Shown: positions 1 to 64,000 of the stretch, one piece after another | Position numbering within the stretch: the first letter of the stretch is position 1 | Layout of the letters: every line of letters begins with the position of its first letter | Source of the DNA: Cupriavidus necator N-1 | GTDB taxonomy: Bacteria; Pseudomonadota; Gammaproteobacteria; Burkholderiales; Burkholderiaceae | Direction: 5' to 3' | DNA: 64,000 nt | Assembly: GCF_000219215.1 (NCBI RefSeq) | Contig: NC_015726.1 | Location: forward strand, 1,736,001 to 1,800,000 | Position numbers and translations under genes: made by a program | The notes under the pieces: generated by a model | The model's input: only the letters and a program-made list of their open reading frames with translations | Told to the model about the DNA's origin: nothing | The model's database searches: none

Positions 1-41
1 AGCCAGACCGCAGCGGCACCGGCGAAGTAGCGCCGCTGCGC

Positions 42-1106
42 TTACGGCGAATCGATCGAACCCACGCTCTTGGGATAGGTCACGATGCCCCAGCTCAGCG
101 GCAGCCCGTCGAACTGGCGCACCGGCTCGTAGGTGCGTGCGTCGATGACATAGACCGCATTGGAGCGCCCGCAGGCCACCAGCAGCCGCGCATCGTCCGG
201 CGTGAAGCTGAAATGCCAGCAGCGCTTGCCTATCGCGATGTCGGCCAGCGACGCGAAGGTCTGCGCATCGAACACCTGCAGCGTGTCGGCGCGCGAGGCG
301 GCGACGAACAGGCGCTCACCGGCGCGATCGAACGCCACCCCGTAGGGACCCGTGCGCGTCGGCACGGTGCGCAGCACGCGGAAGTTCGTGGCGTCGAGCA
401 CGACGAAGGCATTGGCTGATTCCAGCGTCACCACATAGCGGTTGCCGTCCGGGCTTGCCTTGATGCCGCGCGGGCGCGAACCGGCGGGCATTGGCAGCAG
501 CTTTACTTGCCTGCCGCTGGCGTTCTCATAGACCGTGACGGTGTCGTCGCCTTCATTGGTGACCAGCATCAGCTTGCCGTCGCGCGAGAACTCGATACCT
601 TCGGTTTCCAGCCCGCTGCGGATCCTACGGTTCACGCGCCAGTCCTTGAGGTCGATCACGGCGATTTCCGCCGGCAGGGGCTTGTCGTCATCGCTTTTAC
701 CCTTCGCGGATGGGGGCGGCGCGGCCCCGGGCGGGCCGGAGCGCTCGCCCGGTTCGTAGGTGACGAAGGCCTGGTTCCCGGCCACGCGCACGAACTCCGG
801 GTTCTGTCCGATCGGCACGCGGCGAACCAGCTGCCCCGTGGCAAGGTCAATTACCGACAGGTCGCCCGTACCCTTGTTGGCCGCCAGCAGGTATTTGCCA
901 TCCGTGGTCACAGCCAGTCCGCGCGGCCCCTTGCCCCCGGCCGGGAGGCTGGGCATGACTTCGAGCCGGTCCAGGTCGATGACGGCGATGCCGCCGCCTT
1001 CGGTCGACACATAGGCCTGCGCTGCGTCGGCGGCGACCGGGCACACCAGCGCCAGGAGGCCAGCGGCCAGCATGTGTCGCGTACGGGATGGAAGGTGCGA
1101 AGGCAT
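42..1106 (-). CDS. Secreted YncE-like beta-propeller protein
   Basis: The 354-residue protein begins with a signal peptide (residues 1 to about 25, ending near VAADAA) and is then built of repeated blades of about 40 residues. Each blade has the pattern of a [YL]V[TA] strand, N/S-x-x-D, x-V-x-V-[IYF]-[DE] seen in YVTN/YncE propellers. A low-complexity proline/glycine/charged loop interrupts the third blade. I chose the ATG at 1106 over longer in-frame starts because a GAGGAGAA ribosome site lies just upstream and the signal peptide then starts correctly. The gene lies 37 bp after the TonB receptor stop on the same strand, so the two are probably one transcript. Escherichia coli has the same order of receptor and propeller (yncD-yncE). 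The ligand of the propeller is unknown. A PQQ-associated propeller of the TIGR03866 type is the alternative reading. Confidence 0.8.
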   Translation of the reverse strand: MPSHLPSRTRHMLAAGLLALVCPVAADAAQAYVSTEGGGIAVIDLDRLEVMPSLPAGGKGPRGLAVTTDGKYLLAANKGTGDLSVIDLATGQLVRRVPIGQNPEFVRVAGNQAFVTYEPGERSGPPGAAPPPSAKGKSDDDKPLPAEIAVIDLKDWRVNRRIRSGLETEGIEFSRDGKLMLVTNEGDDTVTVYENASGRQVKLLPMPAGSRPRGIKASPDGNRYVVTLESANAFVVLDATNFRVLRTVPTRTGPYGVAFDRAGERLFVAASRADTLQVFDAQTFASLADIAIGKRCWHFSFTPDDARLLVACGRSNAVYVIDARTYEPVRQFDGLPLSWGIVTYPKSVGSIDSP

Positions 1107-1143
1107 GACGTTCTCCTCGTTGCCCGGATGCATGGCGGCCCGC

Positions 1144-3465
1144 TCAGGGCCCGCCCCATTCATAACGCACGCCGACCAGGAACAGCCGGGGCGCGCCCGG
1201 TGCCACAAAGCGCTCGACGGGTACGGCCGCGCCGGGCAACAGCAGCGTGCCGCCCGGGAACAGGTTGTAGCCCGCCTGTCCGTAAGTCTCGTAGCGGCGG
1301 TCGAACAGGTTGTCGATGCGCCCATAGAGTTGCCAGCGCGGCGAGAACTGCCAGCTGGCGCGCAGGTTCAGCAGCAGGTAGCCAGCGGTGCGGGCAAGGC
1401 CGGGGTCCTGCGCGCTGAGCGCGCCATCCTCGTTGCCCGCGACTGGACGCGATGACGATACGATCACGTCGCCGCCCACGCTGATGGTGGCGGTCGCGCG
1501 CCAGTCTGCGCCGAGCTTGAAGCTGTGCAGCGGGATTCCTGCCATGCGCGTGCCCGGATGCACCGCCACCGGCGCAGCGAAGGGGGTATGCAACTGGCCG
1601 TCCGCCTGGTAGGTCGCTTGCGTGTAGCTGTAGCCGGCGCGCAGCGTCAGCCGGCCCAGCCGCTGCCGCAAGCCCAGCTCAAGGCCCTGGTTGCGGGTCT
1701 TCGGGAAGTTCGAGAAATAGCCCAGCGGACTGAACGGCGAGCGCTGAAAGATGATGTCGTCGGTGTTGTTGCTGCGGTATAGCGCCAGGGTCAGTTCAGT
1801 GGTGTCAGCCGGCTGCCAGCGTCCGCCCAGCTCCAAGGTGCGCGTGACCACCTGGCGCAGGGGGGGATCGGCCTGCAGGCCGGTAGGAAGCTGGCAGGCA
1901 TTTGCAGGGTCCGCGCAACCCAGCTCGATCGCCGTGGGCATGCGTGTGCCCTGCGAAGCGGAGCCGAATATCGTCAGGCTGTCGAACAGCGCGTGCGATG
2001 CGCCCACCGACGGGTTGAGCCGTGTGAACGTGAAGCGTTCGTCCGATGGCGTGGGCGCGCCCAGCACTGTATGCCGTCGCCCTTCGTTCCAGCGGGCGGC
2101 CAGCGTCAGGAAGGTCTGGGGAAGCAGTCGGATGGTGTCGGTAGCGTACAGCCCCACCGTGCTGTCGTGGCCGTCCAGCAAAGCATTGGTGACCACTGGC
2201 GCATTGGGATCGCCAAGCGCCGTGCGCGCTGCGTCGAAGCTGGCCAACTGCGTCGTTTGCGCGTAGCGCGACTGGTTCAGGTCCAGCGCGGCACCCAGTG
2301 CGAAACGGTGCGTCTCGCCATCGTGCGACCACTGCGCAGACACGCCATAGCTGGTCTCGCTCACGGTGGAAGCGTTGAGCACGGCATTGGCGGGCGCCTC
2401 GTCCGCTTCGCAGCCTGCGGCGCCGGAGGTGCCCTGGCAGTCGCGCAGGGTGTCCACGTAGTCGTCGTGGATATCGCCGCTGTTGGTGCGCGAGCGCGTG
2501 CGGCGCACATAAGCCGTTAGCAGCAGCTGGTCCTGCGCATTGAACTGGTGCGCACCATTGAGCGTCAGCTGCAGCGATTTCGCGCGCGTGACATCGGGCG
2601 CGGTGTAGATGGCGCTTCGGTCGGCGCGGTAGATGCTGTCCGGCGTCAGGCCGTTGCCCGACAGCCGGCTGTTGCTGCCGAGCAGGCTGAGGCTCCATTG
2701 GGTGGCGCTGGTCGAGCGGCCCAGCTTGAAGAAGAGGTTGCCCAGATCGCTGTCGGAGCTGTCGCGCCAGCCATCCTCACGCCAGCCGGTGCCGGCAAAG
2801 TAGGCGTGCCAGCCGTCGCCCAGCGACTTGCCCGTGCTGACATCGAGCCGCGCTCGGCCATGGCTGCCGATGCTGAGGTCGGCCTCCACGCCCTGGTGCG
2901 TTTCGCCCGACTTGGTGACCAGCGCAAGCGCGCCGCCCAGCGTATTGAGCCCATACAGCGGGTTGCTGCCCGGCACCAGCGTTACCGTGCTGATGGCGGC
3001 CTCCGGCATGCCGGCCCAGTTGATGACGTCGCCCAGGGCCGCGTTCTGGCGCACGCCGTCCAGGTACAACGACAGCCCTTGTGCCGAACCCAGCGTCGGC
3101 GAGAGCCGGTAGCCGCGATACAGGATGTCCTGCGCGAACGGATTGCCCTGCGCGTCATTGACCACGATGCCGGTCATGTTCTCCGCCAGGAAGGACGGGA
3201 GGTTGACGGACTTCGCGCGTTCCAGGTCGCCATCGGTGGCGGTCTGGACGTTGGCGGGAAAAGCCTGGCGCTCGATGGTGAAGCCGGGCAACGGCGTCGG
3301 GGCGACCACGGTGACCTCTTTCAGGTTGTGGACCTGGTCCGCCAGCCTGCCCGCGTCAGGCTGGCTGGCCTGCTGCGCCGCGACAGGCGCGGCCGTTACC
3401 AGCGCAATGGCGACCATGCCCGGCGCATGCCGGGACGGGCGGGTGCGGCGGCGGGCGTGGGCCAT
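1144..3465 (-). CDS. TonB-dependent outer-membrane receptor
   Basis: This 773-residue receptor has an N-terminal signal peptide (MVAIALVTAAPVAAQ region), a TonB-box-like stretch EVTVVA, a plug domain and a long beta-barrel. The plug contains the usual pattern of YRGYR, LYLDGVRQN, VTLVPGSNPLYG, NTLGGALALVTKSG. The start at 3465 is chosen because GAGGGGAAC precedes it and the signal peptide follows directly; the open frame itself runs further upstream. The C-terminus (FLVGVRYEW) is a typical last strand, although two glycines and a proline follow the aromatic residue. The receptor would import a scarce ligand across the outer membrane using TonB energy. Pairing with the beta-propeller resembles E. 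coli yncD-yncE, whose receptor takes up the cofactor PQQ, so PQQ is a reasonable guess but only a guess. Confidence 0.88.
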   Translation of the reverse strand: MAHARRRTRPSRHAPGMVAIALVTAAPVAAQQASQPDAGRLADQVHNLKEVTVVAPTPLPGFTIERQAFPANVQTATDGDLERAKSVNLPSFLAENMTGIVVNDAQGNPFAQDILYRGYRLSPTLGSAQGLSLYLDGVRQNAALGDVINWAGMPEAAISTVTLVPGSNPLYGLNTLGGALALVTKSGETHQGVEADLSIGSHGRARLDVSTGKSLGDGWHAYFAGTGWREDGWRDSSDSDLGNLFFKLGRSTSATQWSLSLLGSNSRLSGNGLTPDSIYRADRSAIYTAPDVTRAKSLQLTLNGAHQFNAQDQLLLTAYVRRTRSRTNSGDIHDDYVDTLRDCQGTSGAAGCEADEAPANAVLNASTVSETSYGVSAQWSHDGETHRFALGAALDLNQSRYAQTTQLASFDAARTALGDPNAPVVTNALLDGHDSTVGLYATDTIRLLPQTFLTLAARWNEGRRHTVLGAPTPSDERFTFTRLNPSVGASHALFDSLTIFGSASQGTRMPTAIELGCADPANACQLPTGLQADPPLRQVVTRTLELGGRWQPADTTELTLALYRSNNTDDIIFQRSPFSPLGYFSNFPKTRNQGLELGLRQRLGRLTLRAGYSYTQATYQADGQLHTPFAAPVAVHPGTRMAGIPLHSFKLGADWRATATISVGGDVIVSSSRPVAGNEDGALSAQDPGLARTAGYLLLNLRASWQFSPRWQLYGRIDNLFDRRYETYGQAGYNLFPGGTLLLPGAAVPVERFVAPGAPRLFLVGVRYEWGGP

Positions 3466-3686
3466 GAGGTTCCCCTCTCGTGCCGCATCGCGCGGGCGGC
3501 TGTGGCTGTGAAGGAGACTTCCTGGAGTGGCGCAAATGCTACCTAATCTAGTCCAGCGCGCAGGCGGTGCCAAGGGCGATTGCCCGGCAGGTCGTTTTTT
3601 CGCCTAGAGTTTTTTGGGCGGCCAGTGTGCAGGAGGATATCTTGCGTACTGGCCGCAGGGCCAGGCAATCCTCGCAGGAGCGCGCG

Positions 3687-4451
3687 ATGCAAGATCCGGC
3701 AGTTGTCATCGATCCTGAACGCCGCCGCATGCTGTTGCGGGTGGGCGCACTGGCCATCCTGGCGCTGAGCCTTCCGCCGCTGGGCGCCTGCGCTCAGGGA
3801 GCGGGCGCCGCGGGTCACGCGGGGCCGGCGTGCATCGGCGTAATCGGATCGGGGCGCATCGGCGGGACGGTCGGAGGGCTCTGGGTCAAGGCAGGGCACC
3901 CGGTCCTGTTCTCGTCGCGTCATCCTGAATCGCTCAAGCCGCTGGTCGACGGCCTCGGCCCGCTGGCTCGGGCGGGCACGGTTGCGGAGGCCATCGCCTT
4001 TGCCGACGTGCTGTTCCTCGCCACCCCCTACGGCGCGTTGCCGCAACTCAGCCAGGAGAATGCCGGGGCATGGTCAGGCAAGATCGTGCTGGATGCCACC
4101 AATGCCATTCCCCAGCGCGACGGCGCGATTGCCGAAGAAGCCCAGCGCAACGGCATTGGCATCACCACGGCGAAATACCTGCGCGGCGCACGTGTGGTGC
4201 GGGCGTTTAATTTCATGGGGGCGACCAACTTCGCCAGTGAACATCACCGGCCCGGCGGCCTGATTGCCGTGCCGATTGCCGGTGACGACCAGGTGGCGCT
4301 GCAGGTGGCGGCACAACTGGTTCGCGATGCGGGTTTCGAGCCGGTGATGGTGGGACCGCTGGCCAGCGCGGACAGGTTCGCGCCGGGCGGGCCGCTGTTC
4401 CGGCAGATTGGCACCGCCGAGGAATTTCGCAGGAAGATGAGCGGGAATTAG
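3687..4451 (+). CDS. Predicted lipoprotein with F420/NADP-reductase-like Rossmann fold
   Basis: The 254-residue product resembles the NADP oxidoreductase/F420-dependent family (Pfam F420_oxidored type). A dinucleotide-binding glycine motif G54-x-G56-x-x-G59 starts the first strand, followed by FSSRHPESL, LFLATPYGALPQL and LDATNAI. What is unusual is the front end: an arginine-rich start (RRR at 12-14), a hydrophobic stretch and a lipobox L-G-A-C with Cys35. This predicts export and lipid anchoring, possibly by the Tat route since the fold binds a cofactor. The ATG at 3687 has AGGAG six bases upstream; earlier in-frame starts lack a site and would bury the signal. The gene stands alone, divergent from the TonB receptor. 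Enzymatic substrate is unknown. Confidence 0.75.
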   Translation: MQDPAVVIDPERRRMLLRVGALAILALSLPPLGACAQGAGAAGHAGPACIGVIGSGRIGGTVGGLWVKAGHPVLFSSRHPESLKPLVDGLGPLARAGTVAEAIAFADVLFLATPYGALPQLSQENAGAWSGKIVLDATNAIPQRDGAIAEEAQRNGIGITTAKYLRGARVVRAFNFMGATNFASEHHRPGGLIAVPIAGDDQVALQVAAQLVRDAGFEPVMVGPLASADRFAPGGPLFRQIGTAEEFRRKMSGN

Positions 4452-4550
4452 GGGCTAGTCCCGGTGCTCGCCGATGTGTTCACCTTTCGGGTCGCAGGGG
4501 AGGGCACTTAAGTGGCAAAAGAGGCGCTTTCAGGTTTTCCTCAAAAACGC

Positions 4551-4579
4551 TTGCAAGGCAGGCATCCAGGCATTAAGAT
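4551..4579 (+). promoter_or_regulatory. rRNA operon promoter P1 (predicted)
   Basis: A -35 box TTGCAA (4551-4556), a spacer of exactly 17 bp and a -10 box TAAGAT (4574-4579) lie about 410 bp before the 16S gene. The bases after the -10 box are GC-rich (CGCCCCCTCG), the discriminator type expected of stringently controlled rRNA promoters. A second TTGCAA at about 4628 has no good -10 partner. Confidence 0.55.
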
Positions 4580-4690
4580 TCGCCCCCTCGTTCGCAAGGC
4601 ACCGCGCAACGGGGGTGGGAAAAGACTTGCAAGGATTAACTCGGTTCGAAAGAGCGAGCCTTCCAGAATAAAAGAATTTCTCGAAAATGA

Positions 4691-4719
4691 TTGATTAATC
4701 GCAGAAAGTTCTTTATAGT
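4691..4719 (+). promoter_or_regulatory. rRNA operon promoter P2 (predicted)
   Basis: TTGATT (4691-4696), a 17-bp spacer and TATAGT (4714-4719) form a near-consensus sigma-70 promoter. An A/T-rich stretch (about 4667-4690) directly upstream could act as an UP element. It lies about 270 bp before the mature 16S end. Nothing else in 4452-4988 looks coding. Confidence 0.6.
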
Positions 4720-4789
4720 CTCGTTTCTCCGCTGCAAACAAAACGCAGCGACGCAAACGGCAAAGCCGGATGCGGTGCTCGAAAGGGCG

Positions 4790-4800
4790 GGTTCTTTAAC
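4790..4800 (+). promoter_or_regulatory. Leader boxA antitermination site
   Basis: The leader contains GGTTCTTTAAC, close to the boxA consensus TGCTCTTTAACA that recruits Nus factors to rRNA transcripts. A matching boxA occurs again in the 16S-23S spacer at 6648-6658. Confidence 0.6.
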
Positions 4801-4988
4801 AACCAAACAACCGATAAGTGTGGGCGCTTGATAACGGATGCGGAAGACTTCGGTCTTTTAGCTTTACAAGTTATACAGTGCTCGCACAGCAAAACGTGAC
4901 TGGATCTTCGGATCTGGTCAGTCAGTTTTCTGAGAGTGAGCGACCGCTCGAAAGAGCGAGGGAGCCGCGAGGCTTCCACACAGAGATT

Positions 4989-6520
<1,532 letters not shown>

Positions 6521-6584
6521 CAGAGCGTGCATCCCAAGTCGAGCGTTCACACTTATCGGTTTGTTTGTGGTTAAGGCCAGGTGG

Positions 6585-6621
6585 CCAAATGAAAGCGCTT
6601 CGCGAGAGCGTTTTCATTTGG
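6585..6621 (+). other. Stem-loop in the tRNA-less 16S-23S spacer
   Basis: The arms CCAAATGAAAGCGCT and AGCGTTTTCATTTGG pair over 15 positions with one G-U and close a 7-base loop. The hairpin sits where Burkholderiales spacers usually carry tRNA-Ile and tRNA-Ala. No cloverleaf, anticodon arm or T-loop (GGTTCGA) sequence is present anywhere in 6521-6845. Confidence 0.7.
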
Positions 6622-6647
6622 CATTGCCAAGCGATCTAACGATCGGC

Positions 6648-6658
6648 TGTTCTTTAAA
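6648..6658 (+). promoter_or_regulatory. Spacer boxA antitermination site
   Basis: TGTTCTTTAAA matches the boxA consensus and lies about 190 bp before the 23S gene, the usual place for the second boxA of an rRNA operon. Confidence 0.55.
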
Positions 6659-6845
6659 AATATGGGATGTAGTAAAGGTGTCGCGAAGCGTTGATGAGAC
6701 GCTGCAGTACAAAACGCGATACCGGGTTGTGATTGTATCAACCAAAATGTATTTAAGTGATCGAAAGATGACTTGGAATACGGCACAAATGCGAGAACTC
6801 ATCCTGTAGCGACTGTTTCGAGCAATCGAGACACACTCGTTATAG

Positions 6846-9726
<2,881 letters not shown>

Positions 9727-9850
9727 ATAACCAGTGTGTTTTGCCTGGTGTGTGATCGTGACTGTGCCGAAACAGTTGACACAAGACGCACAACCCCAAC
9801 TACATCCCTATTCGCAGCGTTGACCTCAACCTCAGCGTTGCAACCCCTTA

Positions 9851-9966
9851 TGCCTGGTGACCATAGCGAGCTGGAACCACCCCTTCCCATCCCGAACAGG
9901 TCCGTGAAACAGCTCCGCGCCGATGATAGTGCGGATACCCGTGTGAAAGTAGGTCATCGCCAGGCT
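9851..9966 (+). rRNA. rrf: 5S ribosomal RNA
   Basis: The terminal helix strands TGCCTGGTGA and CGCCAGGCT pair, and the internal TCCCATCCCGAACAGG is the conserved 5S loop B/C region. Length is about 116 nt. No tRNA follows it. Confidence 0.95.
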
Positions 9967-9975
9967 CTTATTCCC

Positions 9976-10018
9976 AAAACCCCTCGACAGCGTGTGCTGC
10001 GAGGGGTTTTGTTTTTTT
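9976..10018 (+). terminator. Rho-independent terminator of the rRNA operon
   Basis: AAAACCCCTCG and CGAGGGGTTTT form an 11-bp stem around a 13-base loop, followed by GTTTTTTT. It ends the rRNA transcript ten bases after the 5S gene. Confidence 0.9.
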
Positions 10019-10039
10019 CCGGCTCGGAATCTTGCGGGC

Positions 10040-10318
10040 TCAGTAGTCCGCCAGCTTCTCGCCGTCGACTTCCAGGAGCTGGTCCAGGCGCAGGGTCTCG
10101 CCAGTCTTGAGCGTCAGATACTCGGCGCCGCCCCGGCTGTACACGTCGGCAATGGTCGCGGTGCGCTGCTGGAGCAAGCCATCGGCGTCGCGGTAGTGGA
10201 TCTGCGTGGGCCTGCGCACGGTGGCGAGGTCTTCCAGGCGGTCGTGGAACTCGCAGCTGATCGGGCTGTACTGGGCGGCTGTGCTGGTCATGGCCATGTA
10301 TCCGGTGTGCTGGTTCAT
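10040..10318 (-). CDS. rof: Rof-like Rho-binding antiterminator
   Basis: This 92-residue protein matches the Rof (YaeO) family pattern. The core begins Y-S-P-I-S-C followed by D-x-L-E-D-L, then a beta-rich segment with TATIADVYSRGGAEYLTL and LRLDQLLEVDG. Rof binds transcription terminator Rho and inhibits it. E. coli Rof is about 85 residues, so the length fits. The start at 10318 overlaps the ohrR stop by four bases (ATGA), which implies translational coupling and puts rof under the ohrR promoter. The gene is convergent with the rRNA operon, 22 bp past its terminator. Family assignment rests on short conserved patches. Confidence 0.7.
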   Translation of the reverse strand: MNQHTGYMAMTSTAAQYSPISCEFHDRLEDLATVRRPTQIHYRDADGLLQQRTATIADVYSRGGAEYLTLKTGETLRLDQLLEVDGEKLADY

Positions 10319-10773
10319 TCGCTGTCTTTCACCGACTGGATCAGGTTGTTGCGCAGCGACGCAACCGCCTTCTGGATCCGGGCGAATTCGTCCGGGGCCA
10401 GGCCGGTCGCTCCGGCGAGGCTGGATTCCAGGCGCCGCTCGCGCAGCTTGCGGCCGGCCTTGGTCAGGCGCACGCGTACCTGGCGCTCGTCTTCGGGGTC
10501 GCGCTGCCGCTCCACATAGCCCATCGCCTCCAGCTTCTTCAGGATCGGCGTCAGGGTGTTCGATTCGAGAAACAGCTTCTCCCCCAGGCTGCCGACGGTC
10601 TGGTCGTCCTGCTCCCATAGCGCAACGATGGTGATGTATTGCGTATAGGTCAGCCCCAGTTGCTCAAGGATCGGTTTGTAGGCCTTGCCGAAGGCGAGGT
10701 TCGCGGAATAGACCGCGAAGCACAGGAAGTCTGAGAGCGTCGGGGTTGCGGCGGGCTTGTCGGTGGGTTTCAT
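10315..10773 (-). CDS. ohrR: OhrR-type MarR repressor (organic peroxide sensor)
   Basis: The 152-residue protein carries the OhrR signature: an N-terminal reactive cysteine (Cys18 in FLCFAVYSANL), YKPILEQLGLTYTQY, and the winged-helix region LGEKLFLESNTLTPILKKLE with the wing R-D-P-E-D-E-R. OhrR proteins repress ohr until the cysteine is oxidised by organic hydroperoxide. The start at 10773 is preceded by GAGGCAG. A 27-bp operator-like palindrome lies 50 bp upstream (10823-10849), so autoregulation is likely. The gene overlaps rof downstream and lies near its expected target ohr. Confidence 0.9.
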   Translation of the reverse strand: MKPTDKPAATPTLSDFLCFAVYSANLAFGKAYKPILEQLGLTYTQYITIVALWEQDDQTVGSLGEKLFLESNTLTPILKKLEAMGYVERQRDPEDERQVRVRLTKAGRKLRERRLESSLAGATGLAPDEFARIQKAVASLRNNLIQSVKDSE

Positions 10774-10822
10774 TTGCTGCCTCGTTGGCCAAAGACGGAT
10801 GGATCGCAAGCGTCAATTATAG

Positions 10823-10849
10823 GTCGTGTGCGATTTGATCGCAGGTGCT
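10823..10849. promoter_or_regulatory. Predicted OhrR operator upstream of ohrR-rof (degenerate)
   Basis: Arms GTCGTGTGCGAT and ATCGCAGGTGCT flank a 3-base spacer, the same 12-3-12 layout as the sites at 11217 and 11762 but with several mismatches. A minus-strand TATAAT (10816-10821) abuts it on the ohrR side. An extra half-site, ATCGCAAGCGTC, lies at 10803-10814. Confidence 0.6.
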
Positions 10850-10949
10850 ATAACTTTCCGCGGCGGCGGTTCCTGGAGCCCGAGGAAAGGGCGCCAGGAA
10901 CCGGCGGAGAATCGTGCGCACGATCTGGCCGCCGCGGCGCTACGCGGTC

Positions 10950-11186
10950 TCAGGCCCGTGCGCCGTCGAGGTAAGGGTCGACCTTGCCGCGGGCGCCGTC
11001 GTAGTACGGGCTGCGCGTGCCGTGTACCGAGCGTGCGCCGTCGGTGTACGGATCGGCTGCGCTGGTGACCGAGCGGGCGCCCTCGGTGAAAGGGTCGCGC
11101 GCCGAACCGGCGGCTTGCGCGGCGGCGGCGGTCAACAGGGCGGCGGCGACAACGGTGTAGCGGACGATGGAGGTGAGCGTGGTCAT
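10950..11186 (-). CDS. Small secreted repeat protein, motif [DS]-P-[FY]-x-[DE]-G-A-R
   Basis: This 78-residue protein has a clear signal peptide (residues 1-24, TVVAAALLTAAAAQA). The rest is four imperfect copies of a short unit: DPFTEGAR, DPYTDGAR, SPYYDGAR and DPYLDGAR, separated by 3 to 7 residues and ending the protein. I prefer the ATG at 11186 because AAGGA lies eight bases before it; an ATG three codons earlier is possible. No enzymatic motif is present and the function is unknown. A perfect 27-bp palindrome overlaps its predicted TATAAT promoter, 31 bp before the start, so expression is probably controlled by OhrR. A second protein with the same motif is encoded at 13791-14174. Confidence 0.75.
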   Translation of the reverse strand: MTTLTSIVRYTVVAAALLTAAAAQAAGSARDPFTEGARSVTSAADPYTDGARSVHGTRSPYYDGARGKVDPYLDGARA

Positions 11187-11216
11187 GGGATGCATCCTTG
11201 TATCATGTGATTTATA

Positions 11217-11243
11217 GTCGCATGCGATTATATCGCATGCGAC
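11217..11243. promoter_or_regulatory. Predicted OhrR operator upstream of the repeat protein
   Basis: GTCGCATGCGAT and its exact reverse complement ATCGCATGCGAC flank the trinucleotide TAT, giving a near-perfect 27-bp inverted repeat in which each arm is itself built on CGCATGCG. On the minus strand the centre reads TATAAT, a -10 box, so a bound repressor would block the promoter. Confidence 0.75.
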
Positions 11244-11273
11244 TAATGTGAAATAACGAAAAGGTCAAGGGAG

Positions 11274-11726
11274 TTACGACGTAAACACGTTCAGCGCCAC
11301 CTCGATATTGCCGCGGGTTGCCTTCGAGTAGGGGCAGATCGCATCGGCGGCGTGAGCGAGTTGCGTAGCGACATCCTGCGGCAGGCCCGGCGCGCGCAGG
11401 TTCAGGCGTGCTTGCAGGAAATATTCCGCGCCGGTCTGGCCCAGGTCGACTTCGATGTCCACGGCCAGGTCGGACGGCAGTTCCAGCTTCATCTCCTTGG
11501 TCACCAGGCCGACTGCGGCGATGTAGCACGCCGACCAGGCGCCCGCGAATAGTTGTTCCGCGGTCGGGTGGGGCTGGACGGTCGTGAACACGTGCGCCGG
11601 GTTGGTGCTGTTGCCGGGCGACAGCGCGATGTCCAGCGTGCCATTGTGGCCACGCGAGGTAACGCCGGCGCTGCTGTGCATGGTGTGGGTCTTGCCGGTG
11701 GCGAGGACTTTTTCGATCTTGCTCAT
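11274..11726 (-). CDS. ohr: Organic hydroperoxide resistance protein
   Basis: Ohr reduces organic hydroperoxides using a cysteine pair and lipoylated proteins as reductant. The 150-residue sequence has both catalytic cysteines, Cys67 in SACY and Cys131 in ICPYS, plus the conserved arginine in TSRGH (Arg25) and the family opening ATGKTHTMHSS. Length is normal for the family. The start at 11726 gives the typical N-terminus. The gene is on the same strand as ohrR but has its own upstream region carrying a 27-bp operator (11762-11788). The organisation ohr, repeat protein, ohrR-rof suggests a small peroxide regulon of three transcripts. Confidence 0.95.
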   Translation of the reverse strand: MSKIEKVLATGKTHTMHSSAGVTSRGHNGTLDIALSPGNSTNPAHVFTTVQPHPTAEQLFAGAWSACYIAAVGLVTKEMKLELPSDLAVDIEVDLGQTGAEYFLQARLNLRAPGLPQDVATQLAHAADAICPYSKATRGNIEVALNVFTS

Positions 11727-11761
11727 GGAATGGATCTCTGCTGGTTGTCAGTTGTAGTTAA

Positions 11762-11788
11762 ATCGCATCCGTTTAGATCGCATGCGAT
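11762..11788. promoter_or_regulatory. Predicted OhrR operator upstream of ohr
   Basis: Arms ATCGCATCCGTT and ATCGCATGCGAT flank the spacer TAG. The 12-3-12 geometry equals that of the other two sites. It lies 36 bp upstream of the ohr start, where the family's operator is expected. Confidence 0.7.
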
Positions 11789-11894
11789 TGAATGCATATT
11801 GGAACATGGGTCTTCCCTTGTCAAGGAAAAATATCGTGTGCCCGGAAGAGGGCCGGAAATGCGTCCTTGCCTACGTCAGTGCCGTTTGACATCT

Positions 11895-11912
11895 TAAGAC
11901 GACTGGTCATAT
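11895..11912. promoter_or_regulatory. Possible NemR operator
   Basis: TAAGACGACTGGTCATAT lies 10 bp before nemR. The GAC...GACTGGTC core recalls the NemR box of E. coli as I remember it, but one base is missing and the arms are short, so this is tentative. Confidence 0.35.
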
Positions 11913-11921
11913 TATTCCGCC

Positions 11922-12566
11922 ATGGCACGCACTGCAGACAAAACCGACATCCCCAACCGCCTGACGAAGGCGGGGCGCGAACTGTTTTCGCGCCACGGCT
12001 ACAACGCCACCGGCATCCAGCAGATCACCGATCACGCCGGCGTGCCGAAGGGCTCGTTCTACAACCATTTTGAGAGCAAGGAAGCTTTTGCCGCGGTCAT
12101 CGTCGCGCAGTATGCGGACTACCTGCAGCGGTCGTGGGAAGCCATGATGGAAGCCGCGCCGCCAGAGCCGATGGCGGCAATCCGTTACGTCTTTACCCAG
12201 ATGATTGCCTACCACCTCTCCAGGACGGTGCAGGCGGGGTGCCTGATCGGTAACTTTGCGGCGGAAATCGCTTTGTCGAGCGACACCTGCCGGTCAGCCC
12301 TGCAGGCAGCCCAGATGGCCTGGCGCGAACGCCTGGCCGGCATGATCAGCCAGGCCCAGGCGCAGGGCGCAATCCGTACGGACATTGCGCCTGCCGAGCT
12401 GTCCGGGCTGGTCTGGGATGTCTGGGAGGGCGCCTTGCTGCGCATGAAGCTCGAACGCTCAGTCGAGCCGCTGCGCCGCAGCGTCGACCTGATGTTCGAC
12501 CACCTGTTCCAGCCGGCTGCTACGCACGTTGTGGCCGCTGCAAGCCTTAGACCAACCACGGAGTAA
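11922..12566 (+). CDS. nemR: TetR-family repressor, NemR-like
   Basis: The 214-residue protein has an N-terminal TetR helix-turn-helix (AGRELFSRHGYNATGIQQITDHAGVPKGSFYNHFESKEAF, residues about 17-55). The C-terminal ligand domain contains the NemR-type patch GCLIGNFAAE with a central cysteine. NemR proteins sense electrophiles, bleach and quinones through cysteine oxidation or alkylation. It lies seven bases before nemA on the same strand, the conserved nemRA arrangement, so it presumably represses itself and nemA. Confidence 0.85.
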   Translation: MARTADKTDIPNRLTKAGRELFSRHGYNATGIQQITDHAGVPKGSFYNHFESKEAFAAVIVAQYADYLQRSWEAMMEAAPPEPMAAIRYVFTQMIAYHLSRTVQAGCLIGNFAAEIALSSDTCRSALQAAQMAWRERLAGMISQAQAQGAIRTDIAPAELSGLVWDVWEGALLRMKLERSVEPLRRSVDLMFDHLFQPAATHVVAAASLRPTTE

Positions 12567-12573
12567 GCCATTC

Positions 12574-13683
12574 ATGGGCGCACAGAAAGAAGCCTTTCTC
12601 GCGGATGCTTTGTTCCAGCCGATCAAGCTGGGCAAGCTCGAACTTGCCAACCGCATGGCCATGGCGCCGCTCACGCGCAGCCGGGCCGACGACAACCTGG
12701 TGCCGACCGACATGGTGGTCGAGTACTACAGCCAGCGCGCCAGCGTGGGCCTGATCATCGCTGAAGCCACGCAGGTCTCGACCACTGCCCAGGGCTACAC
12801 CAATACGCCGGGCATCTACACCGCCGAGCAGATCGCTGCCTGGAAGAGGGTGACCGACGCGGTCCACGCGAAGGGCGGCAGGATCTTCCTGCAGATCTGG
12901 CACACCGGCCGCATGTCGCACACGTACTTCCAGCCGGATAATCAGCCCCCGGTCGCCCCGTCGGCCATCGCCGCCAATGCCAAGACCTACATCAACGGCA
13001 AAGGCTACGTCGAATGCTCGGTCCCGCGTGAGCTTGAGGCTGCAGAGATCGCTGGCATCGTGGACGACTTCCGCATTGCTGCGGCCAACGCCGTTCAGGC
13101 TGGGTTCGACGGCGTCGAAGTCCATGGTGCGCACGGCTACCTGCTTGACGCTTTCCTGCGCGACGGCACCAACAAGCGCACCGACGCGTATGGCGGCAGC
13201 ATCGAAAACCGCGCGCGCTTCCTGCTCGAAGTCATGGCTGCCGTGGTCAAAGAGATCGGTGCCGACCGGGTCGGCGTTCGCCTGGCACCGGTATCGCCCG
13301 TCAACGACGCGTTGGAGAGCAATCCGCAGCCGCTATTCGAACATGTCATGCGTGAACTGGAGAAGCTGCACCCGGTGTATATCCACGTCGTGGAAGGCCA
13401 CACCGGCGGTCCGCGCGACAACGCGCCTTTCGACTATGAAGCGCTGCACCGCCTGTACACCGGCGTATGGATGGTCAACAACGGCTACTCCAAGGAGATG
13501 GCCGAAGAGGCGATTCGTCGTGGCAGTGCCGACATGGTCTCGTTCGGCCGCAAGATGATTACCAACCCCGACCTGCCGCGCCGCTTCCGCGAAAACAAGC
13601 CGCTGAACCGTCCCTTTGAAGACGCTTCGCTGTACGGCGGCAATGGTGCACACGGCTACGTCGACTACCCGGAACTGGGCTGA
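12574..13683 (+). CDS. nemA: N-ethylmaleimide reductase, Old Yellow Enzyme family
   Basis: This 369-residue FMN-dependent ene-reductase is typical of the NemA/OYE family. Landmarks are FQPIKLGKLELANRMAMAPLTRSRA, the QIWHTGRMSH segment, GFDGVEVHGAHGYLLDAFL, the RTDAYGGSIENRARF motif and the late phosphate-binding region ADMVSFGRKMITNPDLP. It reduces activated C=C bonds and nitro compounds with NADPH. The ATG at 12574 is used because the protein then begins at the usual distance from LFQPIKLG; GGAG lies about ten bases upstream. Cotranscribed with nemR. Confidence 0.94.
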   Translation: MGAQKEAFLADALFQPIKLGKLELANRMAMAPLTRSRADDNLVPTDMVVEYYSQRASVGLIIAEATQVSTTAQGYTNTPGIYTAEQIAAWKRVTDAVHAKGGRIFLQIWHTGRMSHTYFQPDNQPPVAPSAIAANAKTYINGKGYVECSVPRELEAAEIAGIVDDFRIAAANAVQAGFDGVEVHGAHGYLLDAFLRDGTNKRTDAYGGSIENRARFLLEVMAAVVKEIGADRVGVRLAPVSPVNDALESNPQPLFEHVMRELEKLHPVYIHVVEGHTGGPRDNAPFDYEALHRLYTGVWMVNNGYSKEMAEEAIRRGSADMVSFGRKMITNPDLPRRFRENKPLNRPFEDASLYGGNGAHGYVDYPELG

Positions 13684-13696
13684 CGCCAGCAAAAAA

Positions 13697-13736
13697 GCGC
13701 CCTTTGGAGCCGGGAGAAATACGTTCCAAAGGGCGC
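13697..13736 (-). terminator. Rho-independent terminator (minus strand; possibly bidirectional)
   Basis: GCGCCCTTTGGA and TCCAAAGGGCGC form a perfect 12-bp stem around a 16-base loop. On the minus strand the stem is followed by TTTTTTGCT, so it ends the repeat-protein gene at 13791-14174. On the plus strand there is no U-tract after nemA. Confidence 0.75.
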
Positions 13737-13790
13737 ACAAGCGCATTTGAAGATGGCTGCCTGCCTGAGACAGGCTCGCTGTGCACGGGC

Positions 13791-14174
13791 TTATGCCAGG
13801 GCGCCGTCGGTATAGACGTCGAACTTGCGCGCGGGATCGGCTGAAGGACCGTTGCGGTCCATGCCGGCCAGGGCACCGTCGGTGTAGATGTCGAATTTGC
13901 GGGCAGGATCGGCCGACACGCCACCGCGGTCCAGGCCAGAGACGGACAGCTCGTTGACGGCGGGAGCCTCAACGCGGGTACCGTCGATGAAGACGTCGAA
14001 GCGGCTGGCCCGCGCACCGTCGCTATAGACGTCGCGCATGTCGACGCGGAAGGTGTAGCCGGACTTGTCGCCGGCAGGAGCGCTGTCGCGGGCGGCGGCA
14101 TGCGCAATGCCGACCGTGCAGGCGGCTGCAATCGCGGCGGTGGCGAAGATCGTGTTAGCGAGCTGGCGGATCAT
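13791..14174 (-). CDS. Secreted repeat protein, motif D-[VI]-[YF]-x-D-G-[AT]-[RL]
   Basis: The 127-residue protein starts with a signal peptide (residues 1 to about 26, ending GIAHA). Four copies of a short unit follow: DVYSDGAR, DVFIDGTR, DIYTDGAL and DVYTDGAL. The last two sit in a larger duplication, S-A-D-P-A-R-K-F-D, spaced 27 residues apart. The protein ends DGALA, as its relative at 10950-11186 ends DGARA. GGAG eight bases before the ATG supports the start. It is monocistronic with its own terminator. No known domain is recognised. No OhrR-type operator was seen upstream. Confidence 0.72.
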   Translation of the reverse strand: MIRQLANTIFATAAIAAACTVGIAHAAARDSAPAGDKSGYTFRVDMRDVYSDGARASRFDVFIDGTRVEAPAVNELSVSGLDRGGVSADPARKFDIYTDGALAGMDRNGPSADPARKFDVYTDGALA

Positions 14175-14536
14175 GGCGGTACTCCGATTTGCGGTAAGAA
14201 GGGCAGAACGCTGCGGGCGTCCTCTCGCTTATACGCAGAAGCTGTGCCACCGGATGCGGACCGGCAAAAATGGAGCCGCAGGCCCGTCATCAGCGAAGTC
14301 CGCCCGGTTGGCGGAGCAAATGTTGGGCAGAAACAAACTAGCGGCGTATCAGCCGCCCGCCAAAACCAACAGCTTCAGCCGTCTGCCGCTTCCCGCGTCG
14401 GCATCCCCCGCCTCCGACTAGTCCCGACAGCATCAAGCTGGCCATGCCAATGTGGGCATTGCCCGCGCTGATGGACGGCGCCTACGCCATGTTCCCCCTG
14501 TAGAATCGGCCTCCACGCAACCCTGGAACGTCCCGC
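14175..14536. other. Intergenic region between divergent genes
   Basis: The 362 bp hold the promoters of the repeat protein (minus strand) and of the peptidase-helicase unit (plus strand). I see no gene, RNA or strong palindrome. A minus-strand TATAAG near 14231 may be the repeat-protein -10 box. Confidence 0.4.
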
Positions 14537-15742
14537 ATGGACTCTCACGCCCCGGATCGCGGCGCGCTGGTGCCGCTGGCCTATCACGCAACGGTGGTCG
14601 ACTACCTGCGCCGCCATGAGCCCGAGGTCTGGCGCTGGGCCGGCGCCCGCGCGACCGGCGCCGATCAACGCGAGGCACTGCGCTCGATGCTGCTGCGCGA
14701 CACCTACCGCATCGAGGCGGACGCGCATGCCGACGTGCACGCGGCGCTGGCCGAGGCGATGGCGCGGCTCGGCATCGGCGCGCCCGCGACGCTCTACCAG
14801 TCCCCGGGCCAGGACATGAACGCCTCGCTGGTCTACGTGCCCGGCGAGGTCCACATCGTCCTGCAGGGGCCGCTGCTGGACCGGCTGTCGCCGCCGGAGC
14901 TGCTGGCGGTGTTCGGCCATGAGCTGGCCCACTACCTGCTGTGGTCGCGCGACGACGGCCAGTTCCTGGTGGCCGACCGCATCCTGAACGACGCGCTGGC
15001 CGCGCCGGGCGCCAGCGCCAGCCATCGCGAGACCTGGCGCCGCTACGCGCTGCACACCGAACTGTTCGCCGACCGCGGCGGTGCCGTGGCCGCGGGCGCG
15101 GTAGCGCCGGCCGTGTCGACGCTGGTCAAGGTGCAGACCGGCATCGGCAGCGTGGACGCGGCCGCCTACCTGCGCCAGGCGGCCGAGATCGAATCCCACG
15201 AGGCGGGCGCAAGCGCCGCCCACAGCCATCCCGAGACCTTTATCCGGGCCCGTGCGCTGGCGCTGTGGTGGGAAGGCGCGGCCGATCTCGATCCATGGAT
15301 CGAAACCCGGCTGCACGGCCCGCTGGCTCTGGAGAAGCTGGACCTGCCGGGACAGGTCCGCCTGCGGGCGCTGACGCGCGGCTTCCTCGCCCACTTCCTC
15401 GCCGGCACGCCGCTGGCGAGCGAGGCAGTGCTCGCGCAAGTGCGCATGATGTTCCCCGACTGGCGCGACGACGAACCGGTGATCGGCCCAGACGGGTTGG
15501 GGCCGGACGTGGCCGACGACAGCGTGCGCGCCTACCTCAACACACTGATGATGGACCTGGCGCTCGCCGACCCCGACCAGCAGGACGCGGCGCTGCTGCG
15601 CGCCGGCCAGGTGGCGCAGGCGCTGGGCAGCCTGGAAGCGCTGCAAGGCAACCTGCGCCGCGACGCCGGCTTCGGCAAGCGCGAGCTGGACCGCTTCCAG
15701 CGCCAACTCCACCGCGAACTGGCCAGGGAGGGCCGGGCATGA
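14537..15742 (+). CDS. Soluble M48-type zinc metallopeptidase, partner of the helicase
   Basis: The 401-residue protein has the zincin motif H-E-L-A-H at residues 128-132 and a downstream acidic ligand candidate Glu175 in TELFADRGG, the arrangement of M48 peptidases. Unlike HtpX it has no transmembrane segments, so it should be cytosolic. The region after residue 180 is helical and of no family I know. Its stop overlaps the start of the giant helicase gene by four bases (ATGA), so the two products are likely made in a fixed ratio and act together. By analogy with other bacterial conflict systems, the peptidase could be an effector or a processing factor released when the helicase protein senses something; that is inference. 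Confidence 0.75.
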   Translation: MDSHAPDRGALVPLAYHATVVDYLRRHEPEVWRWAGARATGADQREALRSMLLRDTYRIEADAHADVHAALAEAMARLGIGAPATLYQSPGQDMNASLVYVPGEVHIVLQGPLLDRLSPPELLAVFGHELAHYLLWSRDDGQFLVADRILNDALAAPGASASHRETWRRYALHTELFADRGGAVAAGAVAPAVSTLVKVQTGIGSVDAAAYLRQAAEIESHEAGASAAHSHPETFIRARALALWWEGAADLDPWIETRLHGPLALEKLDLPGQVRLRALTRGFLAHFLAGTPLASEAVLAQVRMMFPDWRDDEPVIGPDGLGPDVADDSVRAYLNTLMMDLALADPDQQDAALLRAGQVAQALGSLEALQGNLRRDAGFGKRELDRFQRQLHRELAREGRA

Positions 15743-18700
15743 CTGACAGCAAGACTCACGGCACCAACACCGTTCCGGATATGACCGGCAGCAGCGAGCC
15801 GCGCACGCTGCGCGCCCTGGTCGACGCGCAGGCGGGCGCGGCGCTGCCCACCGACGACGTCCTGGTGCTGGTGCTGCCGCTGTTCGCGCAGGTCGCCGCG
15901 CTGCACGCGCATGGCAGGGTGGCCGCGCTCGACCCCGACAGCATCCTGGTGGACGAGGACGGCGGGCTGCGCCTGCGCCGGCCCGATGGCGAAGCGCCCG
16001 TCATGGACATCGGCGCGGTGCACCGCGTGCAGCCGCATCCGGCCTCGGGCCTGAACATCGTCGGCGCGCTGCAGCTCGGCCACGCCGATGACGGACAGCG
16101 CGACCAGGCCGACCTGGCGCTGCAGCTTGACGCTACGGCGCCGGTCGAACGCCCGGTCTATCTACGCGGTCCGGCCAGCTGGGAACGCCTGCTTGGCCAC
16201 CACGACGAGATCGGCGACGTGTTCCTGCTCGGCATGGTGCTCGCGAGCCTCGCCTGCGGCCTGGACTTTGCCGATGAGGACGACCTGCGCAGTTTCGTCG
16301 CGCAGCGCCGCAACCTGTTCCTGCTGCACGAGCGCCTGCATCCGATCGTCGCGGCGGTGATCGTCGAGATGACCGAGATCAACCGCCACGACCGCGCCAC
16401 CGATGTCGCCGCGCTGGCGACCCGGCTGCGCACGTGGCGCGAGCAGCCGCTGGGACTGGACGTTGAACGCGCACTGGCCGGCACGACCGGCGCCACGCCG
16501 CGCCGCGCCGCCGTGCTCACGCACCTGCGCGACCGCCTGTTCGATCTCTCGCGGCGCAACCGCCTGCTGCACTTCCGTCCGACCGCGGCCACCGTCAACG
16601 TCACCGTGGCCAGCGTGCCGCTGATGCTGCAGATCGAAAGCGTGCGGCCCGAGCATATCTGCACCTGGGGCGGACCGTTCGCGGCCGACCTGGTGGCGGG
16701 CAAGCCGGTGTCGTTGCAGCAATGGCTGCGCTTCGACGACCAGCCCTACCTGCCGGCGTCGCTCGACCGCCTGATCGCCGAGACCCGCCGCGACCGCGCC
16801 GAATACGGCTTCAGCAACCTGCGCCTGGTGGTGGCGTTCCTGCGCTGGCACAACCTGAAGGAGGCGCCGGACGAGCGCATCGTGACGCCGCTGCTGTGGC
16901 TGCCGGTGGAGCTGGTCAAACGCAAGGGCGTACGCGACCAGTACGTGATCCAGTGCGCGGGCGGCGAGGCCGAGTTCAACCCGGTGCTGCGCCACTACCT
17001 GCACCAGCTGTACGACATCCGGCTGGACGAGACCGTGGATCTCGACAAGACCTCGATCGAGGAGATCCATGCCGGCATCCTCGCGCAGATTCGCCGCTCC
17101 GAGCCCTCGGTCGAGTTGCGCCTGGTCGACAAGGCCGCGGTGCGGCTGGTGCGGCAGAAGGCGCTGCAGCGGATGCAGCAGTTCCAGCGCCGCAGGCCGG
17201 GCACGGCCGCCGTGCGCAGCGGCGGCTGGCTGCCGCCGTACAGCTATGCGCAGGACGACTACCGGCCGCTGGGGCGCGCGCTGTTCGAGCATTGGGTGCG
17301 GCCGAGCGAACTGCCGCAGCGCTTCGAAGCGGGCGCCGCGCCAGGCGCCGGCCCGCGGCAGCCGCACATGGGCGGCTCCGCCGCCGCGCAAAGCGAAGAG
17401 CGCCAGGGCTACGTGCTGGAGGAGTCCGAGGGCCACCGTTATGCCTGGGACCTGGACCTGACGCAGGTGACGCTCGCCAACTTCAACTACCGCAAGATGT
17501 CGCTGGTGCGCGACTACGCGCAGTTGCTGGACGAGCCCGGCGCCAATCCGGCGTTCGACCGCGTATTCTCGATCGATCCGCGCGACGTGGAGACCCAGGC
17601 GCCCGCACCGCTCGCACCGGCCGAGCAGTGGAACGTGGTGGCGGCCGACGCGACCCAGAACGCAGCGGTTGGCCTGGCGCGCAGCCAGCGCAGCTTTATC
17701 ATCCAGGGCCCGCCGGGCACGGGCAAGTCGCAGACCATCACCAACCTGATCGCCGACTACGCCGGCCGCGGCAAGCGCGTGCTGTTCGTCTGCGAAAAGC
17801 GCGCCGCGCTCGACGTGGTGTTCCATCGGCTCAAGCAAAGCGGGCTGGACTCGCTGTGCTGCCTGATCCACGACTCGCAGACCGACAAGAAGGCCTTCAT
17901 CGCCGACCTGCGCGCCTGCTATGAGCAGTGGATCGCGCAGCCGCATGACGGCGACGCGCTGGCTGCGCGCCGCGCGCAGGTGGCCGAGGCACTGGCCGCG
18001 CACCAGCAGCGTATCGACGCGTTCGAGGTCGCGATGGCAGCAGTGCCCGAGGCACTTGGCGACAGCGTGCGTGCACTGCTGCGCCGCGTGGCGGCGCTGC
18101 CGACGGTACCGGACGCGGGGCCTGCGCTGCGCGAGCGCCTGCCGGCGCTGGCCGCTTGGGACCGTCAGCGCGATCTCGCGCACCGCGTGCACCGCGCGAT
18201 GCGCGAGCGCTTCGGTCTCGACAGCCTTGCCGCGCATCCGTTCGCGCGCCTGTCCCCGCAACTGCTGTCCGACGAGCGCGCCTATGGCCGCGCCGAGCAG
18301 CTGTGCCATGACGCCGAGGCGCTGTTCGATGCGCTCGACCCGCTGCTGGACAGCACCGCAAGCCTGACCAGCCAGGACACCGCGCTGGAACAGGCACGCG
18401 CGATTGCCGCCGACAGCCAGTGGCTGCTCGACACGGGCCTGGCTGCACACCTGGACCTGCTCGATCTGGCCTCGCCGGCGCAAGGCGCGCTGCGCGAGGT
18501 TCGCGCGGACCTGGAGCGGCGCGCGCAGGCATTCGCCGATGCGCAGGCCGCAACCTCGAACTGGCAAGACAAGCTGAGCCCCGGCGATACCGAATCGGCG
18601 CTGGCGCTCGCGCGGCGGCTGGAGCCGTCGTTCGCGCGCTGGCTGCAGCCCGCATGGTGGCGACTGCGCGGCGAACTGAAGCGCCGCTATGACTTTGGCA

Positions 18701-21261
18701 AGCACGCCGTCCACCCGGGCTACGGCAAGGTGCTGGAAGTGCTGGCCGCCGAGCATGCCGCAAGCGCCGCGCTGGCAGCGGCCGATGCCGACAGCCGCCG
18801 CCGCTACGGCGTGAGCGAGATGCAGGCCTTCCTGCGCGCGCTCGGCGAACTCGAGCAGCGCCTGCAGTCGGGCGCAGGCCCGCGCGAGCTGGTCGCGCAT
18901 CTGCGCCAGGCCGTCGACCCGGTCGCCGCGGCGCGCGCCGAAGCCGGTGCGCGCGAGGCGCTGGAGAAGCTCGCGCAGCGTGTGCGCGGCGGGCTGGCGC
19001 TGGCCGCCGACGCGCGCCTCGGCGATATCGCCGAACTGCTGCGCGACCTGCGCGAGGCGCTCGATGACCTGCCAGACCTGTTGCCGCTGTTGCGCGCGGT
19101 GCACGCGGGTGACCCCGCTTGCGCCGCCACGCTGCAGTGGCTCGATCATGCACCGGCACAGCTCGAGGCGCTGGTGGCTGACGAGGCGCTGCGCCGTCTC
19201 GCGCGTGAGAACCCGGTGCTGGCGCGCTTTGGCGGCGCGGCGCTGGCGCAGGCTGCGCGCGCCGTGGCGCAAGGGCAGCGCGAACTGCTCGCGCTGAACG
19301 CGCAAGTGGTGCGCGCCACGCGGCACAAGCAGTTCGCCGAGAACGTACGCGTGTCCTCGTTGTCGGCCACGATGCTGGACGCCGACGGCAAGGCGTTCAA
19401 GAAACAATACGCCACGGGCCGCCGCGAACTGGAGCACGAGTTCGGCAAGAGCATGCGCCACCGTTCGATCCGCGATCTCTCCGACGACGAGACCGGCATC
19501 GTCATCAACGACCTGAAGCCGATCTGGCTGATGAGCCCGCTGTCGGTATCCGACACACTGCCGCTGTCGCCGGACCTGTTCGACGTGGTGATCTTCGACG
19601 AGGCCAGCCAGATCCCGACTGAAGAGGCCGTGCCTGCGCTGAGCCGCGCGCGCCAGGTGGTGGTGGTCGGCGACGAGATGCAGCTGCCGCCGACAAGCTT
19701 CTTCACGGCCGGCGGCGCCGAAGGCGATGACGAGATCGTGGTGGAAGAGGAGGGCGACCGCATCGCCATCAACCTCGATTCGGACAGCCTGCTGAACCAG
19801 GCCGCGCGCAACCTGCCTGCCACGCTGCTGGCGTGGCACTACCGCAGCCGTCATGAATCGCTGATCAGCTTTTCCAACGCGGCGTTTTACGACGGGCGCC
19901 TCGTCACCATTCCCGACCGTTTGCTGGAGCAGGCCGAGGACGAGGCGCCTGCGCTGCGCTCGGACCAGGAGGATGCCGGCATCGCGGGCGCCGACGCGCT
20001 GCTGGCGCGGCCGGTCAGCTTCCACCGGCTGGCAGACGGCGTCTACGCCGACCGCCGCAATGCGCCCGAGGCGGGCTACATCGCCCGGACCGTGCGCGAA
20101 CTGTTGCGCCGCGAGACCGGGCTGAGCCTGGGCATCGTGGCGTTTTCCGAGGCGCAGCAGGGCGCCATCGAGTCCGCGCTCGAGACGCTGGCCGCCGAGG
20201 ACGCGGACTTCGCGATGCGCCTCGAACGCGAGTACGTGCGCGAGGACGACGACCAGTTCAACGGGCTGTTCGTCAAGAACCTGGAGAATGTCCAGGGCGA
20301 CGAGCGCGACGTCATCATCCTGAGCATCTGCTACGCGCCCGGGCCGGACGGCAAGATGCTGATGAACTTCGGCCCGATCAACCAGCGCGGCGGCGAGAAG
20401 CGCCTGAACGTGATCTTCAGCCGCGCGCGCCATCGGATGGCGGTGGTGTCGACGATCCAGGCCGAGGCGATCACCAATGTGCACAACGACGGCGCGGCCG
20501 CACTGCGCGCGTTCCTGCAGTTCGCACAGGCCAGCGCGCGCGGCCAGTTCGAGCGCGCCCAGTCGGTGCTGGGCGCACTGAACCCCGGCGCGCGCGACGC
20601 CTTTACGCGCGAACCCACGCCGGACAGCATCCGCGACGCACTGGCCGAGGCGCTGCGTGCGCGCGGCCACCAGGTGCACGCCAACGTCGGCCGCTCGCAG
20701 TTCCGCTGCGACCTGGCCATCGCCGATCCGTCGGGTCAAGGCTACGCGCTGGCGATCCTGCTCGATACGCCGTCCGAGCCGGTGTCGGACACCGCCGAGC
20801 GCTATGTATTCCGCCCCGGCATCCTGCGCAGCTTCGGCTGGCGGGTGCTGGACATCCCCGGCAAGGACTGGCTCGACGATGCGGAAGCGGTGCTGGCCCG
20901 CATCGAGGCCATGCTGGCCGATGGCGAGGATCGCGCGCTGGACATGGAGGTCGAGATCCCGGTGCCGTTGGCGAACCCGGCCACGGTGCAGGCTGCGGCG
21001 TCAACGGGCGAGGCCCGGGCGGACGCGGCGACGGCATCGGCTGCGCAAGCCGAACTGGTGCGGACGCTGCGCTTCGAGCAGGGCACGTCGCGCAAGTTCT
21101 GGCGTGCCAGCGTGCGCGGGGCGGAGCTCTCCGTCACCTACGGCCGCATCGGCAGCACAGGGCAGACCAGCGTGAAGGCGTTCGACAGCGCCGAGCGGGC
21201 GCGACGCGAGGCGGACAAGCTGGTGGCAGAGAAACTGCGCAAGGGTTACGTGGAGGCATAG
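15739..21261 (+). CDS. Giant pseudokinase-DUF4011-SF1 helicase-nuclease-like-WGR protein
   Basis: The 1840-residue protein has five parts. Residues about 20-250 look like a protein-kinase C-lobe without catalytic motifs (LDPDSILVDEDG in place of HRD...N, no DFG). Residues about 255-560 are DUF4011 (LFDLSRRNRLLHF from 267). Residues about 630-1600 are a superfamily 1 helicase: Walker A GPPGTGKS 657-664, DEASQ 1287-1291, GDEMQLPPT 1311-1319, WHYRSRH 1366-1372, VQGDERD 1518-1524, EKRLNVIFSRAR 1553-1564, with a long helical insert between Walker A and B. Residues about 1630-1730 resemble the MTES_1575 endonuclease-like domain. Residues 1773-1840 are a WGR domain (YGRIG at 1801-1805). The start overlaps the peptidase stop. 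An upstream in-frame extension would run antiparallel to the peptidase frame and is rejected. Related DUF4011 helicases (Hhe) act in phage defence. Confidence 0.85.
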   Translation: MTDSKTHGTNTVPDMTGSSEPRTLRALVDAQAGAALPTDDVLVLVLPLFAQVAALHAHGRVAALDPDSILVDEDGGLRLRRPDGEAPVMDIGAVHRVQPHPASGLNIVGALQLGHADDGQRDQADLALQLDATAPVERPVYLRGPASWERLLGHHDEIGDVFLLGMVLASLACGLDFADEDDLRSFVAQRRNLFLLHERLHPIVAAVIVEMTEINRHDRATDVAALATRLRTWREQPLGLDVERALAGTTGATPRRAAVLTHLRDRLFDLSRRNRLLHFRPTAATVNVTVASVPLMLQIESVRPEHICTWGGPFAADLVAGKPVSLQQWLRFDDQPYLPASLDRLIAETRRDRAEYGFSNLRLVVAFLRWHNLKEAPDERIVTPLLWLPVELVKRKGVRDQYVIQCAGGEAEFNPVLRHYLHQLYDIRLDETVDLDKTSIEEIHAGILAQIRRSEPSVELRLVDKAAVRLVRQKALQRMQQFQRRRPGTAAVRSGGWLPPYSYAQDDYRPLGRALFEHWVRPSELPQRFEAGAAPGAGPRQPHMGGSAAAQSEERQGYVLEESEGHRYAWDLDLTQVTLANFNYRKMSLVRDYAQLLDEPGANPAFDRVFSIDPRDVETQAPAPLAPAEQWNVVAADATQNAAVGLARSQRSFIIQGPPGTGKSQTITNLIADYAGRGKRVLFVCEKRAALDVVFHRLKQSGLDSLCCLIHDSQTDKKAFIADLRACYEQWIAQPHDGDALAARRAQVAEALAAHQQRIDAFEVAMAAVPEALGDSVRALLRRVAALPTVPDAGPALRERLPALAAWDRQRDLAHRVHRAMRERFGLDSLAAHPFARLSPQLLSDERAYGRAEQLCHDAEALFDALDPLLDSTASLTSQDTALEQARAIAADSQWLLDTGLAAHLDLLDLASPAQGALREVRADLERRAQAFADAQAATSNWQDKLSPGDTESALALARRLEPSFARWLQPAWWRLRGELKRRYDFGKHAVHPGYGKVLEVLAAEHAASAALAAADADSRRRYGVSEMQAFLRALGELEQRLQSGAGPRELVAHLRQAVDPVAAARAEAGAREALEKLAQRVRGGLALAADARLGDIAELLRDLREALDDLPDLLPLLRAVHAGDPACAATLQWLDHAPAQLEALVADEALRRLARENPVLARFGGAALAQAARAVAQGQRELLALNAQVVRATRHKQFAENVRVSSLSATMLDADGKAFKKQYATGRRELEHEFGKSMRHRSIRDLSDDETGIVINDLKPIWLMSPLSVSDTLPLSPDLFDVVIFDEASQIPTEEAVPALSRARQVVVVGDEMQLPPTSFFTAGGAEGDDEIVVEEEGDRIAINLDSDSLLNQAARNLPATLLAWHYRSRHESLISFSNAAFYDGRLVTIPDRLLEQAEDEAPALRSDQEDAGIAGADALLARPVSFHRLADGVYADRRNAPEAGYIARTVRELLRRETGLSLGIVAFSEAQQGAIESALETLAAEDADFAMRLEREYVREDDDQFNGLFVKNLENVQGDERDVIILSICYAPGPDGKMLMNFGPINQRGGEKRLNVIFSRARHRMAVVSTIQAEAITNVHNDGAAALRAFLQFAQASARGQFERAQSVLGALNPGARDAFTREPTPDSIRDALAEALRARGHQVHANVGRSQFRCDLAIADPSGQGYALAILLDTPSEPVSDTAERYVFRPGILRSFGWRVLDIPGKDWLDDAEAVLARIEAMLADGEDRALDMEVEIPVPLANPATVQAAASTGEARADAATASAAQAELVRTLRFEQGTSRKFWRASVRGAELSVTYGRIGSTGQTSVKAFDSAERARREADKLVAEKLRKGYVEA

Positions 21262-21285
21262 CGCCTGGACAGGGTGCCGACGCGA

Positions 21286-22038
21286 CTAGCCGCCTTCGTC
21301 CCTGGGCCAGAAGGTAATGAGGATATTGGAGGGCGCGACGCCGTTCTCGTCGCGCGGCAGCGGGTCGGATCGCTGCACCGCGCGCAGCACGGCGTTGTCC
21401 CAGGCCGCATTGCCGCTTGACTTGGCGAGCCGCGCCGACAGCACTGAGCCATCCGGCGCCATGGCCACGGCCACCACCGCCGCCGGATTGCCGCTGACCT
21501 CATCATTGAAGATGATATTCGGCTTGACCCGCTGCCGGACCCGCTCGGCATAGCCGGAAGAAGGCTTCGCGCCGGAGCCGGAACCGGCCCGCGTGCCCGT
21601 ATTGCCCGCCTGGGCCCGCAACCGCGCCAGTTCGCCCTGGCGCTGGGCATTGTCGGACTGGCGCTGCGCTTCCATTGCCTTTCGCTGCGCCTCCTTGCGC
21701 GCGGCTTCGGCACGGGCCTGGCTCTCGCGCTGCCGCGCTTGTGCTTCATCGCGCGCGGCCTGCTGGGCCTTGCGCTGCTTTTCCTGCAGCGAGATGTCGG
21801 CCTCTTCCTCTTCGACCGGCTTTGGGCTTGGCACCGGCGTGATTGCAGGCGCTGGCGTTGCGGCTTCGGGGATCGCGTCCCACAGTTCGGCCGCGACACC
21901 CTCCGGCGCCGCGCTGCGCCAGCGCACGCCGTAATAGAGCAGGACACCCAGCAGCAGGTGCATGAACAAGGCCAGCAGGAAGCACTGCAGGGTGCCCCGT
22001 TCAGGCGCTGGCTGATAGGGATAGGCGACGGTCTGCAT
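21286..22038 (-). CDS. TolA-like cell-envelope protein
   Basis: The 250-residue protein has one N-terminal transmembrane segment (about residues 19-38), a proline/acidic stretch, an alanine-rich charged coiled coil (about 80-140) and a C-terminal TonB/TolA domain (about 160-246, YAERVRQRVKPNIIF to NILITFWP). TolA links the inner-membrane TolQR motor to Pal and porins. The usual TolA in this group is longer and lies with tolQRB-pal; here there is no tol neighbour, so this is a paralogue or orphan. It is convergent with the helicase gene, 24 bp away. Confidence 0.8.
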   Translation of the reverse strand: MQTVAYPYQPAPERGTLQCFLLALFMHLLLGVLLYYGVRWRSAAPEGVAAELWDAIPEAATPAPAITPVPSPKPVEEEEADISLQEKQRKAQQAARDEAQARQRESQARAEAARKEAQRKAMEAQRQSDNAQRQGELARLRAQAGNTGTRAGSGSGAKPSSGYAERVRQRVKPNIIFNDEVSGNPAAVVAVAMAPDGSVLSARLAKSSGNAAWDNAVLRAVQRSDPLPRDENGVAPSNILITFWPRDEGG

Positions 22039-22079
22039 GGATCACGCGCCTTGCCGCTGCTCGTTTTGCGCTTGCTCTC

Positions 22080-22604
22080 CTAGGTACCACCGGTTCCGCC
22101 GGCGGGCGCATCCGCGTGCCTCTCCAGTTTCAGGTACGAGTCAGCCGCGACCAGGCCGAACACGATGTGGGCAATGGCGGTCACCCAGCCTCGCGCTTCA
22201 GCAAACCATGGGAAGGCGGCAGTCATGCCGTGGAAATTGACCAGGTACAGGACCAGGCCGAACAGCGCCCCCACCACCGAGGCCATGCCGACGCTCGAAT
22301 CAAAGCGGAACGGCGCCATGATCGTTGCCAGGATTACCGCAAACACGACAGAGAGTACGAAGTGGACCACCACGGCCGCTACCAGCACGCTCATCTGGAA
22401 GGTGGCAGCTTGCGCCAGCACATCCGGGCCCAGCATGATGGCCGCGATCATGGTCAGCGGCTTCCAGACGCTGGCCCCCATCAACATGGCCGCCAGCAAG
22501 TCGAGCACCAGGAATACCACCCCGGCGACGAGACCCGCCAGCGCCGCTGCACGCCAGTCCGGCCACCGGTGCGTGTAGCGATGCGATTGCATATGAAGTT
22601 CCAT
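22080..22604 (-). CDS. Four-TM integral membrane protein of unknown function
   Basis: The 174-residue protein begins with a short basic cytoplasmic tail (HRYTHRWPDWR) and has four predicted membrane segments, at about residues 18-42, 72-98, 103-126 and 138-155. A strong AAAGGAGG lies five bases before the start, so high translation is likely. The C-terminal tail is short and polar. I do not recognise the family. It lies 41 bp upstream of the tolA-like gene on the same strand and may be cotranscribed with it. Confidence 0.65.
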   Translation of the reverse strand: MELHMQSHRYTHRWPDWRAAALAGLVAGVVFLVLDLLAAMLMGASVWKPLTMIAAIMLGPDVLAQAATFQMSVLVAAVVVHFVLSVVFAVILATIMAPFRFDSSVGMASVVGALFGLVLYLVNFHGMTAAFPWFAEARGWVTAIAHIVFGLVAADSYLKLERHADAPAGGTGGT

Positions 22605-22772
22605 GACATCCTCCTTTGATGCGGCAGAAACCAGAGCCGCTTTCCAAGGCGCAACTTCATTCTATGGGGTGCAACCGCATCAACCAAGCGCAGTCAACGC
22701 TGCAAAACATCGCGCGGGCGTCGCAGGGCGTCTGTGTCTCTTCAAAGGCTCACGGCAGCGGGCGCTTGCGTC

Positions 22773-23141
22773 CTAGCCCTTCGTGAAGATCTCCAGAAAG
22801 TGCTTGCTCGGATCCTCGAAGTAGATCCGGCGGCCGCCATCGTCCGTGTTGACCTCGCCGGGGCGGCGGCGGTATGGGTCCGCCCAGTAGGTCAGGTTGC
22901 GCGCGCGGATGCGGGCAAAGCCCTGATCGAATTCGGCGTCGCTGACCTGGAAAGCATAGTGCTGCATCGCAACATCACCTGCCGCGTCCATGAAGTCCAG
23001 GGTCACGTCATTGTCCAGCCGGACGCCGAGAAACGGCCCGAACGGCTCGGCCGGGGGGCGTCCGAGGATTTCGCAGAGGAAGTCGGCGGAGACCTTCTTG
23101 TCATGAGAAAAGACGATGGTGTGGTTGAGCTGGATGGCCAT
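22773..23141 (-). CDS. VOC (glyoxalase/bleomycin-resistance) family protein
   Basis: The 122-residue protein fits a single VOC module pair: MAIQLNHTIVFSHDK start, GVRLDNDVTLDFMD, QHYAFQVSDAEFDQGFARI, and the late RRIYFEDPSKHFLEIFT, where the last glutamate is the usual metal ligand. The start at 23141 has GGAG eight bases upstream. The open frame continues upstream into an unrelated dehydrogenase fragment (see 23244-23303), which I exclude. Substrate unknown; members include dioxygenases, isomerases and resistance proteins. Confidence 0.82.
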   Translation of the reverse strand: MAIQLNHTIVFSHDKKVSADFLCEILGRPPAEPFGPFLGVRLDNDVTLDFMDAAGDVAMQHYAFQVSDAEFDQGFARIRARNLTYWADPYRRRPGEVNTDDGGRRIYFEDPSKHFLEIFTKG

Positions 23142-23243
23142 GTCGCAATCTCCGGGACGGGGGCAAGGAACGGCGAGCAGCCCGGCCTGGGACGGCCTGC
23201 CGGCCGTCATGCAGAAGCCGACGTGCGCCACGCTTGCAGGGTA

Positions 23244-23303
23244 GCCAGCGCCGGTGATGACGGCAACCTTGCCTTGCAGGCCAGGCTTGGCTAGCGCTTC
23301 CAT
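23244..23303 (-). pseudogene. N-terminal relic of a short-chain dehydrogenase
   Basis: Twenty codons reading MEALAKPGLQGKVAVITGAG match the opening beta-strand and glycine turn of SDR enzymes (L-x-G-K-V-A-V-I-T-G-A). The sequence then loses all similarity. It is in frame with the VOC gene downstream but has no fold of its own. Confidence 0.5.
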
Positions 23304-23351
23304 TCAGCCGTGGCGTGAAGGTCTGAAAGTCCGGCCGAGTCAGATGCAGCC

Positions 23352-24284
23352 CTACTCAATGTCCACCACATCGACAACCTGGTGCTGATTTTTGTAGCGA
23401 ACTTCCTGACGCATGACGAATCGCCGGGCGGGACAATACCAATCGGTCATGTCGAGCACCGTCGGCTCCAGTTCGATATCCGTATCGACCAGCCGAAAGC
23501 GGCCAGGATCCACGAACTTGGTATATCGGATCGGCCAGCAGAGCAGTGTGCCGGAGGCAAGCTTCAGGCGCTGCAGCGGACCCACCGTCCGCTCAGACAA
23601 GGTCAGGCGAACATTGGAACCCACGAAATCAGAGACAGTGGTGCCGGTCCGGCGATCCACAATACGAAAGTCGTAGCGGGACGCGAAGGTTTCCGCGGGG
23701 AGTACCTGGCCCTCTGTCAGCGCCGGCGGATACAGCAGCAGTCCGTTCGAGTTGGTACTCATTTCCCCGACCAGCTCAGTGTACTGGCCGTGGGCCTGAA
23801 CGCGTGCATTCAGACTGCGCACGACTGGTTGTCCCGAGCGTTCGTCGATCACGAGCCGGTGACGCTGCACGGTCTCGACGGGCGGCCCCATCAAGCGCCG
23901 GAGGGCGGACTTGGAGTAAATATCCAGATCGAACGAACAAAGGTCGCGCTCGAGGTCGTTGACGTTGCGGAAGAAGGCAATGGTTGTCATCGGCGTCAAT
24001 CCGTCCGCTTCGAAGCGGATCCGTCCGCCGTCATGGACATAGGGCGCGTCGCATATCTGGCCGGCGTACACGCGGTGCGACGCGGTCCCGAGCAGACCGC
24101 CTACGGCGAGCCAGGCCGCGGCAAGCGAAGGCCAGATTGGCTTGCACGGGCGTATCGGTGGATGGGGTTGGTGTCGGTGCGCCGGCCGAACCAGGACCTT
24201 ATCTGGACGTGGATTGTCGAGCTCCAGTTCGCGACAAGCAAAGGGTCCGGATTTGTGCCGGGCAACTGCCGCTCGTATCTTCAT
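23352..24284 (-). CDS. Predicted exported protein of unknown function, chimeric N-terminus
   Basis: From the ATG at 24284 the frame encodes 310 residues. The first 35 are the beginning of a Zn-alcohol dehydrogenase. A hydrophobic signal-like segment (SLAAAWLAVGGLLGT) and about 230 residues of a secreted-looking domain with four or five cysteines follow (QICDAPYVHDGG to YKNQHQVVDVVDIE). I do not recognise this domain. The signal segment has no in-frame ATG, GTG or TTG of its own just upstream, so either the gene lost its start when the dehydrogenase fragment was joined, or the fusion supplies the start. Whether an exported product is still made is doubtful. Confidence 0.45.
   Translation of the reverse strand: MKIRAAVARHKSGPFACRELELDNPRPDKVLVRPAHRHQPHPPIRPCKPIWPSLAAAWLAVGGLLGTASHRVYAGQICDAPYVHDGGRIRFEADGLTPMTTIAFFRNVNDLERDLCSFDLDIYSKSALRRLMGPPVETVQRHRLVIDERSGQPVVRSLNARVQAHGQYTELVGEMSTNSNGLLLYPPALTEGQVLPAETFASRYDFRIVDRRTGTTVSDFVGSNVRLTLSERTVGPLQRLKLASGTLLCWPIRYTKFVDPGRFRLVDTDIELEPTVLDMTDWYCPARRFVMRQEVRYKNQHQVVDVVDIE
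24180..24284 (-). pseudogene. N-terminal relic of a zinc alcohol dehydrogenase
   Basis: The 35 codons from ATG 24284 (beginning MKIRAAVARHKSGPF, then ELELDNPRPDKVLVR) match the first strands of NAD-dependent aryl/alkyl alcohol dehydrogenases. Similarity stops before the first zinc ligand. It is in frame with the exported-protein gene. Confidence 0.55.
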
Positions 24285-24353
24285 CACGTTTCGTTCAGCA
24301 CTTGCGTGGGAGTCCAAGTGTAAGCGGAGTGGGGCCAGCGTCAATGGCTGTGC

Positions 24354-24809
24354 GTGCCATGTGTATGGCGTGGGGTGCCAGCATTGTTGAGCGTCGATGC
24401 GCACGAAGCCGGCGTTGCGTCGCTATGGATCACCAGCGAGCCAGTTGCTTTCACGGCAATCCGCAGCGACTCGCGGCTAAGCCCGTCCCTTCGCCTGGCG
24501 CTGGCCAGTGCGCATACCGCGTCCAAGCTTGCGACGAGCGTGCGCTATCAATCCAGGCCTGTGGGCCTGATCTGCCCGGACCTGCTGGACAAGGTACGAG
24601 CCTGGTCGGAGCAGGATGCGATGCAGCTCAGACGCGTGGCGGCCGACGTGATTGGTCCAGTTCTTCATACGACACGCCAGCTCGCCGCGCAGCAAGGGAT
24701 TTTGCCGCCTTCACTTCCGGGAATCGCAAGCCTGAACATACGAGTTATCAGGCCTAACGAAGCGCTCACCGACGCACTTCTGGCCGTCCATCGATGCTCA
24801 CACAACTAA
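24354..24809 (+). CDS. Hypothetical protein, doubtful
   Basis: An open frame of up to 151 codons with good GC3 codon use fills the gap before the cyclase gene. It contains helical, leucine/alanine-rich sequence (SLRLALASAHTASKL, DLLDKVRAWSEQDAMQLRR) and no domain I know. No convincing ribosome site was found. It may be a real small gene or a decayed remnant. Confidence 0.3.
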   Translation: MPCVWRGVPALLSVDAHEAGVASLWITSEPVAFTAIRSDSRLSPSLRLALASAHTASKLATSVRYQSRPVGLICPDLLDKVRAWSEQDAMQLRRVAADVIGPVLHTTRQLAAQQGILPPSLPGIASLNIRVIRPNEALTDALLAVHRCSHN

Positions 24810-24862
24810 AGTTGTAACTACCATAATGAGTTCGTGGCAGCCGAGGGCTGGCAGAGGGCGAT

Positions 24863-27800
24863 ATGCGCTGCACAAAATGCGGGTTCGAGAACCCAGCGGG
24901 AGGAAAATTCTGCGAGGAGTGCGGGCAAAGGCTTGCGCAGATTTGCCCGCAATGCGGCCATGAGTCCAGCCCGACGGCGAAGTTCTGTGGTGCTTGCGGC
25001 GTGCCCCTGACGGAACTGCCGGCAACGCCAGTTCCTGCCGCAGAGGCAATGCCCGCCGTCCTCGCACCGGTTCTTTACACGCCGCCCCATCTCGCTGAAC
25101 GCATTCTCGCCGAGCAGGCGGCGATGGAGGCCAGGGGACAGGCCGCCGGCGAACGCAAGACCATTACGGCACTGTTTGCGGACATGGCCGGCTCGACCGC
25201 TCTGATCCAGGACCTGGACCCCGAAGAAGCGCGCGGGCTGATCGACCCCGTGATAGCGCTGATGATGGAGGCCGTGCATCACTACGAGGGATACGTTGCC
25301 AAATCCTTGGGCGACGGCATCCTGGCGCTATTTGGCGCGCCGATTGCGCACGAGGACCATCCCCTGCGGGCGTTGTACGCAGCGCTGCGCATGCAGGAAG
25401 CGATGCGCCGCCATGGCGACCGGGTCCGTCTGGAGCAGGGTGTCCCGCTGCAGATCCGGGTCGGCATCCATACCGGCGAGGTGGTCGTACGCTCGATCCG
25501 CAAGGACGACTTGCGCGCGGACTACGACCCGGTCGGGCACACGATCCATATCGCCTCCCGGATGGAAGGCGTCGCGACACCGTCGTCGATTCTCGTCAGC
25601 GAATCGACCCATAAGCTGACCGAGGGATACTTCGAGTTCAAGAGCCTAGGGACCACGCACGTAAAGGGTATTCGGGAGCCGCTTGCGGTCTACGAGGTGC
25701 TCGGCCTCGGCGCATTGCGCACGCGCATGCAAGTGGCGGCGCATCGCGGTCTGGCGCGGTTTGTCGGCCGCCAGGCCGAATTGGAGCGCTTGCAAGTGGC
25801 GTTGGAGTCGGCCAAGGCGGGGCAAGGGCAGATCGTCGGAGTAGCGGGCGAGGCGGGTGTCGGCAAGTCGCGGCTGTACCACGAATTCAAGGCACGTTCG
25901 CAGCGGGGCTGCATGGTGCTCGAAACCTTCTCGGTTTCGCATGGCAAGGCCTTTCCCTATCTGCCTTTGATCGATCTCTTAAGAAACTACTTTCAGATCA
26001 CCGCGCAGGACGACGAACGGTTGTACCGCGAGAAAGTCACCGGCAGGTTGCTGACCCTGGATCGCACACTGGAGGACCATTTGCCCTACCTGCTTTACCT
26101 GCTCGGTATCAGAGAGGCGGGCTCGGCGCTGCCCAGGATGGACGCCACCATCCGGCGCCAGCGCACATTCGAAGCCATTGCACGGCTACTGGTGCGTGAG
26201 AGCCGGAATCAGACGCTGATGGTCTTGTTTGAAGACTTGCAATGGCTGGACAGCGAGACCCAGGCCTTTCTCAATATCCTCATCGAGCATGTGCCAGATA
26301 CCAGGTTGCTTCTGCTCGTCAACTACCGCCCGGAATACGCGCATAACTGGGACCGGAAGCCTTACTTCACCCAATTGCAGCTGGAACCCCTGGAGCAAGG
26401 GGAAGCACAGGGCCTGCTCACGGCCCTGCTGGGAGACCATCCCTCGCTCGTGCCCCTGAAACTGCTTATCCAGGCGAAGACCGAGGGTAACCCGTTCTTT
26501 ATGGAGGAAGTCGTGAAGACACTGGCCGAGGAGAGCGTCTTGCTTGACCAGCCCGGCAGCTACCGGATTGAGAAGGCCCCTTTGTCACTTCATATTCCGC
26601 CGACCGTGCAAGGGGTGCTCGCCGCCCGTATCGACCGGCTTCCGGTCGCCCAGAAGGACTTGCTGCAGACCCTCGCGATCATCGGCAAAGAGTTTCCCTT
26701 AAGTCTAATCGAACATGTCACCGCGCAACCGGAAGAGCAACTGCGCCCGCTTCTGAGCGACCTCCAGGCCGGCGATTTCATTTACGAGCGTCCCGCATTC
26801 CCCGAAGTGGAGTACGCGTTCAAACACGCGCTTACCCAGGAGGTAGTCGCGAATTCGCTGTTGACTGACCGGCGCAGTGTGCTGCATGAACGCACGGCCC
26901 GGGCCATTGAGATACTGTTTCCAGGCCGGCTGAAGGACTACTGTAGCGAGTTGGCTCACCATTACAGTAAGAGCGGCAATACCCGGAAGGCGATCGAATA
27001 TCTGGAGCTGGCGGGTCAGCAGGCCTTGCAGCAGTCAGCTCATCTCGAAGCGGTGCCTCATCTCAGCGCTGCTCTCGAGTTCCTCAAGTCGTTGCCTGAC
27101 ACTCCCGAACGTGCACGCCAGGAACTCAGCCTGCTGCTGGGTCTTGGCATTGCCTGCATCACTGCTCGAGGTCATGGAGCGCCGGAGGTGCAGACGATCT
27201 ACACGCGTGCGTTAGCCCTGTGCGAACAGGGCGGGGAAACTCCACAGTTGTTCTCTGCGCAGTTGGGGATGTGGTCTTTTTATCTGTTGCGGGGACAACT
27301 CGAAACGGCGCAGGCTTTGGCAGAGCGCCTACACGGTCTCGCGCAGGACACACAGGAGCCGGAACAGCTCGCGGAGGCGCACCGCGTTCTGGGGGTGACG
27401 CTGTTCCGCCGGGGGAAGCTAAGCCTGGCCCGTACCCACATGGAAGAGGCGCTGACCCTGCACCGGCCCGATCGGCAGTCATACAGTCATCTTCTGCGTT
27501 ATGCGCGAAACCCGGCCGTTCACATGCGGAGCACCTTGAGCTGGATTCTTTGGTATCTGGGCCTGCCGGACCAGGCCTGCACCCGAAGTGAAGAGGCGAT
27601 AGAGTTGGCCAGAAAGGCCTCTGATCCGTTCGGCCTGGCGCTGAGCCTGATATTCGCGGCTGAATTGCATCAGCGCCGGTGCGACGAGCAGCGAGCACTG
27701 GAGTGTGCCAACGCAGCGATCGCACTGTCGAATGACCATGGGTTCCAGCTCTATCTGGCGTGGGGAACGATCCTTCGCGGCTGGGCGCTCGCCGGGCAGG

Positions 27801-28276
27801 GTTCTCATGAGGACGGCATCGCTCTGATGCAGCAAGGCTTCAGCGCCCTTGATTCTACCGGAGCGATACTCGGGCAGCCCTCACTTCTGGGACTGCTAGC
27901 CGATGCTTATGGAAGAGCCGGACAATGCGACGCGGCACTTCGCGTCACGAGAGACGCGCTGACACTGGCACGTGGCACAGGCGAACGGTTTGATGAACCG
28001 ACACTGATTCGGCTTAAGGGAGAACTGCTGCTGCAGATGACGGCCGAAGACAATGAAGCGGAAGCGTGTTTTCTGAAAGCGATTGCGCTAGCCCGGGACG
28101 AAGGGGCCAGGTCAATCGAATTGCGGTGCGCGCTGAGCCTGGCCCGGCTTTGGCATAGCCAGGGCAAAAACCTTGCGGCGCGGCAGATCCTCGCCGAGAT
28201 ACAAGGCCTCTTCAAGGAGGGCTTTGATACCGTGGATTGGCGTCAGGCAAAAGAGCTGCAAGAGCATTTGTCCTGA
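24863..28276 (+). CDS. Zinc-ribbon/class III cyclase/AAA ATPase/TPR signalling protein
   Basis: The 1137-residue protein starts with two zinc ribbons (Cys 3, 6, 17, 20 and Cys 28, 31, 42, 45). A class III nucleotide cyclase domain follows (about 97-280) with metal-binding Asp107 (FADMAGST) and Asp151 (SLGDGILALFG). An AAA_16/STAND-type ATPase is next (about 295-700, Walker A GEAGVGKS 329-336, LFEDLQWLD), then TPR-like helical repeats to the end. In the cyclase the usual transition-state asparagine is His229, while the arginine (Arg233) is kept. Such proteins probably couple ligand sensing in the TPR part to cyclase or ATPase output. AGAGGG lies just before the start. It is followed by the convergent tartrate dehydrogenase gene. 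Confidence 0.88.
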   Translation: MRCTKCGFENPAGGKFCEECGQRLAQICPQCGHESSPTAKFCGACGVPLTELPATPVPAAEAMPAVLAPVLYTPPHLAERILAEQAAMEARGQAAGERKTITALFADMAGSTALIQDLDPEEARGLIDPVIALMMEAVHHYEGYVAKSLGDGILALFGAPIAHEDHPLRALYAALRMQEAMRRHGDRVRLEQGVPLQIRVGIHTGEVVVRSIRKDDLRADYDPVGHTIHIASRMEGVATPSSILVSESTHKLTEGYFEFKSLGTTHVKGIREPLAVYEVLGLGALRTRMQVAAHRGLARFVGRQAELERLQVALESAKAGQGQIVGVAGEAGVGKSRLYHEFKARSQRGCMVLETFSVSHGKAFPYLPLIDLLRNYFQITAQDDERLYREKVTGRLLTLDRTLEDHLPYLLYLLGIREAGSALPRMDATIRRQRTFEAIARLLVRESRNQTLMVLFEDLQWLDSETQAFLNILIEHVPDTRLLLLVNYRPEYAHNWDRKPYFTQLQLEPLEQGEAQGLLTALLGDHPSLVPLKLLIQAKTEGNPFFMEEVVKTLAEESVLLDQPGSYRIEKAPLSLHIPPTVQGVLAARIDRLPVAQKDLLQTLAIIGKEFPLSLIEHVTAQPEEQLRPLLSDLQAGDFIYERPAFPEVEYAFKHALTQEVVANSLLTDRRSVLHERTARAIEILFPGRLKDYCSELAHHYSKSGNTRKAIEYLELAGQQALQQSAHLEAVPHLSAALEFLKSLPDTPERARQELSLLLGLGIACITARGHGAPEVQTIYTRALALCEQGGETPQLFSAQLGMWSFYLLRGQLETAQALAERLHGLAQDTQEPEQLAEAHRVLGVTLFRRGKLSLARTHMEEALTLHRPDRQSYSHLLRYARNPAVHMRSTLSWILWYLGLPDQACTRSEEAIELARKASDPFGLALSLIFAAELHQRRCDEQRALECANAAIALSNDHGFQLYLAWGTILRGWALAGQGSHEDGIALMQQGFSALDSTGAILGQPSLLGLLADAYGRAGQCDAALRVTRDALTLARGTGERFDEPTLIRLKGELLLQMTAEDNEAEACFLKAIALARDEGARSIELRCALSLARLWHSQGKNLAARQILAEIQGLFKEGFDTVDWRQAKELQEHLS

Positions 28277-28340
28277 CGCCGAGGGAATCAGGACGTTGCC
28301 GCCGGGGCCACAGATGCAGTTGTTTTGTTTGGCGTCACAG

Positions 28341-29444
28341 TCAAGCGTTTTCCACTTCGGCAGCAATAGCCTTGCCCATTTCCGTTGTCGACGCCTTGCC
28401 GCCGAGGTCGGCGGTGTGCGGACCGTGGATCAGCACACGCTGAATGGCGGCAAGAATGGCATCGTGCGCCTTCCGCCCGGCATCGGCATCGGCATCGGCA
28501 TCGGTGTCGAGGAAATCGAGCATCATGGCGCCTGACCAGATCATCCCGATGGGGTTCGCCAGATTCTTCCCATAGATGTCCGGCGCAGAGCCATGCACCG
28601 GCTCAAACAGCGACGGGAACTTGCGCTCCGGATTCAGGTTGGCTGAAGGCGCCAGTCCGAGCGTTCCCGTGCAGGCAGGGCCGAGGTCCGACAAAATATC
28701 GCCAAACAGATTGGAAGCCACCACCACGTCGAACCGTTGGGGCTGCAGCACGAAGCGGGCACAAAGGATGTCGATGTGCTGCTTGTCCCAACTCACGTCC
28801 GGATACTGCTCGGCCATGGCTGCGGCCCGGCCGTCCCACCACGGCATGCTGATGGCAATGCCGTTGCTCTTGGTGGCAACGGTGACGTGCTTGCGCTGGC
28901 GCTGCCGCGCCAGCTCGAACGCGAAACGCAGCGCACGATCGGTCCCAAGCCGCGAAAAGACGGACTGCTGCATCACCACTTCACGATCCGTGCCTTCGTA
29001 CATCACACCACCGACTGACGAATATTCGCCTTCGGTGTTCTCGCGCACGATGATCGCGTCGATATCGCCCGGCTTGCGGCCGGCAAGCGGGCAGGGCACG
29101 CCTTCGAACAAGCGTGCGGGACGCAGGTTGATGTACTGATCGAACTCGCGGCGGAACTTCAGCAGCGACCCCCATAGCGAGACATGGTCCGGCACGGTGT
29201 CCGGCCAGCCGACAGCGCCGAAATAGATGGCATCCATGCTGGAAAGTTGCGTCTTCCAGTCGTCCGGCAGCATCTTTCCCGTGGCGGCGTAGTAGTCACA
29301 GCTTGCCCACTGAATATGGGTAAAGTTCAAGCGGATACCAAAGCGACTGGCGGCGGCATCGAGCACGCGCAAGCCTTCGGGCATTACTTCCTTGCCGATG
29401 CCATCACCTGGGATCACGGCGATGTTGAAAGTCCGGGTCGTCAT
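28341..29444 (-). CDS. ttuC: Tartrate dehydrogenase/D-malate dehydrogenase family
   Basis: The 367-residue protein is a beta-decarboxylating dehydrogenase like TtuC/YeaU: IPGDGIGKEV, RENTEGEYSSVGG, VTVATKSNGIAISMPWWD, FGDILSDLG and FEPVHGSAPDIYGKN. It oxidises tartrate or D-malate with NAD and a divalent metal. AGGAAG six bases before the ATG supports the start. Near the C-terminus an acidic run D-T-D-A-D-A-D-A-D-A-G is encoded by a hexanucleotide tandem repeat, absent from what I recall of the family. It faces the cyclase gene; no tartrate transport genes are nearby. Confidence 0.88.
   Translation of the reverse strand: MTTRTFNIAVIPGDGIGKEVMPEGLRVLDAAASRFGIRLNFTHIQWASCDYYAATGKMLPDDWKTQLSSMDAIYFGAVGWPDTVPDHVSLWGSLLKFRREFDQYINLRPARLFEGVPCPLAGRKPGDIDAIIVRENTEGEYSSVGGVMYEGTDREVVMQQSVFSRLGTDRALRFAFELARQRQRKHVTVATKSNGIAISMPWWDGRAAAMAEQYPDVSWDKQHIDILCARFVLQPQRFDVVVASNLFGDILSDLGPACTGTLGLAPSANLNPERKFPSLFEPVHGSAPDIYGKNLANPIGMIWSGAMMLDFLDTDADADADAGRKAHDAILAAIQRVLIHGPHTADLGGKASTTEMGKAIAAEVENA
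28479..28508. repeat. Hexanucleotide tandem repeat inside ttuC
   Basis: Four copies of GGCATC and one variant GGTGTC lie head to tail. On the coding strand they encode alternating Asp-Ala. Gain or loss of a unit keeps the frame. Confidence 0.85.
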
Positions 29445-29662
29445 GACGATCTTCCTGAGAGATAACGAGATTCCGCCATGGTCGATACCAGGGCTGCGGG
29501 TAATGGGGCCAATTCTAGACGGGGATATTCAACGGGAGCTTGCGTAAGCCGGCAGGAAAACGGAAGGAAATTCTTTATTTGTGCTCGCCTTCGGCACGCT
29601 GTGCGCTGGCGGGCTTGCAGGCTGTCGACGTGCCATCCCTTGCCGATGGCATCGATCCGAAA

Positions 29663-29914
29663 TCAGAACTGATATCGCAGTCCGACGACAAATTGACGTC
29701 CTGGCCCGGGGACGACCGCAAGTTTGCCCCACGACACAGACGGCCGCCCAAGCTTTTCGAGGCGGCCCAACAATCTGCTTGTACGCTGCGGCAAAACGCA
29801 ATTCACTGCCGCACGGTGCGTTGCGATCGGTACCATCGTCGGTACGACTGCTCTTAAGCTTGTTGCCATGCAGCATGGTTGCGCCACTGTGCTGTAGATC
29901 TGCGTGGCATCCAA
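29663..29914 (-). pseudogene. C-terminal relic of a TonB-dependent receptor
   Basis: The minus-strand frame ends GPGRQFVVGLRYQF followed by a stop, which is a typical last barrel strand of a TonB receptor with terminal Phe. Upstream the frame is not receptor-like. Another frame (about 29760-29880) reads GNKLKSSRTDDGTDRN and GSELRFAAAYK, which may be more of the same gene after frameshifts. No full receptor gene exists here. The remainder of 29445-30133 shows no intact gene. Confidence 0.5.
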
Positions 29915-29942
29915 CTCTCAGGAGAGTTCTCATGGCCCTTCG

Positions 29943-30017
29943 GATCTGAAAGTCCTTATTCCGGACGATCACTTTCCCACGCTGGCTCCGCTGGCGGACG
30001 CTGCGGAGGCCCGCTAG
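29943..30017 (+). pseudogene. Possible short relic of a 2-hydroxyacid dehydrogenase
   Basis: Twenty-four codons read DLKVLIPDDHFPTLAPLA and on to a stop. KVLIPDD resembles the first strand of D-2-hydroxyacid dehydrogenases, but the match is too short to be sure. Confidence 0.25.
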
Positions 30018-30133
30018 TGACGTGGAGCACGATCGCCGAACCCGTGGCCGATCTGCTGCCGGACCTGTCGAGGTCGCCCGGCGGGCGCTGGCGTCCGCGC
30101 CCTAATCCAACCCATCAGCACTTCAGCCAAACC

Positions 30134-31178
30134 ATGACCACACTGCAATCCACTCGCCAGGAGAAGGACTTCCTGGGCGTCCGCAACCTCGATAACAGCT
30201 TGTACTACGGTGTGCAGACGCTGCGGGCAAAGGAGAATTTTCACCTCTCCGGCCGCCGGCTTGGCGAGTATCCCGAGTTTGTCAAAGCACTGGCCCTTGT
30301 TCGACGCCATCCTGAAAATGGGCCGCACCCAGCTCCAGGATGCGGTTCCCATGACGCTTGGACAGGAGTTCCGTGCCATGGCCGACACCGTATCCGCGGA
30401 CCTCGAGCAGCTTCGCACGCTCATCCCGGCTGCGCTATGCGCCGTGAATCTGGGGGGAACGGCGATCGGCACGGGCATCAATGCCGACCCGCGCTATCAG
30501 GCGATCGCCATTGAGGAGCTGGCGGCGCTCTCCGGCTTCCCGATCCGTTCCGCAGCCAACCTCATTGCGGCGACATCGGACATGGGCGACTTCGTACTGC
30601 TCTCAGGCCTGATCAAGAAAACCGCGCTGAGGCTCTCGAAGATCAGCAATGACCTGCGTTTGCTGTCGAGCGGTCCGCGGGCCGGCCTTGCGGAAATCAA
30701 CCTCCCGGCGCGCCAGCCCGGTAGCTCCATCATGCCCGGCAAAGTCAATCCGGTCATTCCGGAAGCGATGAACCAGGTGGCCTATGAAATTGCAGGTAAC
30801 GATGCCGCGCTGACCCTGGCCGCCGAGGCGGGTCAGTTGCAGCTCAATGCCATGGAGCCGCTGATTGCCTACAAGCTCTTTGACTCCATCCGGCTACTCG
30901 GTCGGGCGGTGCGGATGCTGGACCGCGAGTGCATCGAGGGCATTACCGCCAACCCGGATCAGTGTTCCGCACTGGTTCAGCGGTCGATTGGCATTGTGAC
31001 TGCGTTGAATCCGTACATCGGATATGAGAATGCCACGCGCATCGCCAGGCTCGCTCAGGAGACTGGCCGCACCGTCGTGGAGCTGGTGCAATCCGAGCAG
31101 CTGATCAGCAATGAGCTGCTGGCCGATATCCTGCGCCCGGAGAACATGGTGGCGCCTCGTGCGGTAGCTAGAGCCTGA
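30134..31178 (+). pseudogene. aspA: Aspartate ammonia-lyase, internally deleted and frameshifted
   Basis: Aspartase converts aspartate to fumarate and ammonia. The first 55 codons from ATG 30134 encode a normal N-terminus (DFLGVRNLDNSLYYGVQTLRAKENF, EFVKALAL). At about 30299 the frame switches and the sequence resumes at FDAILKMGRTQLQDAVPMTLGQEF, running to the natural C-terminus at 31178. Roughly 130 residues of a 470-residue enzyme are missing, including the GTSTNMN and GQSTND substrate-binding segments. The downstream catalytic loop SSIMPGKVNP is intact. The product cannot be active. The remaining frame is otherwise undamaged, so the deletion is probably recent. Confidence 0.85.
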
Positions 31179-31265
31179 TAACAACGAAGTGACCCGCGTC
31201 GGTATGCCACGGCGCAAACCGTCACGCATCGCCTGCTCGCACACCTGACAGCGCCGAGAGCTCAC

Positions 31266-31395
31266 GGCAACGCACCCCTCTCCCGCGAAGTGGAAGAGGA
31301 GTGGGGGAGAGGGCCGTTGCGTCAACGAAGTAACGCGCCGTCCGGTATTGCCAGCGCCTGCCCTCTCCCCGACGCTCCCGCAAGCGGGAGAGCGG
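31266..31395. repeat. Intergenic palindromic repeat (CTCTCCC family)
   Basis: Two imperfect hairpins built on CCCTCTCCC/GGGAGAGGG and CTCCCGC/GCGGGAG lie between the aspA relic and the aldehyde dehydrogenase. The same kind of sequence recurs at 36993-37110. These look like REP-type dispersed repeats. Confidence 0.55.
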
Positions 31396-31448
31396 CAGCA
31401 TCAGTTCCCCGCGCCGGAGCCCGAACGCCCTCGGGTTTATACGTAGGA

Positions 31449-31542
31449 TGCAAGAATCGTCCGCCTGAGGTGGCAGTTTCGCAATTCGATGCGGTAGCGC
31501 GGTCCGTAACGAATGCAAATGCTGAGCCTTCTTGTCTAGCAT
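31449..31542 (+). promoter_or_regulatory. 94-bp conserved upstream element, copy A
   Basis: This stretch aligns without gaps to 55945-56038 with about 74 of 94 identical bases (hand count). The best-kept blocks are TGCAAGA, GCAATTC, ATGCGGTAGCGC and ATGCTGAGCC. The last block begins an inverted repeat, ATGCT...AGCAT (31519-31542). The element ends seven bases before the aldehyde dehydrogenase start codon. Confidence 0.65.
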
Positions 31543-31548
31543 TTAGTC

Positions 31549-33072
31549 ATGAATCCACTAACGGTGCCGACCCGCGGCGCCCCGCCTTCCGTGCAAATAT
31601 TCGACCCCCAGACTGTCTCCGTTCCCTCGGGCCATTTCATTGGCGGACGGCTCGTACCTGATGCCGGCCGCATTCCCGTGCGGCGCCCCTCCGATAACCA
31701 GGTGCATGCCGAGCTGCCGCTGGCTGACGCCGCCGCCGTGGATGCGGCGGTGCAGGACGCGTGGAAGGCGTGGCGCACCAGCGACTGGGCGCGCCGTGCC
31801 CCGCGCGAGCGGGCGCGCGTGCTGCGTCGCTGGGCCGATCTGATCGAAGCGGATGTGCAGTGTCTGGCGCCGCTTGAAGCCGTGTGCTCCACGCGGCCGG
31901 TGCGCGCTGCCGCGGCCTGGGATGTGCCTTTCACCGCCGAAGGCTTGCGATTCTTCGCCGAATACGCCGACAAGATCGGTGGAGACGTGGCGGCCACGCA
32001 GCACGATCACCTGGGCATGGTGGTGGCCGAGCCGTATGGCGTGGTGGGAGCGATCACCCCGTGGAATTTCCCGCTGGTGATGGTGTCGTGGAAGGTGGGC
32101 GCGGCGCTTGCCGCCGGCAACGCGGTAGTGCTCAAGCCTTCCGAGATGACGCCGTTCTCCGCCGTGCGCCTGGCTCAGCTGGCGATCGAGGCGGGCGTGC
32201 CACCGGGGTTGTTCAACGTGGTGCAGGGCGATGGGCGGACCACGGGCGATGCGCTCACGCGCCACCCGCTGATCTCGAAAATGACCTTTACCGGATCGAC
32301 GCAGACGGGCGCCGCGATCATGGCCAGTTGCGCCTTGCATGGCCCCAAACCAGTCACGCTGGAGCTGGGCGGCAAGAGCCCGCAACTGGTATTCGACGAT
32401 GCGCCGGACCTCGACCGGTTGGCCGGCATCATTGCCGGCGCCATCACCGGCAATGCGGGCCAGGTATGCGTCGCGGGCTCGCGCCTGATTGTGCAGCGCG
32501 GCATCGCCGAGGCACTGGTCGAGCGCGTCGCGGCAAGCTTTGCCGCGCAGCGGCCTGGTGCGACCTGGGATGACGCGGCGACGCTGCCGCCCATCATCTC
32601 GGCAGCGCAGGCGGCGCGCATCCTCGACATCGTCGAGCGCGCGTGCGGCCCGGGCGCGCAGGTGCGCAGCGGCGGCGGGCTGTTCGACGGCGGGCCGGGC
32701 GGCGCATACTTCCAGCCCACGCTGATCGAGGGCGTGCGCGCGGACAATCCTGCCGTGCAGGAGGAAATCTTCGGTCCGGTGCTCACGGTGCAAACCTTCG
32801 ACGACGAGGAAGAGGGCCTGGCGCTGGCCTCGCACGAGCGTTACGGCCTGGCCGCCGGCGTACACACTGCCAATATCGGAAGAGCGCTGCGCGCCATGCG
32901 CGGCATCGCCGCCGGCACGGTGTGGATCAACCGCTACGGGCGCAGTTCGGATTTTGTGATTCCCACCGGCGGCTACCATCAATCGGGCATCGGCAAGGAT
33001 CTGGGGCGCCAGGCCGTGGAGGCGAATTTGCGCTTCAAAAGCGTGCTGATCGATTTTGCTGCGGCGCGTTAG
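31549..33072 (+). CDS. NAD(P)-dependent aldehyde dehydrogenase
   Basis: This 507-residue ALDH has the full family set: the ITPWNFPLVMVSWK cofactor segment, KPSE, FTGSTQTG, catalytic glutamate in LELGGKSP and catalytic cysteine in GNAGQVCVAGSR, then EEIFGPVLTV. It most resembles PuuC-type enzymes for amino-aldehydes. The ATG at 31549 has no obvious ribosome site because the conserved 94-bp element abuts it; a leaderless message or a later start is possible. It heads a plus-strand series with the HAD protein, FAD oxidase and solute-binding protein. Confidence 0.9.
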   Translation: MNPLTVPTRGAPPSVQIFDPQTVSVPSGHFIGGRLVPDAGRIPVRRPSDNQVHAELPLADAAAVDAAVQDAWKAWRTSDWARRAPRERARVLRRWADLIEADVQCLAPLEAVCSTRPVRAAAAWDVPFTAEGLRFFAEYADKIGGDVAATQHDHLGMVVAEPYGVVGAITPWNFPLVMVSWKVGAALAAGNAVVLKPSEMTPFSAVRLAQLAIEAGVPPGLFNVVQGDGRTTGDALTRHPLISKMTFTGSTQTGAAIMASCALHGPKPVTLELGGKSPQLVFDDAPDLDRLAGIIAGAITGNAGQVCVAGSRLIVQRGIAEALVERVAASFAAQRPGATWDDAATLPPIISAAQAARILDIVERACGPGAQVRSGGGLFDGGPGGAYFQPTLIEGVRADNPAVQEEIFGPVLTVQTFDDEEEGLALASHERYGLAAGVHTANIGRALRAMRGIAAGTVWINRYGRSSDFVIPTGGYHQSGIGKDLGRQAVEANLRFKSVLIDFAAAR

Positions 33073-33294
33073 CGGTGCGTCATCGCTCGCCTGCGCACCC
33101 CTGCGGTGCCGACCGCATGACATGCCGCGGGACCCATGACAAACCGCAGTTTCGCCGCGTGCCATGGGCTCATTTCCATATAAACGCGGTGCGGCCGCGT
33201 GCTTTAATCCCTTCGAAATAATTCTGTCGCCCGCGCCGGACAATGCGCGGCTCCACGCCGGTCGCCGACCGGAAAACCCTGAGGATCAGAGACC

Positions 33295-33960
33295 ATGACC
33301 TTCCGTCCCAAGTACGTGACCTTCGACTGCTATGGCACGCTTACGCGTTTTCGCATGGGCGAAATGACGCGCGAGCTGTTCGCCGATCGCATCCCTGCTG
33401 AGCAGATGGAGCAGTTCATCGCCGACTTCAGCGCCTACCGTTTCGACGAGGTACTGGGCGACTGGCAACCTTACGAAGTGGTGCTGAAGAACGCCGTGCG
33501 CCGCCTGTGCAAGAAGTGGAAGATCCAGTACTTCGACACCGATGGCCAGCAGTACTATGACGCCGTGCCGACGTGGGGCCCGCATGAGGATGTGCCCGCC
33601 GGCCTGGCCAAGGTCGCCAAGGAGATTCCCCTGGTGATCCTGTCGAATGCCTCGGATGCCCAGATCCAGAAGAATGTGGCCATGCTCGGCGCGCCGTTCC
33701 ACCGCGTCTACACCGCGCAGCAGGCCCAGGCGTACAAGCCGCGCCTGAAGGCCTTCGAGTACATGCTCGACTCGCTGGGCTGCAACCCGGAGGATGTGCT
33801 GCACGTGTCGTCGAGCCTGCGCTACGACCTGATGTCGGCTGACGACATCGGCATCGTCAACAAGGTTTTCGTGAACCGTGGTCACGGCCCGGGCAACGCG
33901 GCGTACCGCTACACCGAGATCCAGGATATCGGTGGCCTGCCCGGTGTCGTCGGTCTTTGA
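33295..33960 (+). CDS. HAD superfamily type II (haloacid dehalogenase-like) hydrolase
   Basis: The 221-residue protein carries the HAD motifs: nucleophile Asp in TFDCYGTLTRF (residue 10), motif II Ser in LSNAS, motif III Lys in YKPR, and a final SADDIGI acidic loop. This is the arrangement of (S)-2-haloacid dehalogenases (type II). Its neighbours suggest a role in amine or amino-acid catabolism rather than true dehalogenation. A second member lies at 49059-49760. The next gene follows after 28 bp. Confidence 0.85.
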   Translation: MTFRPKYVTFDCYGTLTRFRMGEMTRELFADRIPAEQMEQFIADFSAYRFDEVLGDWQPYEVVLKNAVRRLCKKWKIQYFDTDGQQYYDAVPTWGPHEDVPAGLAKVAKEIPLVILSNASDAQIQKNVAMLGAPFHRVYTAQQAQAYKPRLKAFEYMLDSLGCNPEDVLHVSSSLRYDLMSADDIGIVNKVFVNRGHGPGNAAYRYTEIQDIGGLPGVVGL

Positions 33961-33988
33961 ACTGACCTTCCACAATTCCGTCCCCACC

Positions 33989-35278
33989 ATGAAGCTTGAT
34001 TCCTACTGGAACGATTCGGTGCCGACACTGGCACTGGACGCGCACGAACTGCCGCCGCAGGTCGATGTGGCCATCGTCGGCGGTGGCTTCACCGGGCTTT
34101 CGGCGGCGCTGGCGCTGGCCCGACATGGCGCAAGCGTGGTGGTGCTGGAGGCTGGGGCCACCGTGGCGCCCGAGGCCTCGGGGCGCAATGGCGGCCATGT
34201 GAACAACGGGCTGGCGGTGGACTACGCGGAGCTGGCTGCCAGGGTGGGCGTGGAACGCGCCCGCGGCTGGTACCACGCCTATGACGACGCGGTCGATACC
34301 GTGGAGCGCATCGTGCGCGACGAGGGCATTGCCTGCGACTTCCAGCGCAACGGCAAGCTCAAGCTCGCCACCAAGGCTCACCAGATGGAAGCGCTGCGGC
34401 GCAGCGCCGAGCGCCTGGTTGCCGACGGCGTGGATACCGACGTGGAAATTCTCGACGCGGCGCGCGTGCGTGCCGAGGTGCAGAGCGAGCGTTTTCACGG
34501 CGGCCTGCTGTACAAGCGCAGCGGCCAGATGCATATGGGCCGCTTCGCGCAAGGCCTGGCCGTGGCCGCGCAGCGCCACGGCGCACAGATCCACACTGGC
34601 ACCTGCGTGCGCCGCATCGAGCGCGTGCAAGGCCAGGTGCACCGCCTGCACACCGCGCGCGGCACGGTGCTGGCCCGGCAGGTGCTGCTCGCCACCGGGG
34701 CTTCGCGCCACGGTGGCTATGGCAGCTTCGGCTGGCTGCGCCGGCGCATCGTGCCGATCGGCAGCTTCATCGTGACCACGGAGCCGCTGGGCGCTGAACG
34801 TGCCAGGGCGCTGCTGGCCAAACGCCGCACCTATGTCACGGTGGCGAACATTCACCATTACTTCCGCCTCACGCCGGATCACCGGCTGGTGTTCGGCGGC
34901 AGGGCGCGCTTTGCCGTCTCCAGCCCGCAGCAGGATGCTGCGAGCGGGGAGATCCTGCGCGCCGGCCTGGCCGAGATCTTCCCGCAGCTCGGCAACGTCA
35001 GGCTCGACTATTGCTGGGGCGGACTGGTCGACATGACGCAGGACCGCCTGCCGCATGCCGGCGAGCGCGACGGGCTGTTCTACTCCATGGGCTACAGCGG
35101 CCACGGCACGCAGATGTCGGTGCACATGGGCGAGCGCATGGCTGCGGTGATGGCCGGCGACGCGGCTGCCAATCCATGGCGCGAGCGCGACTGGCCCGCC
35201 ATTCCCGGGCATTTCGGCCCGCCGTGGTTCCTGCCGGCGGTAGGCCTGTACTACCAGCTCAAGGACCGGCTTGCCTGA
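33989..35278 (+). CDS. FAD-dependent amine oxidase, PuuB/DadA-like
   Basis: The 429-residue protein binds FAD through VAIVGGGFTGLSAALALARHG (residues about 27-47) and VVLEA, and has the signature EASGRNGGHVNNG typical of gamma-glutamylputrescine oxidase (PuuB) and relatives. The C-terminal part shows DYCWGGLVDMTQDRLP and GYSGHGTQMSVHMG, a normal DAO-family ending. The ATG at 33989 is chosen because the protein then matches PuuB length; no strong ribosome site is visible, so coupling to the HAD gene is likely. It would oxidise a secondary or primary amine to an aldehyde for the neighbouring ALDH. Confidence 0.87.
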   Translation: MKLDSYWNDSVPTLALDAHELPPQVDVAIVGGGFTGLSAALALARHGASVVVLEAGATVAPEASGRNGGHVNNGLAVDYAELAARVGVERARGWYHAYDDAVDTVERIVRDEGIACDFQRNGKLKLATKAHQMEALRRSAERLVADGVDTDVEILDAARVRAEVQSERFHGGLLYKRSGQMHMGRFAQGLAVAAQRHGAQIHTGTCVRRIERVQGQVHRLHTARGTVLARQVLLATGASRHGGYGSFGWLRRRIVPIGSFIVTTEPLGAERARALLAKRRTYVTVANIHHYFRLTPDHRLVFGGRARFAVSSPQQDAASGEILRAGLAEIFPQLGNVRLDYCWGGLVDMTQDRLPHAGERDGLFYSMGYSGHGTQMSVHMGERMAAVMAGDAAANPWRERDWPAIPGHFGPPWFLPAVGLYYQLKDRLA

Positions 35279-35352
35279 GCTTTGCGCACCTGCTGAGCTT
35301 TCGCCGCGATCCCTCTGTTTCCCACTCAGAATAATCAGGAGCACAACCAACC

Positions 35353-36972
35353 ATGAACGATAGCGGTAACGAGTTCGAGAACCTTGTCGGCCCCGGCGAA
35401 AGCCTTCGTGTGATGGGTCTGCTCAAGCGTGGCGCCACGCGGCGTGACGTGCTGGCGATGCTGCTGGCAGGCGGCATGCAGGCCACGCTGGCCGGCAGCC
35501 TGGCCGGCGTGGCCGTCAAGGCCCATGCAGAGACACCGAAGCGTGGTGGCCGTATCCGCGTGGCCGTCGCCACGGCAGCCGCCTCGGATACGCTCGATCC
35601 GGCCAAGCAGTCGAACCAGAACGACTACGTGCGCTGCAACATGGTCTACAGCGGGCTGACCTCGCTCGATAGAAGCCTGACGCCGCGGGCTGCCCTGGCC
35701 GAGTCGTTCAACACCACCGACGCCAAGACCTGGGTCTTCACGCTGCGCAAGGGCGTGACCTTTCACGACGGCAAGGCATTGTCCCCGGCCGACGTGGTGT
35801 ATTCGATCATGCGCCACAAGGACCCCGCCACCGCTTCGAAGGCCAAGGTGCTGGCCGAGCAGATCGAGAGCGTGAAAGCCACTGGCCCGAATGAGGTCAC
35901 GGTGGTGCTGACCAGCCCCAATGCCGACCTGCCGGTGATCCTGGGCACCTTCCACTTCCTCATCGTCAAGGATGGCACCACCGACTTCAGCGCAGGCATC
36001 GGTACCGGACCTTACAAGATCAAGGAATTCAGGCCCGGCGTGCGCACGCTCGTGGTGCGCAACGGCGCCTACTGGAAGCCCGGCAAGCCCTATCTCGACG
36101 AAATCGAGTTCGTCGGAATCGCCGACGACAGTGCGCGGGTCAACGCGCTGCTGTCCGGCGGGATGGACCTGGTGGCCTCTGTCAACCCGCGCTCCGTGGC
36201 CCGCGTCAAGGGTACGCCTGGCTACGGCATCCTCGTCACGCAATCGGGGCAATACTCAGACCTGATCATGCGCAAGGACGTGGGTCCTGGCGTGAGCCCG
36301 GACTTCTTGATGGGGATGAAGTACCTGCAGGACCGCGAGCAGATGAAAAAGGCGATCGCGCTCGGCTATGCGGTGGTCGGCAACGACCAGCCCATCGACC
36401 CCACCAACCGGTTCTTCTTCAAGGAACTGCCGCAGCGACCCTTCGACCCGGAAAAGGCGAAGTTCCATTTCCGCAAAGCCGGCGTGACGGGCAAGGTGCC
36501 GGTGGTGACCTCGCCGGCCGCTATGTATTCGGTGGAGATCGCGATGGTGATGCAGCAGACTGCGCAGCGTGTGGGCCTGGAACTCGACATCAAGCGCATG
36601 CCTGCCGACGGCTACTGGTCGAACCACTGGCTCAACAGCCCGGTGGGCTTCGGCAACGTCAACCCGCGCCCCAGCGCCGATACCATCCTCACACAGTTCT
36701 TCAAGTCCGATGCGCCGTGGAACGAATCGCGCTGGAAGAACCCCAAGTTCGACCAGCTGCTGCTGGCGGCGCGGGCTGAGACCGATACCGGCAAACGCAG
36801 GCAGGTGTATGCCGACATGCAGTCCATGATCCATGAGGACGCCGGCATCGGTATCCCGTTGTTCCTGGCCAGCATCGACGGACATTCGTCGAAGCTTAAA
36901 GGGTTGTCACCGATCCCGCTGGGGGGTCTGATGGGCTATTCGTTTGCGGAGAACGTCTGGCTGGATGCCTGA
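35353..36972 (+). CDS. ABC transporter solute-binding protein, family 5 (copy 1)
   Basis: The 539-residue protein is a dipeptide/oligopeptide/opine-type periplasmic binding protein (SBP_bac_5), with TFHDGKALSPADVVYSI and the final GGLMGYSFAENVWLDA. The N-terminus contains a twin-arginine pattern T-R-R-D-V-L (Arg30-Arg31) before a hydrophobic stretch, so Tat export is likely. A near-duplicate of equal length lies at 56119-57738. The two match base for base over long blocks. The matching permeases and ATPase are on the opposite strand just downstream. The ligand is probably a peptide, opine or amino-acid derivative. Confidence 0.92.
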   Translation: MNDSGNEFENLVGPGESLRVMGLLKRGATRRDVLAMLLAGGMQATLAGSLAGVAVKAHAETPKRGGRIRVAVATAAASDTLDPAKQSNQNDYVRCNMVYSGLTSLDRSLTPRAALAESFNTTDAKTWVFTLRKGVTFHDGKALSPADVVYSIMRHKDPATASKAKVLAEQIESVKATGPNEVTVVLTSPNADLPVILGTFHFLIVKDGTTDFSAGIGTGPYKIKEFRPGVRTLVVRNGAYWKPGKPYLDEIEFVGIADDSARVNALLSGGMDLVASVNPRSVARVKGTPGYGILVTQSGQYSDLIMRKDVGPGVSPDFLMGMKYLQDREQMKKAIALGYAVVGNDQPIDPTNRFFFKELPQRPFDPEKAKFHFRKAGVTGKVPVVTSPAAMYSVEIAMVMQQTAQRVGLELDIKRMPADGYWSNHWLNSPVGFGNVNPRPSADTILTQFFKSDAPWNESRWKNPKFDQLLLAARAETDTGKRRQVYADMQSMIHEDAGIGIPLFLASIDGHSSKLKGLSPIPLGGLMGYSFAENVWLDA

Positions 36973-36992
36973 CCTGGAAGGGGGGCTTTGCT

Positions 36993-37018
36993 CCCCTCTC
37001 CCGCTTGCGGGAGAGGGG
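36993..37018. terminator. Palindrome after solute-binding protein; REP-like, possible terminator
   Basis: CCCCTCTCCCGC and GCGGGAGAGGGG form a perfect 12-bp stem with a TT loop. No T-tract follows on either strand. A related stretch with CCCGCACGGGGAGAGG continues to about 37110. It lies between convergent genes. The rest of 36973-37354 holds palindromes but no gene I can support. Confidence 0.5.
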
Positions 37019-37180
37019 CCGGGGGCAAGCTCATGGCAAGCACCGTGACGGCTGACTTCGTGGATACGCCTGGCCCTCACCCCGACCCTTTCCCGCACGG
37101 GGAGAGGGAGCGCACAAGCGGTGAGGGGAGGGCGTGGATTTGCCTCGCTACTTCTTAGCGTCTTTCAGATTTGTCAGCTT

Positions 37181-37240
37181 TGGGCCGGCGCAAGCCGGCC
37201 GCTTTGCATTTGAAGCCCGCGCGGCAAGCCCGTCATCTGT
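37181..37240 (+). repeat. Dispersed palindromic repeat, copy 1
   Basis: The core GGCCGGCGCAAGCCGGCC is palindromic and is followed by CGCTTTG...GGCAAGCCCGTCAT. The same core and flank order occurs in reverse orientation at 63218-63275. A further hairpin (GGCCGGCGC...GCGCCGGCC) lies at about 37319-37348. Confidence 0.5.
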
Positions 37241-37354
37241 GCGCGCCCTGAGCGCCAGACGGCTTGCCGAACAAAGCCACGCGCGCCGATGGCGGCGAAA
37301 TTCGCGTGGATGTTCCCGGCCGGCGCCTGCTGGCACCGCGCCGGCCGGTTGGCG

Positions 37355-38992
37355 TTATCGCGAAGCCGCGATTTCGCCTTCGCTGTGCAGATCGACTTCA
37401 TCGATCCAGCCGCGGCGCAATTCGGGCACCGAGCGCGCCAGCAGCGCGTAGTAGGGGTGGTGTGGCCCGCGGTCGTAGTCGGCGTGCGCGACCTGGGTCA
37501 GCTTGCGGCCATGCTGCATCACCACGATCTCGTCGCAGATCGAGCGCACGGTGTGCAGGTCGTGGCTGATGAAGAGGTAGGAGACGCCCAGTTCCTTGCG
37601 CAGCTCGGCCATCAGGTCGAGGATGGCAGCGCCGACCACCGTATCCAGCGCCGAGGTGATCTCGTCGCACAGGATCAGTTCCGGATCGGCGGCGAGCGCC
37701 CGGGCCAGGTTCACGCGCTGCTTCTGCCCGCCGGACAGGCCGCCAGGCGTGCGCTGCGCCACGCCGGGGGGCAGCCGCACCAGATCGAGCAGCTGGCGGA
37801 TCCGTGCCCGTTTCGCTTCGCCGCGCAGGCCGTGGAAGAACTGCAGCGGCCGCGCCAGGATCTCCTCGACGGTGCGCGCGGGATTGAGTGCGGTATCGGC
37901 CATCTGGAACACGATCTGGATGCGCCGCAGCTCATCGTGGCTGCGCTGCGCCACTGTCGGTTTCAGCGGGCGGCCGTTGAAGGCGATGCTGCCGTGGCAG
38001 GGTGCCACCAGCCCGGCGATCGCGCGCGCCAGCGTGGTCTTGCCCGAACCCGACTCGCCGATGACGCCAATCGCCTGGCCCCGGTACAGCTTCAGGTCGA
38101 CGCCTTCCAGGATCTTCGCGGCCGGCTGGCCGTGCGCATCGAGCACACCGTAGCCGGCGGACAGATCGCGGACCTCCAGCAGCAGCGGGCTCTTGTCGGG
38201 GTCCACCGGCGCACCCGGACGCTCGGTCGGCCGCGCCGCGGCCAGCAGGCAGCGCGTGTAGTCGTCGGCGGGCTGGTACAGGATCTGGTCGGTCTCGCCC
38301 AGCTCGCGCATCTTGCCGTCGCGCAGCACCAGGATGTGGTCGGCCACCTGGGCCACCACGGCGAGGTCGTGGCTGACATAGACCGCGGTGGTGCGGCGTT
38401 CCTGCACCGCGCGGCGGAACACGCGCAGCACTTCGACCTGCGTGGTGACGTCCAGCGCCGTGGTCGGCTCGTCGAGGATCACCAGGTCGGGATCGGTGAT
38501 CAGGGCCATCGCCGCCATCAGGCGCTGCAGTTGCCCGCCGGAGACCTGGTGGGGGTAGCGCTCGCCGATGGAATCAGGGTCGGGCAGCGCCAGTTCGCGG
38601 AACAGCGCGACCGCCTTCTTCTCGGCGGCCTTGCGATCCATGAGCCGGTGGATCAGCGCCGGTTCGACCACCTGGTCCATGATGGTGCGCGACGGGTTGA
38701 ACGAGGCCGCCGCGCTCTGCGCGATATAGGTGATCTCGCGCCCGCGCAGCCGGCGCTGGTCGCCGGGCGAGAGGTGCAATACGTCGGTGGTGCCGACCCG
38801 GATGCTGCCGGCGATCTCGCAGCCGTGGCGTGCAAAGCCCATCAGCGCCAGCGCGGTGGTGGTCTTGCCCGAGCCGGACTCGCCGATCAGTGCCAGCACC
38901 TTGCCGGGCTCGATCTCGAAGTCCACACCATCGACCAACGTCGCCTGGCCTGCGGTGATGCGCAGATTGCTGACCTTTACGGACGTGCCCAT
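37355..38992 (-). CDS. ABC transporter ATP-binding protein, two fused ATPase domains
   Basis: The 545-residue protein joins two nucleotide-binding domains of the DppD and DppF type. Each has a Walker A GESGSGKT, a signature (VSGGQLQR in the first, LSGGQKQR in the second) and a Walker B (LVILDEPTTALD and LILCDEITSALD). In the second Walker B the usual DEP is DEI. The start ATG follows the permease stop directly (TAAATG). It powers import with the two permeases encoded upstream. The likely binding proteins are the family 5 proteins at 35353 and 56119. Confidence 0.92.
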   Translation of the reverse strand: MGTSVKVSNLRITAGQATLVDGVDFEIEPGKVLALIGESGSGKTTTALALMGFARHGCEIAGSIRVGTTDVLHLSPGDQRRLRGREITYIAQSAAASFNPSRTIMDQVVEPALIHRLMDRKAAEKKAVALFRELALPDPDSIGERYPHQVSGGQLQRLMAAMALITDPDLVILDEPTTALDVTTQVEVLRVFRRAVQERRTTAVYVSHDLAVVAQVADHILVLRDGKMRELGETDQILYQPADDYTRCLLAAARPTERPGAPVDPDKSPLLLEVRDLSAGYGVLDAHGQPAAKILEGVDLKLYRGQAIGVIGESGSGKTTLARAIAGLVAPCHGSIAFNGRPLKPTVAQRSHDELRRIQIVFQMADTALNPARTVEEILARPLQFFHGLRGEAKRARIRQLLDLVRLPPGVAQRTPGGLSGGQKQRVNLARALAADPELILCDEITSALDTVVGAAILDLMAELRKELGVSYLFISHDLHTVRSICDEIVVMQHGRKLTQVAHADYDRGPHHPYYALLARSVPELRRGWIDEVDLHSEGEIAASR

Positions 38993-39877
38993 TTATTTGA
39001 CTCCGTTACGTGCCGAGCGACCCGGCAGATTGTCGATGACGAGGTTGACGGCGAGGGTCAGGCTGGCGATGGCCAGCGCCGGCGCCACCACCGCCATGCT
39101 GCCTTCAGACAGCGCGCCGATGTTCTCGCGCACCAGCGAACCCCAGTCGGCATCGGGCGGCTGGATGCCCAGGCCCAGGAAGCTGAGGCTGGCGAGCAGC
39201 AGCACGACGTAGACGAAGCGCAGCCCCAGGTCGGCGAGCATGGGCCCGAGGATATTGGGCAGGATCTCCTGGCGCATGATGTAGGCGGTGCCTTCGCCGC
39301 GGGTGCGGGCAACCGTCACGTAATCCATCGCATTGATGTTGACCGCCAGCGAGCGCGCGATGCGATAGGCGCCCGGCACGTAGATGATCGCCGCCGTGAC
39401 GGCGAGCATCCACACCGACGAGCCGAAGGCCGCGACCATGATCAGCGCGAACATCTTGCTGGGGATGGCCGTGAGCGTATCGACGCCGCGGCTCAGGCAG
39501 GCATCGATCCAGCGCCCGCTGACGGTGGCGAGCAAGGCCAGCGTGATGCCGATGCCGCTGGCGCACAGGGTCGAGACCAGCGCGACGCAGACGGTGTAGC
39601 GGGCGCCCAGGACGACGCGCGCCAGCATGTCGCGCCCGAGGTAGTCGGTGCCGAGCCAGTGCTGGGCGCTGATCGGGGCGAAGACCTGGATCTCTCCCGC
39701 GGGCGTGCCGTCAGCGTGGATCAGGATCGGGCCGAGGATGGCGGCGAACAGCCAGCCGATGAGGATCAGGCAGCCGATCCAGCCGGTGAGACCCAGGCGG
39801 GGCAGGCGCGGACGGCGACAGCCTTGGTCGGGGGCGCTCACCGCGGTGGTGGCTTGCGTGTGGGAGGAAGTGGACAT
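38993..39877 (-). CDS. ABC transporter permease, DppC-like
   Basis: The 294-residue protein has an N-terminal membrane segment (TGWIGCLILIGWLFAAILGP), the periplasmic HWLGTDYLGRDMLARVVLGAR motif of DppC/OppC proteins and five further membrane segments. The EAA-like cytoplasmic loop for ATPase contact is about ARTRGEGTAYIMRQEILPNILGP. The ATG at 39877 has AGGAG nine bases upstream, better than the ATG six codons earlier. It lies 27 bp after the first permease gene. Confidence 0.92.
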   Translation of the reverse strand: MSTSSHTQATTAVSAPDQGCRRPRLPRLGLTGWIGCLILIGWLFAAILGPILIHADGTPAGEIQVFAPISAQHWLGTDYLGRDMLARVVLGARYTVCVALVSTLCASGIGITLALLATVSGRWIDACLSRGVDTLTAIPSKMFALIMVAAFGSSVWMLAVTAAIIYVPGAYRIARSLAVNINAMDYVTVARTRGEGTAYIMRQEILPNILGPMLADLGLRFVYVVLLLASLSFLGLGIQPPDADWGSLVRENIGALSEGSMAVVAPALAIASLTLAVNLVIDNLPGRSARNGVK

Positions 39878-39904
39878 GAATTGCAGCTCCTGCATGGCGA
39901 GGCT

Positions 39905-40861
39905 TCAGCGATGGCGCAGACGCGGATTGGCGACGATGCCGCACACATCGGCAAGCGTGACGAGGGTCAGGTACGCACAACAGAAGATCATGGCGCACAC
40001 CTGGACCACGGGCATGTCGCGCTGGGCGACGCTGTCGACCATCAGCTTGGCGATTCCCGGGTAGTTGAAGATGGTCTCGATGATGATGACGCCGCCAAGC
40101 AGGTAGGACAGGCTCAGCGCCACGGCATTGGCAATCGGGCCGATGGCGTTGGGCAGCGCGTGGAACAGCACCATGCGGGTCGCGGAAGCGCCCTTGAGCC
40201 GCACCATCTCGATGTAGGGCGCGTTGAGCTGGTCGATCACCGCGGCGCGGGTCATGCGCAGCATCTGCGCGACGATCACGCAGCACAGGCTCAGCACCGG
40301 CATGGCCAGCGAACGCAGGATCTTATCCCACGAATCGTCGGTGCCGATATAGGCGAGCGCGGGCAGCCAGCGCAGTTGGACCGCGAACAACAATACGGCC
40401 AGCGTGGCGACCAGGAACTCCGGCACCGAGACCACCGCCACCGCGCCGAGGCTGACGCCGCGGTCAAACCAGGTACCACGGTAGACCGCCGCCAGGATGC
40501 CGAGGCCGAGCGCCACCGGCACCGAGATCAGTGCGGTCAGGCCGGCCAGCAACAGCGATTGGGGCAGGCGGCTGCCAATGGCCTCCGACACCGGCTGACG
40601 GGTGACCAGCGACTCGCCGGCATTGCCGGTCACCATGCCGCCCAGCCAGTGCACGTAGCGCACGGGCGCGGGGACATCGAGGCCCATCTGGGTACGCAGC
40701 GCGGCCAGGGCCTCGGGTGTGGCGTCCTGGCCGAGCTGTTCCTGCGCGGCATCGCCGGGCAATACCGCGGTGATGGCGAAGACGATGGCCGAGACGGCCA
40801 GCAGCGAGATCAGCGCCAGTCCGACGCGCCGCGCCAGCAGACGCAAGATGAATGGGTTCAC
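39905..40861 (-). CDS. ABC transporter permease, DppB-like (GTG start)
   Basis: The 318-residue protein is the DppB/OppB-type partner: an N-terminal membrane segment (VGLALISLLAVSAIVFAIT), LPGDAAQEQLGQDATPEALAALRTQMGLD, then five more membrane segments and an EAA-like loop with YIEMVRLKGAS. The start is a GTG at 40861, preceded by AAAGGAG five bases upstream; an ATG further up lacks a site. It is the first gene of the minus-strand permease-permease-ATPase operon. Confidence 0.92.
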   Translation of the reverse strand: MNPFILRLLARRVGLALISLLAVSAIVFAITAVLPGDAAQEQLGQDATPEALAALRTQMGLDVPAPVRYVHWLGGMVTGNAGESLVTRQPVSEAIGSRLPQSLLLAGLTALISVPVALGLGILAAVYRGTWFDRGVSLGAVAVVSVPEFLVATLAVLLFAVQLRWLPALAYIGTDDSWDKILRSLAMPVLSLCCVIVAQMLRMTRAAVIDQLNAPYIEMVRLKGASATRMVLFHALPNAIGPIANAVALSLSYLLGGVIIIETIFNYPGIAKLMVDSVAQRDMPVVQVCAMIFCCAYLTLVTLADVCGIVANPRLRHR

Positions 40862-41550
40862 GGGGTCTCCTTTCTTAGTGGATAAATCAGGCCGCGAGTC
40901 GCAAGTGATCGACTGACGAATCACCCATCAGACGCCCGCAGGGATCTGGCAAAAAGCCGTGGATCCACTTCGGCTGCGGGGGGAACGTCTCGCGTTGCAA
41001 GATTCCGAAATCCGGTGGTGCAGGGCGCTCATGATCCGGGTTGATTCGTCTGGGCCGACAAAGCTCTCGAACGGCTTTTTCTCTGACAAGGCAATGACTC
41101 CTGGGACGGGGGCCAGGGTCTTTGTGGGATGCGACATTGAAGCATGTGCGCCCAAGCGCTTGGTGGGGTATTCCGGGCCATGACGGTAATAGCTGCGGTT
41201 TCATATGTCCCGTTTGGCATTGCATGCCGTGCGCTCAGCGCGCGTGCATGTGCACCGCAATATTCGTCGGGATTTACCCTGGGAGTGCGTCATCCTGGTG
41301 CGTGCGTGGATGCAGTAATTTTTTCCTATCAGATGCTGGCGTGTTCATCGCATCATGATTCCCCTTTTTCGCCCGGCGCTGCTACGACTGCGATGACATA
41401 CCCACGACCCCGCACGAGGTAGACGATATGGCAGTCCTGGCCGACGCGGACAATCTGCGCCGCGGCGAGCGCGGTGAGCGGCTCAGCGGTCTTGTCGACC
41501 GTGCGAAAGGAAACTGAAAAGATTGTGCGGCTCCATTCTGCTTCCAGGCA
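40862..41550. other. Long intergenic region upstream of the ABC operon
   Basis: The 689 bp separate the ABC permease gene from the response-regulator gene. Only short weak frames occur, for example a minus-strand frame at 40928-41137 reading MSHPTKTLAPVPGVIALSEK, which I do not recognise and cannot support. A TGCAAGATTC near 40999 recalls the first block of the 94-bp element, but the rest does not align well. Confidence 0.4.
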
Positions 41551-42207
41551 ATGAGCACCAAAACTACCGCTGTGATTGCCGACGATCATCCCGTGGTGCT
41601 CGCCGGACTGGCGCCGTACATGGCGCGTCAAGGCATTGACGTCATAGCCATCGCGGATAGCGTCAATGGGCTTCTCTCGGAACTCAAGAAGCATGCACTG
41701 CTACTGCCGGATATCGTGATCACCGGCTATGACTATGGCGGAGAGATCGACGGGTTGCGCTTGATCGAACGGTTACACCGGATGTACCCCAAGGTGAAGA
41801 TCGTGGTCTTCTCGGGGCAGCGTCCACACGGTCTGGTTCGTCAATTGCTGGCGAAAGGTGCCGACGCGTTTGTCGCAAAATCGATGGCCCTGCAGTTCGT
41901 GGCCGATGCATGCCAAACCGTCCTCTCAGGTGCGAAGTACATAGACCCGGACACTGAGGGGTTGTTGATTGCTCCGACCCGCCATTGCGAAGACAAGTGC
42001 GACGATCGTCTTAGCCCGCGCGAACGCGAGGTCCTTCGCCTTCTGGCGCAAGGCTATCCGCTGCAGGAGATTGCACGGAAATTCCAGCGCAGCGTCAAGA
42101 CGATCAGCGTCCAGAAGTGCTCGGCCATGAGCAAGCTCGGGCTGCGAAATGAAATAGAACTGGCGTTGTATCTGGTCAAGCACAGGCATGCGGTGATCCC
42201 GTCCTGA
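41551..42207 (+). CDS. Orphan LuxR/NarL-type response regulator with atypical receiver
   Basis: The 218-residue protein has a receiver domain (residues about 5-120) and a LuxR-type helix-turn-helix (LSPREREVLRLLAQGYPLQEIARKFQRSVKTIS, about 150-185). The acidic pair Asp11-Asp12 and the receiver lysine (VAKS) are kept. However the phosphoacceptor aspartate is missing: the segment reads DIVITGYDYGG, with Gly59 where the Asp should be. It resembles RcsB-type regulators. No sensor kinase is nearby. It may act without phosphorylation or be controlled by partner binding. Confidence 0.85.
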   Translation: MSTKTTAVIADDHPVVLAGLAPYMARQGIDVIAIADSVNGLLSELKKHALLLPDIVITGYDYGGEIDGLRLIERLHRMYPKVKIVVFSGQRPHGLVRQLLAKGADAFVAKSMALQFVADACQTVLSGAKYIDPDTEGLLIAPTRHCEDKCDDRLSPREREVLRLLAQGYPLQEIARKFQRSVKTISVQKCSAMSKLGLRNEIELALYLVKHRHAVIPS

Positions 42208-42244
42208 ATACAAGCGCTGCGGTGAGTAACCGCTGCAAAAAGAA

Positions 42245-42264
42245 GGGCTGCCCAAGGGCAGCCC
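42245..42264. terminator. Perfect hairpin between response regulator and porin
   Basis: GGGCTGCCC and GGGCAGCCC form a 9-bp stem with an AA loop. A T-tract follows only on the minus strand. It could end the regulator transcript weakly. The rest of 42208-42524 is AT-richer and probably contains the porin promoter. Confidence 0.5.
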
Positions 42265-42524
42265 CGGACGGGCTCTGCCGCAAAGCCATGGAAAGTGTCG
42301 ATATATGCTGATGACATACACGCGACAGCAGAGCTCTCGCACATCCTAGGCTGATAATTACTGAAAAAAAATAGGCGCTGGCCTAAAAAACGCTTTAGAT
42401 GTAATACCAACATCATGGCTCGAATACGGATTGTTAAGTCTTGCAGATTCAATGCAGAATCTGCTTCGCCCGAATTCGAACCGATGCGGATGGGCTACTT
42501 ACCATTCTTGGAGCAAATCATTTC

Positions 42525-43640
42525 ATGAAATTCAAACTGTCAGCCTTTGCGGCTGTTTTGCTGGTGGTCCCCAGCGCGTATGCGCAATCGAACGTCACGC
42601 TGTACGGTGTTGCTGATGTGGGTATTGAGTACCTGAACAAGGCTGTTGCTTCGACGGGTACCGTACCCGCCGGCGCCCAGGGCAACAATCTCTGGGCCCT
42701 GCAATCGGGCAACCAGTCCGGATCGCGCTGGGGATTGCGCGGCGTAGAAGACCTGGGCGGCGGCATGAAGGGCATCTTCCTGCTGGAAAGCGGCTTCAAC
42801 CTCGATACCGGCGCCTCGGGGCAGGGTGGTCGTCTCTTTGGTCGCGGCGCCTACGTCGGTCTGCAGAACCAGTGGGGCCAGCTGACCCTGGGCCGGCACA
42901 CGACCCCGTTCTATGACTTTGGCGTTACCTACGACCCGATGTCGATCGCGAGCCGCTATTCCATCGGTGCACAAGACCCGTTCATGGGCGGGGCGCGTGC
43001 CGACAACTCCGCCAAGTATATGGGGACGTTCGGCGGCCTGAGCGTGACTGGCCTGTATAGCTTCAACAACAACAACCAGGAGGTCGCGGGCAATTTCACC
43101 AACGGGCGTGAGTACTCGTTCGCTGTGAACTATGCTGTGGGCGGATTCGCCGTTGGCGCCATTTACGACCAGTCGAACCGGTCGGCCGCCACGGCTCTGT
43201 CGACCAATAGTCTGATCAGACGGGCCGCAGTCGCCGGGACATACACTTTCGGTCCTGCCAAGCTCTACGGCGGTTACCGATATGCCCACGCGTTCAACGG
43301 TGCCACCCTGCCTGGCGTTGCGCTGACCAACACAGTGTCGAACCTGGGTTGGGTTGGCGTTGGCTACCAGGTATCTCCGGCGCTGTCGGTCAGTGGCTCT
43401 GCGTACTACCAGAACCTGCGTCAGTCGAACGCCGGCAACCCGTGGCAGTTCGTGGCGCTGGTGGACTATGCACTGTCGAAGCGTACGGATCTTTACACCA
43501 CGGTTTCGTACGCACTGAACCGCGGCAAGTCGAACCTGGGGGTGAACGGTTTCAATGACCAGCTGGGTGCGAGCAGCGAAGCCGTGCAGCCGGGTGCAAA
43601 CCAGTTTGGCGCTGTCGTTGGCATCCGCCACAAGTTCTGA
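42525..43640 (+). CDS. Gram-negative trimeric porin
   Basis: The 371-residue outer-membrane protein has a 20-residue signal peptide ending SAYA, then QSNVTLYGVADVGIEYLNK, SRWGLRGVEDLGGGMKGIFLLESGFNLDTG and the PEFF-loop-like region typical of burkholderial porins. It ends in the classic terminal strand VVGIRHKF with C-terminal Phe. I chose the ATG at 42525 because the signal peptide starts there; the open frame extends 28 codons upstream. It stands alone with its own terminator and would pass small anions or nutrients. Confidence 0.95.
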   Translation: MKFKLSAFAAVLLVVPSAYAQSNVTLYGVADVGIEYLNKAVASTGTVPAGAQGNNLWALQSGNQSGSRWGLRGVEDLGGGMKGIFLLESGFNLDTGASGQGGRLFGRGAYVGLQNQWGQLTLGRHTTPFYDFGVTYDPMSIASRYSIGAQDPFMGGARADNSAKYMGTFGGLSVTGLYSFNNNNQEVAGNFTNGREYSFAVNYAVGGFAVGAIYDQSNRSAATALSTNSLIRRAAVAGTYTFGPAKLYGGYRYAHAFNGATLPGVALTNTVSNLGWVGVGYQVSPALSVSGSAYYQNLRQSNAGNPWQFVALVDYALSKRTDLYTTVSYALNRGKSNLGVNGFNDQLGASSEAVQPGANQFGAVVGIRHKF

Positions 43641-43660
43641 GCTTAAGTCCGTTAGTGCAG

Positions 43661-43684
43661 ACCCGGGGGCAACTCCGGGTTTTT
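43661..43684 (+). terminator. Rho-independent terminator of the porin gene
   Basis: ACCCGG and CCGGGT pair around GGGCAACT and are followed by TTTT. A second hairpin, GCCGTCCC with GGGACGGC, lies at 43726-43745 and is followed by TTT. Confidence 0.75.
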
Positions 43685-44080
43685 GATACAACTCCGCTCG
43701 GCTTCAGGGTTGCCAGGTTTGGAGCGCCGTCCCTCCCGGGACGGCTTTGCGTTGGCCGCCGGCCTCCGCATCATGCCAGCCACAGCGGCGCAGCGTCCGG
43801 CCTCCAACAGCGGGCGAGAAAACACCGGAAATTGCAAGTTCAGAGCGTATTCGGCAGCTTCTGCCAGCGCTGCGATGCGATACTTTATCCGGATCGCGGG
43901 CCTGCTCTCGCTGTTCATGGCGAGGAAATGCAAAGTACGTACCGCCATAGCCGACAGCCATCACTGTCGTGGGCTATGCCGAGCCCCTCGTCGCCATGCT
44001 GCCCTTCAGACATCGCCACTGGTGATACCAGACCCCTGGGTCATCGGTAGAAAATTTTCTAAACGCTCAGAGAAGTAGTC
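43685..44080. other. Intergenic region upstream of acs
   Basis: Apart from the second hairpin at 43726-43745 I find no gene or clear motif. The acs promoter should lie in the last 150 bp. Confidence 0.4.
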
Positions 44081-46063
44081 ATGTCCGATATTGCGCCCAT
44101 GAATCGGGAACCCGAGCTTTTCAATCCGTCCGCGCTGTTTGTCAACAACGCGAACATTTCCGGCATGGAAGGCTACCGGGCGATATGCGCCGCAGCCGAA
44201 GACGATTACGAAGGCTTCTGGGCCCGGCATGCACGCGACCTCATCACCTGGCATAAGCCGTTCACCAGGACGCTGAACGAGGAACACGCTCCGTTCTACC
44301 GTTGGTTCGAGGACGGTGAGCTCAACGTTTCGTACAACTGCCTGGACCGGAACCTGGCGAACGGCAATGCCGAAAAGACAGCGGTCGTCTTTGAGGCCGA
44401 CGACGGCCGTGTCACCCGAGTCACGTATGCGCAGCTGCACGCCAGGGTCTGTCAGTTTGCTAACGGCTTGCGGGCGCTTGGCATCGGGAAGGGTGATCGC
44501 GTGGTCATCTACATGCCGATGTCCATCGAAGGTATCGCCGCCATGCAGGCTTGCGCGCGCATCGGTGCGGTGCATTCCGTGGTCTTCGCCGGCTTCTCGG
44601 CCAGGTCCCTGCGCGAACGGATTATGGATGCTGGCGCGGTGGCAGTGATCACGGCCGACGAGCAGGTGCGTGGCGGCAAGCATCTGCCGTTGAAGTCGAT
44701 CGTCGATGAAGCCCTCTACTTGGGCGGTTGCGACACCGTGAACAACGTCATCGTTTACAAGCGCACGGGCGCCAGCATCGATCTCGTCTCCGGACGTGAC
44801 CTGTGGCTGCATGCGCTGACCGTCGACCAGCCCACCATCTGCGAACCGGAATGGGTCGAGGCCGAGCATCCGTTGTTTATCCTCTACACCTCGGGTTCTA
44901 CCGGCAAGCCCAAAGGGGTGCAGCATGCATGCGGTGGCTATCTGCTGTGGGCGATGCTGACGATGAAGTGGACGTTCGACATCAAGCCTTCCGACGTCTT
45001 CTGGTGCACGGCCGACATCGGCTGGATCACCGGCCACACCTACATCGCCTACGGCCCGCTTGCGGCGGGCGCGACCCAGGTCGTTTTCGAGGGTGTGCCG
45101 ACCTACCCCAACGCCGGCCGCTTCTGGGACATGGCCAGCAAGCATCAAACCACGATCTTCTATACCGCCCCGACGGCGATCCGCGCGCTGATAAAGGCTT
45201 GCGACAATGACCCGGAGCTGCATCCGAAGCAGTACGATCTGTCCAGCCTGCGCTTGCTTGGCACGGTAGGGGAGCCGATCAACCCGGAGGCGTGGATGTG
45301 GTACTACGACAACGTTGGCAATAGCAAATGCCCCATCGTCGACACCTTCTGGCAAACCGAAACCGGCGGGCACATGATTAGCCCGTTGCCTGGCGTGACG
45401 CCGTTGCTGCCGGGCTCCTGCACGCTGCCGTTGCCTGGAATCATGGCGGCGGTGGTCGATGAAGGCGGCAACGAACTGCCGCACGGGCAAGGCGGCATCC
45501 TGGTCTTCAAGCGCCCGTGGCCGTCCATGATCCGCACGGTCTGGGGCGATCCTGAGCGGTTCAAGGCAAGCTATTTCCCGCAGGAACTGGGCGGCAAGCT
45601 TTACCTGGCAGGTGACGGCGCGGTACGCAATGAATCGACCGGCTACTTCAGCATCACCGGTCGCATCGACGATGTGCTCAACGTTTCCGGTCACCGCATG
45701 GGCACCATGGAAATCGAATCGGTGCTGGTCGCCAACCCGCACGTCGCGGAGGCCGCCGTGGTGGGCAAGCCGGACGATACCACCGGGGAAGCCATCTGCG
45801 CCTATGTCATGCTGAAGGGCGCCCGGCCCCAGGGAGCCGAAGCGCAGCGGATCGCCAGGGAGTTGCGCGACTGGGTCGCCAGGGAGATCAGCCCTATCGC
45901 CAAGCCTAAGGAAATCCGTTTTGCCGACAACCTGCCCAAGACCCGTTCGGGCAAAGTGATGCGCCGGCTGCTCCGTGCCATTGCCAAGGGCGAACCGATC
46001 ACGCAAGACCTGTCTACTCTTGAGGATCCTGCGATCCTGGAGCAACTCAGGCAAGCGCAGTAA
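44081..46063 (+). CDS. acs: Acetyl-coenzyme A synthetase
   Basis: The 660-residue enzyme activates acetate to acetyl-CoA through acetyl-AMP. It has the adenylation core [14 protein letters not shown], the acetate-pocket region [24 protein letters not shown], the hinge [16 protein letters not shown] and the terminal [11 protein letters not shown]. Lys625 in that last motif is the lysine acetylated to switch the enzyme off in other bacteria. Length is normal. AGAGAAG lies before the ATG. A hairpin closes the unit. It would feed acetate released by the neighbouring catabolic genes into central metabolism. Confidence 0.96.
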
Positions 46064-46072
46064 TCGGGCAAT

Positions 46073-46113
46073 TTGACCGGCGCTCCGCACACTGTGCGAG
46101 GCTGCCCGGTCAA
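46073..46113 (+). terminator. Nested palindrome after acs
   Basis: TTGACCGG and CCGGTCAA form the outer stem, and CGCACA/TGTGCG with a single-base turn form an inner one. CTTTTT follows 9 bases later. It may be a terminator or an attenuator before the small frames downstream. Confidence 0.5.
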
Positions 46114-46162
46114 TGCACATCTTTTTGGAAGACGACTATACAAGTGGGCCCAGGAGTTGATG

Positions 46163-46270
46163 ATGGAGATTGCGATCAAGGTCAGGCACTGCAACCATGA
46201 TCTGAAAATCGTTGAAATGCTGAACGCTGGCAACATCGAGCCCGACACGGAGGTTTGCAATGTCGCCTAA
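46163..46270 (+). CDS. Small frame of unknown function (35 aa)
   Basis: The frame reads MEIAIKVRHCNHDLKIVEML and on to a stop that overlaps the next gene's start by 11 bases. It has good codon use but no domain or clear ribosome site. It could be a leader peptide for the following gene. Confidence 0.3.
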   Translation: MEIAIKVRHCNHDLKIVEMLNAGNIEPDTEVCNVA

Positions 46271-46583
46271 GCGACGATGGACGGCAATGCGGCAGCGCTA
46301 CCCGTTGCTCGGTGAATTCGGGTACATCGACATGATGCTCAATTCATCCATGCATCCCAGGACTCAGCATCGCGTCCTGGACTGCGTCGAGGAACAGCGC
46401 GTATGGGAGCGGCCGGAATTGCCGGGCATCGGTATCACCCGTTTCGGTCGCTTCGAACATTCTTGCTGTGTCACGTTCGCAGGCGGCCGCCATCACGCCA
46501 TGTACTACGTGTGTCAGAATGGCCGCTATCGCATGGAAGAAGCGCCGGCATTTGTATCAGAATTCCATGCAGGCGATGAGTAG
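46260..46583 (+). CDS. Hypothetical protein (107 aa)
   Basis: The basic protein contains several cysteines and histidines (DCVEEQRVWERP, HSCCVTFAGGRHHAMYYVC). I do not recognise the family. The start overlaps the end of a 35-codon frame, which suggests coupling. Codon use fits the genome. It is isolated between acs and the convergent acetyltransferase gene. Confidence 0.45.
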   Translation: MSPKRRWTAMRQRYPLLGEFGYIDMMLNSSMHPRTQHRVLDCVEEQRVWERPELPGIGITRFGRFEHSCCVTFAGGRHHAMYYVCQNGRYRMEEAPAFVSEFHAGDE

Positions 46584-46741
46584 CCCACCTCATGCTGTCG
46601 GCAAGGCCGACAGACCCGGGTTCATGCGACCGGTCCAGTGGAGCATGTGGGTGATCCGCATCACCCGCGTTTTCAGCGTAATGCCCGCTTTGTAGGCCTT
46701 GAAGATAAACTCGCGACCACAAGAGGCGGGTTCGACGTGGC

Positions 46742-47599
46742 TCAGCAGAGCGCCTGGCTGATGATGGCAAACTGCTTGAGCGCGCCATCCGCCGTCGGTA
46801 CGCCATGACGCGCCATCGCCACCACGGTATCCACCTGCACCAGTCCCGCCTGCGCGAGCCAGTCCTGCAGGGCGCTCGTTCCCGTGACATCCACGCGCAC
46901 GAAAGACCCGGTGCAGGCGCCAGACCAGCAGGCAATCAAGGCTTTCGCGCGTTCGCTATCGGAGGCCACCACCGGCCCGATCGCATTGCCTCGCCCGAAG
47001 CGGCGCATGACCGAGAATCCGACCGCTTCCCCATTTCGCTCCAGCACCACCGTCTCACCCACGGCGAGCAATGACTTCAGCACTTCGCCGCGCGACATGC
47101 CGGTTGCGCGATTCCCGAGTTCGACGATCGTCTCGATATCGGCTGGCGCGAACGGACGCAGCGATTCTCCTGCGGCCAGTGCCACCGGGTCGACGGCATT
47201 CATCGTGCCCTGATGCTGATTGATGGTGCCCGTCGCGACGAAGCCGAGGCGCTCATACAGCGGCTGTCCGGCGGGGGTTGCGTTCAGCAGCGTGCAGCGG
47301 TCGCCAAGCGCTTCCAGCACCAGGCGCATCAACTCGCCGCCGATGCCCTTGCCTTGATGCGACGGCGACACGATGATCATCCCAAGCGATGCCTGCTGTC
47401 CCTGCTTCCAGTAAAGCCCGGTACCGATCACTACCCCGGCTTCCTCCGCGACGAAGCCAGTACCCAGACGAAGGATAAATTGCCAGTCTTCAGCACGATG
47501 CGGCCAGCGCAAGGATTGCGACAGTTCATATGCGGCGGGCACGTCCTCTTCGCTCATGGCGCGGTAGGTGACTGGAGCATGGGTTGCGTGGCTTGGCAT
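46742..47599 (-). CDS. GNAT acetyltransferase, double-domain (copy 1)
   Basis: The 285-residue protein has an N-terminal GNAT domain with acetyl-CoA-binding pattern SPSHQGKGIGGELMRLVLEALG and PLYERLGFVATG, and a C-terminal GNAT-like domain (FSVMRRFGRGNAIGPVVA) of the Acetyltransf_18 type. AAGGAAG before the ATG at 47599 supports this start over a longer frame. A homologue of similar length is at 54962-55849. Both lie in the catabolic region next to HAD, cupin or solute-binding genes. The acceptor substrate is unknown. Confidence 0.85.
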   Translation of the reverse strand: MPSHATHAPVTYRAMSEEDVPAAYELSQSLRWPHRAEDWQFILRLGTGFVAEEAGVVIGTGLYWKQGQQASLGMIIVSPSHQGKGIGGELMRLVLEALGDRCTLLNATPAGQPLYERLGFVATGTINQHQGTMNAVDPVALAAGESLRPFAPADIETIVELGNRATGMSRGEVLKSLLAVGETVVLERNGEAVGFSVMRRFGRGNAIGPVVASDSERAKALIACWSGACTGSFVRVDVTGTSALQDWLAQAGLVQVDTVVAMARHGVPTADGALKQFAIISQALC

Positions 47600-48111
47600 G
47601 GTGTCTTCCTTTTGAGTAAGCCGAATCTTCAACACGTCTGGCAGGACTACTGACTGAAGCCATCTTGCCACAGTGTCCGTCCCGCTTTACGGCGTCAATG
47701 CGATTCCACAGGTTCGTCTGGCAGCCGCCTTATCGCGCGGCGCTTATGCCGTTCGGCCGGCGCCAGACCGCACAAATTGCTACGCCCGCGCTCCGCCAAG
47801 GGGCTTACGGGATGCAGTCCGCTGTTCCGCACCATGGCATTGGCCGGCGCCCATGTCAGCAGCGACCTGTTCGGGATGCAGCAAATTATGCTGAACGGCA
47901 CGCCAAATGCCGCTGTTTCTATGCTTGGACACTGTCCGAACGCGATACTCCGGAGGCTCGATAGTGCTGTAATGCTGTTCAGGGCGTATGCGACGCGAGG
48001 GCGGACACGATCCATCTCGGGCAACGCCTGCGCCGAGAGAATTTTTCCTATTGAGGGCTTGCGCGGCTCATGGCTCATGCAGCGTAATCCTTGTTATCGC
48101 GAGAACAAGTC
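47600..48111. other. Divergent intergenic region
   Basis: The 512 bp between the GNAT and bicupin genes hold promoters for both. No gene, repeat or RNA could be supported here. Confidence 0.4.
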
Positions 48112-48864
48112 ATGTCAAGTTTGCTGCAGGGCGTCACCGAGCGCGCCACGCCGGCTACGTTTGTCGATTTGCGCGCGTTTGCGCAAGACCATTCCCTCGG
48201 TGTTCCCTTTACCGACGCTTCCGGGGAAGACGACTTCCTTTCCCGGCGTCGCATGCTGGACTTGCCACCGGGACCGGTAACGCTCGGCGTTATCACGCTG
48301 GACGGCGGGAGCGGGCTGGTCAAGGCACAGCCCGCGGATGAGTTCATCATCGTCTGCGAGGGCAAGCTGACACTGACCCAGCGGGATCGCACGGTCGTGC
48401 TGGGTCCGGACAACAGCGCTGTGCTGTTGCATGATGCCGAATTCGCTTGGTCGGCTGAATGCCCGGTGTCGATCCTGTTCATGCGCTACCAGTACAGCAG
48501 TCCTGGTGCGCGCGCGCTGCTGCCGATCGCGCAAGGGCCGGTACTGGAACCGTCCGGCGCGCCTGCGGCCGAGTTGCTGCTCACGCCGACCCCCGCTTGT
48601 CGCAACTACACGGACTATCGCTCCGAGGACGGGCAGTTCGTCTGCGGCACCTGGGATTCGACACCCTACCATCGCCGGGCGATGTTCTATCCCCACTACG
48701 AGCTGATGTACCTGTTGGAGGGCAGCGTGACGTTTGAAGATGAAACCGGCCGTAGCGGAACGTTTTCACGCGGCGATATCTTCCTGGTCGAACAGCATGC
48801 GCGGTGCAGCTGGGATAGCCGCGAGCAGGTCGCCAAGGTATATGCGATTTTCCGTCCGGCGTAG
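48112..48864 (+). CDS. Bicupin protein (DUF861/cupin_3 type)
   Basis: The 250-residue protein holds two cupin modules. The first (about 55-120) has AQPADEFIIVCEGKLTL; the second (about 170-245) has YPHYELMYLLEGSVTFEDE and FSRGDIFLVEQHARCSW. Related two-cupin enzymes include ureidoglycine aminohydrolase, but the expected metal-binding histidines are sparse here. I start at ATG 48112; a start seven codons earlier is possible. A terminator follows at 48921. It probably serves the same amino-compound pathway as the HAD and FAD genes. Confidence 0.75.
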   Translation: MSSLLQGVTERATPATFVDLRAFAQDHSLGVPFTDASGEDDFLSRRRMLDLPPGPVTLGVITLDGGSGLVKAQPADEFIIVCEGKLTLTQRDRTVVLGPDNSAVLLHDAEFAWSAECPVSILFMRYQYSSPGARALLPIAQGPVLEPSGAPAAELLLTPTPACRNYTDYRSEDGQFVCGTWDSTPYHRRAMFYPHYELMYLLEGSVTFEDETGRSGTFSRGDIFLVEQHARCSWDSREQVAKVYAIFRPA

Positions 48865-48920
48865 TTCGTACTGCGGGCCGTTGAGGTTCACTGGTGGTCT
48901 CCGCTTCACTGTGAAGCCTT

Positions 48921-48950
48921 GCCCGCAGGCAGTCATGCCTGTGGGCTTTT
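48921..48950 (+). terminator. Rho-independent terminator of the bicupin gene
   Basis: GCCCGCAGGC and GCCTGTGGGC form a 10-bp stem with one G-U, closed by AGTCAT and followed by TTTT. Confidence 0.75.
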
Positions 48951-49058
48951 CTCCATGGTGCCTCGGACCTGCCGCTTTGGATGCTGGCGCCGCGGTCGCG
49001 TCCATACGCGAACGGGGTAGGCGGCTTTTTGTGTGTTTCTTTCTAGCAGAGGTTCTTC

Positions 49059-49760
49059 ATGGCACTCAAAGACTTCAAGGTACTTACGTTCGACGTGGTT
49101 GGCACGCTGATCGACTTCGAGGGCGGAATGCTCGACTATCTTCGTCGCGCCGTTCCCGACAGCGCCATCAGCGATGAGGATTTCCTCGCCGCCTATCGCC
49201 GCACGCGCGCCGCAGACAAGACGATGTGGTATCCCGATGACCTGGAGCGTTGCTGGCACCTGATGGCGCAGAGCCTGAGCTTGCCCGATTCCGAAGAACT
49301 TGCACGCGGCCTGCGGGATTCCGTGGTCAACTGGAAGGCGTTTCCCGATTCGGTCGAGGCACTGAAGCGCCTGCGCAAGCATTTCAAGCTGGTGGCGATG
49401 ACCAACGCCCAGCGCTGGGCATTGACTCACTTCGAGAAGACACTGGACTTCCCGTTTGACGATACCGTCACCTGTGACGATGCCCTGACGGAAAAGCCCG
49501 ATCCGCAGTACTTCGCCTATGCGCGTGGCCGCTATGAGGCCAAATGGGGTTACAAGCAACAGGACAACCTGCATGTGGCGCAGAGCCAATACCATGACAT
49601 CGGCATTGCCAGAAAGCTCGGCCTGAAGACCTGCTGGATCGAGCGCCGTCATGCGCAGCCGGGTTTTGGCGGCACCATGGAAGTGCCGGAACTGACCAGG
49701 CCGGACTACCACTTCCATTCGCTGGCGCAACTGGCGGATGCGGTCGAGGACAACGAGTAA
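49059..49760 (+). CDS. HAD superfamily type II (haloacid dehalogenase-like) hydrolase
   Basis: The 233-residue protein has nucleophile Asp12 in TFDVVGTLIDF, motif II in MTNAQRW, motif III lysine in EKPDPQYF and a late VAQSQYHDIGIA loop. It belongs to the same group as the protein at 33295 but is clearly diverged from it. AGAGG precedes the ATG. The following cupin gene is 96 bp downstream on the same strand, so they may form one unit. Confidence 0.85.
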   Translation: MALKDFKVLTFDVVGTLIDFEGGMLDYLRRAVPDSAISDEDFLAAYRRTRAADKTMWYPDDLERCWHLMAQSLSLPDSEELARGLRDSVVNWKAFPDSVEALKRLRKHFKLVAMTNAQRWALTHFEKTLDFPFDDTVTCDDALTEKPDPQYFAYARGRYEAKWGYKQQDNLHVAQSQYHDIGIARKLGLKTCWIERRHAQPGFGGTMEVPELTRPDYHFHSLAQLADAVEDNE

Positions 49761-49856
49761 GGCGTTCTCGCGCCGGGGCGGTGTGCATGCGTGGCACCGC
49801 CCTTGTCCATCGCTTATCTTTCCCGCCTCGTTCCCGCTCTCACTGTTCTGACCTCC

Positions 49857-50207
49857 ATGCCCATCACCATCATTCCGCATTCCGCCTCTGGCAGCGACCT
49901 CACCGACGACGGCCCTGTCGGCAGACCGCTAAGCCAACCACCGTGCCATACCCGCAGCTTCGAGCTTGACCTGGAGGGCGCCGGACAAAACCGCACCGGC
50001 TTGTGGGAATGCACAGTCGGCTCCTACGAACGGCAAATCGCGGAAGCCGAAGTCATGCACATCCTTGCCGGTGAATGCCTGTTTACGCCGACGGGTGGCA
50101 CGCCGATCCGGATCAAGACCGGAGACACCCTGTTCTTCCCGGCCAACACGACCGGCATCTGGGAGATTGTGGAACCCTTGCGCAAGGTCTATGTGATCCT
50201 GCAGTGA
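49857..50207 (+). CDS. Single-domain cupin (DUF861/cupin_3)
   Basis: The 116-residue protein has one cupin fold with GLWECTVGSYERQIAEAEVMHILAGECLFTP and IRIKTGDTLFFPANTTGIWEI. This resembles the small cupin_3 proteins encoded beside DadA/PuuB-type oxidases, thought to bind or isomerise pathway intermediates. The ATG at 49857 was chosen since the conserved domain begins soon after; no strong ribosome site is seen. Confidence 0.78.
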   Translation: MPITIIPHSASGSDLTDDGPVGRPLSQPPCHTRSFELDLEGAGQNRTGLWECTVGSYERQIAEAEVMHILAGECLFTPTGGTPIRIKTGDTLFFPANTTGIWEIVEPLRKVYVILQ

Positions 50208-50320
50208 TCGGCACGCGAGCGGGGATCCGGCGTCTTTGAAAGTCACGGGGTCCCCGCATTCGCGCGGATGACGCAGGCATGACTGAACGGCATTGCACCG
50301 TGGCCAAGATCGTCACCGTC

Positions 50321-50340
50321 GTTCCCGCGCAGGCGGGAAC
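50321..50340. repeat. REP-like hairpin
   Basis: GTTCCCGC and GCGGGAAC form an 8-bp stem around GCAG. It belongs to the widespread CGTTCCCGC...GCGGGAAC class of dispersed repeats. A neighbouring imperfect palindrome (GGGGATCC...GGGGTCCCC) starts near 50221. This cluster separates two convergent genes and may also stop transcription. Confidence 0.6.
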
Positions 50341-50377
50341 CCGATGACTTTTACAGGCGCATCGCTGTCGGTGCGGG

Positions 50378-51544
50378 TCAGACTACTTCCTGCAGCACCT
50401 GCGCACGGGCAAAGCGCCCGATGGCATAGGGCTCAAGCGGAATCGAGGTATTTCCCGTGCCGATCAGCTCGGCCATGGTCTCGCCCACGCCGGGGCTGAT
50501 CGCGAAGCCTTCACCATTGAAGCCGAAGGCATAGTACAGGCCAGGCACCGTGGCGCTGGGGCCCATCACCGGCTGCCAGTCAGAGGTATAGCCTTCGATG
50601 CCGCTCCACACGCGAATCAGCTGCACATGCTCGAATGCCGGCACGAAGCGGCGCAGCTCGCGCAGCTGGCGCAGCACGTTATCAGGCTTCACATAGGCGC
50701 GAATGCGGTCGGTGTACGCCGGCCCCTTGAGGCCGCCGCCGAAGACGATGTTGCCGCGTGAGATCTGGCGGAAGTACAGGCTCTCATGCTCGATCGGCGT
50801 CGAAACGCCGATGGAGGGGCCGATGGCATAGGGCAGCGGCTCGGTCACGCCCATCTGTGGCCCGCGTGCATCCATCGGCACGCCCTCGCCGAACTGCTCG
50901 GCCATGCGATTGGACCAGGCGCCACAGGCCACCAGCATCTGCGGTGCGCGGAAGCGCCGGCCATCGGCGGTGTGGGCAACAAAGCCATTGGCGTCGCGCT
51001 CGACCTGCATCACCTCGGCGTGCTCGACGATCTGCGCGCCGGCGCGACGCGCGGCGCGCGCGAAGGCCGGGCCGGCCAGGCGCGGGTTGGCATGGCCGTC
51101 CTGCGGCGAGTACGATCCCGCGACCACGCCGGGCGCAAAGATGCCCCAGCGCCGGCGCAATTGCTCGGCCGTGAAAAGCTCCAGGTCCAGTCCGAGCGGC
51201 TTCACGTCGTGCGCATGTTGCTCGAGCACGGCGGCCTGCTGTTCGGTGTAGCACACGCGCAGGTGGCCGTACGGGACGAACTCGAGATCCTCGCCCAGCA
51301 GTTCCTTCACGCGGCCCCAGACGGCGCGCGCCCGGTTGGCCAGCGGCATCTGGTGCAGGGCGCGTCCCTGGCGGCGCACATTGCCGAAGTTGGTGCCGCT
51401 GGCCTGGCGCCCGACCAGCTCGCGTTCCAGCAGCACCACCGAGAGGCCCTGCTGGCGCAGGAAGAAGGCGGTGGTGGTGCCCATCAGGCCGCCACCGAGC
51501 ACCAGCACATCGGCGTCGTGCGTTTTGGTTGCCGTGCTGCTCAT
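50378..51544 (-). CDS. FAD-dependent oxidoreductase, HcnC/OoxB-like catalytic subunit
   Basis: The 388-residue protein binds FAD (DVLVLGGGLMGTTTAFFLRQQG, about 12-33) and has the DAO-family signature GRQASGTNFGNVRRQGR and the late RVWSGIEGYTSDWQPVMGP. It is the third gene of a minus-strand set whose subunits match HcnABC (hydrogen cyanide synthase) and opine oxidases in size and order. Its start overlaps the second gene's stop by four bases. The substrate may be an amino acid, D-hydroxyproline, glycine or an opine; sequence alone does not decide. Confidence 0.85.
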   Translation of the reverse strand: MSSTATKTHDADVLVLGGGLMGTTTAFFLRQQGLSVVLLERELVGRQASGTNFGNVRRQGRALHQMPLANRARAVWGRVKELLGEDLEFVPYGHLRVCYTEQQAAVLEQHAHDVKPLGLDLELFTAEQLRRRWGIFAPGVVAGSYSPQDGHANPRLAGPAFARAARRAGAQIVEHAEVMQVERDANGFVAHTADGRRFRAPQMLVACGAWSNRMAEQFGEGVPMDARGPQMGVTEPLPYAIGPSIGVSTPIEHESLYFRQISRGNIVFGGGLKGPAYTDRIRAYVKPDNVLRQLRELRRFVPAFEHVQLIRVWSGIEGYTSDWQPVMGPSATVPGLYYAFGFNGEGFAISPGVGETMAELIGTGNTSIPLEPYAIGRFARAQVLQEVV

Positions 51545-52941
51545 GCCTTCACCTCGTGTGTATTCATCATCAGTGGCTTGACCGGTGCCTGCGAGCGCAG
51601 GCGACCGACTTGTTCGACCGGAACGCCGCAGGCCTGCGCCACGATCTCGGCCGCGGCATGGCCGCAGAAGCGGCCCTGGCAGCGGCCCATGCCGACGCGG
51701 CTGAAGGCCTTGGCGCGATTGACTTCCTGGCTGTCCAGCTCTGTCACGCAGCGCCGCAGTTCGCCCACCGTCACGGCCTCGCAGCGGCATACCACCGCGG
51801 TATCTGGCAGTGCGGCGGCCTGTGTATGCGGCCACGGAAAGGCCCGCGCCAGCCCTTGGCGGAAGCGGTCCATCTGGTCGAGGGTGCGGCGCAGCGCGGC
51901 CGATTCCGCGGCGTATTGCGTGCCGCCCCGCTCATGCCCCAGGTCGGCCAGAGCGGCCAGCGCCGCAAGCCGCCCCGCGGCCTCGGCGCCATCGGCGCCG
52001 AGGATGCGCGCGCCGTCTCCGGCCAGGTAGACGCCGCGCGTGCTGCTGCGGCCGTCCAAGTCGATGCGCGGCAGCCACTGGCGGCTCACGGGTTCAAAGG
52101 CGAACTCGCAGCGCGCCAGGTCGGCTAGTTGCGTCTCGGCGCGCAGGTGCCAGCCCAGCCCTACGGCGTCGCATTCGAAGCGCTGCTCGCGTCCGCGCGC
52201 ATCGCGCACGGTCACGCCCCGCACGCCAAGGCGGTCATCGCCGTCGATGGCCAGCGGGGTCACGCCCTGCAGCACCGGTACGCCGGCATGCTTGAGGCCG
52301 CGGATCAGTCCGAGCCCGCGCAGCGCCAGCCGGGGGCGCGCCAGCAGGCCGGTGATGGCACCCCAGGATTTATTCGCGGGGGAGGTGTCGAGTACTGCCG
52401 CCACGCGCGCGCCGGCCTGCACGTACTGCGAGGCCACCAGGTAGAGCAGCGGCCCGCTGCCGAGGAAGACGACCTGCGCGCCGATGGCGCAGGCCTGTGC
52501 CTTGAGCGCGATCTGCGAAGCGCCCAGGCTGTAGCAGCCGGCGCGGTGCCAGCCGGGCACCGGCATCAGCCGGTCGGTCGCGCCGGAGCAAACCAGCAGT
52601 GCGTCGAAGGGCAGCGTCTGCGGTTCGTCCCCGCACACGACGTGCAGCTCGCCCTCGGTCAGGTTCCACGCCAGCGTGTTCGGGCGGTAGTCGATCCGTG
52701 CGCGCAGGGCGTCGAAATCGCGGTGGAGCGCCTGGGCCTTGTCGGCCTCGCTGCCATAGAGCTTGGCGTAGGAGCGCTTGAAGCCCTCGGGCTGGCGGCG
52801 GTAGATCTGGCCGCCGTCGCGCCGGCCTTCATCGACCACGGTCGGGCGCAGCCCGGCCTGCACCAGTGCCTGGGCCGCGCGTACGCCGGCGGGGCCGGTG
52901 CCGACCACGACGATGCGGGGCAATACTGACTGCGTGCTCAT
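51541..52941 (-). CDS. FAD/Fe-S oxidoreductase, HcnB/OoxA-like subunit
   Basis: The 466-residue protein has a first dinucleotide-binding site (IVVVGTGPAGVRAAQALVQAG), a second one (QVVFLGSGPLLYLVASQ) and a C-terminal BFD-like [2Fe-2S] domain with four cysteines (VCRCEAVTV and GRCQGRFCG). This is the HcnB/opine-oxidase subunit A architecture and length. It passes electrons from the catalytic flavoprotein toward the small ferredoxin-like subunit or the respiratory chain. Starts and stops overlap both neighbours by four bases. Confidence 0.88.
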   Translation of the reverse strand: MSTQSVLPRIVVVGTGPAGVRAAQALVQAGLRPTVVDEGRRDGGQIYRRQPEGFKRSYAKLYGSEADKAQALHRDFDALRARIDYRPNTLAWNLTEGELHVVCGDEPQTLPFDALLVCSGATDRLMPVPGWHRAGCYSLGASQIALKAQACAIGAQVVFLGSGPLLYLVASQYVQAGARVAAVLDTSPANKSWGAITGLLARPRLALRGLGLIRGLKHAGVPVLQGVTPLAIDGDDRLGVRGVTVRDARGREQRFECDAVGLGWHLRAETQLADLARCEFAFEPVSRQWLPRIDLDGRSSTRGVYLAGDGARILGADGAEAAGRLAALAALADLGHERGGTQYAAESAALRRTLDQMDRFRQGLARAFPWPHTQAAALPDTAVVCRCEAVTVGELRRCVTELDSQEVNRAKAFSRVGMGRCQGRFCGHAAAEIVAQACGVPVEQVGRLRSQAPVKPLMMNTHEVKA

Positions 52942-53312
52942 GCGGCGGCTCCTTGCGCGTGGCGCGCGAGCGATTCCTGCAGGTCTGGTGTCGCGGGCCA
53001 GTGGTGCGCGGGCGGTCGGGTCAGCACTTCCATGCCGGCCTCGGCAGGCGTGGAACAGGCGCGCAGGCGCTCGCCGGCGGGCGTCCATACCCAGCAGTCC
53101 TGGCAGGCGCCCATCATGCAGAACCCAGCTCTCGGGCCGTCGCCGAATTCGCTGTCGCGCACGCGCCGGCCATTCAGCAGCAGCGCGACCAGAAGGGTGT
53201 CGCCCGCCAGTGCGGTGGCACTATGGCCATCGATCCGCAGCATGATGGTGGGGCGGTCGGATTCTGCCAGCCGCATGAATCGCGCAGGCAGTGAAGGAGC
53301 GTTGTCGGGCAT
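52938..53312 (-). CDS. Ferredoxin-like [2Fe-2S] subunit, HcnA/OoxC-like
   Basis: The 124-residue protein has the plant-type [2Fe-2S] cysteine pattern Cys65, Cys70, Cys73 (GFCMMGACQDC) and Cys86 (RACST). It corresponds to HcnA and to the small subunit of opine and amine dehydrogenase complexes. It is the first of three overlapping genes and lies 51 bp after the aminotransferase gene, which is probably in the same operon. Confidence 0.87.
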   Translation of the reverse strand: MPDNAPSLPARFMRLAESDRPTIMLRIDGHSATALAGDTLLVALLLNGRRVRDSEFGDGPRAGFCMMGACQDCWVWTPAGERLRACSTPAEAGMEVLTRPPAHHWPATPDLQESLARHAQGAAA

Positions 53313-53363
53313 GGGGCGGCGGCTCGGCTTTGGTTTGGAAACAATGGTCTGACTGCTGCTGTC

Positions 53364-54767
53364 TCAGCTCGCAAGTGCGGCACGCACGTCAGGCAAGGCG
53401 AGCACGTCGTCGAGCGTCTTCTTCAGGCGCGCGAACATCAGCTCGAATTCGTCTTCGGTGTACGTCAGCGCCGGGGCAAAGCCGAGGATATTGTCGCCGA
53501 AGGCGCGGAACACGACGCCGTTGCGGTAGGCGGTCGCGGCAATGCGATCGGACAGGCCCAGCGTTGCGTCGAAGCCGCGCTTGCTGGCCTTGTCGCTGAC
53601 CAGCTCCAGCGCGCCCAGCAGGCCGCGATGGCGCGAGTCGCCCACCAGCGGATGGCTGCGCAGCGCATCCAGCCCGGCTGCGAAGGTGGCCGCGCGACGC
53701 TGTCCGTTGGCCAGAATTCCGCCTTCCTCATACAGGCGCAGGACCTCCAGCGCGACTGCCGCACTGACGGGGTGAGCCGAATACGTGGCGCCGTGGCCGA
53801 TGGGCGCCGCGCCGGGGGCGCCGTCGGCGATGCCGGCATAGACCTGGTCGGAGATCACCGTCGCGCCCATCGGGACGTAGCCGGCGGTAAGGCCCTTGGC
53901 CAGCGTCATGATGTCCGGGTCGACGTTTTCGGCTTCGCAGGCAAACATCGGGCCGGTGCGGCCGAAACCGGTGATGACCTCGTCGACGACAAAGAGGATG
54001 TCCAGCTCGCGCGCGGCGTCGCGCATGGCCTTGAGCCAGCCCTTGGGCGGCACGATCACGCCGCCCGAGCCCTGGATCGGTTCGCAAAAGAACGCGGCCA
54101 CATTGTCCGCGCCCAGCTCGGCCACTTTTGCACGCAGTGCCGCCACCGAGGCGGCGATGATGCTTTGCGCATCGGTGGGATCGGCAGCGCGGTAGGGATT
54201 GGGCGAGGGGATGTAGTGCTGCGTCGGCAGCGGCAGGTCAAAGCCGCGGTGGAACGCGGGCAGGGCAGTGAGACCCGCGCCGGTCGACGAGGAACCGTGA
54301 TAACCGCGCTCCAGCGAGATAAAGTGCTTTTTCGACGGGCGTCCGGTTGCGTTGAAGTACTGCGTGATGAAACGCACGGCCGTATCGACTGCCTCGGAGC
54401 CGCCGAGCGTGAGATACACGTGATTCAGCGAGCGGGGCGTGATCTGCACCAGCTTGTCGGCGAGGCGGATCGCCGGCTCGCTGCTGAAATGAAAGTAGCC
54501 GGTGGCGTAGGGCAGGCGGCGCATCTGCTCGGCAGCGGCCTGCACCACACTCTCCTGGCCGTAGCCGACGTTGACGCACCACAAGCCGGCGAAGGCGTCG
54601 AGCACTTCGTGGCCGGTGGCGTCGGTCAGCCACGCGCCGCGGCCCGACGACAGCACGGTGGGGCCGCGCTGCTCGTGCGCGCGCCAGGACGACACAGGGT
54701 GGATCAGGTGTGCGCGATCGGCGGCATCAAGCGCGGCGAGCTGTGGCAAGTCGGTGAGTTGGGTCAT
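53364..54767 (-). CDS. Class III PLP aminotransferase, omega-amino type
   Basis: The 467-residue enzyme shows class III features: GLWCVNVGYG, YFHFSSEPAIRLADKL, LTLGGSEAVDTAVRF, YHGSSSTGAGLT, VDEVITGFGRTG and the PLP lysine in TLAKGLTAGYVPMGA. It is closest to putrescine/polyamine:pyruvate aminotransferases such as SpuC. It would transfer an amino group from an omega-amino compound to pyruvate or 2-oxoglutarate. It leads the minus-strand operon with the three HcnABC-like subunits. Confidence 0.9.
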   Translation of the reverse strand: MTQLTDLPQLAALDAADRAHLIHPVSSWRAHEQRGPTVLSSGRGAWLTDATGHEVLDAFAGLWCVNVGYGQESVVQAAAEQMRRLPYATGYFHFSSEPAIRLADKLVQITPRSLNHVYLTLGGSEAVDTAVRFITQYFNATGRPSKKHFISLERGYHGSSSTGAGLTALPAFHRGFDLPLPTQHYIPSPNPYRAADPTDAQSIIAASVAALRAKVAELGADNVAAFFCEPIQGSGGVIVPPKGWLKAMRDAARELDILFVVDEVITGFGRTGPMFACEAENVDPDIMTLAKGLTAGYVPMGATVISDQVYAGIADGAPGAAPIGHGATYSAHPVSAAVALEVLRLYEEGGILANGQRRAATFAAGLDALRSHPLVGDSRHRGLLGALELVSDKASKRGFDATLGLSDRIAATAYRNGVVFRAFGDNILGFAPALTYTEDEFELMFARLKKTLDDVLALPDVRAALAS

Positions 54768-54961
54768 GGGAGGGTCCGTTCGCGTCCGTCATTTGCGTCT
54801 AATCATGCGCCAGCACTACCGGCCTGGCCTTTGCATGAAGCTTAGGGCCGGTGGCACATGGCGTGGTGCTGCATTGAGGGGGCTGAACGAAGTACGCTGC
54901 TGTTATGCGGGCCGTGGCAGCAGATTGTTTGGCAGTGCGCTTTCCGCGGCCTGGCACATCT

Positions 54962-55849
54962 TCAGCCTGTGGCCTGGGTGACCAGCGCGAACAGCGCCGC
55001 CGCGCCCGGCCGTGTGGCCGGCGGCGCACCTCGCACCATGGTCGTGGGCACATCCACGCGTGGCAGGCCTATGCTCTGCAGCCATTCGCCCAGCCCGCTG
55101 GCTCCGTCGATGTCGATGCGCGTGAAGTTGCCCGCATTCAGGCCGGCCAGGTACGCGATCAGCGCCTTGGCGCCATTGGCGCCGGGCGCTACCACGGGAC
55201 CGATGGCATGGCCGCGCCCGAAGCGGCGCAGCATGGCGAAGCCGCGCGGCTCGCCCTCGAAGTCCAGCACCACGCAGGCCTCGGCGCTGGCCAGCAGGTC
55301 GTCGACCAACGCCTTGCGCGGCATGCCGCGTGCCTGCGCGTCGAGCCGGTGCAGCGCGGCGGCCTCGTTGTGGCCAGCGGGGCGCAGGCGCCAGCCGTCG
55401 GGCAGGGCGATCAACGGGGCAGGCTGGGCCGCGCCCTGGTGCTGGCAGACCTCGCCGGTGCGCGCAAAGCCCAGGCGCTCATACAGGCCGCGGCCATCGG
55501 CCGTGGCGTGCAGCAGCACGGTGCAGTCGTCCAGGCCTTCAAGCAGCGCGCGCATCAGCCGGTAGCCGATGCGCCGGCCCTGGCACGCCGGCGTGACGAT
55601 CACCATGCCGATGGTGGCGTGGTGCTTGCCCCAGCGCCAGTGCAGGGCAGTGGCGACGAGCTGGCCATCGAGTTCGGCCACGATGCCCTCGGCGTGCGCG
55701 AACATCTGCTCCCAGTCGGTCAGGCGATGGGGCCAGCGCTGTTCCTGCGACAGGGCGTGGGCCCGCGTCAGGTCGTCGGCAGTCATCGGGCGCAGCACCA
55801 CGCCGTCGTCGGCGATGGTGTCCTGGGCATGGGGAAGCGGGGCAAACAT
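54962..55849 (-). CDS. GNAT acetyltransferase, double-domain (copy 2)
   Basis: The 295-residue protein parallels the one at 46742: GNAT core TPACQGRRIGYRLMRALLEGL and LYERLGFARTG, then a second domain with FAMLRRFGRGHAIGPVVAPG. The shared RRFGRG-AIGPVV segment shows common descent. GAGGA lies before the ATG at 55849, chosen over a start 18 codons earlier. It is divergent from the second solute-binding protein, and the 94-bp element lies between them. Confidence 0.84.
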   Translation of the reverse strand: MFAPLPHAQDTIADDGVVLRPMTADDLTRAHALSQEQRWPHRLTDWEQMFAHAEGIVAELDGQLVATALHWRWGKHHATIGMVIVTPACQGRRIGYRLMRALLEGLDDCTVLLHATADGRGLYERLGFARTGEVCQHQGAAQPAPLIALPDGWRLRPAGHNEAAALHRLDAQARGMPRKALVDDLLASAEACVVLDFEGEPRGFAMLRRFGRGHAIGPVVAPGANGAKALIAYLAGLNAGNFTRIDIDGASGLGEWLQSIGLPRVDVPTTMVRGAPPATRPGAAALFALVTQATG

Positions 55850-55944
55850 GGGCGATGTCCTCGTCGCGGAAAGGTTGGCACCGGCATTTATCTTGGACGA
55901 CAACGGGCGGTCGGGCCAGAACGAGTTGGGGTTTATCCGAAACT

Positions 55945-56038
55945 TGCAAGATTCGTCTGCGGGAGGTGCTGGTTTTGCAATTCAATGCGGTAGCGCAGGC
56001 AGCAACAGGGACAAATGCTGAGCCATCTTGACTAGCAT
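55945..56038 (+). promoter_or_regulatory. 94-bp conserved upstream element, copy B
   Basis: It aligns without gaps to 31449-31542. The inverted repeat ATGCT...AGCAT is at 56015-56038. It lies 80 bp before the solute-binding gene and 95 bp before the divergent GNAT gene, so it could serve either or both. Confidence 0.65.
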
Positions 56039-56118
56039 GAATGACCTGCAGTCACTCGCGGTGCGTTGTGACAAGTCCGCGCCTGCCGGCCTTTCCAGAC
56101 AAAACCAGGAGCACTTCG

Positions 56119-57738
56119 ATGAGCGAAAGCCGTAAAGAGTTCGAGAACCTTGTCGGCCCCGGCGAAAGCCTTCGTGTGATGGGTCTGCTCAAGCGTGGCG
56201 CCACGCGGCGTGACGTGCTGGCGATGCTGCTGGCGGGCGGCATGCAGGCCACGCTGGCCGGCAGCCTGGCCGGCGTGGCCGTCAAGGCCCATGCGCAGAC
56301 GCCCAAGCGTGGCGGACATATTCGCGTGGCGGCCATCACGGCGGCAGCTTCCGATACGCTGGATCCGTCCAAGCAGTCGAACCAGAATGACTACGTGCGC
56401 TGCAGCATGGTGTACAACGGCCTGACCTCGCTCGATGGCAGCCTGACGCCGCGGCCGGCGCTGGCCGAGTCGTTCAACACCACCGATGCCAAGACCTGGG
56501 TCTTCACGCTGCGCAAGGGCGTGACCTTTCACGACGGCAAGGCATTGTCCCCGGCCGACGTGGTGTATTCGATCATGCGCCACAAGGACCCCGCCACCGC
56601 TTCGAAGGCCAAGGTGCTGGCCGAGCAGATCGAGAGCGTGAAAGCCACTGGCCCGAATGAGGTCACGGTGGTGCTGACCAGCCCCAATGCCGACCTGCCG
56701 GTGATCCTAGGCACCTTCCACTTCCTCATCGTCAAGGACGGCACCACCGACTTCAACGCGGGCATCGGTACCGGTCCCTACAAGATCAAGGAGTTCAGGC
56801 CGGGCGTGCGCACGGTGGTGGTGCGCAACGATGCGTACTGGAGGCAGGGACGGCCTTACCTGGACGAGATCGAGTTTGTCGGTATCGGCGACGAGGGCGC
56901 ACGCGTCAACGCGCTGCTGTCGGGCGGGATGGACCTGGTGGCCTCTGTCAACCCGCGCTCCGTGGCCCGCATCAAGGGTACGCCGGGCTTCGGCATCCTC
57001 GTCACGCAATCGGGTCAGTACACAGACCTGGTCATGCGCAAGGATGCGGGTCCTGGCATGAACCCGGACTTTGTGATGGGGATGAAGTACCTGCAGGACC
57101 GCGCGCAGATGAAGAAGGCGATCGCGCTCGACTATGCGGTGCTCGGCAACGACCAGCCCATCGACCCCACCAACCGCTTCTTTTTCAAGGGCCTGCCGCA
57201 ACGCGCTTTCGACCTCGACAAGGCTAAATACCATCTGCGCAAGTCCGGCGTGACAGGCAAGGTGCCGGTGGTGACCTCGCCGGCTGCCCTGTATTCGGTC
57301 GAGATGGCGACCGTGATGCAGCAGACTGCGCAGCGTGTGGGCCTGGAACTCGACATCAAGCGCATGCCTGCCGACGGCTACTGGTCGAACCACTGGCTCA
57401 ACAGCCCGGTGGGCTTCGGCAACGTCAACCCGCGCCCCAGCGCCGATACCATCCTCACGCAGTTCTTCAAGTCCGATGCGCCGTGGAACGAATCGCGCTG
57501 GAAGAATCCCAAGTTCGACCAACTGCTGCTGGCGGCGCGGGCCGAAACCGATACCGCCAAACGTGCGCAGATGTATGCCGATATGCAGTCCATGATCCAT
57601 GCTGACGCGGGCATCGGTATCCCGTTGTTCCTGGCCAGCCTCGACGGACATTCATCGAAGCTCAAGGGATTGTCGCCGATCCCGCTGGGTGGGCTGATGG
57701 GTTATTCGTTTGCGGAGCATGTCTGGCTTGATGCCTGA
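56119..57738 (+). CDS. ABC transporter solute-binding protein, family 5 (copy 2)
   Basis: The 539-residue protein is nearly the same as the one at 35353, including the Tat-like T-R-R-D-V-L leader and the ending GGLMGYSFAEHVWLDA. Differences are clustered, for example around residues 57-75, 230-265 and 300-400, while other blocks are identical in DNA. AGGAG eight bases before ATG 56119 fixes the start. No permease or ATPase gene adjoins it, so it probably shares the transporter at 37355-40861 and may widen its ligand range. Confidence 0.92.
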   Translation: MSESRKEFENLVGPGESLRVMGLLKRGATRRDVLAMLLAGGMQATLAGSLAGVAVKAHAQTPKRGGHIRVAAITAAASDTLDPSKQSNQNDYVRCSMVYNGLTSLDGSLTPRPALAESFNTTDAKTWVFTLRKGVTFHDGKALSPADVVYSIMRHKDPATASKAKVLAEQIESVKATGPNEVTVVLTSPNADLPVILGTFHFLIVKDGTTDFNAGIGTGPYKIKEFRPGVRTVVVRNDAYWRQGRPYLDEIEFVGIGDEGARVNALLSGGMDLVASVNPRSVARIKGTPGFGILVTQSGQYTDLVMRKDAGPGMNPDFVMGMKYLQDRAQMKKAIALDYAVLGNDQPIDPTNRFFFKGLPQRAFDLDKAKYHLRKSGVTGKVPVVTSPAALYSVEMATVMQQTAQRVGLELDIKRMPADGYWSNHWLNSPVGFGNVNPRPSADTILTQFFKSDAPWNESRWKNPKFDQLLLAARAETDTAKRAQMYADMQSMIHADAGIGIPLFLASLDGHSSKLKGLSPIPLGGLMGYSFAEHVWLDA

Positions 57739-57799
57739 CGGGGCGGGCGGCCTTTTTGCGCAAGGTTTCCGCCTGCGCCCCTGCGCGGTTGAGCCAGGC

Positions 57800-58588
57800 T
57801 TATTTGCCGAGCCACTTGGCCGCATGCACCTGGTAGTCACCGCCTGCCCTGGCCAGGTGCAGCCATTGGTCGACAAAGCCCTTGAAAACGGTGTCCCCGT
57901 TGGGCAGCAGGAAGGCCATCTCCGCATATTGCAGCGGATGCTCGGGATTGATGGCGCAAAGCTCCGGATGAATCCGGCTTTGCGCCACCGCCTCCGCCGC
58001 CTCGGTGACAAAGACATCGGCGCGGCCGGCGATCAGTTCGTCGAAGATGGTGAGGTTGTCGCGGTGAACGGTGAGCTGGGCACGTTGCAGCCGCGTCTTG
58101 GCAAAGCGCTCGTTGCTGCCGCCGGGATTGGCGATGACGCGCACCTCCGGCCGGTTGATGGCCTCGACGCTCTGGTACTTTGCCGCATTCTCGCAGCGCG
58201 CGATCGGCGTCTTGCCGTTGACCATGTAGGGCGCGCTGAAGAATGCGAGCTTCTGGCGCTCCAGCGTGACCGAGATGCCGCCGGCCGCAATATCGCATTT
58301 GCCCGCGACAAAGTCGGGCATCAGGTTCGCCCAGGTGGTCTTGACGAATTGCGGCTTCGCGCCGAGCGCCGTCGCCAGCGAGCCCATCAGGTCCACATCC
58401 AGTCCCTCGAAACTCCCGTCCGGGCGCTGGAAGCTGAAAGGCTTGTAGTCACCTGGCGTACACACGCGCAGGGTGCCGCTCTGGGCGACCCGGTTCAGGG
58501 CAGACGGGGCTGACGTTACCGCGGACACCGTTTGTGCCGCGGCCACGGACGACAGCAGCGCGAAGACTGGCGCAATCAGGAATTTCAC
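57800..58588 (-). CDS. PheC-like periplasmic cyclohexadienyl dehydratase/SBP family 3 protein (GTG start)
   Basis: The 262-residue protein has a signal peptide (about 1-19) and the family 3 binding-protein fold. It closely follows the pattern of cyclohexadienyl dehydratase PheC: GTLRVCTPGDYKPFSF, FEGLDVDLMGSLATALGAK, TWANLMPDF, DIAAGGISVTLERQ, NGKTPIARC, NPGGSNE and TEAAEAVAQSRIHPELCAI. PheC turns prephenate or arogenate into phenylpyruvate or phenylalanine. The start is a GTG at 58588 with GGAG eight bases upstream. If not enzymatic, it is an amino-acid-binding protein without a partner permease here. Confidence 0.72.
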   Translation of the reverse strand: MKFLIAPVFALLSSVAAAQTVSAVTSAPSALNRVAQSGTLRVCTPGDYKPFSFQRPDGSFEGLDVDLMGSLATALGAKPQFVKTTWANLMPDFVAGKCDIAAGGISVTLERQKLAFFSAPYMVNGKTPIARCENAAKYQSVEAINRPEVRVIANPGGSNERFAKTRLQRAQLTVHRDNLTIFDELIAGRADVFVTEAAEAVAQSRIHPELCAINPEHPLQYAEMAFLLPNGDTVFKGFVDQWLHLARAGGDYQVHAAKWLGK

Positions 58589-58685
58589 GTGTTGGCTCCA
58601 AGGCGAGGATTCGAAACGGCGGCTCCCGATGGCGCCGCCACGGCCACGCTCGCTATCACGGCAGCACTCGTTGGAAAGCCGGACA

Positions 58686-58712
58686 GGGGCGCCTCCGGTC
58701 CGGAGGCGCCCC
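58686..58712. terminator. Perfect 13-bp hairpin between pheC-like gene and gabT
   Basis: GGGGCGCCTCCGG and CCGGAGGCGCCCC pair around a single T. No clear U-tract follows, but position and strength suggest it ends the gabT transcript on the minus strand. Confidence 0.6.
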
Positions 58713-58767
58713 AATCATACTGCGGCCGGGCCGCGTACCGTAGGCCTGACCCGGTGAACCCTGCGCG

Positions 58768-60084
58768 TTACCGCGCCTGGTCGCTGGTCAGCGCAATCGC
58801 CGCCCGCAAGATCTCCAGCGCTTCCTGCGCCGTTTCCACGGAGGTGTTGAGCGGCGCCAGCAGGCGCACGGTGTTCCGATGCACGCCGCACTTGATGACC
58901 AGCAGGCCACCTTCGCGGCAGCGGTCGATGACACCTTGGGCGAATGCCGCCTCGGGCTGGAACGGGTCGCCGCCCTTGACGAATTCCAGCGCCAGCATCG
59001 CGCCAACGCCGCGCACGGTGCCGATGGCGGGGAACTCGCGTGCGAGCTGGTCGAGCCCGGCGCGCAGCGTTTCACCCAGCGCATGCGCGCTGGCCAGCAC
59101 CTGTTCTTCCTCGAACAGGTCGAGCACCGCCAGCGCGGCGGCGCAGGCCAGCGGATTGCCCCCATAGGTACCGCCCAGGCCGCCAGGCGCGGGCGCATCC
59201 ATGATTTCGGCGCGCCCGACGACGCCGGACAGCGGCACGCCGCCGGCTAGGCTCTTCGCCACCGTGACCAGGTCGGGCTGGATGCCCGCATGCTGGAAGC
59301 CGAACATCTTGCCGGTGCGGCCGAAGCCGGCCTGGATCTCGTCCAGGATCAGCACGATGCCATGCTTCTGCGTCAGCGCGCGCAGGGCTCGCAGGAACTC
59401 GTTGCCGGCCGGCAGGAAGCCGCCGTCGCCTTGCACCGGTTCCAGGATGATGGCGGCGACGCGGTCCGGGGCGATCTGCGTGGCAAACAGGTCTTCCAGC
59501 GCGCGGATCGCATCCGCGCCCGAGAAGCCGCGGAATTCATCGGGATAGGGCGTGTGGTAGACGTCGCCCGCCAGGGGCCCGAAGTTCTGCTTGTACGGCG
59601 TGCTGATGCCGGTCAGCGTCGAGCCGAGCAGCGTGCGTCCGTGGAAGCCGCCGCGGAACGCGATGATTCCCGGCACATTGCGGTAGGCACGCGCGATCTT
59701 GACCGCGTTTTCCACCGCTTCCGCACCCGTTGTCGCGAACAGCGTCTTGTAGTGCTCGTTACCGCCGACCAGCTGGTTCAGCCGCGCGGCCAACTCGACA
59801 TAGACGTCATAGCCGACCACCTGGAACGCCGCGTGCGTCACGCGCCCCAGTTGCCTGCGCACCGCCTCGACGACCTTGGGGTGGTTATGGCCGATATTCT
59901 GCACGCCGATGCCGCCGACGAAGTCGATATAGCGGCGTCCTTCCACATCCCACAGGAACGAGCCTTCCGCCTTGTTGGCAAAGACCGGATGGGCGGTGAC
60001 GATGCCATGCGGCACATGTCGGGTGCGGGCCTCGATATGGGACTGGTTGGAGGCCTGGTTGGAGGCCTGGGTCGACTGGGTCAT
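58768..60084 (-). CDS. gabT: 4-aminobutyrate aminotransferase
   Basis: The 438-residue class III aminotransferase has GTEAVENA-like ATTGAEAVENAVKIARA, FRGGFHGRT, LEPVQGDGGF, LDEIQAGFGRTGKMF and PLP lysine in TVAKSLAGGVPLSG, all typical of GabT. It converts GABA to succinate semialdehyde. The start at 60084 overlaps the upstream gene's stop by four bases (ATGA), which settles it against the ATG two codons earlier. A 12-bp tandem repeat encodes A-S-N-Q twice near the N-terminus. The gabD gene lies upstream on the same strand. Confidence 0.92.
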   Translation of the reverse strand: MTQSTQASNQASNQSHIEARTRHVPHGIVTAHPVFANKAEGSFLWDVEGRRYIDFVGGIGVQNIGHNHPKVVEAVRRQLGRVTHAAFQVVGYDVYVELAARLNQLVGGNEHYKTLFATTGAEAVENAVKIARAYRNVPGIIAFRGGFHGRTLLGSTLTGISTPYKQNFGPLAGDVYHTPYPDEFRGFSGADAIRALEDLFATQIAPDRVAAIILEPVQGDGGFLPAGNEFLRALRALTQKHGIVLILDEIQAGFGRTGKMFGFQHAGIQPDLVTVAKSLAGGVPLSGVVGRAEIMDAPAPGGLGGTYGGNPLACAAALAVLDLFEEEQVLASAHALGETLRAGLDQLAREFPAIGTVRGVGAMLALEFVKGGDPFQPEAAFAQGVIDRCREGGLLVIKCGVHRNTVRLLAPLNTSVETAQEALEILRAAIALTSDQAR

Positions 60085-63038
60085 TGGCATACACCTCTTT
60101 CAGGTTCCGCGAAGCCGGTGTCGCGGTGTGGTTGCGAAGGGTTGGAGCCGGCAAGGATCTCTGCGAGATGGCGCGGTTCGCGTCCGGTCAGCTTGCGGAT
60201 CTGGCTGCGGCAGCTGAACCCGTCGGCGGCAACCATGGCATCGGGCGGAAGTGCGGCAAGCTTTGGCTGCAGCGTGCTCTCGCCGATCCGCTGCGACAGC
60301 TCGGCGGTCTTGCGGTGATAGCCGAAGGCGCCGGCCATGCCGCAGCAACCGGTGTCGAGAACGCTGGCGCCGAGCTGGCTTTCAGCCGCGGTGCCGCCGC
60401 AGGCGCGATGATGGCAGTGGGCGTGCAGGTGGACCGTGGTGTCGTGGTCCAGCGCCATGCCGGCCCGGGTGGCGAACTCGGCCATGGTGATCGTCAGCGC
60501 TGCCAGCGTCCGGGCGCGCGGGTCGTCCGGCAGCAGGGCCGGCATTTCATCCCGGAACACGGACAGGCAGCTGGGCTCCAGCACCAGCACCGGAACGCCG
60601 GCGGCAATCGGCGCGGACAGTACATCCAGTATTTCGATCAGGTTGCGGCGCGCCTGGTCCAGCATGCCGACGTCATAGAACGGCCGGCCGCAGCAGACGT
60701 GGCGCGTGCTCAGCCGGGCGTTCCATCCCTGCCGCTCGACCACCGCGACGGCGGCTTCGAGCACATGCGGCGTGAAGCCGTTATTGAAGGTGTCGGTCCA
60801 GATGACGACGTCGCGCTGGCGGTAGGACAGCGCACCGGCCTGTTGCAGGCGGGAAGCCGTACCGGTGCGGCGGAATTCCGTGGCGGCGATCTCGGGGAAC
60901 ACGGCGGAGCGGGCCAGGCCGAACACGTGGCCGACGCGCCGGGTCAGCGGATTGCGCATCAGGCCATTGAGCAGGCCGGCCGCACGCGTGGCCGCGGGCA
61001 GCCACTGGCCCAGCCGGCCGATCGCGGCATCCATCGGCGCGCGCAGGTGCCGCTTGTAATAGCGATACAGGAACTCGCTGCGGTACTTGGGGATATCGAC
61101 ATTCGTCGGACAGTCGTGCTTGCAGCCCTTGCACGACAGGCACAGGTCCATCGAGTCCTTGACCGCCTCGCCGTCGCGCGTTTCGCTGATGACCTCGCCG
61201 TTGAGCATCTCGAAGAACAGGCGTGCGCGGCCGCGGGTGGCGTAGCGCTCTTCGCGGGTGGCCTTGAAGCTCGGGCACATGGTGCCGCCATCGAGCGACC
61301 GGCACTTGCCCATGCCGATGCAGCGCTCGGTCTCGCGGCCAAAGCCGGTGCCCGGGCCATCTCCCATCGGATAGGTGAAGACGCTGGCTGCCTTGTCCTG
61401 CCGGTATGACGGGCCCATGCGCAGGTTGGCGTCCACCGGCATCGCATCGATCAGCTTGCCGGGGTTCATCAGGCCGTTCGGGTCCCAGATGGCCTTGAAC
61501 TCGCGGAACGCCTGCATCAGCCGGGGCGTGAACATCAGGGGCAGGAACTCTCCCTTGGCCTGGCCGTCACCATGCTCCCCGGACAAGGAGCCCTGGTATT
61601 TGACGACCAGCGCGGCTGCTTCGGCCAGGAACCGACGCCAGTCGCCAAGGCCTGTGCGCGAACGCAGATCGAAGGTGATGCGCGAGTGAATGCAGCCATC
61701 GCCAAAGTGGCCGTACATATTGGTCTTGTAGCCATAGCGCTCGACCAGGGCGGAGAATTCCCTCAGGTAGGCGCCAAGCCGCGCCGGCTCGACCGCGGCG
61801 TCTTCCCAGCCGACGGTGGGATCAGGTTCTCCGAGAACGGTCGACAACGACGTTGCCGAAGCCCCCGTCTCGCGGATCGCCCACAGGCGTCCCATCAGCG
61901 AGGGATCGTCGACCAGCCTGACATTCGGCCGCGTGGGGAATGCGCGTGCCGCGCTGGCCGCACGGGCTGCCAGTTCGCGGGCCTGGTCGGGCAGGGTAGC
62001 GCCGAACTCCACCATCAGCCAGGCATTGCCGGCCGGCAGCTCGGCAATGTCGTCTAGCTTCAGTCCGAGCTGCTTCAGTCCGCCGATGATGCCGGTGTCC
62101 AGCCCTTCCATTGCGATCGGCCCGAGCGGCAGCAGCTCGGGCACGCAGTCGGCGGCATCGAAGATGGTCTGGAAGCCGAGCACGAGCAGTACGCGCTCGG
62201 GCAGCCCTTCCACCAGTGTGGTGTCAGCATGCAGCACCGTCGCGCAGGTCCCTTCTGACCCTACTAGTGCGCGCGCAATGTGGAAGCCGTTTTCCGGCAG
62301 CAACTGGTCCAGGTTGTAGCCCGACACGCGGCGCTTGAGCCGCGGAAAGCCGGCGCGGATATCGTCGGCATAGCGCCCGGCCAGTTCGCGCAGGGCCTTG
62401 ACGATGCGCGCCTGTTCGCCGCCCGCCGCCAGGTGTTCGGCATAGCCGGCCTCATCGGTGGCGCCGACCCAGAAGCGTGCACCGGTGGCGGTGACAATCT
62501 CCAGGCGCTCGATGTTCTCGACCGTCTTGCCGGCCATCACAGAATGGGCGCCGCATGAGTTGTTGCCGATCATGCCGCCCAGCGTGCAGCGGCTGTGGGT
62601 GGCCGGATCGGGGCCGAAGGTGAGGCCGTGCGCGGCGGCGGCCTGCTTCAGCTGATCGCAGATGACGCCGGGCTGCACGCGGCCGATGCGTTGGACTGGA
62701 TCGACCAGTGCGACCGCGTGCAGGTACTTCGAATGGTCGATGCAGACGGCGGCGTTGACCGATTGCCCGCTCATCGACGTGCCGGCACCGCGCGGCACCA
62801 TGGCAACGCCCAGCTCGCCGCACAGGCGCACGGTGGTCTCCAGGTCTCCGACAGATTTTGGAACGACGACGCCAAGCGGGACCTGACGATAGTTCGAGGC
62901 TTCCGATGCGTAGATGGCGCGGGTCACCGCGTCGAAGCGCACTTCCGCAGTGGTTTCGGCTTCCAGGCGCTTGCGCAATCTCAGCAGCGCATTAAGGTCC
63001 GCGAGGGCACTGGGCTGGCGTTGGGGCATTGCTGTCAT
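60081..63038 (-). CDS. FAD-linked oxidase with C-terminal Fe-S domains (D-2-hydroxyacid dehydrogenase type)
   Basis: The 985-residue protein joins a GlcD-type FAD_binding_4 domain (VVVPKSVGDLETTVRLC, VPRGAGTSMSGQS, LGGMIGNNSCGAHSVMAGKT) and FAD-oxidase C domain (HFGDGCIHSRI, GEHGDGQAKG) to GlpC-like iron-sulphur parts. These contain ERCIGMGKCRSL, CLSCKGCKHDCP and CCG motifs (HVCCGRPFYD, DTGCCGMAG). Proteins of this layout oxidise D-lactate or D-2-hydroxyglutarate and give electrons to quinone or other carriers. It is coupled to gabT by a four-base overlap, so a role in clearing a hydroxyacid by-product of GABA metabolism, such as D-2-hydroxyglutarate, is plausible. Confidence 0.88.
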   Translation of the reverse strand: MTAMPQRQPSALADLNALLRLRKRLEAETTAEVRFDAVTRAIYASEASNYRQVPLGVVVPKSVGDLETTVRLCGELGVAMVPRGAGTSMSGQSVNAAVCIDHSKYLHAVALVDPVQRIGRVQPGVICDQLKQAAAAHGLTFGPDPATHSRCTLGGMIGNNSCGAHSVMAGKTVENIERLEIVTATGARFWVGATDEAGYAEHLAAGGEQARIVKALRELAGRYADDIRAGFPRLKRRVSGYNLDQLLPENGFHIARALVGSEGTCATVLHADTTLVEGLPERVLLVLGFQTIFDAADCVPELLPLGPIAMEGLDTGIIGGLKQLGLKLDDIAELPAGNAWLMVEFGATLPDQARELAARAASAARAFPTRPNVRLVDDPSLMGRLWAIRETGASATSLSTVLGEPDPTVGWEDAAVEPARLGAYLREFSALVERYGYKTNMYGHFGDGCIHSRITFDLRSRTGLGDWRRFLAEAAALVVKYQGSLSGEHGDGQAKGEFLPLMFTPRLMQAFREFKAIWDPNGLMNPGKLIDAMPVDANLRMGPSYRQDKAASVFTYPMGDGPGTGFGRETERCIGMGKCRSLDGGTMCPSFKATREERYATRGRARLFFEMLNGEVISETRDGEAVKDSMDLCLSCKGCKHDCPTNVDIPKYRSEFLYRYYKRHLRAPMDAAIGRLGQWLPAATRAAGLLNGLMRNPLTRRVGHVFGLARSAVFPEIAATEFRRTGTASRLQQAGALSYRQRDVVIWTDTFNNGFTPHVLEAAVAVVERQGWNARLSTRHVCCGRPFYDVGMLDQARRNLIEILDVLSAPIAAGVPVLVLEPSCLSVFRDEMPALLPDDPRARTLAALTITMAEFATRAGMALDHDTTVHLHAHCHHRACGGTAAESQLGASVLDTGCCGMAGAFGYHRKTAELSQRIGESTLQPKLAALPPDAMVAADGFSCRSQIRKLTGREPRHLAEILAGSNPSQPHRDTGFAEPERGVCQ

Positions 63039-63217
63039 GGAGTTCGTTCGCGGTATGGTCGAAGCCTGCCGGGGTCATATCGCCAACGCTTGCGGGCAAT
63101 CAGCGGGACCAGTATAGGGACGAGGCGGATCGCGCTTTGACCGAATGCGAGGGCTCGATCAGCAGCGAATCCTGTTGTGGCGGGATGAACAGCAGTTCCT
63201 TCGACGGGGATGCATGG

Positions 63218-63275
63218 CAGGCTTTGCCAGCAAGGCCCGCCATTCAAAACGGCCGGCTTGCGCCGGCCGCTCGAG
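63218..63275 (-). repeat. Dispersed palindromic repeat, copy 2
   Basis: It carries CGGCCGGC-TTGC-GCCGGCCG and the flank GGCAGGCTTTGCCAGC. Read on the minus strand it parallels 37181-37240. It lies just after the gabD stop and may act as a terminator. Confidence 0.5.
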
Positions 63276-63291
63276 AGGAAGCGGAGCGTTA

Positions 63292-64000
63292 TCAGTCCAG
63301 CAGCCCCTGGCAGACGTACTTGATATGCATGTACTCTTCGAGGCCATGGCGCGACCCCTCGCGTCCGTAGCCGGAGTCCTTCACGCCGCCGAAGGGGGCC
63401 GCTTCCGCTGCCAGCGCGCCCTCGTTGATACCGACAATGCCCGACTCAAGCGCATCGGCAAGGCGCCAGATCCGCCGCACGTCATTTGAGTAGAAGTACG
63501 CCGCCAGCCCGAACGGCGTGGCGTTGGCCGCCGCGACCACATCCGCCTCGGTATTGAAGCGCGTAACCGGCGCCACCGGCCCGAAGGTCTCCTCGCAGGA
63601 GCAGTCCATCGCCGCATCCACATCGACCAGCACCGTCGGCGCATAGTAGTTCGGCCCGGGGCACTGCTCGTTGCGGATTCGCTCGCCGCCGACGACCACG
63701 CGGGCACCACGGCTGACCGCGTCCTTCACATGGCGTTCGATCTTGTCGACCGCGCGCGCGTTGACCATCGGGCCGATCTGCGCGGCCGGGTTCGTGGCGG
63801 GGGCAACGACCAGCGCGCCGACGCGCGCGGCAAGCTTTTCGACAAAGGCGTCGTGCACCTTGTCCTGGACATAGATGCGGTTAGGGCACACGCAAGTCTG
63901 TCCACCGTTGCGGAACTTGGCGGCCATCAAGCCTTCGACGGCGGCATCGAGATCTGCATCGTCGAACACGATAAACGGGGCATTGCCGCCCAGTTCCAGC
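63292..64000 (-). CDS. gabD: Succinate-semialdehyde dehydrogenase, truncated by window end
   Basis: The visible 235 residues are the C-terminal half of an ALDH. They include LELGGNAPFIVFDDAD with the catalytic glutamate, the catalytic cysteine in GGQTCVCPNR, CEETFGPVAPV and EAAPFGGVKDSGYGREGS. The last is the typical GabD ending. The enzyme oxidises succinate semialdehyde, the GabT product, to succinate. The N-terminus lies beyond position 64000. Its position upstream of the FAD/Fe-S gene and gabT on the same strand suggests a GABA operon, although 253 bp and a palindrome intervene. Confidence 0.9.
   Translation of the reverse strand, partial: LELGGNAPFIVFDDADLDAAVEGLMAAKFRNGGQTCVCPNRIYVQDKVHDAFVEKLAARVGALVVAPATNPAAQIGPMVNARAVDKIERHVKDAVSRGARVVVGGERIRNEQCPGPNYYAPTVLVDVDAAMDCSCEETFGPVAPVTRFNTEADVVAAANATPFGLAAYFYSNDVRRIWRLADALESGIVGINEGALAAEAAPFGGVKDSGYGREGSRHGLEEYMHIKYVCQGLLD

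Follow-up and report, generated by a model that had tools for sequence, protein, structure and literature searches.

We analysed a stretch of 64,000 nucleotides (the window) of the Cupriavidus necator N-1 genome. It carries two overlapping genes, the first of which (14537..15742, +) encodes a 401-residue M48 zinc peptidase whose C-terminal half is TerB-like. The stop codon of this gene overlaps, in an ATGA at 15739..15742 (+), the start of a gene for an SF1 helicase protein of 1840 residues (15739..21261, +). The initial annotation had described just such a two-gene arrangement, an M48-type peptidase with HELAH joined by ATGA to an 1840-residue DUF4011/SF1/WGR protein, and this observation was confirmed. 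The window belongs to a contig of 3.87 Mb and also holds, about 4.6 kb before the pair, a complete rRNA operon (16S, 23S and 5S by Rfam; 4989-9965, +).

The peptidase matched the Pfam M48 profile (PF01435) with 39 bits, against a gathering cut-off of 20.3, and all 44 of its aligned relatives matched it at E <= 0.01. The zinc motif HELAH (H128, E129 and H132; 14918..14932, +) is kept as HExxH in all 69 pair peptidases with letters at that position. The presumed third zinc ligand, E175 of E175xxxD179 (15059..15061, +), is invariant in the 44-row peptidase alignment A1 and present in 69 of 70 aligned peptidases. The AF2 model had a pLDDT of 93.5, and its structural matches place the predicted structure in the M48 fold, the solved structures matched being presumably M48 members. 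The protein has no clear membrane segment, its best 19-residue hydropathy being 1.44. The C-terminal half (about residues 268-384; 15338..15688, +; start placed by eye) was recognised by profile-profile alignment: hhalign of profile A1 against profile A3, built from the fused proteins described below, gave a probability of 99.8 and an E of 2e-27 over 331 columns reaching the TerB region. As none of the 44 stand-alone peptidases matched Pfam TerB, this comparison is the basis for the label TerB-like.

The helicase protein begins with a kinase C-lobe remnant (residues 21-235; 15799..16443, +); a fold search with the N-terminus returned a list filled by kinase matches and so gave no information on residues 255-640. 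DUF4011 follows (residues 266-421; 16534..17001, +; PF13195, 54.6 bits), then the Walker A motif GPPGTGKS (residues 657-664; 17707..17730, +), the Walker B motif VIFDEASQ (residues 1284-1291; 19588..19611, +), with DEASQ in all 66 pair-type helicases, and the second helicase domain, AAA_12 (residues 1350-1571; 19786..20451, +; PF13087, 55.6 bits). PF13195, PF13086 and PF13087 all scored above gathering, which places the protein in the DUF4011 SF1 helicase superfamily. The C-terminal region holds a degenerate MTES_1575 nuclease domain (residues 1634-1725; 20638..20913, +; PF18741, 52.4 bits) and a WGR domain (residues 1780-1839; 21076..21255, +; PF05406, 60.6 bits), the latter optional across the family. 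The linker before WGR is the fastest-evolving part of the protein. The opposite strand of the helicase gene holds an open frame of 1525 residues (16162-20739, -), which is taken as a by-product of high GC codon usage.

The peptidase and helicase genes are both genuine, and together they make up a unit. A helicase scan of GTDB genomes gave 69 loci, 68 with a peptidase match upstream on the same strand and 67 with the match immediately upstream (L093 among these, its two genes about 0.15 kb apart); in L092 the peptidase lies about 0.8 kb from the helicase. The sole locus with no upstream peptidase, L082, is on a contig that starts 168 bases before the helicase. The initial annotation had proposed asking whether the peptidase is always adjacent, and homologues lacking it proved not to be the majority. 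Its view of the genes as a unit is borne out by this linkage, by fused counterparts and by a correlation of 0.978 between peptidase and helicase divergence (59 loci). That correlation leaves out 12 pairs with broken or cut genes from a set of 71, made up of the scan loci with a peptidase, two additional genomes and the window. In 66 of the 71 pairs the helicase has a possible start codon that overlaps the peptidase gene, and in 45 such a start gives an overlap of -4. Among 398 genomes from the phylum to which the window belongs, 47 had a helicase match and three, the window genome included, a near-full-length one; the strong peptidase matches fell in the same three genomes. In three loci (L071, L075 and L098) the pair has broken reading frames, from decay or sequencing error, and in Herbaspirillum sp. 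RV1423 a second, partial peptidase frame of 171 residues (L061:217-729) lies upstream of an intact pair.

Compared with seven Cupriavidus-type loci that have other flanks (L032, L033, L034, L036, L039, L050 and L075), the window shows DNA homology only from 14494-14497 to 21256-21274. The 5' edge (14494..14536, +) precedes the peptidase gene and contains a -10-like TAGAAT at 14501-14506 (+). Locus L031 agrees with the seven at the 3' end of homology, and L038 shares the window flanks. For the two genes dN/dS was 0.10-0.24, well below 1, which shows that both are in use.

The initial annotation had also noted a nuclease-like part in the helicase protein. The MTES_1575 domain is indeed present, but its ExD glutamate is lost, the strongest clue of the analysis and one that had been overlooked; in the window the position is occupied by L1674 (20758-20760, +). 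DUF4011 helicases without an M48 partner carry the canonical nuclease motif [IV]-E-C-D-G. By sequence alignment, all 28 M48-less rows (26 genes, as L115 and L116 duplicate L007 and L016) have E at the ExD glutamate position, against none of 65 pair members and none of 110 fused proteins with a letter there. The first nuclease glutamate behaves similarly (28/28 M48-less rows, 0/65 pair members with letters there, 4/111 fused proteins). These counts leave out six of 72 helicases shorter than 1500 residues and nine of 120 fused proteins shorter than 1700. The Walker A motif is intact in every pair-type (66/66) and fused (111/111) row. Most of the 28 nuclease-type rows are C-terminal pieces, and their Walker A was scored only in a control of 20 M48-less nuclease-type loci of 19 kb, 13 of them already counted in those 26 genes; all 20 carry Walker A as well as an intact [IV]ECDG motif, and neither the peptidase nor its profile found a match in these 20 loci.

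A nuclease domain still active through a rearranged site, with the peptidase merely maturing or regulating the helicase, would read these data differently. D1658 and D1676 both persist in 63 of the 65 pair members, and dN/dS of the domain was 0.11-0.29 in three of four comparisons. In the fourth and closest comparison (L038) it was 0.70 on few changes, a value that would fit a decaying part too. Set against such a site are the two glutamates, absent throughout the pair lineage, and the fused lineage, where the beta-2 aspartate is mostly gone as well (D in 15 of 109). We regard an active rearranged nuclease as very improbable.

The fused form gives a second view of the same module. In genome G186, whose protein is listed under Gilvimarinus agarilyticus, a single frame of 2073 residues contains M48, TerB, DUF4011 and helicase parts, each above its Pfam cut-off, and an MTES_1575 match of 31.9 bits, below the cut-off of 38.2. 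With the first 500 residues of this protein as query, at least 181 proteins matched the M48-TerB part. Gamma- and Betaproteobacteria and Myxococcota were among the names of the 120 fused-type matches listed, and HExxH was present in 119 of these 120. Within G186's own order the form was found in one of 293 genomes. No counterpart of the kinase part of the pair helicase's N-terminus was found in the fused proteins. A second lineage thus carries the same M48-TerB module and the same helicase as one predicted polypeptide; these fusions had been missed by the initial annotation. The G186 fusion adjoins an AAA_15 ATPase with an OLD-like TOPRIM domain (L112:1504-3549, -), of a kind found in defence systems. 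In a 2239-residue Nannocystis protein (P0097) a DEDDh exonuclease, which itself matches PADLOC PDC-S48, precedes the M48-TerB-helicase chain.

In unrooted trees, with no outgroup and with one of the 28 nuclease-type rows left out, the pair, fused and nuclease-type proteins each formed one clan. The nuclease site is lost wherever an intact M48 domain is present, in two architectures, and from this we infer proteolysis as the output. The pattern suggests that in the M48-bearing branch of the DUF4011 family proteolysis took the place of DNA cleavage.

It seems probable, with some margin for doubt, that the two proteins work as a helicase-gated peptidase, with proteolysis in place of DNA cleavage. 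The Upf1/SMUBP2-like SF1 helicase of the DUF4011 family would recognise or unwind aberrant nucleic acid as the trigger. The degenerate nuclease domain, and WGR where present, would serve as non-catalytic binding parts, and the kinase C-lobe remnant and DUF4011 may form a scaffold that provides a docking place for the soluble M48-TerB peptidase. Movement driven by ATP would then activate the peptidase or feed substrate to it, with proteolysis, not DNA cleavage, as the presumed output. The initial annotation had cast the peptidase as effector or activator of a sensing helicase in a candidate defence system. The peptidase as the likely active output survives from that claim; the loci gave no defence-island signal, as described below.

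What such a peptidase would be for is less clear-cut. The main rival to a defence role is repair of DNA-protein crosslinks or stalled complexes, in the manner of Wss1/SPRTN, which are proteases of the DNA-protein crosslink repair type. Here the helicase would find proteins stuck on DNA, WGR would bind nicked or branched DNA and the peptidase would digest the stuck proteins. The SprT-like Pfam profile does match 20 of the 44 peptidases at E <= 0.01, but it gives the window copy 16.9 bits, below its cut-off of 25.6, while M48 exceeds its own. WGR is present in 48 of 65 pair-type helicases, which fits DNA repair, yet this also makes it dispensable. No plasmid or phage copy of the peptidase was found and the neighbouring genes look ordinary, as a repair function would have it; on the other hand, the peptidase is patchy, being present in 13 of 60 Cupriavidus genomes. 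A LexA box within one mismatch occurred in one of 61 upstream regions, against about 5.6 in base-shuffled sequence, and its absence by this background argues against simple SOS control. Taken together, we consider crosslink repair unlikely.

Regulated proteolysis is a further candidate: the peptidase would cleave a chromosomal regulator once the helicase sensed RNA or DNA stress. The cleavage of DdrO by IrrE is a precedent for stress-regulated proteolysis, and the strong purifying selection on both genes is compatible with such a role. No regulator gene recurs beside the pair, however, nor did any other gene family recur there across groups (70 loci, window included), close relatives sharing flanks. 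We hold a regulatory role to be less likely still than repair.

For the helicase-gated peptidase, we think the most likely role is defence against invading DNA, through death or arrest of the infected cell or through cleavage of the invader's proteins, and within that reading we give it about an even chance. The genomic setting does not add to it. With the peptidase as query, tblastn gave no hit among 72,556 plasmid and 50,697 phage records, and a single weak match, of 47 residues, came from IMG/VR. The helicase matched 411 plasmids, none over 80% of its length, and the fused protein 344 plasmid records, none over 80% of the query; the 10 of these 344 that were listed matched the helicase part only.

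The neighbourhood is similarly plain. PADLOC models matched about four of 195 immediate neighbours of the pair in 51 loci (strict upper bound 11), these neighbours being proteins of 100-1299 residues from simple gene calls, two per side, with longer genes skipped. The figure of four counts the six PtuA models as a single protein, does the same for the three RtcR models, and adds TnsB and SWIM_XIII. For the nuclease-type M48-less loci the corresponding figure was about six of 80 (at most 11); the difference, on these estimated counts, has a Fisher p of 0.068. The 195 neighbours thus showed no enrichment of defence genes, and the defence-island setting for which the initial annotation had proposed to look was not supported. 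A Pfam scan of 98 neighbours found the 25 commonest of 84 families to be ordinary, and two members matched a DDE transposase. The lack of plasmid and phage matches and of a defence-gene neighbourhood is some evidence against a typical mobile defence system.

Two signs of recent acquisition were also considered. The GC content steps at the edges of the pair (0.71 against 0.63), but in 40 loci the GC of the pair tracks that of the host, exceeding it in 31 and differing by 0.027 on average, and the step was therefore dropped as evidence of recent transfer. A search for an empty insertion site with the right-hand flank in five Cupriavidus genomes found only rearranged or partial flanks and thus gave no support for insertion of the pair as a unit.

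Phage defence is nonetheless made plausible by kinship with PDC-S37, ProA and Hhe. The best PADLOC match of the helicase was the phage-defence candidate PDC-S37 (E 1.4e-208), a single-protein model of 1550 positions whose best stretch, 215-1356, spans the helicase and nuclease region; the M48 gene and the WGR part both lie outside the match. Among NCBIfam models the best match was the anti-phage protein ProA (NF058533), with 699.6 bits, short of the equivalog cut-off of 1500. Model positions 456-556 and 577-1740 were matched and the first 455 were not, and the best stretches of the fused proteins begin no earlier than position 575. Hhe (NF042953), a helicase plus nuclease that was also among the PADLOC matches, has DUF4011 and the SF1 helicase in common with the pair, but at 470.5 bits the window protein is well below the equivalog cut-off of 2000, and it lacks the nuclease motif that M48-less relatives keep. 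Mokosh (MkoA/MkoB) consists of an SF1 helicase that bears a kinase and of an effector, a PLD nuclease, which may be separate or fused. The MkoA helicase region matched the window helicase in PADLOC (E 4.6e-33), but the window protein has no more of a kinase than the C-lobe remnant, and a Pfam scan of the window peptidase and helicase found no PLD family.

Two published loci contain parts of the same kinds. An M48-family peptidase gene lies inside a tested phage-defence island of EPEC, RRDM; it adjoins a type I R-M system and DarTG, not a DUF4011 helicase (PMC12255303). In Pseudomonas aeruginosa a core DUF4011 gene lies beside a defence hotspot, according to PMC10250203. We found no description of the peptidase-helicase pair, nor any paper on ProA, in the open-licence literature, a body that misses most subscription papers.

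A broader reading, which we hold tentatively and at somewhat less than even chance, is that an immune helicase family swapped its weapon. It would have captured an M48-TerB peptidase while its built-in nuclease decayed, giving a nucleic-acid-triggered protease system with a two-gene form, built on a kinase C-lobe scaffold, and a single-chain form. Sensing by the helicase would in that case lead directly to proteolysis. Helicases with DUF4011 are commonly taken to be helicase-nucleases. With at least 566 matches to the peptidase profile, some of which may be other M48 proteins, and the 181 or more fused M48-TerB matches, each from a search that scored 8000 candidates, a sizeable branch appears to have replaced DNA cleavage by proteolysis. 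If the swap is real, nature would have provided a clean example of a nucleic-acid sensor that was retained while its effector was exchanged, and nuclease-based annotations would be misleading for the M48-bearing branch. The pair is a two-gene system, available in laboratory species that are harmless, in which to ask how a helicase can switch a protease.

Two further predicted genes of the window lie outside the pair. Upstream, a small predicted protein (13791-14174, -) has, by eye, a signal-like start and imperfect internal repeats. Downstream, a protein of 1137 residues (24863-28276, +) appears by eye to be a regulator with zinc-ribbon, nucleotide cyclase, ATPase and repeat parts.
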